Shown here in pieces: positions 1-38,623 of a stretch of 38,623 nucleotides of DNA. The DNA is taken from contig JACRPW010000054.1 in NCBI GenBank assembly GCA_016223005.1, positions 1 to 38,623 of the forward strand, given 5' to 3'. The position numbers and the translations under genes were made by a program. Under the pieces are notes generated by a model. The model was not told where the DNA came from. It was given only the letters and a program-made list of their open reading frames with translations, and searched no databases. Each line of letters starts with the position of its first letter. Within the stretch, counting starts at the first letter, position 1. This DNA comes from Deltaproteobacteria bacterium (GTDB lineage: Bacteria > Desulfobacterota > GWC2-55-46 > UBA9637 > GWC2-42-11).

Positions 1-152
1 TCAACAACCGCACATATCTCTTTTATAAGGCTTAAAAAATCCCGTCCCTCTTTTGAGACAAGTGATGGATTTGTTGTTACACCATCCACAAGCCCCCATT
101 CTTTAGCCTTTTTGATTTCATTAAGATTTGCTGTATCAATAAAAAATTTCAT
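1..152 (-). CDS. Transaldolase / fructose-6-phosphate aldolase family protein, 5' part only
   Basis: The minus strand encodes 50 residues from an ATG at 152 before the window ends. The start [10 protein letters not shown], followed by a GVTTNPSL motif near residues 24-31, is the classic N-terminus of the small transaldolase (TalC/MipB/FSA) family. This is the first beta strand of the TIM barrel, carrying the conserved Asp, and the TNPSL loop. These enzymes move or cleave three-carbon units between sugar phosphates in the cytoplasm; members are about 215 residues, so roughly three quarters of the gene lies outside. Transaldolase and fructose-6-phosphate aldolase activity cannot be told apart from this fragment because the deciding residues are missing. 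A 17-T tract lies directly upstream. Confidence 0.9.
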
Positions 153-169
153 ATCTAGCCCCCATTATG

Positions 170-186
170 TTTTTTTTTTTTTTTTT
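170..186. repeat. Homopolymer tract of 17 T
   Basis: Seventeen consecutive T lie 18 bases upstream of the transaldolase start (an A tract on that gene's strand). Such tracts vary in length through slippage and are also error-prone in sequencing, so the exact length is uncertain. Confidence 0.8.
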
Positions 187-335
187 ATCGTCATAACTTC
201 GCATACCTGCCTCAAATCCCGCTTTGGCAGAATTTGAGTCCTCGGTTCATCGTTGCGGCGTATGCTAAAAATACGCCTCACTCTTCACCTTCGTCGTTCC
301 TTGGTCTCTCTTTGTTCTGACGCTCTGTATGCGGC
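187..335. repeat. Palindromic intergenic repeat region
   Basis: The gap between the transaldolase and the GTPase gene holds nested inverted repeats. CTCAAAT pairs with ATTTGAG around 211-238, and GGCGTAT (257-263) pairs with ATACGCC (271-277) across the loop GCTAAAA. The outer GCATAC/GTATGC ends near 201 and 328 also match. The left end, CGTCATAACTTCGCATACCT, recurs almost exactly at 8151-8170, and the central layout (TATG-CTAAAA-type loop-ATAC) resembles the 125-bp palindrome at 4919-5043. I read this as a dispersed palindromic element; no protein-coding content is seen. Confidence 0.55.
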
Positions 336-340
336 TTTAT

Positions 341-1675
341 TTATGTTGTTGTGTATAAAAATCCTTTTACAATATCCTTGATGGCAACCCCCTCGCCCAT
401 ATCTTCAATCGCATACCTTACCCTTATACATGGTTTATTTATTTTTACAAGTTTTTTTAAGTCTATCGGAGTCGCTGCCAGAATAATATCACAGGGAACT
501 CTATTTATTGTCTCTTCAAGTTCATGTATCTGGCTTGGGCTATATCCCATTGCAGGAACAAGGTTCTGAAGATGTGGATATGTCAGATAAATCTCTTTTA
601 TTGTTCCGACTGCGTAAGGTATCGGGTCAACTATTTGTGCGGCAAGAAATCTTTTTGCCGCAATGATACCTGCGCCATAACCCATTCCGCCATGGGTAAG
701 GGTTGGACCATCTTCCACCACTAAAACCCTTTTACCCTTAACCGCCTCTTCATCATCAACAGTTATCCGTGAGGCAGTATATACAACCCTTGCACAAGGA
801 TTTATATGTTTTATATTTTTAAGGATAAGAGCCACATCCTCTTTTTCTGCACTGTCCATCTTATTTATGACAAAGACATCTGCCCTTCTGAAATTTACCT
901 CTCCTGGATAGTATTTGAGTTCATGTCCTGCCCTGTGCGGGTCTAAAACCACAATCTCCAAGTCAGGCTTGATAAAAGGTGTATCGTTGTTCCCGCCGTC
1001 CCATACGATTATGTCAGTTTCTTTTTCAGCCTCTTTTAAAACTGCCTCATAATCAACACCTGCATATACATTTATACCTGCCTCAATAAGCGGTTCAAAT
1101 TCCTCCATCTCCTCAATTGTACACTCAGAACCTTTAATATCTTCCGATGATTCAAATCTCTGGACATTTTGTTTCAACAAGTATCTGTATGGCATTGGAT
1201 GGCGGACAGCGGCAGGTGTTTTGCCGAGTTCTTTTAATATAGTGCAAATCTTTTTTGACACACCGCTCTTACCGCACCCTGTCCTTACAGCACACACAGA
1301 GATTACAGGGAGTCTTGATTTAAGCATTGTTTTATCATTTCCAATAAGCACAAAATCTGCATAAAGACTATTTACAAGACTTGCCTTGTGCATTACATAT
1401 TCATGCGAGACATCGCTGTATGAAAAAACAACTGCATCTATACTGTGTGCCTTTATAAGTTCAGGGAGTTTTTCTTCAGGATAGATTGGAATGCCGTGAG
1501 GATACAAACTGCCTGCAAGTTCTCTAGGATAGGTTCTTTTCTGGATAAAGGGAATCTGCGTTGCGGTAAATGCAACTACATTATAGGCATGGTTATCCTT
1601 GTAAAGGATATTAAAATTATGGAAATCCCTCCCTGCAGCGCCCATTATGATAATGTGTTTTTTTTGTTTTATCAT
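341..1675 (-). CDS. COG2403-family GTPase (cyclic 2,3-diphosphoglycerate synthetase-like)
   Basis: This 444-residue soluble protein resembles the COG2403 family of P-loop proteins, often annotated as GTPase or cyclic 2,3-diphosphoglycerate synthetase-like. The N-terminal ~115 residues form a Rossmann-like part beginning HIIIMGAAGRDFHNFN. A nucleotide-binding loop GCGKSGVSKK lies at 133-142, and a guanine-specificity NKMD motif sits near residue 271. WDGGNND near 225 is a likely Walker B region. The length fits the bacterial members. The true substrate is unknown for most bacterial homologues, and cyclic-diphosphoglycerate chemistry is documented only in archaea, so I do not claim that reaction. 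It is transcribed away from the cytochrome cluster and no operon partner is visible. The ATG start gives the full N-terminal motif. Confidence 0.8.
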   Translation of the reverse strand: MIKQKKHIIIMGAAGRDFHNFNILYKDNHAYNVVAFTATQIPFIQKRTYPRELAGSLYPHGIPIYPEEKLPELIKAHSIDAVVFSYSDVSHEYVMHKASLVNSLYADFVLIGNDKTMLKSRLPVISVCAVRTGCGKSGVSKKICTILKELGKTPAAVRHPMPYRYLLKQNVQRFESSEDIKGSECTIEEMEEFEPLIEAGINVYAGVDYEAVLKEAEKETDIIVWDGGNNDTPFIKPDLEIVVLDPHRAGHELKYYPGEVNFRRADVFVINKMDSAEKEDVALILKNIKHINPCARVVYTASRITVDDEEAVKGKRVLVVEDGPTLTHGGMGYGAGIIAAKRFLAAQIVDPIPYAVGTIKEIYLTYPHLQNLVPAMGYSPSQIHELEETINRVPCDIILAATPIDLKKLVKINKPCIRVRYAIEDMGEGVAIKDIVKGFLYTTT

Positions 1676-1762
1676 CTATGCCAGCAGACGAGCGATTATC
1701 CTTCGCTGATTTTGGGTGTTATGCCTCAAAAATCATAAATAGCAGCGTTAAAAAATTTTATC

Positions 1763-1791
1763 TTGACAATGTTTTTTTTACCTGATATGAG
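1763..1791 (+). promoter_or_regulatory. Candidate sigma-70 promoter for the cytochrome cluster
   Basis: A perfect -35 hexamer TTGACA (1763-1768) is followed after 17 bases by TATGAG (1786-1791), which matches four of six -10 positions. It points toward the two small membrane-protein genes at 1962 and 2067 and the bd-like gene at 2200, leaving a leader of about 160 bases. It is the best promoter-like string in this gap; activity is inferred. Confidence 0.4.
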
Positions 1792-1806
1792 AGATTCCCG
1801 TTAATT

Positions 1807-1911
1807 TTAATTTGAAAGATAAAAAATGAGTATTGCTATTATCACCACCAGATTTACAGCAACTCCTATTACTATCAGGATATCAACCATATTTTCTTTT
1901 CTAAACTTCAT
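1807..1911 (-). CDS. Possible 34-residue single-span membrane peptide
   Basis: An ATG-started minus-strand frame encodes a short charged N-terminus (MKFRKENMVD) followed by about 22 hydrophobic residues, as expected for a single membrane helix. It sits between the divergent GTPase gene and the cytochrome cluster. No good ribosome-binding site precedes either ATG, and a weaker overlapping frame exists on the other strand. I have no family match. It may be a chance hydrophobic frame in AT-rich DNA, so I list it only as a candidate. Confidence 0.22.
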   Translation of the reverse strand: MKFRKENMVDILIVIGVAVNLVVIIAILIFYLSN

Positions 1912-1961
1912 AAATAATTTTGTTACACATATTTTAAATATTGTCAATAGAAGAGGATAAA

Positions 1962-2057
1962 ATGCAGGAAAAGGAACAAACAGGTAAAGCAGGGCCGGCA
2001 CTCTTTGTAACAGTCTTTATCTTGATAATAATATTTTTTGTCTGGTTCTTGAAATAG
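1962..2057 (+). CDS. Small single-span membrane protein (31 aa) heading the cytochrome cluster
   Basis: The frame begins MQEKEQTGKAGPALFVTVF and continues as a hydrophobic helix ending FVWFLK. A polar N-terminal ten residues and one membrane span give the build of tiny oxidase accessory subunits such as cytochrome c oxidase subunit IIa or CydX; this is analogy in shape, not shown homology. A good Shine-Dalgarno AAGAGGA lies 5 bases upstream of the ATG. It is nine bases ahead of the next small gene and in the same direction as the bd-like gene at 2200, so it is probably a small subunit of that complex. Confidence 0.55.
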   Translation: MQEKEQTGKAGPALFVTVFILIIIFFVWFLK

Positions 2058-2066
2058 GGGGTTTTT

Positions 2067-2180
2067 ATGAAGTCAATCCTTACCTTTGCTGTTTTTCTTG
2101 CAGCAAGTCTTGTATATTTCCTGCTTCTTGACATAGGGCTTATGAAGATGCAGGGGTTAAAATTCTTTTTCCACCATTAA
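2067..2180 (+). CDS. Small single-span membrane protein (37 aa)
   Basis: This short frame encodes a hydrophobic helix near the N-terminus (MKSILTFAVFLAASLVYFLL) and a C-terminal tail ending FFFHH. A G-rich Shine-Dalgarno (GGGGGG, 2056-2061) precedes the ATG by five T residues. It lies nine bases after the 31-residue gene and 19 bases before the CydA-like gene. It could be a second accessory subunit, with the terminal His pair facing the membrane surface. No family is recognised. Confidence 0.5.
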   Translation: MKSILTFAVFLAASLVYFLLLDIGLMKMQGLKFFFHH

Positions 2181-2199
2181 AATTTAAGGAGTTTGTAAA

Positions 2200-4035
2200 A
2201 TGAACCTTTTGATGAAGACCGCCTTAAGTTTGTTTGTTATCCTATCTTTTGTATTAGTAAGTCAGGTATTTAAGTCCTCTGTCCTGGGTCGTCAGTCCGG
2301 AGTATTTGCAGAAGAGACAAAACAGGATGGGGCTTCTCAAATACCTGCTATAGAAACACATGCAAAGAAAGACAAGGCAAAACCTTCATATCCACCTGCT
2401 CCAAAACTGCAGGAGTCTGACTATCCTAAAGTCAAGGGTTTTAATTCCAGAATTACTGTATGGCTTGTTGCACAACTCCACCTCTGGTTTGCGGCATTCG
2501 TGCTTGCAGTCCCTATATTCGTCTTAATCATTGAACTTATAGGTGTTGCAACAAAGGATGAAAGATACGACAAGATGGCTTATGAGTTTATAAAAATCAG
2601 CCTTACAGCATACTCAATTACCGCTGTGTTCGGCGGCATTCTCACAATTTCCATGATAGTATTCTATCCTGACTTTTTCAAATATATGGCAGGTCTCTTT
2701 GGTTCAACAATGCTTGCCTACGCATTCCTGTTCTTAGCCGAGAGCGCCTCATGGTATATATACTACTACGGCTGGAACTGGCTCAAATATGGGTTTAAGA
2801 AATGGGTGCATCTGACAATTGGTCTTATACTGAATGCGGTTGGAACAGTCCTTATGTTCCTTGCAAATTCATGGGTTACATTCATGATGAGCCCGGGCGG
2901 GGTTGATGCAGCAGGCTCATTTCAGGGGAATACATGGGCAGTTGTCCATAACTTCCTCTGGAACCCGGTAAACCTCCACAGGTTTGTTGCCAATGTTGCA
3001 TACGGCGGCTCTGTAGTGGGCGCTTATGCGGCATACAGATTCTTAAGCGCCCAGACAAAAGAGGAAAAGGCACATTATGACTGGATGGGATATACTGCGA
3101 ACTTTATAGCCATTGCAGCCCTCCTGCCTCTTCCATTTGCAGGTTACTGGCTTACAGCAGAGATATACGCATACAGCCAGCAGATGGGCATTACGCTTAT
3201 GGGCGGTGTATTTGCATGGCTCTTTATCATACAGGCAGTCCTTATCGGAGCCCTTTTCCTTTCAGCAAATTATTACCTCTGGTGCGGTATGGGCAGGAGT
3301 GAAGGCGCTATCAGGTATAATAAATACATCAAATACATAGCATTTGTAATTATTGCATGCTTCCTTGTCTGGTTCACGCCTCACACCCTTGTTATGACAC
3401 AGGGTGAATTGAAGGCGCTTGGAGGTCCGTATCATAAGTATCTTGGTCCCATCGGCATTATGCCTGCAAAAAATACTGCAGTAAATATTATGATACTCTT
3501 TACATTCTTAAGTTTCCTCCTTTACAGAAGGGCAAATAAGGTTGCAACTGTTTCATGGGCAAAATATGGGAATATTGCGCAGGTAGCAATATTTGCAGGC
3601 GCAATAATCAACATAGCGCTTCTTGGTGTGTATCACGGTTATTTTACAGATACGGCAACAAAGGTAGGTTCATCTATTCCACAGGTAGCCTCAACACTCT
3701 CTGTTATCATACTTTGCATTATTATAGATGTCCTTATGTTTAAAGGTGCAAAGGATGTTGCACCCTTGAAGTGGGGCAATGTCCCTGACAGGAGCCAGTA
3801 TGCCTTGTTTCTCTTGGCAGTTTCTTTTACATGGCTTATGGGACTCATGGGATATATTAGAAGCGGCATAAGACAGCACTGGCATATCTATACTATTATG
3901 AGGGATAATTCTCCAAATGCATTTACCCTGACAATAGGCTATGCCGCCCAGATAGTTTCTATAGGCGTTATCATATTTATGGCAATAGTTATATTTATAT
4001 TCTGGCTTAACCAAATTTCCAGCAAAAAGGCATAA
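2200..4035 (+). CDS. Cytochrome bd-like oxidase subunit I (CydA superfamily, non-quinol type)
   Basis: This 611-residue polytopic membrane protein opens with a hydrophobic segment (5-22) and a Pro/Lys-rich linker to about residue 80, then roughly 13-14 helices. The early helices align by eye with E. coli CydA. QLHLWFA carries His94 (CydA His19, high-spin heme b595). FLAES carries Glu181 (Glu107), followed by a GW matching FFFGW. Then come LANSWVTFMMSPGG (LVANGWMQNPIGAD) and LWNPVNLHRFV (VLNPVAQVKFV). Departures are clear: Ala173 stands where CydA has Glu99; Ala264 replaces His186, the heme b558 ligand, with a His four residues earlier; and the Q-loop and its GRQPW motif are absent. Bd-superfamily members lacking the quinol site (the OR-C/OR-N groups) are known, the latter mainly from Nitrospirota. 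With four cytochrome genes downstream, the electron donor is probably a cytochrome c. No CydB follows. A ribosome-binding site AAGGAG precedes the ATG. Confidence 0.8.
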   Translation: MNLLMKTALSLFVILSFVLVSQVFKSSVLGRQSGVFAEETKQDGASQIPAIETHAKKDKAKPSYPPAPKLQESDYPKVKGFNSRITVWLVAQLHLWFAAFVLAVPIFVLIIELIGVATKDERYDKMAYEFIKISLTAYSITAVFGGILTISMIVFYPDFFKYMAGLFGSTMLAYAFLFLAESASWYIYYYGWNWLKYGFKKWVHLTIGLILNAVGTVLMFLANSWVTFMMSPGGVDAAGSFQGNTWAVVHNFLWNPVNLHRFVANVAYGGSVVGAYAAYRFLSAQTKEEKAHYDWMGYTANFIAIAALLPLPFAGYWLTAEIYAYSQQMGITLMGGVFAWLFIIQAVLIGALFLSANYYLWCGMGRSEGAIRYNKYIKYIAFVIIACFLVWFTPHTLVMTQGELKALGGPYHKYLGPIGIMPAKNTAVNIMILFTFLSFLLYRRANKVATVSWAKYGNIAQVAIFAGAIINIALLGVYHGYFTDTATKVGSSIPQVASTLSVIILCIIIDVLMFKGAKDVAPLKWGNVPDRSQYALFLLAVSFTWLMGLMGYIRSGIRQHWHIYTIMRDNSPNAFTLTIGYAAQIVSIGVIIFMAIVIFIFWLNQISSKKA

Positions 4036-4084
4036 TTGAAATCTCTAAACCCTAATATCTAATTTCTAAGAAGGGGTCGTAAAC

Positions 4085-4915
4085 ATGAAAACATTTTTGA
4101 AGGTTGTTGCGTTCAGCGTTATTGTCATACTTTTTTATGCATTCTATGCCAGTTATGGCATACCTCAGGTAAAACCAGAGGCACCGCCTGTGGAAGAGAA
4201 ACTGGATTTAGGCAGTATGACAATGGACCAGTTTACAGCACTTGGTGAAAAGATATTTAACGGCAAAGGGACATGCACACTTTGTCACAACCCTGTTGGT
4301 GGTCGGGCACCTCTTCTTGATTCAGTTACATCAGTTGCAAATGACAGATTAAAAGATGCCAGATATAAAGGCAAGGCAAAGACATCTGAGGAATATGTAA
4401 GGGAGTCAATGATAGAGCCGTCTGCATTTGTTGTTGTCGGTTTTGGTGTAAAGGGGACAAGTGATACACAGAGCCCAATGCCAAATGTTGCAACAGGCGC
4501 TATAGGCTTAAATGAGGCAGAGGTAAGTGCAGTAATAGCCTATTTACAGAAGAAGGCAGGGCAGGAGGTTACTGTTAAGATACCTACAGGTACACCTGCT
4601 GCTGAAGAAAAGGCAGGGGAGGCAGCATCTGTATCACCATCAAAAACACCTAATGAACTGGTTGTAAAACTTGGCTGCGGGGCGTGCCATAAGATTGCAG
4701 GACAGCCCGGTGTTCTGGGTCCTGATTTAACAAAGATAGGCGCAGCAAGGAAAGAAGATTATTTAAGAAGGTCTGTCCTTGATCCTGATGCAGATATTGC
4801 AAAGCAGTGTCCAACAGGACCATGTTTACCCGGTGTGATGCCAAAGGACTACAAAGACAAGATGACAGCAGGGGAATTTGAGATGTTAGTTAAATTTATG
4901 GTGAATTCAAAGTAG
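4085..4915 (+). CDS. Membrane-anchored diheme cytochrome c
   Basis: The 276-residue protein has one N-terminal hydrophobic anchor (about 5-25, no cleavage motif needed) and two class-I-like cytochrome c domains facing the periplasm. Heme motifs are CTLCH (64-68) and CGACH (198-202), separated by an Ala/Glu/Pro-rich linker at about 165-190. Candidate axial methionines are Met132 in SPMPN for the first heme and the Met of PGVMPKD for the second. A CPTGPC pair just ahead of the second Met may form a disulfide. It lies 49 bases after the bd-like gene on the same strand and is the natural direct electron donor to it. The ATG has the upstream signal AAGAAGGGG. Confidence 0.85.
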   Translation: MKTFLKVVAFSVIVILFYAFYASYGIPQVKPEAPPVEEKLDLGSMTMDQFTALGEKIFNGKGTCTLCHNPVGGRAPLLDSVTSVANDRLKDARYKGKAKTSEEYVRESMIEPSAFVVVGFGVKGTSDTQSPMPNVATGAIGLNEAEVSAVIAYLQKKAGQEVTVKIPTGTPAAEEKAGEAASVSPSKTPNELVVKLGCGACHKIAGQPGVLGPDLTKIGAARKEDYLRRSVLDPDADIAKQCPTGPCLPGVMPKDYKDKMTAGEFEMLVKFMVNSK

Positions 4916-4918
4916 AAA

Positions 4919-5043
4919 GTTCACGCTGAAAAACGCCCATCTGCGTTGTCAGGACTGCGGATTTTCATCCTCACATACCTAAAAGTATGCTGCGGTGCAA
5001 ATCCTTGTCCTTCCTAGCATCTGGGCAATTTTTGAGCGTGAAC
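4919..5043. repeat. 125-bp imperfect palindromic element
   Basis: The gap between two cytochrome genes is filled by a near-complete inverted repeat. GTTCACGCT (4919-4927) pairs perfectly with AGCGTGAAC (5035-5043). The pairing then continues with mismatches along most of both arms to CATAC (4974-4978) and GTATG (4985-4989) around a CTAAAA-type loop. The RNA would form one long hairpin. It starts three bases after the stop codon and ends 23 bases before the next start, so it looks like an inserted dispersed element. Its centre resembles the repeat at 187-335. Confidence 0.75.
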
Positions 5044-5066
5044 ATCGTCAAATATAAGGAGTAAAC

Positions 5067-5834
5067 ATGAAAATACCAAGACTGCTTCTGGCGGTAATAA
5101 CAATAGGAATCTTTTATGGTTTCTTTAAGATATTCTTCGGTGTGATATTAAAACAGCCGATCCCCTCCAGCCTTCTTACAATGTATATGTTCTTCACTGT
5201 AATTGGTGTTCTTATGGTTCTTTCGTTTACAGTAGAAGGTGCCAAAGAACTTATGTCGCCAATCAAAAACCTGCTTGAAAACCCCCAAAAGAAACTCATG
5301 CGGAATATAGTGTTTGGAATTATTACAGCCTTTGCAGGCTTCATAACATACCAGCAGGTTAAGCCGAGTTTTGAGGCGCCTCTGGAATTAAGGACAATCC
5401 ACCCTGCACCGCCGTCAACTGTTTCTGCATATAATAAGAGTTATAATCTTTTAACCCTTGAAAACCCGTTCAGAAAATATAAGAAGGAAGACCCTGCAAA
5501 ATTCAAGCAACTTGTATATGAAGGCGGAGAGGTATATTTCAAAAACTGTTTCTACTGCCATGGAGATAAACTTGACGGGAAGGGGCATTATGCTCATGGG
5601 TTCAATCCGCTCCCTGCAAATTTTATGGACGTGGGAACGATTGCACAATTGCAGGAATCGTATCTCTTCTGGAGGATTGCAACAGGTGGTCCCGGACTTC
5701 CAAAAGAGGCAGCGCCGTGGCTGTCATCAATGCCTGTATGGCAGAACTTTTTAACAGAAGAGGAGATATGGAAGGTAATACTCTTCCTTTATGACTATAC
5801 GGGTTATGTGCCGAGGAGTTGGGAAAAACATTAA
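5067..5834 (+). CDS. Membrane-bound monoheme cytochrome c (three N-terminal spans)
   Basis: The 255-residue protein has three predicted membrane helices (about 5-27, 34-56 and 78-97) followed by a periplasmic cytochrome c domain with a single CFYCH heme motif at 161-165. The domain has a typical C-terminal helix (EEEIWKVILFLYDY), and SSMPVW supplies a likely axial Met. Multi-span anchoring of a cytochrome c is less common than a single anchor and suggests the N-terminal helices pack against other subunits such as the bd-like or b-type protein. Start: ATG with TAAGGAG eight bases upstream. It is part of the plus-strand cluster from about 1.96 kb to 7.5 kb. Confidence 0.82.
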   Translation: MKIPRLLLAVITIGIFYGFFKIFFGVILKQPIPSSLLTMYMFFTVIGVLMVLSFTVEGAKELMSPIKNLLENPQKKLMRNIVFGIITAFAGFITYQQVKPSFEAPLELRTIHPAPPSTVSAYNKSYNLLTLENPFRKYKKEDPAKFKQLVYEGGEVYFKNCFYCHGDKLDGKGHYAHGFNPLPANFMDVGTIAQLQESYLFWRIATGGPGLPKEAAPWLSSMPVWQNFLTEEEIWKVILFLYDYTGYVPRSWEKH

Positions 5835-5845
5835 AGACAGGTGAT

Positions 5846-5916
5846 AGGTGATAGGCAATGGGCGATAGGTAATGCCCTAAAACCCCTTATAGCCTATAGC
5901 CCATTGCCTAGTGCCT
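5846..5916. repeat. Intergenic hairpin repeat
   Basis: AGGCAATGGGC (5853-5863) is perfectly complementary to GCCCATTGCCT (5899-5909), and the match extends outward and inward (GGTGAT.., GATAGG/CCTATA) with few mismatches. The left arm also holds the short tandem GTGATAG GTGATAG. It fills the gap between two cytochrome genes. No T tract follows, so it is not a standard terminator. Confidence 0.65.
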
Positions 5917-5943
5917 AATTAAGATTAGAGAGGATTATAGAAA

Positions 5944-7455
5944 ATGAAAGTTAAAAATATTGCACTACTTATACTGTTTGCCCTTTTCATTTCCTCTGCC
6001 GCCTTTGCAGCAGGTGATAAAGAAAATGGCAAGAAGATATATGAAAAAAAGTGCATCTGGTGCCACGGCAAAGATGGTGCAGGCAATGGTCCTGCTGCTG
6101 CCTTCCTAAATCCGCCTCCAAGGGATTTTACATCAGGTCTTTATAAATTCAAAACAACACCGTTTGATGAAATCCTTCCAAATGATGAGGATATATTCAG
6201 GATGATTGCAGACGGTATGCCTGACAGTTCAATGCCGGGATGGAAGGATATACTCAAAGAAAAAGAGATGTGGGACATCATTGCATACATAAAAACATTT
6301 GCAGGACTTGAAGGGAAACCAGCAAAGCAGATAGATTTTTCAAAGCAGGTTAAATCCTCAAAGGAAAGTATTGAAAGGGGCAAGAAATTATTTATAGACA
6401 GATGTGCAGAGTGTCATGGCGAAGAGGGCAGGGGAGATGGAGGGAAGAAATTAAAGGATGACTGGGATGCAAGGACATGGCCCAGAAACCTTACAAAGCC
6501 GTGGTCATTCAGGGTTAATAATGACCCCAAAAATATATTTGCCCGAATTACAACAGGTATACCCGGGACACAGATGCCGTCATTTGCAGACCCTGCAAGT
6601 AAGAAAAAACTTTCAGATGAAGAGAGATGGGATGTAGCAAACTATGCTGCCTCTCTGGCAGATGCTTCAAAGACAATAAAAGAAGGCAGTACAGTTGTTA
6701 AGGCAAAAAGGGTATCAGGCAGTTTGCCTGAAAAGGCTGATGACCCAAAATGGCAGGAGGCAGAGCCAACTAACTTTTATCTTATCTCACAGATTATAGG
6801 TAAGGAGAGGTTTTTTATGCCTTCTAATAACAGTATAAGGACAAGGGCATTTTATAATGATAAAGAGATCGCAATACTTCTTGAATGGGATGACAGGACA
6901 AAAAGTATTCCTGGTGATGAAAAGGCATTAGAGGTATCTCTTGATGGACAGGTATTTGAAGACAGTGTTTCTGTCCAGTTCCCTGTTACAATACCAGAGG
7001 AGATGGAAAAGCCTTATTTTGGTATGGGTGATGCTTCAAAGCCTGTGAATATCTGGCAGTGGAAGAGTGAGAAAAAAGATGCGCAGCAGACTGTAAGGCT
7101 GTTAAATGCCACTGGTTTTGAAAAGATAGAGGCAAGGGATGCAGGCAAGGCTGGTTTAAAGGCACAAGGTGTATATAATAAAGGCACATGGCGTGTTGTG
7201 ATGAAGAGGTCTCTTGCAGGAGGAGAAAAGGGTAGGGACATACAGTTTGTAGAAGGTAAATTTATCCCGCTTGCATTTGCTGTATGGGACGGCACAAATG
7301 GAGAAAAGGGTTCAAAACACACAATGACAACATGGTACTGGTTATTCCTTAAGCCAGAGGCAGGTATATATGTGTATGCAATGCCTGCGTTTGTTGCTTT
7401 TTTTGTGTTGGGTATATGCATACTACTTGCCAGAAGCAGCCGTAGAAAAGGGTAA
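5944..7455 (+). CDS. Diheme cytochrome c fused to an ethylbenzene-dehydrogenase-gamma-like heme b domain
   Basis: A 503-residue exported protein. Residues 1-22 are a clear signal peptide ending AFAA. Two cytochrome c domains follow, with CIWCH (37-41) and CAECH (154-158). Residues from about 235 to 470 then match the pattern of the ethylbenzene dehydrogenase/DMSO-reductase-family gamma subunit (EB_dh, also found in NxrC and ClrC relatives): LLEWDDRT, SVQFPV, PYFGMGD, NIWQWK, GTWRVV, LAFAVWDG and WYWLFL. In EbdC the heme b is held by Met and Lys; the Met in FGMGD is a candidate here. A C-terminal helix (about 475-497) followed by RSSRRKG anchors it in the inner membrane. It could pass electrons between a b heme and the small cytochromes. 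No molybdopterin partner subunit lies nearby, which is unusual for the EB_dh family. Confidence 0.85.
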   Translation: MKVKNIALLILFALFISSAAFAAGDKENGKKIYEKKCIWCHGKDGAGNGPAAAFLNPPPRDFTSGLYKFKTTPFDEILPNDEDIFRMIADGMPDSSMPGWKDILKEKEMWDIIAYIKTFAGLEGKPAKQIDFSKQVKSSKESIERGKKLFIDRCAECHGEEGRGDGGKKLKDDWDARTWPRNLTKPWSFRVNNDPKNIFARITTGIPGTQMPSFADPASKKKLSDEERWDVANYAASLADASKTIKEGSTVVKAKRVSGSLPEKADDPKWQEAEPTNFYLISQIIGKERFFMPSNNSIRTRAFYNDKEIAILLEWDDRTKSIPGDEKALEVSLDGQVFEDSVSVQFPVTIPEEMEKPYFGMGDASKPVNIWQWKSEKKDAQQTVRLLNATGFEKIEARDAGKAGLKAQGVYNKGTWRVVMKRSLAGGEKGRDIQFVEGKFIPLAFAVWDGTNGEKGSKHTMTTWYWLFLKPEAGIYVYAMPAFVAFFVLGICILLARSSRRKG

Positions 7456-7461
7456 AAATCT

Positions 7462-7518
7462 ATGAGTGACCCCAAAAAATACCTTGACCTCAAATTTATA
7501 AAAATAGTATCATTATAG
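7462..7518 (+). CDS. Possible 18-residue leader or truncated gene start
   Basis: Six bases after the stop of the c/EB_dh fusion, an ATG opens a short frame MSDPKKYLDLKFIKIVSL and then a stop. The sequence has the feel of a real N-terminus, and a hairpin repeat begins eight bases further on. It may be the surviving start of a gene cut by that repeat, or chance. The upstream AGGG is only a weak ribosome site. Confidence 0.2.
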   Translation: MSDPKKYLDLKFIKIVSL

Positions 7519-7525
7519 ATAATCT

Positions 7526-7570
7526 GAGACCTTTGAAAAATGACGAATTTGCGAGTTTTTCAAAGGTCTC
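7526..7570. repeat. Perfect 15-bp stem hairpin repeat
   Basis: GAGACCTTTGAAAAA (7526-7540) and TTTTTCAAAGGTCTC (7556-7570) are exact reverse complements around a 15-base loop. It sits between the c/EB_dh gene and the TPR gene. There is no downstream T run on the plus strand, so it is more likely a mobile hairpin repeat or mRNA-stability element than a terminator. Confidence 0.75.
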
Positions 7571-7599
7571 AATATGTAATTTCAGGGGGGAATTTAAAT

Positions 7600-8070
7600 A
7601 TGAAAAACATAAGCAGACTGATATTAGTATTTATAGTAACATTTGTATTTACAGATATTGCATATTCTGGGGATAAAAGGGTAGCAAGTCTTTCAAGGGA
7701 AGATGCACATAAAAAGGCAATCACACATCAGACAAGAGGCAATGCCTTTGAAGATGAAGGTAAATTCAATGATGCAATAACAGAATATAAAGAGTCTTTA
7801 AAATATAGCCCTGATGATGTTAATACACTTTTTAACCTTGGTGTGGTCTACTTAAAGGCAAATAAGGCTAATGAGGCTGTAACAGCATTTGAAAGGATTG
7901 TCAAACTTGCTCCAAAAGATACAGAGGCATACAATCTTTTAGGTATTGCTTACAAGGGAAGCGGTAATGAAATAGGTGCCAAAAAGGCATGGGAAAAATC
8001 CCTTGCAATAGACCCGAATCAGGCACAGGTGAAAAAGATGATGCAGGATAGTGTGCAGAGCCAGCAGTAA
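7600..8070 (+). CDS. Periplasmic TPR-repeat protein
   Basis: A 156-residue protein with a signal peptide (about 1-24, ending IAYSG) and three tetratricopeptide repeats. These read AITHQTRGNAFEDEG.., VNTLFNLGVVYLKAN.. and TEAYNLLGIAYKGSG.., each with the A/G-Y-L-P spacing of the family. TPR proteins act as scaffolds or assembly factors; here it may help assemble or hold the cytochrome complex, which is inference from position. I choose the ATG at 7600 because a strong AGGGGGG site precedes it and the product has a signal peptide. The longer frame from 7540 would begin inside the hairpin repeat. A strong terminator follows the gene. Confidence 0.82.
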   Translation: MKNISRLILVFIVTFVFTDIAYSGDKRVASLSREDAHKKAITHQTRGNAFEDEGKFNDAITEYKESLKYSPDDVNTLFNLGVVYLKANKANEAVTAFERIVKLAPKDTEAYNLLGIAYKGSGNEIGAKKAWEKSLAIDPNQAQVKKMMQDSVQSQQ

Positions 8071-8101
8071 AATCAAAGTGTGTTTTAGTTAAATAAATTA
8101 T

Positions 8102-8137
8102 CCCCATAGCCGGCCAACTGGTTATGGGTATTTTTTT
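8102..8137 (+). terminator. Rho-independent terminator after the TPR gene
   Basis: CCCATAGCC (8103-8111) pairs with GGTTATGGG (8120-8128), one G-U pair, around an 8-base loop, followed by TATTTTTTT. This closes the transcript running from about 1.96 kb to 8.07 kb and separates it from the cytochrome b gene. Confidence 0.8.
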
Positions 8138-8168
8138 GTAACATACAAAGCGTCATAACTGTGCATAC

Positions 8169-8197
8169 CTAAGTTGCTCATCAGCGTTGTGTATAAT
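8169..8197 (+). promoter_or_regulatory. Candidate promoter of the cytochrome b gene
   Basis: A perfect TATAAT lies at 8192-8197, 19 bases before the ATG at 8216, downstream of the terminator. No good -35 hexamer sits at the usual distance (CTAAGT at 8169-8174), so strength or an activator requirement is open. The region 8151-8170 repeats the left end of the element at 187. Confidence 0.3.
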
Positions 8198-8215
8198 AAA
8201 AAAGAAGGATAGATT

Positions 8216-9391
8216 ATGTTAGACGACTTAAAACCAGAAAAAGTCAACTGGCGGCATTATTTTGGCGGTCTGTCATTTATAATGCTCATGCTCCAGTTGA
8301 TAAGCGGCATCTTTCTTATATTCTTTTATGAGCCATCCCTAAGTGATGCCTATAAAACAATTCAAAAAATATCAAATAAGGTTTATGGCGGAGGGCTGCT
8401 CCGCAATCTCCACAGATGGATACCTGCTCTCTTATTTATTGTAGTAACAGTACATACAACAAGATGTTTTATCAGAAAGGACTTTTCAAACCAGCAGAAG
8501 CGGGTTTTATGGATGACGGGCGTTTTACTCCTACTCCCCATTTTTCTTCTTGTAGCCACAGGACTGATACTGCCGTGGGAATGGAAAGGCTATTGGTTTA
8601 TGGAGATGGTTACGAACTACTTTGCAACTGTTCCAGTAATAGGCAGTGTGTTGAAAACATTTTTTATGGATACATACACCATCCCAAGATACTATGCGCT
8701 GCATATACTTGTATTTCCGCTGATTACATTTATCCTTGTTGATTATCATCTGCTTGCCAAGTTAAGAAAAAGAGGGATATTCAAATATCTTTTGAGACAT
8801 ATAATAATTGTCATTCCATTCCTGCTCATTTTGTTTTATCTTGCCATAACAATACAGATTCCCTCAAATGACCCAATAGATGTGCCGCTGCCGCTGGAGG
8901 GGGCTGGCATTATTGCGCCCGAATGGTATTTTCTGATAATGCTCCTCCCATTTATGTATATCAAAAGCAGTTTCTGGCTCTTTATCATTGCCATATTTGC
9001 GCCGCTCGTTGTGCTTTTTGCTATTGCATTTATGCCGTATTATTTAAAGGGTAAGGAAGAAGATAACGAAGAAGAATCAAATAAAGAGAAGCACCCTCAT
9101 CACAGGGCAACAGGTATAAGACTTTTGTGGCATAAAATTATGAGGGATAGTTATTGGAAAAAGATTGCAGCAGGTGTTGTTGTTACTGTGATAACATTTA
9201 TAGTTATTGGTTTGCTTTATCTTGGGAGTTGGAATTCCCCGACACTTGGCTGTAATTCCTGCCATAATATATCAAAGGGTCAGAGAATCGGCATACCTCC
9301 TGATTTTTTTAAAGACCGCTCAAAACTCCCGCTGTTAGATGATAATGAATGGATGCTCAGGCATTGGTATTATCCAAACGAGGTTTGGTAG
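8216..9391 (+). CDS. b6-type cytochrome b with C-terminal c-heme motif
   Basis: A 391-residue membrane protein combining the cytochrome b6 core and the subunit-IV part. Heme ligands are His66 and His80 (14 apart) and His163 and His178 (15 apart, the b6 spacing rather than the bc1 spacing). The quinol-oxidation motif PEWY is at 235-238. A charged loop (278-295) leads to a further helix (317-337) and a CNSCH motif (346-350), so a c-type heme is covalently attached near the C-terminus. The Cys that binds heme ci in b6f appears replaced by Tyr15. The protein should oxidise quinol and feed the c-type cytochromes, but no Rieske iron-sulfur gene is visible in the window. Ribosome site AAGGA precedes the ATG. 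Confidence 0.85.
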   Translation: MLDDLKPEKVNWRHYFGGLSFIMLMLQLISGIFLIFFYEPSLSDAYKTIQKISNKVYGGGLLRNLHRWIPALLFIVVTVHTTRCFIRKDFSNQQKRVLWMTGVLLLLPIFLLVATGLILPWEWKGYWFMEMVTNYFATVPVIGSVLKTFFMDTYTIPRYYALHILVFPLITFILVDYHLLAKLRKRGIFKYLLRHIIIVIPFLLILFYLAITIQIPSNDPIDVPLPLEGAGIIAPEWYFLIMLLPFMYIKSSFWLFIIAIFAPLVVLFAIAFMPYYLKGKEEDNEEESNKEKHPHHRATGIRLLWHKIMRDSYWKKIAAGVVVTVITFIVIGLLYLGSWNSPTLGCNSCHNISKGQRIGIPPDFFKDRSKLPLLDDNEWMLRHWYYPNEVW

Positions 9392-9392
9392 T

Positions 9393-10007
9393 ATGGCAAA
9401 ACATAAGGTTATATTTGCAGCAGCGTTTGCTGTCATTGTTTTTGTTGGCTCGTATCTGTTTTTTTTAGAAGATGATAAGAAGGGTGTAGTTGTTTTTGTT
9501 GAGGCATATATAAATGCAGTAAAAAATGAGGATTTTAAAACTGCTTATAATCTGAATGCTGCATCTCAAAAGAGGAGTTTATTTGTGCTTAAAGGCACTG
9601 ACTCAAATAAAGATGAGATACTAAAACAGATATACGAGGAGCAGAAGACAATATTTGTTTCTGTTCAAAACAGGTTTGTTCCCAATGCACTCTGGACAGA
9701 AAAGGCGCTTTTTATCAAAGGTATGAAATACAAGATAAATAAGGTTACAATGGGACTTGATGTTGATAACCCCACTGCATTTTATAGAAAACGGATAAAT
9801 GCTGCTGCTGACATAGAGGCTGAATATAATAACAAAGAGACTGCACCTGTTTTTGAGGGCGGCAGTATTAAAAAAACAGACATGATTGTAAAGATGGTGC
9901 ATAGTAAGAATATTGGTAAGACACTGAAATCTATGAGCGGTATTGAAGATGATAAGTGGCTTTTTAAAGGTGTTGCAATAAAATATGGTAGTATTGTATA
10001 TTGGTAA
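9393..10007 (+). CDS. Membrane-anchored protein of unknown function (cytochrome b partner)
   Basis: I do not recognise a family with confidence. The 204-residue product has one N-terminal hydrophobic helix (about 6-24) followed by a soluble part. That part starts VVVFVEAYINAVKNEDFKTAY, a pattern common in NTF2-like or DUF4878-like domains that begin with a helix such as 'A..YL.A...GDY..AY'. The ATG at 9393 lies one base after the stop codon of the cytochrome b gene, which fits translational coupling, so the two proteins probably act together. A longer in-frame extension to 9339 would overlap the cytochrome b coding end and lose the membrane anchor position. No cysteines or heme motif are seen. 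Confidence 0.7.
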   Translation: MAKHKVIFAAAFAVIVFVGSYLFFLEDDKKGVVVFVEAYINAVKNEDFKTAYNLNAASQKRSLFVLKGTDSNKDEILKQIYEEQKTIFVSVQNRFVPNALWTEKALFIKGMKYKINKVTMGLDVDNPTAFYRKRINAAADIEAEYNNKETAPVFEGGSIKKTDMIVKMVHSKNIGKTLKSMSGIEDDKWLFKGVAIKYGSIVYW

Positions 10008-10046
10008 AACTTCTTCTCAAACAATAAAATAGGAGGGTAATAGATT

Positions 10047-11079
10047 ATGGGACTAAAAGATTTTTTGTTTACATCAGAATCAGTTACAGAAGGGCACCCT
10101 GACAAGGTTGCCGACCAGATTTCTGATTCAGTGCTTGATGCCTTATTAAAAGAAGACCCAAAAAGCAGGGTTGCATGCGAAACCCTTGTTACAACAGGAC
10201 TTGCGCTTATAGCAGGCGAGATAACAACAACTGCAAGGGTTGACTATCCACAGGTAGTCAGGAATACAATACGGGAGATAGGTTATACAGATGCAGGAGC
10301 AGGTTTTGATGCAGACACCTGCGCTGTCATGGTAACACTTGACAGACAGTCCCCTGATATCTCAATGGGTGTTGATGCTGGTGAGAGTAAAGAGCAGGGC
10401 GCAGGGGACCAGGGGCTTATGTTTGGTTACGCCTGCAACCACACACCTGAACTTATGCCTATGCCAATACTCTATGCCCATAAACTTACTCATCGTCTTG
10501 CAGAGACTAGAAAGAAGGGGATATTAAAATTTCTAAGACCTGACGGTAAGTCTCAGGTTACAATACAGTATGAAAATAACAGACCAAAGATGGTTGATAC
10601 AGTTGTTATCTCAACCCAGCATACACCGGATGTGGACAATAAGACGATAAGAGAGGCTGTTATAGAAGAGGTCATAAAAAAGGTCATCTCATCAGAGTTT
10701 ATTGATAAAAATACAAAATATCACATAAACCCTACAGGGAGGTTTGTTGTCGGTGGTCCACAGGGCGACTGCGGTCTGACAGGCAGAAAAATCATTGTTG
10801 ACACAGTGTGAGGTGCAGGTGGCATATGCAATAGGTGTTGCAGAGCCTGTCTCAATGATGGTTGATACATTTGGTACGGAAAAGGTTGACCCTCAAAAGA
10901 TAGTAAAGGCTGTGCGGGAAAACTTCAAAATGAAGCCGGCAGATATTATAAAGACGCTTGATTTATTAAGACCGATATACAGAAAGACCGCTGCATACGG
11001 ACACTTTGGCAGAAATGAACCTGAGTTTACATGGGAAAGGACAGATAAGGCAGAGGCATTGAAAAATAGTGTAAAATGA
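10047..11079 (+). pseudogene. metK: S-adenosylmethionine synthetase, broken by a 128-nt internal deletion
   Basis: Residues 1-253 run in frame from the ATG at 10047 with the MetK signatures TEGHPDK (His17, Asp19, Lys20) and [12 protein letters not shown], to GRKIIVDT. There the reading frame hits TGA (10809-10811). The rest continues in another frame from [16 protein letters not shown] (about 10804) to 11079. Against E. coli MetK the 43 residues between IIVDT and CEVQV are missing, including the GGGAFSGKDP and KVDRSAAY active-site segments. 253+43+90 gives 386, close to the usual 384, so a clean loss of 128 nt (43 codons, with one leftover base) explains the gene. The product as written would be inactive. 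MetK is normally essential, so this is either an assembly or strain-mixture error or a genuine decay with another copy elsewhere. A strong AGGAGGG ribosome site precedes the start; ahcY follows. Confidence 0.92.
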
Positions 11080-12464
<1,385 letters not shown>

Positions 12465-12467
12465 AAT

Positions 12468-12574
12468 ATATATCAAAGATAAAAGATTAAAAATCAAAAT
12501 GATAAATTAAAATTTAAAAATATAAAATACCTTAACTTTGACTTTTGCTATTTGATTTTTGAATTTATAGGTGG
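12468..12574. repeat. AT-rich dispersed repeat, copy B
   Basis: An imperfect inverted repeat of about 107 bp made of ATCAAA/TTTGAT words. Left-arm words such as ATCAAAATGATAAATTAAAA and right-arm words such as TTTGACTTTTGCTATTTGAT occur nearly unchanged in copy C (17190-17297). It fills the gap between ahcY and the sigma-factor gene. Confidence 0.65.
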
Positions 12575-12581
12575 TTTTGAT

Positions 12582-13394
12582 ATGTCTTTACTGGTATTAT
12601 CTAATTCGCTGCAGTCTTATATCGTTCAGATAAACAGATTCCCTCTGCTTTCAAAGGACGAGGAATTTGAACTCGCTGTCAGGTTAAATCAATACAATGA
12701 CCTTGATGCAGCGCATAAACTTATAACAGCAAACCTGAGGTTTGTTGTAAAGGTTGCGATGGAATACAGGAACTATGGCTGCAGGCTTGCTGACATTGTT
12801 CAAGAAGGCAACATAGGTCTTATGAAGGCTGTAAAGAGGTTTGACTATCATAAAGGTATCAGGCTTATTACATATGCTGTCTGGTGGATAAGGGCGCAGA
12901 TACAGGCATTCATCCTGAAATCATGGAGTCTGGTCAGCCGCAATGCAAAGGAGTTGAAGAGGAAATTGTTTTATAGATTTACAGAAAGCAGAAATAAAAT
13001 TATAGAATTGGATAATAGTAATAAGTCATTTGACAGCATGTATGCAAAGCTGAATAAAGACCTTTCTCTTGATGAATATATAGGTGATGATGCGATAACC
13101 CACATTGATATGCTTCGTGATAATTCTCCAAATCAGGAAGAGGTATTACTGGCATTAGAGGAGGGCAGGATAAATAAAGAACAAACAGAATATGCTATGG
13201 CGGTCTTGAATGAAAAAGAGAGGTTTGTGATAGAAAACAGGATTATGTCTGATATACCCCTTACGCTTCAGGAGATTGGTGATAAACTTGGTATAACACG
13301 GGAAAGGGTGCGACAGATAGAGGAGTTTGCTTTAAAGAAATTAAGGAAAAAATTACAGCAGAAATCTCTGCCTGTAGTAAGTCATGGAATTTGA
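12582..13394 (+). CDS. rpoH: RNA polymerase sigma-32 (RpoH-like) factor
   Basis: A 270-residue sigma-70-family protein. Region 2 reads ANLRFVVKVAMEYRNYG and VQEGNIGLMKAVKRFDYHKG. YAVWWIRAQIQAFIL gives region 2.4/3. KELKRKLFYRF resembles the RpoH box (QRKLFFNLR) that sets RpoH apart from other sigma factors. Region 4.2 ends the protein with LTLQEIGDKLGITRERVRQIEEFALKKLRKKL. There is no region 1.1, as expected. It would direct polymerase to heat-shock promoters. I choose the ATG at 12582, eight bases after AGGTGG; an upstream in-frame ATG at 12552 lies inside the AT-rich repeat. The gene converges with the tRNA-Ala gene. Confidence 0.85.
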   Translation: MSLLVLSNSLQSYIVQINRFPLLSKDEEFELAVRLNQYNDLDAAHKLITANLRFVVKVAMEYRNYGCRLADIVQEGNIGLMKAVKRFDYHKGIRLITYAVWWIRAQIQAFILKSWSLVSRNAKELKRKLFYRFTESRNKIIELDNSNKSFDSMYAKLNKDLSLDEYIGDDAITHIDMLRDNSPNQEEVLLALEEGRINKEQTEYAMAVLNEKERFVIENRIMSDIPLTLQEIGDKLGITRERVRQIEEFALKKLRKKLQQKSLPVVSHGI

Positions 13395-13405
13395 TTAAAA
13401 AGATA

Positions 13406-13481
<76 letters not shown>

Positions 13482-13495
13482 ATCACGAACTTCCT

Positions 13496-13552
13496 CTAAT
13501 TGTAAATCAGACTGGCTCCCACAAACCCTGTTCCGCCTGTTAAGAGTATCAT
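13496..13552 (-). pseudogene. Vestigial N-terminus of an NAD-dependent epimerase/SDR protein
   Basis: An 18-codon frame MILLTGGTGFVGASLIYN ends in TAG. The TGGTGFVG string is the NAD(P)-binding glycine loop of extended SDR proteins, such as the complex-I NDUFA9-like family. Nothing of the other ~280 residues follows in any frame before the tRNA 15 bases later. The ATG is seven bases after the response-regulator stop, so it was likely the next gene of that operon until a deletion or rearrangement ending near the tRNA removed it. Confidence 0.65.
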
Positions 13553-13559
13553 CTTGTTA

Positions 13560-13922
13560 TTAGCCTATATTATGGAGTATGCCCTTGACTACTTCCTTTA
13601 GTTCCCGCATGTCTGGTGATTTTACTATGTATGCGTCTGATGCCCATGTTCCAAAATCCTGCTTGTAATGGTGATATGCTGTTGCAATTATTACAGGCAC
13701 AGACTTCCACCTCTCTTTAATGTGTCTTAGAACCTCTATACCATCCATTCCGGGCATCTTTATATCCAGAATCACAAGATTATAATCATCCAGTTCCAGT
13801 TTTTTTAAAGCCTCCTCACCTGAGGAGGCAACCTGCACCTCAAGTCCTTCTTCTTCCAGTTCTTCTTTGTAAAGGAGTCTTATCCCTTCTTCATCATCAA
13901 CAACAAGGACCTTTTTTTTCAT
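13560..13922 (-). CDS. Single-domain response regulator (CheY-like)
   Basis: A 120-residue receiver domain with no output domain. Acidic residues Asp9/Asp10, the phosphorylated Asp53 (LVILDIKMPGMDG), Thr81 and Lys101 are in place. It overlaps the upstream histidine-kinase gene by 4 bases (ATGA-type), so the two are translated together and Asp53 is the likely target of that kinase. The output must go through protein contacts. The Tyr/His-rich AYHHYKQDFGTW loop after Thr81 is unusual for CheY proteins but matches the short stand-alone regulators seen beside GAF kinases. Confidence 0.9.
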   Translation of the reverse strand: MKKKVLVVDDEEGIRLLYKEELEEEGLEVQVASSGEEALKKLELDDYNLVILDIKMPGMDGIEVLRHIKERWKSVPVIIATAYHHYKQDFGTWASDAYIVKSPDMRELKEVVKGILHNIG

Positions 13923-15124
13923 ATACCCCCCTTTTTTGATGCAGGAAGTTTAACTATAAATGTAACGCCCTTCCCTATGTTATTCGCAACATCAATCCTG
14001 CCCTTATGATTGGCAATTACATTATGGGCTATTGCAAGCCCGAGTCCTGTGCCCTCAGGTTTTGTTGTAAAAAATGGGTTGAATATATTGCCTATAATAT
14101 CAGGTTCTATGCCGCCGCCTGTGTCAGATACCTCTACTGTTATCCATGGGGCGAGATAATAGGTTTTTAAGGTAAGTGTGCCGCCTTTTTTCATTGACTG
14201 TATAGCATTTGTAAAGAGATTGCTAAAAACCATACTTAATTGTTCTTTATCAACATTAACATCAGATATGCCACTTTTAAGGTCTTTGACAATCTTTATT
14301 TTGTTTCTGTTTAATTCATCCTCAAAAAATACAAGGCAGTCATTTAAGATACTGTTTATGTCCTCATCCATTGTTTCAAATGCCTTTTGTGTTGAAAAAT
14401 GCAGGATTCCATCAAAGACCTTTTCAACCCGTTTTGATTCCTTCACTATCATGTCAACATAACCTTTTAACGGAGAATCCTTTGAAAACTGTTGGGAAAG
14501 CCTTTTCGCAAAACCACCTATAGACATAAGAGGATTTTTTATGCTGTGGGCAAGGGTTGCTGCCATTTCACCCAATGCAATAAGTTTTTCTGCATGGATA
14601 AGTTTTGTCTGCATAGACATCATCTGTGCATTTGTTGTCATAAGATGTGAGATGCACCTCTGCGTTTTAATCGTCATTGCCAGTTGAAGGGTTATCACCG
14701 AAAGCAGTTTTTTTCTTCTGGACGAAAGTATCTTTTTCTTCTTGTTTTTCAGGTAGAGTGTGCCGTAATTGTCTGTATCATCTTTTATAGGGCAGACTAC
14801 AGCAGTTTCAAATCCCGTTAACCCGCTGTCAGAAAAGCCACGCCAACCTGTTTTTCTTGATGTATTTACCATCTGCGGATTATCTCCTTTTATGGCAAGC
14901 CATGGCGCCCCTTCCCCATCATGATATACTTGAACGATGCTGTCTTTATTGCCAGATATTGCAGAGAGGTTAAACACCCTCTTTTCCTCGTCAAATGTAT
15001 ATATCGCACACTGGTCAAAGGAAAAATACCGAGAGATTATTATGGCAACTGAATTAAGTTTTACATCAAGTGACTCAGATGAATCAGTGAGTTCTATTAT
15101 CTCTTCAAGCAGTTCGTAGCCCAT
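13919..15124 (-). CDS. GAF-domain sensor histidine kinase
   Basis: A 401-residue soluble kinase with no membrane segment, so it senses a cytoplasmic signal. Residues about 5-155 form a GAF domain. A coiled linker leads to the HisKA helix with the H box LGEMAATLAHSIKNPL (His193). The ATPase domain carries the N box NLFTNAIQSM, G1 DTGGGI, F box NPFFTTK and G2 GTGLGLAI. This is the NtrB-like arrangement (HSIKNP). It is directly followed, with a 4-base overlap, by the receiver gene. The signal bound by the GAF domain and the controlled process are unknown. A small repeat separates it from galT upstream. Confidence 0.9.
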   Translation of the reverse strand: MGYELLEEIIELTDSSESLDVKLNSVAIIISRYFSFDQCAIYTFDEEKRVFNLSAISGNKDSIVQVYHDGEGAPWLAIKGDNPQMVNTSRKTGWRGFSDSGLTGFETAVVCPIKDDTDNYGTLYLKNKKKKILSSRRKKLLSVITLQLAMTIKTQRCISHLMTTNAQMMSMQTKLIHAEKLIALGEMAATLAHSIKNPLMSIGGFAKRLSQQFSKDSPLKGYVDMIVKESKRVEKVFDGILHFSTQKAFETMDEDINSILNDCLVFFEDELNRNKIKIVKDLKSGISDVNVDKEQLSMVFSNLFTNAIQSMKKGGTLTLKTYYLAPWITVEVSDTGGGIEPDIIGNIFNPFFTTKPEGTGLGLAIAHNVIANHKGRIDVANNIGKGVTFIVKLPASKKGGI

Positions 15125-15141
15125 AGTTAAAAGACAGTCAT

Positions 15142-15204
15142 AAGTCAGGAGGAAAGAAAAAATTATTCTTCAACTTCTGACTTTTGACTCCTGACTCCTG
15201 ACTT
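15142..15204. repeat. Short inverted repeat between galT and the kinase gene
   Basis: AAGTCAGGAG (15142-15151) pairs with CTCCTGACTT (15195-15204). The right arm contains the tandem words CTGACTTTTGACTCCTGACTCCTGACTT. It resembles the other low-complexity hairpin repeats of this window. A promoter is not evident. Confidence 0.5.
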
Positions 15205-15208
15205 TACT

Positions 15209-16207
15209 TTACACCTTCGCCTCTCTTAAAAATTTTGCAGCCTCTTCCGGTGGGGTAGGATTGATATAAAAACCTGAGCCCCATTCAAAGCCTGCAGTTT
15301 TTAATAAGGTTGGCATTATTTCAAAGTGCCAGTGGTAATGATGATTATCACCATTGCGGAGCGGAGATGTATGCAGAATGAAATTATAAGGAGGATTATT
15401 AAGCACCTTGTTCACCCTTTTCAGGACTTCTGAAAAAAGCCGTGCTAGATTTTCGTACTGATGTTTCTGTGCATTCTCAAAGTATGACTCATGTTTTTTG
15501 GGGAGTACCCATATCTCAAAAGGCGCCTTTGGTGCATAAGGTGTGATTGCTATAAAATCTTTATTTTCTACAACAATCCGTGTCCCCTGCATTATCTCCT
15601 GTCTTATGATATCGCAAAAGACACATCTTTCTTTATAGTTGTAATACTCAAGGGAGCCGTCAAGTTCCTCTAAAACCCTTTTGGGTATAATTGGCAAGGC
15701 TATTAGTTGTGAATGGGTATGCTCAAGTGTTGCACCTGCGGTTTCACCATGGTTTTTAAAGATAAGGACATATCTGAGTCTTGTATCCCTTTTTAAATCT
15801 ATAATCCTGTCTCTGTATGCCCATAGAACATCCTCAAACTGCTTATCAGACATTGTGGCTAATGTATCATCATGGTCTTGGGATTCAATAATTACCTCAT
15901 GGGCACCGATGCCGTTCATTTTGTCATAAACACCCTCTCCCTCTCTATTTAAGTCACCCTCTATCCGTAAGGCAGGATATTTGTTTGGGACAACCCGGAG
16001 TGTCCAGCCAGAACTGTTTGGTGCAGACTTATCAGGTCTGTATGCCATAACCTCCTTTGGAGTTTTATCTTCATTGCCGCTGCAAAATGGACAAAACCCG
16101 CCCTTTGGAGGGGGATACTGGACGATAAAATCTGCAGGTCTTTTCCCCCTCTCAGTGGATATAATTACCCACCTTCCAATAATCGGATCCTTGCGAAGTT
16201 CAGGCAT
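15209..16207 (-). CDS. galT: Galactose-1-phosphate uridylyltransferase
   Basis: A 332-residue HIT-superfamily nucleotidyltransferase of the Leloir pathway, exchanging UMP between UDP-glucose and galactose-1-phosphate. Opening residues MPELRKDPIIGRWVIIS are characteristic, as are the CPFC zinc pair (39-42), VPNKYPAL, and the catalytic HTHSQ (His163, His165, nucleophile; Gln167). The second half-domain has APFEIWVLPKKHE and a NHHYHWHFEIMP segment. In organisms like this the enzyme often works with sugar nucleotides for cell-surface glycans rather than galactose breakdown; a related nucleotidyltransferase (ADP-glucose type) is possible because substrate specificity cannot be read from motifs. 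No other Leloir gene is adjacent. Confidence 0.88.
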   Translation of the reverse strand: MPELRKDPIIGRWVIISTERGKRPADFIVQYPPPKGGFCPFCSGNEDKTPKEVMAYRPDKSAPNSSGWTLRVVPNKYPALRIEGDLNREGEGVYDKMNGIGAHEVIIESQDHDDTLATMSDKQFEDVLWAYRDRIIDLKRDTRLRYVLIFKNHGETAGATLEHTHSQLIALPIIPKRVLEELDGSLEYYNYKERCVFCDIIRQEIMQGTRIVVENKDFIAITPYAPKAPFEIWVLPKKHESYFENAQKHQYENLARLFSEVLKRVNKVLNNPPYNFILHTSPLRNGDNHHYHWHFEIMPTLLKTAGFEWGSGFYINPTPPEEAAKFLREAKV

Positions 16208-16213
16208 CTTTTA

Positions 16214-16272
16214 CCCCGTTAGAAAGCCTCGTGTGAGCCCTCCCGTTAGAAAGTCAAAGATTTTCTAACGGG
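16214..16272. repeat. Hairpin with a duplicated left arm
   Basis: CCCGTTAGAAA occurs twice in direct orientation (about 16215-16225 and 16242-16252) and once inverted as TTTCTAACGGG (16262-16272). The right arm can pair with either left copy, giving a tight 9-base-loop hairpin or a larger one. It lies between the DksA/TraR and galT genes on the minus strand. It could be a repeat element or a switchable mRNA structure. Confidence 0.65.
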
Positions 16273-16288
16273 GTTTACCCCACATAGT

Positions 16289-16657
16289 TTATAACTTTCG
16301 TCTTTCCTGTTCCTCTTCTTCTTTTTCTTTTTTGCATTCAATGCAGTATGTGGTAACAGGTCTTGCCTCAAGCCTTTTTTCTGAAATCTCACCACCGCAT
16401 ATTTCACAGACACCAAAAGCCCCGTTATCTATCCTTTCCAGGGCATCTTTAATCTTGGCAATCAACCTCCTTTCCCTGTCCTTTACCCTTAATAGGAAGT
16501 TCCTCTCAGTCTCATGGGATGCCCTGTCTGTAGGGTCTGCAAAGTGCTCCTCTTTGGAATCACTCATAGTTACAACAGTCTTGTCAGCCTCTGAAAGCAG
16601 TTCTTCCAAATTTTTATTTAATATTATCCTGAAATATTCCAATCTCTCTTTTTTCAT
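16289..16657 (-). CDS. DksA/TraR-family zinc-finger protein
   Basis: A 122-residue protein with a helical coiled-coil part (about 1-80) and a C4 zinc finger: CEIC, then YCIEC about 20 residues later (GGEISEKRLEARPVTTY between). Such proteins bind the secondary channel of RNA polymerase and alter initiation, often with ppGpp; the tip usually carries acidic residues. A short Glu/Arg-rich tail ends it. I choose the ATG at 16657 because AGAGG lies 5 bases upstream. An in-frame ATG at 16690 would overlap the end of moaC. Whether it is DksA itself or a paralogue is not decidable from sequence alone. Confidence 0.85.
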   Translation of the reverse strand: MKKERLEYFRIILNKNLEELLSEADKTVVTMSDSKEEHFADPTDRASHETERNFLLRVKDRERRLIAKIKDALERIDNGAFGVCEICGGEISEKRLEARPVTTYCIECKKEKEEEEQERRKL

Positions 16658-16673
16658 GTGTTCCTCTTTTCCT

Positions 16674-17189
16674 TCAGCCTTCAGCAGCAAAAAGCATGCT
16701 TTTTGCCCTTAAGCCTTTTCTTACATATGTCCCGCTTCTGCCGCCGCTCTTCTTCAGCAATACTATATCAGATATTTTCATTCCTTTATCTGCTGCCTTA
16801 CACATATCATATATTGTTAGTGCTGCAACTGTAACTGCTGTCAGTGCCTCCATTTCAACCCCTGTCTTACCTGATAATTTTACAGATGCAGTTATGTCTA
16901 TCCTGTTTTTATCTTTTACGATATCAAAGGCAATATCAATAGATGTTAATGGCAAAGGATGACAAAGTGGTATTAGTTCATCTGTTTTTTTTGCAGCCAA
17001 GATCCCGGCAATCCTTGCCACACCAAGCACATCTCCCTTTTTCATTTCATTTGCAAGCACTTTTTTTAGGGTTTCTTTTTGCATATAAATACTTGCCGTG
17101 GCGACAGCCTCACGGGTGGTAGCGGGCTTATCTGTCACATCAACCATCTTTGCCTTGCCAGTTTTATCTATGTGAGTGAGTTTAGACAT
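16674..17189 (-). CDS. moaC: Cyclic pyranopterin monophosphate synthase
   Basis: MoaC converts the MoaA product into cyclic pyranopterin monophosphate, the first stable molybdopterin precursor. The 171-residue protein shows the whole set of family blocks: the start SKLTHID.TGKAKMVDV, the KGDVLGVARIAGILAAKKT block with ELIPLCHPLPL, SGKTGVEMEALTAVTVAALTIYDMCK, DKGMKI and the final KSGGRSGTY. It extends about 10 residues beyond the usual C-terminus (LRAKSMLFAAEG). I start at the ATG at 17189; an alternative TTG at 17210 lies in the AT-rich repeat. No ribosome site is obvious. No other moa gene is nearby, although molybdopterin enzymes fit a respiring anaerobe. Confidence 0.93.
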   Translation of the reverse strand: MSKLTHIDKTGKAKMVDVTDKPATTREAVATASIYMQKETLKKVLANEMKKGDVLGVARIAGILAAKKTDELIPLCHPLPLTSIDIAFDIVKDKNRIDITASVKLSGKTGVEMEALTAVTVAALTIYDMCKAADKGMKISDIVLLKKSGGRSGTYVRKGLRAKSMLFAAEG

Positions 17190-17297
17190 AAAAAATATAT
17201 CAAATATCAAAATTAAAAAATCAAAATGACAAATTAAAATTTAAAAATATAAAAATAAATTTCCTTAATTTTGACTTTTGATATTTGATTTTTGATT
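17190..17297. repeat. AT-rich dispersed repeat, copy C
   Basis: About 108 bp of imperfect inverted repeat directly ahead of moaC on the minus strand. It shares long near-identical words with copy B, such as ATCAAAATGACAAATTAAAA and TTTTAAAAATATAAAA-type strings, and TTTGACTTTTGATATTTGAT in the right arm. It reaches the last codon of the next gene (stop at 17298) and includes the moaC leader. Confidence 0.65.
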
Positions 17298-18518
17298 TTA
17301 ATTCAACTGCACTATCTCGCCATTTTTAATAGTTAATATAAATAACTCTTTTAATGCCTCCCCTTCTGCGTTAAAGGAGGTAGTGCCTGCAGCGCCTTTT
17401 AAATTGCTAATTTTACCCAGCCCTCTTTTAATATCTTCCCTTTTTAAATTTCCTTCCTTCAGGAGATTTAAAATTATGCTGGCTGCATCAAATGCCTCTG
17501 CCCCAAGTATCCCGGGCTGGATGCCGTATGTTTCGTAAAATCTATTGGTAAAGGTCTTTACCTCGTGCTGCTGACTATCCAGAAAAAAGCCGTCCACAAA
17601 TACAGAATCCTCAACATATTTACCGCTCATTTCAATAAGTTTTTTGGAATTCCAGCCGTTAGAGCCGAGTAATTTTATGCCCTTTATATTAAAATATGCA
17701 AGATGCGATACAATCAGTGAGACTGTATCAAAATAATCAGGTATATACAAGGCATCAATTGAAACCGTTGGTTCAAAAGTCTTTATGGTCCGTCTCCCTT
17801 CCTTTTTTTCTGTTTCCTTAATCTTAAAGAGTTTTCTTATCTCGCGGCTAAAATCAGTTTGACCATCACTATACACTTCCTCTGTTAAAACATTCGCATT
17901 ATGTATTTTAATCTCATCTTTAAACGGTGCTGCAAGTCCCCTGCCATAAGGGTTGTCAGGATATAAAATGGCAATCCGTTTAAGTTTTAGTGTATTTACA
18001 GCGTATCGGGCTATCAGCCTTGCCTGTAAAGACTGTGTCATAAAATTTCTAAACACATAATCCCCTATTTGAGGCAGTCCCTCTCTCTGTGAAAGTGTAA
18101 TAATCGGAATCTTTAATTCCTGCGCCTTTTTTGCTGCCTCAAATGCAGTGATACTGATCAGCGGTCCAATTATTGCCGCAACCCCCTCATCTTCTGCCAA
18201 TTCCCTGACTGCATTTGATGCTGCAACAGCATTATCCATAGAATCCTTTATTATTATCTCAATCCTGCTGTTCGGTATTTCTTTGGCATTTATCCTTTGC
18301 TCCGCACTTTTGAATATCTCTGCTGCAAGCAGAACCCCTTTTAATGCCTCTTCACCGAAATCTGCAAATCTCCCGCTTAAAGGAAGTATTACACCGATTG
18401 CATACCTATCTTTTTTAACTCCTTCCTGTGCATTGGCAAAAACAACCAAAGATGCAAGATGCAGGACGCAAAAAGCAACTAACACAGTAAATAAAAATCT
18501 GAAATTTGAAATTTTCAT
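17298..18518 (-). CDS. Periplasmic substrate-binding protein (branched-chain amino acid/LpoA-like type)
   Basis: A 406-residue exported protein with a signal peptide to about residue 30 (ending FANAQ) and a type-I periplasmic-binding fold. RYAIGVILPLSGRFADFGEEALKGVLLAAE begins domain 1, IIGPLISITAFEAAKKAQELKIPIITLS is the hinge region, and AILYPDNPYGRGLAAPFKDEI starts domain 2. The family (Peripla_BP_6) covers ABC receptors for amino acids and amides and also PBP-activator LpoA-like proteins. No permease or ATPase genes are adjacent, so an LpoA-like or sensory role is as likely as transport. The ATG follows the dnaJ stop codon without a gap, so it is co-transcribed with heat-shock genes. Confidence 0.78.
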   Translation of the reverse strand: MKISNFRFLFTVLVAFCVLHLASLVVFANAQEGVKKDRYAIGVILPLSGRFADFGEEALKGVLLAAEIFKSAEQRINAKEIPNSRIEIIIKDSMDNAVAASNAVRELAEDEGVAAIIGPLISITAFEAAKKAQELKIPIITLSQREGLPQIGDYVFRNFMTQSLQARLIARYAVNTLKLKRIAILYPDNPYGRGLAAPFKDEIKIHNANVLTEEVYSDGQTDFSREIRKLFKIKETEKKEGRRTIKTFEPTVSIDALYIPDYFDTVSLIVSHLAYFNIKGIKLLGSNGWNSKKLIEMSGKYVEDSVFVDGFFLDSQQHEVKTFTNRFYETYGIQPGILGAEAFDAASIILNLLKEGNLKREDIKRGLGKISNLKGAAGTTSFNAEGEALKELFILTIKNGEIVQLN

Positions 18519-19622
18519 CTATCCAAAAATCTCTCTGACCTTATCAAAGAAGGTCTTGCTCATTGGGGTTGAGTCTTCTCCGCCTATCCTTGAAAACTCT
18601 TCCAGAAGTTCTTTCTGCCGTTGTGTCAACTTTGTTGGCACTTCAACATTTATGATGACATTCATATCACCCCTTCTCCCTGTGTGCAGGGATGCGATTC
18701 CCTTTCCTTTCAGACGAAATACCTTACCTGATTGTGTTCCAGTCGGAATCTTTAACTTAATCTTGCCTTCAAGGGACGGAACATCTATCTCTGTCCCAAG
18801 TGCAGCCTGATGAAATCTAATAGGCACATTGCAGATGATATCATCATTTTGGCGGGTGAATATAGGGTGAGGCTTGACATTGATTATAATATACAAATCA
18901 CCGTGACTGCCTCCGTGCAATCCCGCCTCACCTTCACCTGAAAGACGAAGTTTTGTCCCTGTTTCAACACCTGCAGGTATCTTTATTGATAAGGAGTGAT
19001 TGATTCTGATTCTGCCGCTTCCCCTGCATTCTATACACGGCTCTTTTATTATCATGCCCTCGCCTCTGCATGCAGAGCACGGTTTGGAAATGCTGAAAAA
19101 CCCCTGCTGGAATCTTACCTGTCCCCTGCCGCCGCAGGTAGGGCATGCGGTAGGGCTGGTTCCTGGTTTTGCACCGATTCCGCTGCATACCCCGCACTTT
19201 GCCTGCCTTGGTATCTTTATCTTTTTTTCTGTGCCGAATGCTGCCTCTTCAAATGTAATTTCAATATCATATTTAAGGTCGCTGCCATTCTGTCCTCTTT
19301 GCCTCTTTTGTCTGCCAGCGCCAAAAAATCCGCCAAAGACATCACCAAAGATATCCTGAAAATCTACACCGAATCCAGCATCAGATACATCCCTGTATCC
19401 GCCTGCACCTGCAAAACCGAACCTGTCATAGTTTGCCCGTTTATCTCCATCCCGCAGGACTTCATATGCCTCATTGATTTCCTTAAACCTTTCTTCAGAT
19501 TCTTTATTGCCATGGTTTTTATCAGGATGATACTGATGTGCGAGTCTGCGGAACGCCCTTTTTATATCCTCGTCAGTAGCGCTGCGGTCAAGCCCCAATA
19601 TTTCGTAATAGTCCCTTTTCAT
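18519..19622 (-). CDS. dnaJ: Chaperone DnaJ
   Basis: Co-chaperone (Hsp40) that delivers unfolded proteins to DnaK and stimulates its ATPase. The 367-residue protein begins with the J domain ([21 protein letters not shown], then HPDK at about 34-37), followed by a Gly/Phe region (about 70-105). A zinc domain of four CXXCXGXG repeats ([32 protein letters not shown]) precedes the C-terminal substrate domain. All expected parts are intact. It starts three bases after grpE stops; DnaK itself is not encoded in the window. Confidence 0.97.
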
Positions 19623-19625
19623 AAC

Positions 19626-20228
19626 TTACACACCATCAGATTTTTTATTTACAACAACCATTGCGGGTCTCAGGAGTCTTTCTTTTAAAAAATAGCCTTT
19701 CTGATACTCTTTAATAACTATGCCGAAATCGTGGTCTTTGCTTTCTTCCTGATTTATAGCCTCATGTTTGCATGGGTCAAATCTTTCTCCAACTGAAGAA
19801 ATCTGCTCAAGACCGAACTTTTTTAATATCACAAGAAATTGGTCAAGTGTAAGTTTGACCCCGTCTCTCAATGCATTAAAATCAGCATCTGCATTTATGT
19901 GTTCCAATGCCCTTTCAAGATTATCCACAACAACTATTAACTCTTTTATCAGCCGTTCATTTGCAAAGGTTATTAAATCTTCCTTTTCTCTATCTGTCCT
20001 TTTTCTGTAGTTGTTAAGGTCAGCGGATGACAGTAAAAACCTCTTGTAATTTTCTTCACACTCCCTTGTCTTTTCATCCAAGACACATTTTATCTGGTCT
20101 ATCTCTTTCTGAAGCAGTGTTATGGCATCCTCTTTTTTTTCAGCCCCTTCTGCTAATTCCATGTGTTCTGCATCAGCACCTTCCTGTACTGATTCTATAC
20201 TTGTAAATTTCTGCTCCTTATCATCCAT
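19626..20228 (-). CDS. grpE: Nucleotide exchange factor GrpE
   Basis: A 200-residue protein that releases ADP from DnaK. The long N-terminal coiled coil runs from about 30 to 95 (rich in Glu/Lys, with NYRKRTDREKEDLITFANERLIKELI the family signature). The C-terminal beta domain has FGLEQISSVGERFDPCKHEAI and VIKEYQKGYFLKERLLRPAMVVV. It lies between hrcA and dnaJ with gaps of one and three bases, so the three genes form one transcript controlled by the CIRCE element ahead of hrcA. Confidence 0.96.
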   Translation of the reverse strand: MDDKEQKFTSIESVQEGADAEHMELAEGAEKKEDAITLLQKEIDQIKCVLDEKTRECEENYKRFLLSSADLNNYRKRTDREKEDLITFANERLIKELIVVVDNLERALEHINADADFNALRDGVKLTLDQFLVILKKFGLEQISSVGERFDPCKHEAINQEESKDHDFGIVIKEYQKGYFLKERLLRPAMVVVNKKSDGV

Positions 20229-20229
20229 A

Positions 20230-21270
20230 CTATTGATTCCCCTCCCTATCCTTCATGGTTTTACTTAAAAGTTTTGCAGTATAATCAACTATGGGAATAA
20301 TCCTAGAGTAATCCATCCTTATAGGTCCTGCAATTCCAACTGTGCACCTGCAATTGTCATTACCGTAAGGTGCAGTAACAAGACCCAGTCCATTTATCTC
20401 TTTATATTCATTATCAGAGCCTATGAATATCTGCATACAGTTTGATTCTATTGCCCTGTCCAGAAACCTTACAACGATGCCTTTTTTCTCAAATGCCTTA
20501 AATATCTCCTTTATTCTCTCAACATCTTTCACAAATTCAGGCTGATTCAATATATTTATTCTGCCGTCCATATATATATCAGCATCACAATCGCCTTTCA
20601 CGACAGTATCGTTTATCATAAGAACCTTTTTCATTAGTTTATCATACAACCTTTTTTCTCTCCTCATTTCACTTAATACCACTTCCCTTAATTCACGCAG
20701 TGTGCGGCCGGCAGTAATGTTATTCAGATACTCTGACATTTGCACAAGTTCCTGCTGTGAGATTTTATTATCTATCTGCATAATCTTTGTCTGTACGATG
20801 CCAGCATCTGAAACGAGTATAACCATTATCTGTCTGATATTTATCTTAATAAATTCCAGATGATGGATTTTAATGCTGTCAAATCTGGGTGCAAGAACAA
20901 TTCCCATGCAAGTTGATAATGCTGATAAGAGGAGTGAAGTTTCCTTCATTATAGATTCCATGTTACCTGTTGTCCTGTATATATCATTTATCATCTTCTT
21001 CTCATGAAGCGGAAGACTCTTTGCCTTCATTATGCTAGCAATGTATCGCATAAAGGCACTGGCTGTTGGTATCCTGCCTGCAGATTTATGAGGCTGTTTC
21101 AGATATCCCATGTCTTCAAGATATGCCATAATATTTCTTATAGTTGCAGGGCATAGAGTGCCGTTGAATCTGGCTGACACAGCACCTGAACTTACTGGTT
21201 CTGCTGTCTTCACATAGTCCAGAATAATGGCATGGAGAATTGCACTGTTTCGTTCTGATAATACTTCCAT
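20230..21270 (-). CDS. hrcA: Heat-inducible transcription repressor HrcA
   Basis: A 346-residue repressor that binds CIRCE operators and is kept active by GroEL in the systems studied. The N-terminal winged helix contains the family block ATIRNIMAYLEDMGYLKQPHKSAGRIPT. The GAF-like middle and C-terminal parts include DFDSIKIHHLEFI-type strands and the ending GPIRMDYSRIIPIVDYTAKLLSK. The start ATG at 21270 follows a promoter and a CIRCE-like operator, so the gene represses itself and the downstream grpE-dnaJ. Together with the RpoH-like factor, the cell has two heat-shock control systems. Confidence 0.95.
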   Translation of the reverse strand: MEVLSERNSAILHAIILDYVKTAEPVSSGAVSARFNGTLCPATIRNIMAYLEDMGYLKQPHKSAGRIPTASAFMRYIASIMKAKSLPLHEKKMINDIYRTTGNMESIMKETSLLLSALSTCMGIVLAPRFDSIKIHHLEFIKINIRQIMVILVSDAGIVQTKIMQIDNKISQQELVQMSEYLNNITAGRTLRELREVVLSEMRREKRLYDKLMKKVLMINDTVVKGDCDADIYMDGRINILNQPEFVKDVERIKEIFKAFEKKGIVVRFLDRAIESNCMQIFIGSDNEYKEINGLGLVTAPYGNDNCRCTVGIAGPIRMDYSRIIPIVDYTAKLLSKTMKDREGNQ

Positions 21271-21274
21271 ACGA

Positions 21275-21301
21275 TTGGCACTTAAAGATGATAACTGCTA
21301 A
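21275..21301 (-). promoter_or_regulatory. CIRCE operator for HrcA
   Basis: On the minus strand the sequence is TTAGCAGTT - nine bases - AAGTGCCAA. The consensus is TTAGCACTC-N9-GAGTGCTAA, so each 9-base arm differs at a few positions, but spacing and core match and it ends four bases before the hrcA start codon. The placement directly after the -10 box makes it a strong candidate autoregulatory operator. Confidence 0.85.
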
Positions 21302-21305
21302 TTAT

Positions 21306-21334
21306 AAAATACCAATGAGATTAAATATTGTCAA
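21306..21334 (-). promoter_or_regulatory. Promoter of hrcA-grpE-dnaJ
   Basis: TTGACA (21329-21334, minus strand) and TATTTT (21306-21311) are separated by exactly 17 bases. The -35 box overlaps the stop codon of trmJ. The CIRCE operator begins directly downstream of the -10 box, so bound HrcA would block start-site clearance. A sigma-70-type promoter fits HrcA control. Confidence 0.65.
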
Positions 21335-22071
21335 GGAAAGAGAAAGATTTGCGCCCTCTTTTCAATCTGCGTGCAGATGCCCCTGAGCATATTCACCTCT
21401 TTGTGCATAAGAGATGTTCTGCCGAAAAGCCGTTTGAACGATCTCATTATCAATTCTAAAAGATATTCGCCGCCTTTTTCTCCATAGCCAAGTTTTCGCA
21501 AGGTTTTTTCAAGGTGGATGTACATGCTGCTTATCTCCTCCATATTGGCAAGTCTGACAGGCTGACCCTTTTCCTCATTGGTTGTCTTAAACAGTTCATA
21601 GCATATCAATAACACAGCATGGGAAAGGTTGATTGATGGATATGACTTACTGGCAGGGATTTCAACTATATTTGAGCAGAGTTCTATATCTTCGTTAGAA
21701 AGCCCTTTGTCTTCTCTGCCGAAAAGGATTGATACCTTATTTTTTTGTGCTGCCCGAATTATCTGGGGCATGACATCATGAAAGGTCATGAGGGGATACC
21801 TGAGCCTGCCTTTTCTTCTTGTTGTGCCTATGACTAAAGAGGAGTCTAAAATTGCATTATCAAGATTTGAAAATACCTTTGCACCAAGAAGGACATCATC
21901 TGCCTTGCATGCCATTTTATATGCTTCGTCATTTTTATAATCTGTGGGATTTATGAGGACAAGGTTTTTTAGACCTGTATTCTTCATTGCCCTGGCAACA
22001 GAACCTATGTTGCCAGCACCCTGCGGTTCAACAAGGACGATGTTTATATTCTGGAAGGATTTATGCTCCAG
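21331..22071 (-). CDS. trmJ: TrmJ-like RNA 2'-O-methyltransferase, start codon unclear
   Basis: A SPOUT-family methyltransferase that would put a 2'-O-methyl group on RNA, as TrmJ does at tRNA position 32. Motif 1 (NIVLVEPQGAGNIGSVARAMKN) and motif 2/3 (ILFGREDKGLSN, IPASKSYPSINLSHAV) are intact, and a helical C-terminal part follows. The first internal ATG (21987) would cut off the motif-1 NIGSVARA block, so translation must begin upstream. The frame is open back to a TAA at about 22100, yet it contains no ATG, GTG or TTG before that point. CTG at 22071 and ATT codons are the only plausible starts; I mark the CTG. A sequence error or a rare start is possible. Confidence 0.8.
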   Translation of the reverse strand: MEHKSFQNINIVLVEPQGAGNIGSVARAMKNTGLKNLVLINPTDYKNDEAYKMACKADDVLLGAKVFSNLDNAILDSSLVIGTTRRKGRLRYPLMTFHDVMPQIIRAAQKNKVSILFGREDKGLSNEDIELCSNIVEIPASKSYPSINLSHAVLLICYELFKTTNEEKGQPVRLANMEEISSMYIHLEKTLRKLGYGEKGGEYLLELIMRSFKRLFGRTSLMHKEVNMLRGICTQIEKRAQIFLFP

Positions 22072-22090
22072 AGGTAGAAAAATTAAGGGT

Positions 22091-22128
22091 TATAAATTAT
22101 GAATTGTAAACTTAATTCCTAATTTATA
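22091..22128. repeat. AT-rich palindrome between trmJ and guaB
   Basis: TATAAATTA (22091-22099) pairs with TAATTTATA (22120-22128), and AATT (22102-22105) pairs with AATT (22113-22116) inside. It lies seven bases beyond the guaB stop on its downstream side. No T tract follows, so I call it a palindromic repeat rather than a terminator. Confidence 0.55.
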
Positions 22129-22134
22129 ATTGCA

Positions 22135-23643
<1,509 letters not shown>

Positions 23644-23659
23644 TTATCCTCTGTCAATA

Positions 23660-23753
23660 ATGTATCCCTTGTCTCTATTAAATCATCTGTAATGACAATC
23701 TCAACTAATGTCGCATCTGCATCATAACCATTATTAACGAGTTCTCTGATGGC
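23660..23753 (-). pseudogene. GHKL-ATPase fragment (N-box region)
   Basis: Directly upstream of guaB, the minus strand reads AIRELVNNGYDADATLVEIV followed by ITDD. This is the N-box layout of GHKL (HSP90/MutL/MORC-type) ATPases: E-x3-N-x2-DADAT-x-VEI, with the Mg-binding Asn. A TGA stop directly precedes it and no neighbouring frame supplies the rest, so only about 30 residues survive. It overlaps the guaB leader. Proteins with this box include MutL-like repair factors and ATPases found in defence islands; the type cannot be told from so little. Confidence 0.55.
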
Positions 23754-23824
23754 TCAATTGATTTAAAAACCAATCAGACCAATGAACCCAATAAAACTTA
23801 AATGTAGTATATTGGAAAAGCACC

Positions 23825-24001
23825 ATGTTTGTCAATATTGCCAGATGTATTATAGTTTGTGCCGGGGCATTTGTTGACGGACTTCTTGAAAAGGAGTATA
23901 AGGATATAGGGAAGGAATTTATCTGGCAGTGGTTCTTTCCAGCCAAGACATTGACGCTTGTCCCTGAGGCGGGTGAATATAGGAGGTATCATCTCCGGTG
24001 A
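23825..24001 (+). pseudogene. Remnant of an integron-type tyrosine recombinase
   Basis: This 58-codon open frame ends LEKEYKDIGKEF.. IWQWFFPAKTL.. LVPEAGEYRRYHLR then TGA. The second half matches the segment of integron/phage-type integrases just before the catalytic box II (IntI: 'WQYVFPS..DPRSG..RRHHL'), with the W-Q-x-x-FPA and RRYHL words in order. The box II HSFATHLL region and the rest are missing, so this is a relic, not an active enzyme. The first ~20 codons (MFVNIARCI...) have no match. It marks the edge of the glycan cluster. Confidence 0.65.
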
Positions 24002-24038
24002 ACGGTTCTGAGTTTTGACTTGATGAGGAATATTTATA

Positions 24039-24809
24039 ATGCAAAAGATTTCTGTTACCATCATAGCCCTCAATGAAGAAGAAAATATCCGTGCATGCCT
24101 TGAAAGCGTGAAATGGGCTGATGAAATCCTTGTTTCAGATTCAGGGAGCAGTGACAGGACTGTTGCAATTTGCAAAGAATATGGCTCACAGGTCTTTATT
24201 GATTCATGGTATGGATTTGGTAAGCAGAAAAACCTGATTGCGGGCAGGGCAAAAAACAGATGGATTTTAAACATTGATGCAGATGAGCGGGTAACAGATG
24301 GTTTGAAAGCAGAAATAGAACAGGTGTTGACTGCAAATGATTGCGAGGGTTATTATATTCCTAGAAAGAACTTTTTTGGGAATAAATGGATAAGATACTG
24401 CGGTTGGTATCCTGACTATAATTTAAGGCTTTACAGAAAAGATAAAGGGGTTTTTAATGAAAGGGCTGTGCATGAGGCTGTTCAGATTAATGGCAAAATC
24501 AGTTATCTCAAAAACCATCTAGAACATTATACATACAGGGATATAAGCGATTACCTGAAAAGGATGGACAGGTATTCAACCCTTGCAGCAGAGGAGATGT
24601 TTAAAAAAGGCAGGCAGATAGGTCTATTAGGTCTTGTTCTAAAACCATGCCTTACATTTTTAAAGATATATTTTTTTAAGAGAGGGTTTCTAGAAGGGTA
24701 TACAGGGCTTGTTTTATCAGGGCTTTATGCCAGTTATACCCTATCCAAGTATGCGAAATTGAGGGAGATGCAAAATGGTATGTCCACTGAAAAAGAACAA
24801 GGCAGATAA
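24039..24809 (+). CDS. Family 2 glycosyltransferase (WaaE/KdtX-like)
   Basis: A 256-residue inverting GT-A transferase. It begins ISVTIIALNEEENIRACLESVKWADEILVSDSGSSDRT, the hallmark of the beta-1,4-glucosyltransferase/WaaE group that acts on lipopolysaccharide core sugars, and contains the metal-binding DADER (DxD) motif near residue 79. KNFFGNKWIRYCGWYPDYNLRL is a family block. Two hydrophobic stretches near the C-terminus (about 195-230) would tether it to the inner membrane. It is the first gene of the plus-strand arm of the glycan cluster and has a GAGGA site upstream. The acceptor is unknown. Confidence 0.9.
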   Translation: MQKISVTIIALNEEENIRACLESVKWADEILVSDSGSSDRTVAICKEYGSQVFIDSWYGFGKQKNLIAGRAKNRWILNIDADERVTDGLKAEIEQVLTANDCEGYYIPRKNFFGNKWIRYCGWYPDYNLRLYRKDKGVFNERAVHEAVQINGKISYLKNHLEHYTYRDISDYLKRMDRYSTLAAEEMFKKGRQIGLLGLVLKPCLTFLKIYFFKRGFLEGYTGLVLSGLYASYTLSKYAKLREMQNGMSTEKEQGR

Positions 24810-24894
24810 AAATACACATGGCAGGATTATTTCACATGGACAGATGAAGATAAGTGGGAGGTTTTTTAAGTGGCACCTCCTGAAGCGGTGGTGA
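24775..24894 (+). CDS. Possible 39-residue basic protein overlapping the GT2 end
   Basis: A shifted-frame ATG at 24775, preceded by GGGAG, opens a 39-residue frame rich in Lys, Arg and aromatic residues (ending FFKWHLLKRW). It overlaps the end of the GT2 gene by 35 bases and stops five bases before the next glycosyltransferase start, filling the gap exactly. It may couple translation of the two genes. No family is recognised and it may be chance. Confidence 0.28.
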   Translation: MVCPLKKNKADKNTHGRIISHGQMKISGRFFKWHLLKRW

Positions 24895-24899
24895 AATAA

Positions 24900-25985
24900 A
24901 TGCCAACCATACTTCATACAGAGTCCTCCACAGGATGGGGAGGACAGGAGATAAGGATATTACAGGAATCTATCGGGATGATTAAAAAGGGATACCGTGT
25001 AATAATTGCAGCGCCTGAGCAAAGTAATATCTTTAAAAGGGCTAATGATATAAACATTCAAGTCTTTCCTATTCAATTTCAAAAAAAGAATCCAATGTCA
25101 TTTATAAAAATATTATCCCTTGTCAATAATGAAGATGTTGATATAGTCAATACGCATAGTTCATCAGACAGCTGGGTTGCAACAATTGCAGCAAAGCTCT
25201 CAAAAGTTAAACCTAAAATAATCAGGACAAGGCATCTTTCAACACCGATAAGCAGGTTTTATTTCAGCCGTTTGATATATAACCAGTTGCCTGATACAAT
25301 AATAACAACAGGTGAAGAGATAAGGCAGAAGATGATAATGGATAATGGATATGATGCAAGTAAGATTTTTTCTATACCTACAGGAATAGATTTAGATATA
25401 TTCCATATAGAGAAAGTTAAACCTGCTATACAAAATAATGGTTACTCTGTTGGAATGGTGGGTGTTTTGAGAAGTTGGAAGGGACACAAGTATTTTATAG
25501 AAGCAATTCCATTAATACTTGAAGAGATTCCTGATGTTTCTTTTTATATTGTTGGCGATGGCCCGCAATTTCAGAATATAAAAAGCATGATAGAAAAACT
25601 AGGGCTCACAGGTAAAGTTTTTATGCTGGGGCATAGAGAAGATGTGCCTGAAATAATTGCATCCCTTGATGTTCTGGTGCACCCCTCATATGCCAATGAA
25701 GGTGTTCCACAGACCATCCTCCAGGCAATGGCAATGCAAAGACCTGTTATAGCCTCTGATTCCGGGGCTATTAAGGAAGTGGTTATTGATAAAAAGACAG
25801 GCTTCCTAATAGAGATTAAAAGCCCTGAACAAATTGCAGAAAAGGTTATAGAGTTTTATAGAAAACCTGAACTAATAGGAGAATTTGGGAAAGAGGGAAG
25901 AAGGTTTGTGGAAGAAAACTGTTCTTTTGAGAAAATGCTCAATAAAATAGAAGCCGTTTATAAAAGGCTCTTGAGCAATGCATGA
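24900..25985 (+). CDS. Family 4 (GT-B) glycosyltransferase
   Basis: A 361-residue retaining transferase. Its N-terminal half has HTESSTGWGGQEIRIL, the donor-side glycine segment, and VNTHSSSDSW. The C-terminal half holds the GT4 signatures VGVLRSWKGHKYFIEA, FYIVGDGP, VFMLGHREDVPEIIASLDVLVHPSYANEGVPQTILQAMA (the E-x7-E pair) and PVIASDSGAIKEVV. It overlaps the next gene by 8 bases. Sugar and acceptor are unknown; by position it extends a lipopolysaccharide-type core or a related glycan. Confidence 0.9.
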   Translation: MPTILHTESSTGWGGQEIRILQESIGMIKKGYRVIIAAPEQSNIFKRANDINIQVFPIQFQKKNPMSFIKILSLVNNEDVDIVNTHSSSDSWVATIAAKLSKVKPKIIRTRHLSTPISRFYFSRLIYNQLPDTIITTGEEIRQKMIMDNGYDASKIFSIPTGIDLDIFHIEKVKPAIQNNGYSVGMVGVLRSWKGHKYFIEAIPLILEEIPDVSFYIVGDGPQFQNIKSMIEKLGLTGKVFMLGHREDVPEIIASLDVLVHPSYANEGVPQTILQAMAMQRPVIASDSGAIKEVVIDKKTGFLIEIKSPEQIAEKVIEFYRKPELIGEFGKEGRRFVEENCSFEKMLNKIEAVYKRLLSNA

Positions 25986-27129
25986 ATTTAAAGATATAAA
26001 AAAGATCCTTGTTATCAAACTCCGTCATATAGGAGATGTTCTCCTTTCTGTTCCTGTTTTCAGGACTTTGCGGGGGACATTTCCTGATGCCCATATATCT
26101 GTCCTTGTAAATGCCGGCACAGAAGATGTGCTAAATGGCAATCCCCTCATTGATGAGATAATCTCCTTTGACAGAAAAATAAAGGATATGCATCCACCAA
26201 AGAAATATCTTAATGAATTATTGTTCTTAAATGGAATACGTTCAAAGAGGTTTAACATGATTGTTGACCTTAATGGCGGCGACAGACCTGCCATCATATC
26301 CTTTTTGTCAGGGGCAAGATACAGGCTTGGCAATAGTCCTGTTTACAGCGGGTTCTGGAGAAAATACCTCTATACCCATCTCGCAGAAAGAGATTTACTT
26401 AAACACACTATCTTGCAGAACCTGGATGTTATAAAAGAATTCGGAAAAAAAAAAAAAAAACCTATAGTTGATATCTTCATTCCTGAAGACGCACAGAAAT
26501 TTGCAGAGAAAGTATTTGCCGGATACGGCATAAAAGAATCTGATACAGTTGTCCATGTGCATCCCACATCAAGATGGTTCTTCAAATGCGGCAAGGACGA
26601 GTATATGGCAGAGGTAATAAAACAGCTTATAGAGAAAGGGATTAAGGTGGTTGTTACTTCTTCGGCGGATGAGCGGGAGATGGACAAGGCAAAAAAGATA
26701 TTGTCTTTGGTCAATTTACGGTTATTAGATTTGTGCGGTAAGACCAGCATCAAACATCTTGCAGCGGTTGCAAAGATGTCCAATCTGTTCATAGGTGTCG
26801 ATTCTATGCCCATGCACATAGCCGCGGCAGTTAACACACCTGTTATCGCCCTCTTCGGGCCCACAGGGGCATATAACTGGGGACCGTGGGATAACCACAG
26901 TTCGGAGTCAAGAGTTCGGAGTTTGGAGTTTAGAAACCCATACTCAAAAAGAAACGGCATACAGACTTTTGGGAGGCACACAGTTATTCAGCGAGACTGG
27001 GAGTGTGTGCCATGCGGGGCAAGCGGCTGCAACTTCACAAAAATAAGCCGATGTCTTGAAGAAATAACACCTCAGGAGATAATAGAAATTGCGATGCATA
27101 AACTGAAGGAGACAGGCAAGACCTCATGA
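25978..27129 (+). CDS. Family 9 glycosyltransferase (heptosyltransferase-like) with an in-frame repeat insertion
   Basis: A 383-residue GT9 protein, the family of ADP-heptose:LPS heptosyltransferases. It starts KKILVIKLRHIGDVLLSVPVFRTLR, has HVHPTSRW, and the donor motif GVDSMPMHIAAA with ALFGPTGAYNWGPWDN. Two oddities are visible. First, a run of 16 A at 26445-26460 encodes five lysines (FGKKKKKP). Second, between PWDNH and HTVIQRDW about 26 residues are added (around residues 308-334, DNA 26898-26976). Their coding strand repeats AGTTCGGAGT, AGTTCGGAGT and TTTGGAGTTT, so a dispersed repeat appears to have been inserted in frame. The ATGA overlap with the next gene indicates coupling. Confidence 0.85.
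   Translation: MHEFKDIKKILVIKLRHIGDVLLSVPVFRTLRGTFPDAHISVLVNAGTEDVLNGNPLIDEIISFDRKIKDMHPPKKYLNELLFLNGIRSKRFNMIVDLNGGDRPAIISFLSGARYRLGNSPVYSGFWRKYLYTHLAERDLLKHTILQNLDVIKEFGKKKKKPIVDIFIPEDAQKFAEKVFAGYGIKESDTVVHVHPTSRWFFKCGKDEYMAEVIKQLIEKGIKVVVTSSADEREMDKAKKILSLVNLRLLDLCGKTSIKHLAAVAKMSNLFIGVDSMPMHIAAAVNTPVIALFGPTGAYNWGPWDNHSSESRVRSLEFRNPYSKRNGIQTFGRHTVIQRDWECVPCGASGCNFTKISRCLEEITPQEIIEIAMHKLKETGKTS
26445..26460 (+). repeat. Poly-A tract of 16 inside the GT9 gene
   Basis: Sixteen consecutive A in the coding frame (GGA then five AAA codons). Such tracts slip during replication and transcription; a change of one base would shift the heptosyltransferase-like frame. The length as given keeps the frame open, so it could act as a phase-variable switch or may be a sequencing weak point. 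Confidence 0.85.
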
Positions 27130-28124
27130 AGATATTACTCTCCTTTCCCGGACACCTCAAGACCGTGCCTATGAACGGATTTATATACCAAACCCTCAAG
27201 GCAATGGGACATGAGGTTGTCCCGTTCAACTTCGGTGTTCAAGGCATTTATCAAAGGTTGATAAAAAAAATCTCAAATGACAACTTTCTCAATCATATCA
27301 ACAACAAATTAAAAAGACTTGCAGACATCTTTAAGCCGGATATATTTCTTACCATATTCGGTTTTGACCACAACAGGGAAACCGTAGATTACATAAAGAA
27401 AAAGGACGTCATAACCATCTGCTGGTGGCTGAATGACCCATTTCAATTCAACAGGTCTGTAAAACAGGCAGGGTTTTATGATTACTATTTCACTAATGCA
27501 AAAGGCAGTGTTGAGGGCTACAGGGAAAGCGGCATTAAGAATGTCTTTTTTCTCCCTGTCGGATGTTATCCCCCTGTCCACCGCAGGCTTGCAGATGCTA
27601 AAGATAAAAAATACGACATCTGCTTTGCAGGGGACTGGCATCCTGTCAGGGAAGAAATGCTCTCTTCCCTTGCAGCAGACTTTAATATATCAATATTTGG
27701 GCCATGGGGGGATAAGATGAAAAGGGGATATCCCTTAAAACAAAGCATAAAAAAAGATGGCGGCTTCTCCCCTGATGAAATGGTGAGGGTATTTAATCAA
27801 TCAAAGATTGTCCTAAACATACATACATGGTTTGGCAAATGGGATTACGGGATAAACCCGCGGGTATTTGAGGCAAACGGCTGCGGTGCATTCCAGATAT
27901 GCGATTATAAAAAGGAGATAGTGGAGATGTATGACATTGACAGCGAGATTGTGCTTTATAGAAACATTGACGAACTGAAAACAAAACTATCCCATTTTCT
28001 ATGTAGTGATAGAGAAAGAGATGAGATAGCAGGCAATGCACTCCTAAAAACCCACAACAGACACACATATAAGGAGAGACTCAAGGAGATGTTCTCAATT
28101 TGCGGGATGAAGGACTATGCATAA
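27126..28124 (+). CDS. CgeB-like glycosyltransferase
   Basis: A 332-residue GT-B protein of the CgeB/Glyco_trans_1_2 kind. ILLSFPGHLKTVPMNGFIYQTLKAMGHEVVPF opens the N-terminal Rossmann part; ICWWLNDPF and YFTNAKGSVEGYRESGIKNVFFLPVG lead into the donor half; VFNQSKIVLNIH and GINPRVFEANGCGAFQI are the diagnostic C-terminal block (RxFExxxCG). The family is poorly characterised and its members sit in surface-polysaccharide or spore-coat clusters. It overlaps the upstream gene by 4 bases and the downstream methyltransferase by 8, so the four plus-arm genes are one operon. Confidence 0.85.
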   Translation: MKILLSFPGHLKTVPMNGFIYQTLKAMGHEVVPFNFGVQGIYQRLIKKISNDNFLNHINNKLKRLADIFKPDIFLTIFGFDHNRETVDYIKKKDVITICWWLNDPFQFNRSVKQAGFYDYYFTNAKGSVEGYRESGIKNVFFLPVGCYPPVHRRLADAKDKKYDICFAGDWHPVREEMLSSLAADFNISIFGPWGDKMKRGYPLKQSIKKDGGFSPDEMVRVFNQSKIVLNIHTWFGKWDYGINPRVFEANGCGAFQICDYKKEIVEMYDIDSEIVLYRNIDELKTKLSHFLCSDRERDEIAGNALLKTHNRHTYKERLKEMFSICGMKDYA

Positions 28125-29091
28125 AAATATCCCGTGCAACCTGTGCGAGTGCAGTGAACATCGCCTTCTCTTTAAAGTAAAGGACTTGAACTATCGCACA
28201 ACAGACGAGGAATTTAACCTTGTCAAATGCAGGCAGTGCGGTCTTATATATCTCAACCCCCAGCCGCAGGATATGGCGAGGTATTATCCAACTTCATATG
28301 CCCAGTATGTACCGGCAGGGAAAGGCTCCGGCTTCAAAAGGGATATAGCCGCTGCCTTTAAAATATTTTACAACGTTAACAATGGAAAAACTGCAACAAT
28401 AGGAAAGAAAATAAAATATTTGCACAGGCTCCTTGAGATACTGGTTCAGGACAGGTTCTTCCTTTACCGGATTCAATACAGCAGGGATAAAAAGATACTT
28501 GATGTGGGATGCGGAAATGGAAGTTATCTCATCGGACTCAAATCATTGGGGTGGAATGCGGAGAAGCAGCTCTACGGCATTGACTTTAAAAGTCCTGTGC
28601 TGCAGGAGTTAAAAGAACAGGAGCAGATAAACACAATGGAAGGTAATTTCATTGATATTGACCTGCCGAAAAATTTCTTTGATGTGGTTACCTTCAGGCA
28701 TGTACTAGAGCATTTTCCAGACCCGCTGTTGGCATTAAAAAAGGCATATACCATATTGAAATCCGGCGGCAGCATTTTGATAGATGTGCCGAACTTCAGG
28801 AGCATTGAGGCATTGCTTCTCTTTAAGGATAAATGGTTTGCCATAGAGGCGCCGAGACACCTCTATCATTACTCCCCTGCAACATTAATGGGACTTTTAA
28901 ATAAAGCAGGATTTATTGTGGAAAAGATATATTTACAGAAAAACAGCGATTCCTTCAAAAAGAGCCTGAAAAACTACGGCTGTAAAAACCCATCCAAGCA
29001 TATTGAAAAATATCTTATAAGGAATCTTCTGAAGGTCTTTAAGTTATTCGGCTTCAGCGGAGAGATGCTGTGCCGTGCGGTGAAAAGATAG
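28117..29091 (+). CDS. Class I SAM-dependent methyltransferase with N-terminal zinc-ribbon
   Basis: A 324-residue enzyme beginning with a Cys pair set (CNLC, then CRQC about 30 residues on) typical of methyltransferases from glycan clusters. The SAM-binding fold then follows: DVGCGNG (glycine motif) near residue 129, FDVVTFRHVLEH, and SGGSILIDVPN. It probably methylates a sugar or a glycan end. The C-terminal region converges with, and overlaps by 38 bases, the opposite-strand GT4 gene. The substrate cannot be named from the sequence. Confidence 0.87.
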   Translation: MHKNIPCNLCECSEHRLLFKVKDLNYRTTDEEFNLVKCRQCGLIYLNPQPQDMARYYPTSYAQYVPAGKGSGFKRDIAAAFKIFYNVNNGKTATIGKKIKYLHRLLEILVQDRFFLYRIQYSRDKKILDVGCGNGSYLIGLKSLGWNAEKQLYGIDFKSPVLQELKEQEQINTMEGNFIDIDLPKNFFDVVTFRHVLEHFPDPLLALKKAYTILKSGGSILIDVPNFRSIEALLLFKDKWFAIEAPRHLYHYSPATLMGLLNKAGFIVEKIYLQKNSDSFKKSLKNYGCKNPSKHIEKYLIRNLLKVFKLFGFSGEMLCRAVKR

Positions 29092-30202
29092 TTTCGTATG
29101 CCTTTTCCAGCCTTTTTGTCATCACCATTGCAGAGTAGTTTTGCATTACATCCCTTTTTGCCCTATCGGATAATCTTTGACGAAGCCGCTGATCACAAAT
29201 CATCTTCTTTATCGCCTCTGCTGCGGCTGATGGATTGGATGTGGGAATGACGATGCCGTTCTCTCCATTTACAATTACATCCTTTACCCCGCCTGCATGG
29301 GTGGTAATAATTGGGAGTCCAGACGCCATTGCCGAGAGAAGAGATAGGGGCAGCCCCTCCCATAACGAGGGGAACACAAATATATCCATTGCTGAAAAAA
29401 GGCGCGGGAGGTCTGTCCGTGTGCCTAAAAATATAATCCTGTCGTTAATCTCAAGGCTGTCAGCCAATCCTTTTAACTCCTGCTCAAGCCTGCCTGAACC
29501 GATAATAAGACATTTCATATTGATATCCCTGTCCTTTAAAACCTTCACAGCCTCAATCAAAAAGGACTGCCCCTTTGCAGGTTCAAGCCTTGCCACATTA
29601 CCGATTACAATGTCTTCTGTTTTTAAGCCCAGTTCCTTTCTCACAGCATTCCTATCGTGTGTTTCTGCAAAAGGGTCTGTGTCAATACCATAAGGTATGA
29701 TTTCCATCTTTTCCAGAGGCACTCGGTCATACTGCATTACATCTGCCATTACAGTACTGGTCGCCACAAATACCCTGTCTGTAATTATTGAAAGAAGACG
29801 GTTTATAAACATCCTGTGAGGCTTTGTCTTTTGATAGATATTATGGACGGAGAAAAGTATTACGGGGGTGTTAGCAAGCCTTGCAGCAAGCCTTCCATAA
29901 AAACCAGCATTATACATATGGGTGTGAACTATATGAAACCCTTTGTGTTTTATAAGGTTTGTTAGTTTTAGCAGCAGAGGGATATTCAGACTGCCTATTT
30001 TTTTATTGCCGAGGGAAATAACCTCAATCCCGCATTCCTCAATCTGCCTGCCGATGTCGCCCTTTTCACTGAGACAGCAGACAGTGAGATCAAACCTGTC
30101 CCTGTCAATATTTTTTGCGATATTGAGCATGAGCGTCTCTGCCTCGCCCACAGGGAGTATAGTGAAGATGTGAAGGACTTTAATCTTACTTTTAATGTTC
30201 AC
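29054..30202 (-). CDS. Family 4 glycosyltransferase
   Basis: A 382-residue GT-B retaining transferase on the minus arm. Family blocks are VLHIFTILPVGEAETLMLNIAKN, HTHMYNAGFYGRLAARLANTPVILFSVHNI, IGNVARLEPAKGQSFLIEAVKVL, CLIIGSGRLEQELK, IIFLGTRTDLPRLFSAMDIFVFPSLWEGLPLSLLSAMASGLPII (with Glu pair) and THAGGVKDVIV. It ends by overlapping the convergent methyltransferase and shares a 4-base overlap with the CgeB-like gene upstream. Sugar unknown. Confidence 0.9.
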   Translation of the reverse strand: MNIKSKIKVLHIFTILPVGEAETLMLNIAKNIDRDRFDLTVCCLSEKGDIGRQIEECGIEVISLGNKKIGSLNIPLLLKLTNLIKHKGFHIVHTHMYNAGFYGRLAARLANTPVILFSVHNIYQKTKPHRMFINRLLSIITDRVFVATSTVMADVMQYDRVPLEKMEIIPYGIDTDPFAETHDRNAVRKELGLKTEDIVIGNVARLEPAKGQSFLIEAVKVLKDRDINMKCLIIGSGRLEQELKGLADSLEINDRIIFLGTRTDLPRLFSAMDIFVFPSLWEGLPLSLLSAMASGLPIITTHAGGVKDVIVNGENGIVIPTSNPSAAAEAIKKMICDQRLRQRLSDRAKRDVMQNYSAMVMTKRLEKAYETIFSPHGTASLR

Positions 30203-31203
30203 CCCCCCACTATCTCTTTAATCTCTTTAACCACTTCCCTTATCCTGTGTTCCCATATATGCCTTGAAAGGACAAGCCTCCTGCCTGCCTCTGCAATAGA
30301 TTCTCTTTCTTCCGATTTTACCTCTCTCAGATAATAGTGGAATTTGTCTTTAAAGTTTTCAGGAGTTACCTCAACAAAGTTAATGCCGTCAATATAACCG
30401 AATTCATCCAGCAGGTCTGTCTTTTCTCCAAAAAGAAGCGTGCCGCATGCAGGTATCTCGTAATATTTTGCAACCGTATATCCGTAGATGGATGCGCAGG
30501 TAAAACAGGATTTAAACCTGTTAAGCAGTTTTGCAAACCTCTCTGCATCATTACTGTGTCCCTTGACCCTTTGTCTTTTATAAAACTTCAAATCCTTCTG
30601 GCTTTCAAGGTGTTCCCTGACAAGCCTTCTGAACGGATATTTTTTATCGGTATGCGCGCCCATAGAGGCAATATCATATTTTCTTTTCATTCCCATAGGC
30701 TTAAAAATATTGGGGTCTGCAGCAAGATGGGAGTTAATTATCCTTATTGATTTAGTGCCAAGTCCCTCATAAACCATTTCGTTTGCTTTAGGGGCTATAG
30801 TGAAATAAGTAGTTACATTATTTTTAACGAAGAATTCCTTTTTCTGCTGATTTACCGGATTGTCAATAATGAAGTCCTGGGGATCGCCCACAAACCCGAT
30901 AATCGGGATGCCGGTTTTGTCAAGATTTTTGATCCTGTGCGTATAATGTCTTACATAATGGATGTATATTATCTGCGGCGGCGTGCTGCCGAAGATGTCG
31001 TTAATAACCCGCCTTATATCCCAGTCATAGGATTCATAATCAAAATCTTCGCCAGTCTTTACGCCGCATGTCTGTCTTAAAAGCTCAAGGTCGCGGTAAT
31101 ATCCCTGATTTTTTTTATTGCTTCCTATAATGAGGATGGACATATTGTCTGGTTTATAAATAAATTCAGGTTTTCTATAAAACAGCCTTTTTAGGAATCT
31201 CAT
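30199..31203 (-). CDS. CgeB-like glycosyltransferase (second copy)
   Basis: A 334-residue protein with the same C-terminal block family as the gene at 27126: FFGEKTDLLDEFGYIDGINFVEVTPENFKDKFHYYLREV and the KYYEIPACGTLLFGE motif, which correspond to RxFExxxCG. The N-terminal half is Rossmann-like (MSILIIGSN). I start at the ATG 31203 (MRFLKRLF). A longer frame to TTG at 31278 would run through a tandem repeat and lacks a ribosome site. It overlaps the next GT4 gene by 4 bases. A role in the same glycan pathway is inferred. Confidence 0.8.
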   Translation of the reverse strand: MRFLKRLFYRKPEFIYKPDNMSILIIGSNKKNQGYYRDLELLRQTCGVKTGEDFDYESYDWDIRRVINDIFGSTPPQIIYIHYVRHYTHRIKNLDKTGIPIIGFVGDPQDFIIDNPVNQQKKEFFVKNNVTTYFTIAPKANEMVYEGLGTKSIRIINSHLAADPNIFKPMGMKRKYDIASMGAHTDKKYPFRRLVREHLESQKDLKFYKRQRVKGHSNDAERFAKLLNRFKSCFTCASIYGYTVAKYYEIPACGTLLFGEKTDLLDEFGYIDGINFVEVTPENFKDKFHYYLREVKSEERESIAEAGRRLVLSRHIWEHRIREVVKEIKEIVGG

Positions 31204-31240
31204 AGCGGTATATAGTATAATAGTTTCCGTGTTTTTACAA

Positions 31241-31277
31241 GAGGATAAGCCAGGAGGATAAGCCAGAAGATAAGCCA
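31241..31277. repeat. Tandem repeat of a 12-13-bp unit
   Basis: Three near-copies stand in a row: GAGGATAAGCCA, GGAGGATAAGCCA, GAAGATAAGCCA. A further GAGGATAA follows at 31284. It sits in the leader of the CgeB-like gene on the minus strand. Not a CRISPR: the units touch with no spacer. Confidence 0.7.
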
Positions 31278-31314
31278 ATTTATGAGGATAATCTTCTCAC
31301 AAGGGAGGGTTAAG

Positions 31315-31905
31315 TTATGCACATGGTATTTTGAGAACAAATGCTTGAAGATTATAAGGGTAACTCCTCTTAATATGTAGAGAGCATATTATGTGGAAAT
31401 GTCTATTTAATTCTTTTTCAAATTCTTCCTTTCTCCTCATAAATCGTCCTCTGTCAATCTTGCACAATAGCCAACCTATTAGATTTAATTTACTATCAGG
31501 ATAAAAGGCATCCATTATTAGTATTGTAGTGTCAGGTTTAGATACCCTGATAATTTCATTAAAGACATTTTTAGCCCCATCATAACCTATATGATGAAAA
31601 AAGCCTATACTGAATACAGAGTCAAAAGAGTTATCCTTAAACGGCAATTTTGTAGCATCTCCACAGACAAATGGTTTGCGTTTTGAGAGGCTCCCTTTTC
31701 CGTAGATTAAATTTATATCTATACCACAGTATCTTTCTTCAAACAAATGGGCATATCTAAGGGTTCCACAACCTATATCAAGAACATTACCAGAGCAAAT
31801 TTCTCTTATCTCTCTCTCTGTATTGATTAGAGCCTTTTTTCTTCCAAGCAGTAAAATTCTCTGAACAAAATTATGGATGTATCGGTTCTCAAGGAGTTTA
31901 TACAT
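31315..31905 (-). CDS. Class I SAM-dependent methyltransferase
   Basis: A 196-residue single-domain enzyme. The SAM motif I is VLDIGCGTLRYAHLF, followed by YCGIDINL, CGDATKLPFKDNSFDSVFSIGFFHHI and a later IIRVSKPDTTILIMDAF. This is the UbiE/Methyltransf_11 arrangement (DxxxLPFxDxSFD). Position in the glycan cluster suggests a sugar or lipid acceptor; no substrate can be named. It ends in a minus-strand operon 24 bases after the radical SAM gene and 111 bases from the next. Confidence 0.85.
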   Translation of the reverse strand: MYKLLENRYIHNFVQRILLLGRKKALINTEREIREICSGNVLDIGCGTLRYAHLFEERYCGIDINLIYGKGSLSKRKPFVCGDATKLPFKDNSFDSVFSIGFFHHIGYDGAKNVFNEIIRVSKPDTTILIMDAFYPDSKLNLIGWLLCKIDRGRFMRRKEEFEKELNRHFHIICSLHIKRSYPYNLQAFVLKIPCA

Positions 31906-31929
31906 TGATATCCTGATTGAGGATACACC

Positions 31930-33375
31930 TCATTGATTTGCCTTCCTCTTTGAAAATAGTCCCATGAGCCCATCAATATAATGCGGTATTTTGTCAATTT
32001 TGAAATTTTTAATTTCATTCAATACAAACTTAGGTCTCAGATAAAACTTTTTCATCGCCATTGACTGAAGTTTCATTATCTTCTCTTTTGAGAGTGCATC
32101 AGGAACATAGACAGGCTCACCTCCTGAGTAGGTTGGATATGAGGTGAAATCACTCCACTTTTTGAATTGTATTTTGTTCTGGCTGTTCAGCATATCCCAC
32201 AATTCGCACCCCGGATATGGCACGAATATATTAAATATAGCATATCTGACATTCAGTTCCACTGCAAAGTCAATGGTCTGTCTGATAGATGATTCTGTTT
32301 CACATGGAAGCCCTATCATAAACATACCATCTATCTCTATACCGGCTTTTTTAGCCATTCTGACGGCGTCCCGGGCATCATGGGTTGTAAAATTTTTTTT
32401 AAGCATTTTAAGTATGTCATCGCTGCCTGATTCAATGCCAAAGTTAACCCGTACGCAACCTGCCTCTTTCATAAGGAATAGCAGGTCTTGCTCAAGAGGC
32501 TTGACACGGCACTCTGTTACCCACTTTAGTTTTTTGTTCAAGCCTCTATTGATAATCTCATTACAAAGGGCAGCAGCATGGCTTTTTACAAGGGTGAATG
32601 CCAGATCCATAAAACTAAAGACACGGCTCCCAAATTTTTCATACATAAAGACCATCTCATCTACAACTAATTTAGGGTCTCTCATCCTATATCGGGACCC
32701 GAGGCTCCTTTCTGTTCTGGAAGAGCAAAATGTACACTGATTGGGGCAACCGCGTGTAGATAGTATTTGCATCTCAACAACACCCCTCTTTACCTCTGTT
32801 CTCGGGTCTGTAGAGTATTTGCTGAGAGGAAATAAATCCCATGCCGGCAGCGGAAGGCTGTTAAGGTCTGCTATATGCTCACTCATCGGATTGTTTATGA
32901 TAACACCGTTTTTCATAAATGATATACCGGCTACATCATCAGGATTCCCGTTGTCCGCAAGGGTCGCCAAAAGTTCCTGCATAGTTAATTCACCTTCTCT
33001 GTGAACAACAAAATCGGCATATTTTTGGGACAAAATCTCGTCTGAGAACAGAGAAGCGTGCATATTTCCCATTATTATGACTATATCTGGAAAACTGTTA
33101 CGAATATGTTTGGATATTTCATAAACTACCTCAGCAGAAGGAGTCAGTACACTTATTCCTAGGGCATCAGGGTTGAACTCTCTTACCATCACCATTATTT
33201 CTTCCATGCCGTAACCATTGACATAGGCATCAGTGACTTTTACATCATGTCCGTTTTCTCTCAGCAATGCCGCAATATATGCAATGCCTATTGAAGGTTG
33301 AGGATTTGAAAATTTTTTTAATTTGCCATATGACCTGCTCAGATCAGTAGGTGGAATTAATAGTAAAACCTTCAT
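31930..33375 (-). CDS. B12-binding-domain-type radical SAM protein
   Basis: A 481-residue two-domain protein. The first ~190 residues have the layout of a cobalamin-binding Rossmann domain (PSIGIAYIAALLRENGHDVKV, ISVLTPSAEVVYEI, IMGNMHASLF), although the DxHxxG His motif is not seen, so cobalamin would bind without a His ligand, if at all. The radical SAM core follows with CxxxCxxC at Cys210/214/217 (STRGCPNQCTFC), ESGSDDILKMLKKN and GIEIDGMFMIGLP. Many such proteins in glycan and lipid clusters do methyl transfer or carbon-skeleton chemistry, but the reaction is unknown here. It starts four bases before the end of the gene upstream of it in the operon. Confidence 0.87.
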   Translation of the reverse strand: MKVLLLIPPTDLSRSYGKLKKFSNPQPSIGIAYIAALLRENGHDVKVTDAYVNGYGMEEIMVMVREFNPDALGISVLTPSAEVVYEISKHIRNSFPDIVIIMGNMHASLFSDEILSQKYADFVVHREGELTMQELLATLADNGNPDDVAGISFMKNGVIINNPMSEHIADLNSLPLPAWDLFPLSKYSTDPRTEVKRGVVEMQILSTRGCPNQCTFCSSRTERSLGSRYRMRDPKLVVDEMVFMYEKFGSRVFSFMDLAFTLVKSHAAALCNEIINRGLNKKLKWVTECRVKPLEQDLLFLMKEAGCVRVNFGIESGSDDILKMLKKNFTTHDARDAVRMAKKAGIEIDGMFMIGLPCETESSIRQTIDFAVELNVRYAIFNIFVPYPGCELWDMLNSQNKIQFKKWSDFTSYPTYSGGEPVYVPDALSKEKIMKLQSMAMKKFYLRPKFVLNEIKNFKIDKIPHYIDGLMGLFSKRKANQ

Positions 33376-33379
33376 TTCT

Positions 33380-34228
33380 CTACTCCGATTCGTGGGGATT
33401 AAACCTGCATATCCGACCCTTGTGTAAATGGCCCCTTTTCCTTAATATTATCCATACAAACCATAATTTAAAAATATCCAGAACAGAGGTCTTTATTGCC
33501 TTTATCTTTGTCCCCTTTGCCTCTCCTTTATTACGAGGAATAAAGTTTATTGGAACCTCTTTTATTGACATGCCAGCCCAATATGATTTTATCAAGCCTT
33601 CTGGGTTTGCAAAGGAACTTTTTGCCTCAAATTTGATTGTTTGAATCCATTTAGTAGGATAAAAGGTTATGTTCTGAAAATCAGAAAGTGGAACTCTAAA
33701 GAGGAGTCTTATTAACATATAATTAATCACAGATATTATAGCCTTTGTAACAGTATCAGAACGTTTAGTCAGGTGTTTTATACCAAAGAGTTTCAGAACC
33801 AATGCAAAGGGTTTTAGGAATTTCAATCTGACATTAACCGGTTTTCTTCTAACGCCTTGAACAATATCGTAGGTTTTTAAATACTCAAGAAACAATCTCA
33901 AATTGGCAATATCATAGCTCCAGTCAATTGTCTGCCAAAACAAATATTCCTTTGAAGCCTTCTGTATCGCCCTCTGGCTTGAAATACCCACATTCAAATT
34001 TTTTTCATTCTTAAACACCTTTAACCGCGGATTCTTCTCCTGAAATGCATTAGCTATTTCATAGGTTCTGTCTGTGCTTCCATCATCAATAAGTATAATT
34101 TCGTAGTCTTCAACTGTAGAATCCATCAACTGCGCCGCTTTTTCAAGATATTCCAGAATTGACTCTTCCTCATTGTATGCCCAACAAAGAAGGGATACAC
34201 CTCTGTCAAATTTAGTCTTCAGTTCCAT
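33380..34228 (-). CDS. Family 2 glycosyltransferase (dolichol-phosphate-mannose-synthase-like)
   Basis: A 282-residue GT-A enzyme starting SLLCWAYNEEESILEYLEKAAQLM, with IILIDDGSTDRTYEIA, KNLNVGISSQRAIQKASKEYLFW and QTIDWSYD (DxxxD catalytic area). The second half, from about residue 145, contains two membrane-like segments and the family ending FQNITFYPTK. Similar enzymes pass a sugar to undecaprenyl or polyprenyl phosphate or to a lipid-linked glycan. It lies four bases upstream of the radical SAM gene on the minus strand. Confidence 0.85.
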   Translation of the reverse strand: MELKTKFDRGVSLLCWAYNEEESILEYLEKAAQLMDSTVEDYEIILIDDGSTDRTYEIANAFQEKNPRLKVFKNEKNLNVGISSQRAIQKASKEYLFWQTIDWSYDIANLRLFLEYLKTYDIVQGVRRKPVNVRLKFLKPFALVLKLFGIKHLTKRSDTVTKAIISVINYMLIRLLFRVPLSDFQNITFYPTKWIQTIKFEAKSSFANPEGLIKSYWAGMSIKEVPINFIPRNKGEAKGTKIKAIKTSVLDIFKLWFVWIILRKRGHLHKGRICRFNPHESE

Positions 34229-34259
34229 GCGGCATCAATGCAATTCTTTTTTATTTTCT

Positions 34260-34338
34260 CACACAAAGCACAAAGCCCTCAAAGATTTTCTATTTATTTT
34301 ATTTCTCTCTGCCTTTGTGTTCTTTGTGTCTCTGTGTG
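34260..34338. repeat. Intergenic inverted repeat of CACA/TGTG words
   Basis: CACACAAAGCACAAAG (34260-34275) is complementary, with gaps, to CTTTGTGTTCTTTGTGTCTCTGTGTG (34313-34338). It fills most of the 147-bp space between the RmlB-like gene and the GT2 gene. No coding content is seen. Confidence 0.5.
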
Positions 34339-34375
34339 ATTATTTTTTTCATTCTACCTCTACCTTTACCTATCT

Positions 34376-35416
34376 TTAATGAAGTTCCTTTTTACCGGTC
34401 TTTGTAATAATCGGCACCGCCCTCATCCACAACTGTTTTTCCCACCATGCCCTGTTTTCTTTATACCACTTAACTGTCTTCTTTAGCCCTTCCTCCCATG
34501 TCACACTTGGCTGCCATCCCAACAAACTACTGATTTTAGATATATCGCCGGTATGCCTGAAAACCTGACCAGGACGGTCGCCAACACATGTTATCAACGA
34601 TTCATCTTTACCCATTATCCTGACCACATCGTGCGCAATAGATAGAATAGAACGATGGACACTGCTAGCCACATTAAAAACCTCTCCTTTTACTTTGGTT
34701 ATATCAGAGTGTATGACTGCATCAATTGCCCCGCATACATCTTCAACAAATACAAAATCCCGCGCCGCTGTCCCATCTCCATGCACCCTGACAGGTTCAT
34801 CTAGGATACAACTCGTTATAAATCTCGGCACTGCCTTTTCCAAATGCTGATAAGGGCCATAATTATTAAAAGGACGGATTATTACAACAGGTATTTCATA
34901 GGTTGCCCAATAAGAATAAACAAGTCTGTCCGCACCTGCCTTTGCAGATGCATACGGACTCATGGGCATTAAAGGATGTTCCTCATCCATAAGTTCTTTT
35001 CTGGCGGTTCCGTAAACCTCTGAAGTAGATATATGAATAAATCTTTCTATCCTGTCTCTATATTTTAAAACTGCATTGGCAATTGTTTGTGTTCCAAGAA
35101 CATCCGTTTCAAAAAAAAGAAAATTATCGTAGATTGAACGGGTCACATGGGTTTCAGCGGCAAAATGCACTACCACATCAGACTGAGAAACCAATGTATC
35201 CACTAATTCGCCATTTCTTACATTGCCATACCAGAAACTAATCCGTTCATCATGATTATTTTCATTCAAATTTACAGGAAGATTATCAACATGTCCGGCA
35301 TATGTAAGGGCGTCAAGGATTATAATTTTATAATCAAGGTATTTTTTATAAATATGTCTGACAAAGTTGCTTCCTATAAAACCCGCGCCGCCTGTAACAA
35401 GTATGGTCTTTTTCAT
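34376..35416 (-). CDS. dTDP-glucose 4,6-dehydratase-like NAD-dependent sugar dehydratase
   Basis: A 346-residue extended SDR. The NAD loop is VTGGAGFIGSNF; LDALTYAGHVDNLP and GNVRNGELVDTLV follow; the RmlB-type catalytic motif is TSEVYG; and the SDR pair is Tyr-x3-Lys in SPYASAKAGADR. RPFNNYGPYQ and DFVFVEDVC are also typical. It would convert an NDP-hexose to a 4-keto-6-deoxy sugar, or a related epimer or dehydratase product, for the surface glycan. RmlB proper and UDP-GlcNAc or GDP-mannose relatives share these motifs, so the substrate nucleotide is not certain. A 15-base gap follows from the WbqC gene. Confidence 0.88.
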   Translation of the reverse strand: MKKTILVTGGAGFIGSNFVRHIYKKYLDYKIIILDALTYAGHVDNLPVNLNENNHDERISFWYGNVRNGELVDTLVSQSDVVVHFAAETHVTRSIYDNFLFFETDVLGTQTIANAVLKYRDRIERFIHISTSEVYGTARKELMDEEHPLMPMSPYASAKAGADRLVYSYWATYEIPVVIIRPFNNYGPYQHLEKAVPRFITSCILDEPVRVHGDGTAARDFVFVEDVCGAIDAVIHSDITKVKGEVFNVASSVHRSILSIAHDVVRIMGKDESLITCVGDRPGQVFRHTGDISKISSLLGWQPSVTWEEGLKKTVKWYKENRAWWEKQLWMRAVPIITKTGKKELH

Positions 35417-35431
35417 TTTATCTTACCGCCT

Positions 35432-36133
35432 TTATAAGTTTTTATTTAATAAGATTGCAAGACTCTCATCTCCATGATTGAAAAGCAAATCTATTACAGA
35501 AAGGTATGGAACAAAATCTCCATACAATTGATTGTATATAGGATGTTTATAATCCTGATATTCCATCTTTATACCATGACTTTCAAAATAATTCTCATCA
35601 ATGTAATTTTTGCCTGCCGCCCCTTCATAAAAGGTATCCGCATTAAAAAACTTGCAGATATTTATAAGTCTTCCAATCTTGTCGCCATCTATATTTAATG
35701 CCGATGACTTGATTATCTTCGTGTCATCCATACCCAGACATTCGCTCAATCTTAATATAAAATACATATCAATATCCACAAGGCATTCCCACTCTTTTGA
35801 ATACCCCTCTTCAAATATATCAATATATTTTTTAAAATAAGGCGCCTTTGAATAATTCTGTCTTATTGAAGAAAGGTGTTTCTTTCTCCAGTTTGTCTTG
35901 TTATCAATCTTCACCTCATGGACAAGCGGGTGGGCCTCCAAGTTGACCATAACAGGAACAGTAAGCCACTGAATGCCATTAGCTGTTTTAATCCTGTTTC
36001 GGTTTCTCCAACCTTCTTTATCATATTGAACATCGTCATAAATGACAAAAACATCGCTTTTGTGCATCTGCTCAAAAAAACCAAGCCATGGCAAATATCC
36101 CGGCTGTAAAATACCGATTGTCCTCTCACCCAT
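35432..36133 (-). CDS. WbqC-family protein
   Basis: A 233-residue protein of the WbqC family (O-antigen cluster proteins). Diagnostic segments are the start GILQPGYLPWLGFFEQMHKSDVFVIYDDVQYDK, the WRNRNRIKT stretch and the C-terminal HPIYNQLYGDFVPYLSVIDLLFNHG. The catalytic function of the family is still unsettled; it is repeatedly found beside enzymes making unusual amino sugars and acyl or formyl sugars. Here it lies between the RmlB-like dehydratase and a radical SAM enzyme, with short gaps on both sides, in one operon. Confidence 0.9.
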   Translation of the reverse strand: MGERTIGILQPGYLPWLGFFEQMHKSDVFVIYDDVQYDKEGWRNRNRIKTANGIQWLTVPVMVNLEAHPLVHEVKIDNKTNWRKKHLSSIRQNYSKAPYFKKYIDIFEEGYSKEWECLVDIDMYFILRLSECLGMDDTKIIKSSALNIDGDKIGRLINICKFFNADTFYEGAAGKNYIDENYFESHGIKMEYQDYKHPIYNQLYGDFVPYLSVIDLLFNHGDESLAILLNKNL

Positions 36134-36142
36134 CCTTTACCT

Positions 36143-37198
36143 CTACATATCCTTACCTGTCTCACTAACGCACCCCTCCATATCCTGAATATTCAGGGCG
36201 CCAGTTCTTTCTTTGCGGCTTTCTTCTGCATTTTTTACAATCTTCCAGTAATTGTGCTTCCATGAGCGGTATTTCCAATCAGGACAGTTCCTGCACATTT
36301 CAATTTCATCCCCTCTGTATTCAAGATGCAGTTTTCTGTAATATTCAAAACCAGCTCCGTGCCATATCTCTTTTATGCTCTTATCATGGATGTTTCCCAT
36401 GTCAGTTACCGCGGCAATATCAAAGCCGCACACCATGACCTTTCCCCTTGAATCTATATTAAGCCTCTCGAAAATAAAAGGGCAAGGCACACGCTCTTCA
36501 GGCGGCAGATAAGGAGTAGAGTCAGCAGATTTTAATGGGTCGTTTATCCCCCATGTAAGATATTTTCTCTTTTGGAAAACATCCACGCGAGGTTCCCAAA
36601 ATTTTGCCACCGTATCTATATCAACACCATCCTGATTGACACCGCTTGCTATAATCTTTGAAGAACTTTTTAATTTATTCCTTAACTCAACCATCCTCTT
36701 GACATTTTCAACCAATGTATCCCAGTCAAGACCCTTCCTCACCCTTTCGTATGTTTCAGGGTCTGCAGCATCCACGCTGAACTCTATCATATCAACCCCT
36801 GCCTCAAGAAGCCTCATACTGTTTTCCTCTGTGAATCTTGATCCATTGGTTATTAAGCCAACTTTTGCCCCCACCTTTTTTGCATATTCCATCAATTCAA
36901 CAGCCTTTGGATGCAGCATTGGTTCTCCGCCGCCTGAGAGCCGTATCCATGCATTATATTTCCCGCACTCGTCTGCTATTATCTTAAAGGTATCCTCATT
37001 CATAAAAGGTCTGTCCCTGTAATCAGCCCTGATTTCTGAATTTGTATACGGGCAGTATGGACACTTTGCATTGCACACATATACAAACGAAAGCACGCAC
37101 ATCATCGGAAATCCTTTTGCTTCAGGCCTAATGCCGTAAGACTCTTGTACATGTTCAACAATTATATTTTCATCAGTCATATCTGTTTTTTCACACAA
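36143..37198 (-). CDS. Radical SAM protein with SPASM-type C-terminus
   Basis: A 351-residue enzyme. Radical SAM cysteines are Cys42, Cys46 and Cys49 (VCNAKCPYCP), with LSGGGEPMLHP binding the SAM amino group and GLITNGSRF next. The C-terminal part has GKVMVCGFD and CRNCPDWKY, cysteines typical of an auxiliary iron-sulfur (SPASM/Twitch) site. Enzymes of this build modify peptides or sugars in other clusters. It shares an 8-base overlap with the formyltransferase gene and precedes WbqC, so it probably acts in making a modified sugar. The ATG at 37198 is used; an alternative at 37180 (MTDENII) is equally possible. Confidence 0.85.
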   Translation of the reverse strand: MCEKTDMTDENIIVEHVQESYGIRPEAKGFPMMCVLSFVYVCNAKCPYCPYTNSEIRADYRDRPFMNEDTFKIIADECGKYNAWIRLSGGGEPMLHPKAVELMEYAKKVGAKVGLITNGSRFTEENSMRLLEAGVDMIEFSVDAADPETYERVRKGLDWDTLVENVKRMVELRNKLKSSSKIIASGVNQDGVDIDTVAKFWEPRVDVFQKRKYLTWGINDPLKSADSTPYLPPEERVPCPFIFERLNIDSRGKVMVCGFDIAAVTDMGNIHDKSIKEIWHGAGFEYYRKLHLEYRGDEIEMCRNCPDWKYRSWKHNYWKIVKNAEESRKERTGALNIQDMEGCVSETGKDM

Positions 37199-38051
37199 TA
37201 TGAAATTTTGTTATCCCTTCCATTGTTTTGATTACAAGATAACCTTTGTTGGCTCCATAAGCCCTCATTCCTCTGCCTTTTAATAATTCTGCAAATTTAA
37301 CTGTGTATTTTTTATCGCCACATTTCACAACTGCGCCAGGATACGGCGTCATTGCCCTAATTTTATTAATTATATCATTAAACGGTTTGTTAATATCTAT
37401 TTCAGCATCCATAAGCGAGCGTTTTTGGTAATAAGTTGCCTCTGATTCATTTTGCGCCAAAAATTTACTCTTATCATTTTGCAATACCAACCTCAATGCC
37501 TCGATTAATGCATTTTCTGAAAGCGCCGCAAGTTTAAATCTTAAAGCGCCGTCCGTATCAGCAGGCTCTATCTGCAGTCTTGACTGAGTAATAAAACAGC
37601 CGTTATCTATTCTTTCATCCTCAATAAAATGGATGGTAACACCCGTCTCTTTTTCGCCGTTCATCAATGCCCATACAGTTGGTGTTGCCCCTCTATATTT
37701 TGGCAGAAGCGAGGGATGGATATTTATCACACCAAGTTTTGGTATGGATATAATAGATTTTGGAATAATCTGATTAAAACTGCTGACAATAATAATATCA
37801 GGGGAAAGTTTTTTAATAATGTCATAGGTTTTTTCATCTTTAAAATTCAGCCCTTCATAGAGGGCTATCCCGCTTCTTAACACAACATCCTGCATTTTTT
37901 CGCATTCATAGTATGGAAAAGGACCTGCCTCCTTTTCAGGTGTAAATACTGCAATAATTCTAATAGATGGATGTTTAAGCAAAACCTTTAATGCATTATT
38001 TCCTAATCCTGTCATTGCAAACAATAAAACCTTATACTTATTTATTTCCAT
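37191..38051 (-). CDS. Methionyl-tRNA-formyltransferase-like sugar N-formyltransferase
   Basis: A 286-residue Fmt-fold protein that moves a formyl group from 10-formyltetrahydrofolate to an amino group. The catalytic triad is visible as Asn and His in NIHPSLLPKYRGATP and the Asp in ERIDNGCFI. A C-terminal OB-type part ends near NPYP-like AMTPYPGAVVKCG. True Fmt usually sits beside def, priA or similar; here the gene stands in a glycan cluster between a methyltransferase and a radical SAM enzyme, so an amino-sugar substrate (N-formyl sugar) is more likely. I choose ATG 38051 (MEINKYKVLL), which starts one base after the upstream gene ends. A longer frame would overlap that gene heavily. Confidence 0.82.
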   Translation of the reverse strand: MEINKYKVLLFAMTGLGNNALKVLLKHPSIRIIAVFTPEKEAGPFPYYECEKMQDVVLRSGIALYEGLNFKDEKTYDIIKKLSPDIIIVSSFNQIIPKSIISIPKLGVINIHPSLLPKYRGATPTVWALMNGEKETGVTIHFIEDERIDNGCFITQSRLQIEPADTDGALRFKLAALSENALIEALRLVLQNDKSKFLAQNESEATYYQKRSLMDAEIDINKPFNDIINKIRAMTPYPGAVVKCGDKKYTVKFAELLKGRGMRAYGANKGYLVIKTMEGITKFHIV

Positions 38052-38052
38052 A

Positions 38053-38607
38053 TTACTTTTCAGGTAAACGTGCGACAAGCAATATATACCAAGCATAATC
38101 TTGCATCTCTTCGCCAAGTTGTTCGAGTCCTTTCATGATTTTAAGCACATCGTATTTTTGACCCAAATACAGCATTTGTTCTGTTGAGAGAATTTTTAGA
38201 AAGATACCTTTAACTTTAACAACTTCATAGCCAGATTCTATGAAGATAGCGCGCCATTTAAAACGATCGTAAAGATGGACATTAAAGACTTCTTTATCTC
38301 TCTTATTGTATACATCCGGCCCTAATTCAATGCCCATATAAGTACCAAGTCGTCTGTGAAAAGACCTACTATTAGGTGTACATGCTATAATAACGCCATC
38401 GGATTTTAACCAAGCCTTGGCCATTTTCAAGAAATCAACATCATTTGGGATGTGCTTTATCACGCCTGACATTAGTATAGTGTCATAAGTGGCTACTGGT
38501 TTGTAATCCTCAAATAATGTTTGAAACACCCTAACCCGTGGCTCATCCTGAAAATCATTTCGTGCTTTTTCAACATGATTACTTGCTGCTTCAATAATGT
38601 CTACCCT
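38053..38607 (-). CDS. SAM-dependent methyltransferase, 5' end missing
   Basis: The frame is open from the stop at 38053 back to the contig edge, reading ..VDIIEAASNHVEKARNDF.. FQDEPRVRVFQTLFEDYKPV ..YDTILMSGVIKHIPNDVDFLKMAKAWLKSDGVIIACTPN. This is the post-motif-I part of a Methyltransf_23-like enzyme: the acidic residue that binds the SAM ribose (VDIIE), then the HxxD..FL block, GG-like ending and NSRSFHRRLG. The SAM glycine motif lies beyond the contig end. An apparent GTG start at 38529 is not real because coding continues upstream. It ends one base before the formyltransferase start. The final 16 bases are C and are not trusted. Confidence 0.8.
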   Translation of the reverse strand, partial: RVDIIEAASNHVEKARNDFQDEPRVRVFQTLFEDYKPVATYDTILMSGVIKHIPNDVDFLKMAKAWLKSDGVIIACTPNSRSFHRRLGTYMGIELGPDVYNKRDKEVFNVHLYDRFKWRAIFIESGYEVVKVKGIFLKILSTEQMLYLGQKYDVLKIMKGLEQLGEEMQDYAWYILLVARLPEK

Positions 38608-38623
38608 CCCCCCCCCCCCCCCC
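38608..38623. other. Terminal run of 16 C (likely artefact)
   Basis: The window ends in 16 consecutive C. It falls inside the methyltransferase reading frame, where it would encode only glycine on the minus strand. Poly-G runs at read ends are a known artefact of two-colour Illumina chemistry and break assemblies, which fits a contig end. I treat it as assembly debris. Confidence 0.75.

Follow-up and report, generated by a model that had tools for sequence, protein, structure and literature searches.

Complex-III-type cytochromes b are, to our knowledge, regarded as inseparable from the Rieske protein. The locus described here raises the question of whether a family of such cytochromes does without that partner, and where its electrons would then go. 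The locus lies in the window, which is the whole stretch of DNA analysed (38,623 nucleotides, one contig of a Deltaproteobacteria bacterium), and its central gene encodes a cytochrome b that carries a heme c motif on its own C-terminal tail, here called cytochrome b-c.

Gene run of the window

The listed genes (Table 1) all lie on the + strand with short gaps between them. A sequence-only reading of positions 4085-9391 had described a diheme c, an anchored c, a diheme c/EB_dh fusion, a TPR protein and a cytochrome b in one strand run, and these genes are indeed present on that strand. The bd-like gene falls just outside the interval that this reading covered.

Table 1. Features of the gene run, with window coordinates and the basis of each assignment
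Feature	Coordinates	Strand	Basis
Cytochrome bd-like (CydA-like, OR-N / TO_1-like) membrane subunit, 611 aa	2200..4035	+	PF01654, gene order
Diheme cytochrome c, 276 aa	4085..4915	+	Two CxxCH, PF00034, kept order after CydA-like gene
Membrane-anchored monoheme cytochrome c, 255 aa	5067..5834	+	One CxxCH, PF13442, kept order
Diheme c / EB_dh (heme-b binding, NxrC/EbdC-like) fusion, C-terminal hydrophobic helix, 503 aa	5944..7455	+	PF00034, PF09459
TPR protein	7540..8070	+	PF07719, 72.5 bits; upstream neighbour of cytochrome b-c, conserved within the class
Putatively Rieske-free cytochrome b-c, 391 aa: b6 and subunit IV in a single chain, PEWY, CNSCH heme c tail	8216..9391	+	PF00033, invariant residues, loop deletion, AF2 model
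C-terminal heme c tail of cytochrome b-c, from C346 (CNSCH ... WMLRHWYYPNEVW)	9251..9391	+	Candidate sixth ligand H383, alternative M380
p222, membrane-anchored, family unassigned by profile search	9393..10007	+	Conserved directly downstream of cytochrome b-c

The CxxCH motifs of the run fall at residues 64 and 198 of the diheme cytochrome c, at residue 161 of the anchored cytochrome c and at residues 37 and 154 of the c/EB_dh fusion. This fusion matches PF00034 with 99.4 bits and PF09459 with 92.1 bits (cutoff 33.3), and its score of 112.6 bits against TIGR03477, the DMSO reductase type II heme b subunit, is below the curated cutoff of 169.85. The bd-like protein is the sole PF01654 match in its genome; the match (65.4 bits) is partial and confined to the N-terminal part, and PDB matches to bd oxidases are weak. 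Its gene appears to be of the OR-N / TO_1 type, in which a CydA-like gene stands beside c cytochromes and a c/EB_dh gene and not beside CydB. At the other end of the run, the ATG of p222 lies one base past the stop codon of cytochrome b-c. Profile search gave no Pfam or NCBIfam match above cutoff for p222, and across the homologous loci it is the most constant neighbour of cytochrome b-c, with the order TPR, cytochrome b-c, p222 found in most loci of the class.

Conserved residues and the heme c tail of cytochrome b-c

Cytochrome b-c matches PF00033 with 118.1 bits. It holds two heme-b histidine pairs (66/80 and 163/178), and the helix-D spacing of 15 (163/178) is that of b6. PEWY occupies residues 235-238 and CNSCH residues 346-350, in full agreement with the earlier description of a cytochrome b with PEWY, a helix-D spacing of 15 and a C-terminal CNSCH. 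Across 45 homologues, with identity down to 38%, H66/H80, H163/H178, E236 (the Qo Glu), C346, C349, H350, W379, M380 and H383 are invariant. Invariance at this distance places the b-heme histidines, E236, C346, C349, H350 and H383 beyond chance, and the c-type motif, on whose conservation the sequence-only reading depended, is among them. The PEWY motif is relaxed in some family members (PEWW, PES), where W and Y vary and the Glu is kept.

The tail follows the pattern CxxCH...WMxxHW in all 45 family sequences. Split subunit IV proteins carry a comparable tail, and the 15 distinct ones have CxxCH...W..RH in common but not the Met. As these tails keep the distal RH and not the Met, the histidine is the better sixth-ligand candidate, and the sixth ligand of the tail heme c is probably H383, as predicted from these patterns.

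With 13 sequences, an earlier AF2 model reached a poor mean pLDDT of 58.7. The model from a deeper alignment, in contrast, has seven transmembrane-length helices and a mean pLDDT of 75.7, with the c tail at about residues 345-355 still below 50. In a structure search this model matches cytochromes b in the PDB, and the best PDB sequence matches of the protein are cytochrome b6. The established topology of b6f complexes was used to orient the C terminus, and on this orientation the tail heme c would sit on the periplasmic side, right after the last helix.

Distribution of the family

We found 46 loci homologous to cytochrome b-c (L116-L161) in a scan of the genome collection that used two peptide patterns and may miss remoter members. 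These loci are labelled mainly Deltaproteobacteria, Nitrospinota and Nitrospirae, with few from Gammaproteobacteria and Rhodospirillaceae. Judged by its sequences, cytochrome b-c is a real and widespread family. The MAGs in which it occurs are incomplete, which limits every claim of absence made for them.

The genome that contains the window encodes four PF00033 cytochromes b. Among its other contigs, C40 carries a split b6 and subunit IV, the latter having a C-terminal CxxCH tail like that of cytochrome b-c, and no Rieske gene adjoins this pair. A tree calculated without the columns of the p-side loop (see below) places the ordinary, split nos-linked and fused groups each on one side of a branch (SH-aLRT 97/93/99), and its long branches advise caution against reading more than the grouping from it.

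The missing Rieske neighbour and the p-side loop

No Rieske match was found on the 38 kb contig of the window, as the sequence-only reading had reported. That reading had allowed for a Rieske protein encoded elsewhere, and this holds in part. When the whole genome was searched (1.8 Mb in 102 contigs, with completeness estimated at 100%), two Rieske domains came up. Contig C94 holds one of them in a full-length gene, but the partners of this gene are another cytochrome b, of 346 aa with PPWY and an intact loop, and an octaheme c. The second lies on contig C76 next to a molybdopterin oxidoreductase and resembles the small subunit of arsenite oxidase. Among relatives, a motif scan that covered up to 10 kb on each side, with flanks varying by contig, found a Rieske motif in none of the 46 family loci, so the lack of a Rieske gene beside this cytochrome b, first described for a single locus, extends to all of them. 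Thirty ordinary cytochrome b loci served as the positive control, and the same scan picked up the motif in 25 of them. A Rieske gene is present somewhere in 30 of the 34 other family genomes; five family MAGs (G055, G063, G064, G068 and G079) have no Rieske match at all, which incompleteness could explain.

The protein itself also differs. Between cd2 and helix D, on the p-side, a five-residue loop of the GGxxV type is present in all 28 ordinary cytochromes b and absent from all 47 fused-family rows and all 13 rows of nos-linked split b6. According to passages of one study, the Rieske head makes contact at the cd1/cd2 region and at the ef loop (PMC4583038); the GGxxV-type loop itself is not named in those passages. 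Because the loop lies beside the cd1/cd2 region that touches the Rieske head, its deletion fits a loss of Rieske docking. From the alignment, the docking place for a Rieske partner appears to have been lost in cytochrome b-c.

These results weigh on the possibility that cytochrome b-c forms an ordinary Rieske/cytochrome b complex with its Rieske protein supplied in trans, for example by the C94 gene serving both cytochromes b. The existence of that full-length gene, and of one in most other family genomes, is what such an arrangement would require. We nevertheless consider it unlikely, given that the C94 gene has a loop-bearing cytochrome b and an octaheme c of its own, that cytochrome b-c lacks the loop, that no family locus has a linked Rieske gene and that five MAGs, if their gaps do not mislead, have none anywhere.

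Co-occurrence with clade III NosZ

The NosZ encoded beside cytochrome b-c in relatives matches the NCBI clade III lactonase-type L-NosZ. Within the class, L-NosZ is found in 15 of 15 genomes with cytochrome b-c (partial at contig edges in two) versus 1 of 48 without it. Among 395 genomes sampled from the phylum, L-NosZ is present in seven and cytochrome b-c in nine, with both in seven. Each of these tests gives a Fisher p of about 1.3e-13, uncorrected for relatedness, and co-transfer rather than function could also yield such co-occurrence. Of the 34 family genomes outside the class, 31 match L-NosZ strongly. The joint pattern is patchy across families and is thus not the inheritance of one clade alone. 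The best co-occurrence partner of cytochrome b-c is clade III NosZ, not the bd-like oxidase.

In the genome of the window, L-NosZ is encoded on contig C43, which is not the contig of cytochrome b-c. It scores 687.5 bits, 12.5 under the NCBIfam NF052460 cutoff of 700, and has the CuA-type motif CETFCGPLHLEM and the conserved His; the L-NosZ proteins of relatives G005, G001 and G053 are above this cutoff. NosD had no match in the genome of the window. Physical linkage is seen in four relatives, where TPR, cytochrome b-c and p222 open the nos cluster and nosZ follows about 5-7 kb on. Similarly, cytochrome b-c is linked to nosZ-cluster genes in MAGs labelled Nitrospinota and Gammaproteobacteria.

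The bd-like module as a recurring neighbour

The sequence-only reading had proposed a respiratory complex joining bd-like, b- and c-type cytochromes, and had suggested gene-order conservation as a check. Adjacency bears this out to a degree. The bd-like/c/c/EB_dh order recurs, and the module adjoins cytochrome b-c in the window and 11 other loci (12 in all), which include Nitrospinota-labelled MAGs at about 40% identity. The bd-like gene, however, is present in 53 of the 63 class genomes and cytochrome b-c in 15, so that 38 have the bd-like gene alone; many family loci have no such module nearby, and the stronger partner is the clade III NosZ gene, which lies on another contig and so was out of view of the sequence-only reading.

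Seven loci (L146, L148, L149, L154, L157, L158 and L160), which bear the labels Nitrospinota, Nitrospinaceae or Nitrospirae, share one order: CydA-like, diheme c, anchored c, c/EB_dh, diheme c, monoheme c and cytochrome b-c, followed by a second monoheme c (c322) and an ABC transporter. An eighth, L155, departs from this order solely in the matching of the monoheme c. The protein c322 corresponds to the monoheme c adjoining nosZ in the genome of the window, and at locus L106 of G005 the L-NosZ gene lies directly downstream of the bd-like module. The bd-like, b and c genes are therefore a recurring neighbourhood. The view that the bd-like neighbour is incidental, taken when three class genomes had the genes adjoining, was dropped because the Nitrospinota-labelled MAGs share the order. 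An assignment of the downstream ABC transporter as NosF was set aside, since its neighbours look GldG/DUF4340-like.

This neighbourhood is what one would expect if cytochrome b-c were a dedicated quinol-oxidising subunit of the bd-like oxidase, in an assembly of oxidase and complex III like TO_3, with the NosZ link secondary. The adjoining genes here and in the 11 further loci, some of them at about 40% identity, fit this idea. Set against the 38 class genomes that keep the bd-like gene without cytochrome b-c, the many family loci without the module nearby and the much closer tracking by NosZ, it is distinctly improbable.

A proposed route for electrons

On balance, the sequence evidence inclines us to view cytochrome b-c as a quinol–cytochrome c reductase that works without Rieske, serves N2O respiration and shares periplasmic cytochromes with a bd-type oxidase. 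In this proposal (mena)quinol, the presumed donor, would most likely be oxidised at the Qo-like site. Electrons would then pass via the b hemes, the CxxCH heme c of the tail, or both, to periplasmic c cytochromes, with the heme c standing in for the Rieske protein. The c cytochromes would deliver them to clade III L-NosZ and, where the genes adjoin as they do here, may also deliver them to the bd-like/c/c/EB_dh oxygen-reductase module. For cytochrome b-c we infer the acceptor, direction, bifurcation and proton coupling alike. The computed basis consists of the anatomy of the protein, its conservation, the lack of a linked Rieske gene, the loop deletion, the co-occurrence with L-NosZ and the bd-like linkage. 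The gene run thus suggests a way in which N2O, and perhaps O2, could be supplied with electrons in the absence of the usual complex III partner.

A different mechanism would make cytochrome b-c a non-bifurcating b-type conduit. There would be no Q cycle: both electrons of the quinol would reach the c heme by way of the b hemes, or the flow might run backwards, from cytochrome c to quinone. It overlaps with the proposed reductase on the absence of a Rieske protein and differs from it in mechanism. The heme-ci cysteine (Cys35 of b6) is absent in 48 of 48 fused-family rows; it is present in the 13 split nos-linked b6 rows and in 23 of 29 rows scored as ordinary. This loss, together with the missing Rieske partner, the altered p-side loop and the relaxed PEWY of some members, would suit a conduit. 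The invariance of E236 and of all b-heme histidines argues instead for a retained Qo-type site, and we regard the conduit as rather unlikely.

A wider extension of the proposed reductase takes in the split proteins. The fused proteins and the split b6/IV-c proteins linked to nos would be two sister families of complex-III-type quinol oxidases that are truly independent of Rieske. In both, a short c heme with bis-His ligation, fixed where the last helix ends on the periplasmic side, would replace the moving Rieske head, and the two families together would be the dedicated way in for the electrons of clade III N2O respiration. We advance this only tentatively, with confidence a little short of even. 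A conserved family with heme and Qo residues but neither a Rieske neighbour nor the loop would be a natural test of which parts of quinol oxidation depend on a Rieske protein. It would also be a candidate for the step by which electrons reach the clade III N2O reductases; these enzymes have been recognised recently and are important as greenhouse-gas sinks.

Comparison with known systems

Cytochrome b-c shares with bc1 and b6f complexes the cytochrome b fold, two His pairs, the b6 helix-D spacing, PEWY and a subunit IV part. Unlike them, it has no adjoining Rieske gene, five-residue p-side loop or heme-ci cysteine, and its single chain comprises b6, subunit IV and a mini-tail for heme c. The QcrC subunit of Bacillus QcrABC joins subunit IV to a cytochrome c. 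The best NCBIfam match of cytochrome b-c is ExtP (NF040969), the b-type cytochrome of a selenite/tellurite reduction operon, and here the likeness is limited: the score of 139.8 bits is far below the cutoff of 290, and the match covers the b6 part alone, without the c tail.

Known N2O respiration uses bc1 complexes (PMC11539149). Clade I and II N2O reducers, with electrons passing from bc1 to cytochrome c or through NosG/C1/C2/H (PMC11539149), resemble the proposed system in that a complex-III-type cytochrome b feeds periplasmic c cytochromes for NosZ. They differ from it in that the cytochrome b described here travels with the lactonase-type NosZ and has no linked Rieske gene. A complex-III-type b feeding NosZ via cytochrome c is the known theme. 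The NosZ type found in the genome of the window and its relatives is like L-NosZ and the lactonase-domain NosZ-like proteins of the Nitrospirota class 9FT-COMBO-42-15; cytochrome b-c is unmentioned in passages of the work on that class (PMC11033732).

Bd-like complexes with complex III components occur in Ca. Manganitrophus (clusters TO_1 and TO_3/TO_4; PMC9040806), and OR-N CydAA' in Nitrospinota and Nitrospirales (PMC10839748, PMC12342949). The order CydA-like, c, c, c/EB_dh is common to these clusters and the window. At a Manganitrophus locus (L185), a Rieske and b6 pair stands where the window has the single cytochrome b-c, and unlike the Manganitrophus and OR-N systems, the cytochrome b-c of the window is tied to clade III NosZ.

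Downstream genes and related loci elsewhere in the genome

After the Rieske-free cytochrome b with a C-terminal heme c tail (cytochrome b-c), the next gene in order in most loci is p222, which matches no Pfam or NCBIfam family over cutoff in a profile search and is possibly an assembly factor or a subunit. The metK of the window looks frameshifted from its sequence, since its ORFs lie in two frames whereas the counterpart in the relative G053 is a single 386-aa ORF.

Features in the window and on other contigs of its genome
Feature	Location	Strand	Details
p222	window 9393-10007	+	
metK	window 10047-11079		254 aa + 94 aa
Monoheme c; split b6 and a subunit IV that ends in a CxxCH tail; two Vgb-like propeller genes	C40 7615-11714 (L038)		
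Rieske gene, PPWY cytochrome b, octaheme c	C94 269-3374 (L040)		consecutive
Lactonase-type NosZ	C43 8895-11582 (L103)		monoheme c upstream
Fourth cytochrome b	C46 around 7717-8523 (L039)		665-aa frame
CydA-like fragments	C93 4342-4524; C76 35013-35195		ORFs ~90 aa

The fourth cytochrome b of the genome also lacks the GGxxV loop, the five-residue p-side loop missing in the cytochrome b-c family. The short CydA-like fragments (about 51% identity across 61 residues) may be further bd-like remnants or small subunits.

The split b6/subunit IV set on C40 contains no Rieske gene, and in relatives its counterpart adjoins the clade III lactonase-type N2O reductase (L-NosZ). Despite the lactonase-type NosZ on C43, no NosD was found anywhere in the genome. 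On C94, the octaheme c beside the Rieske gene resembles the hydrazine dehydrogenase model at 114 bits, far under cutoff.
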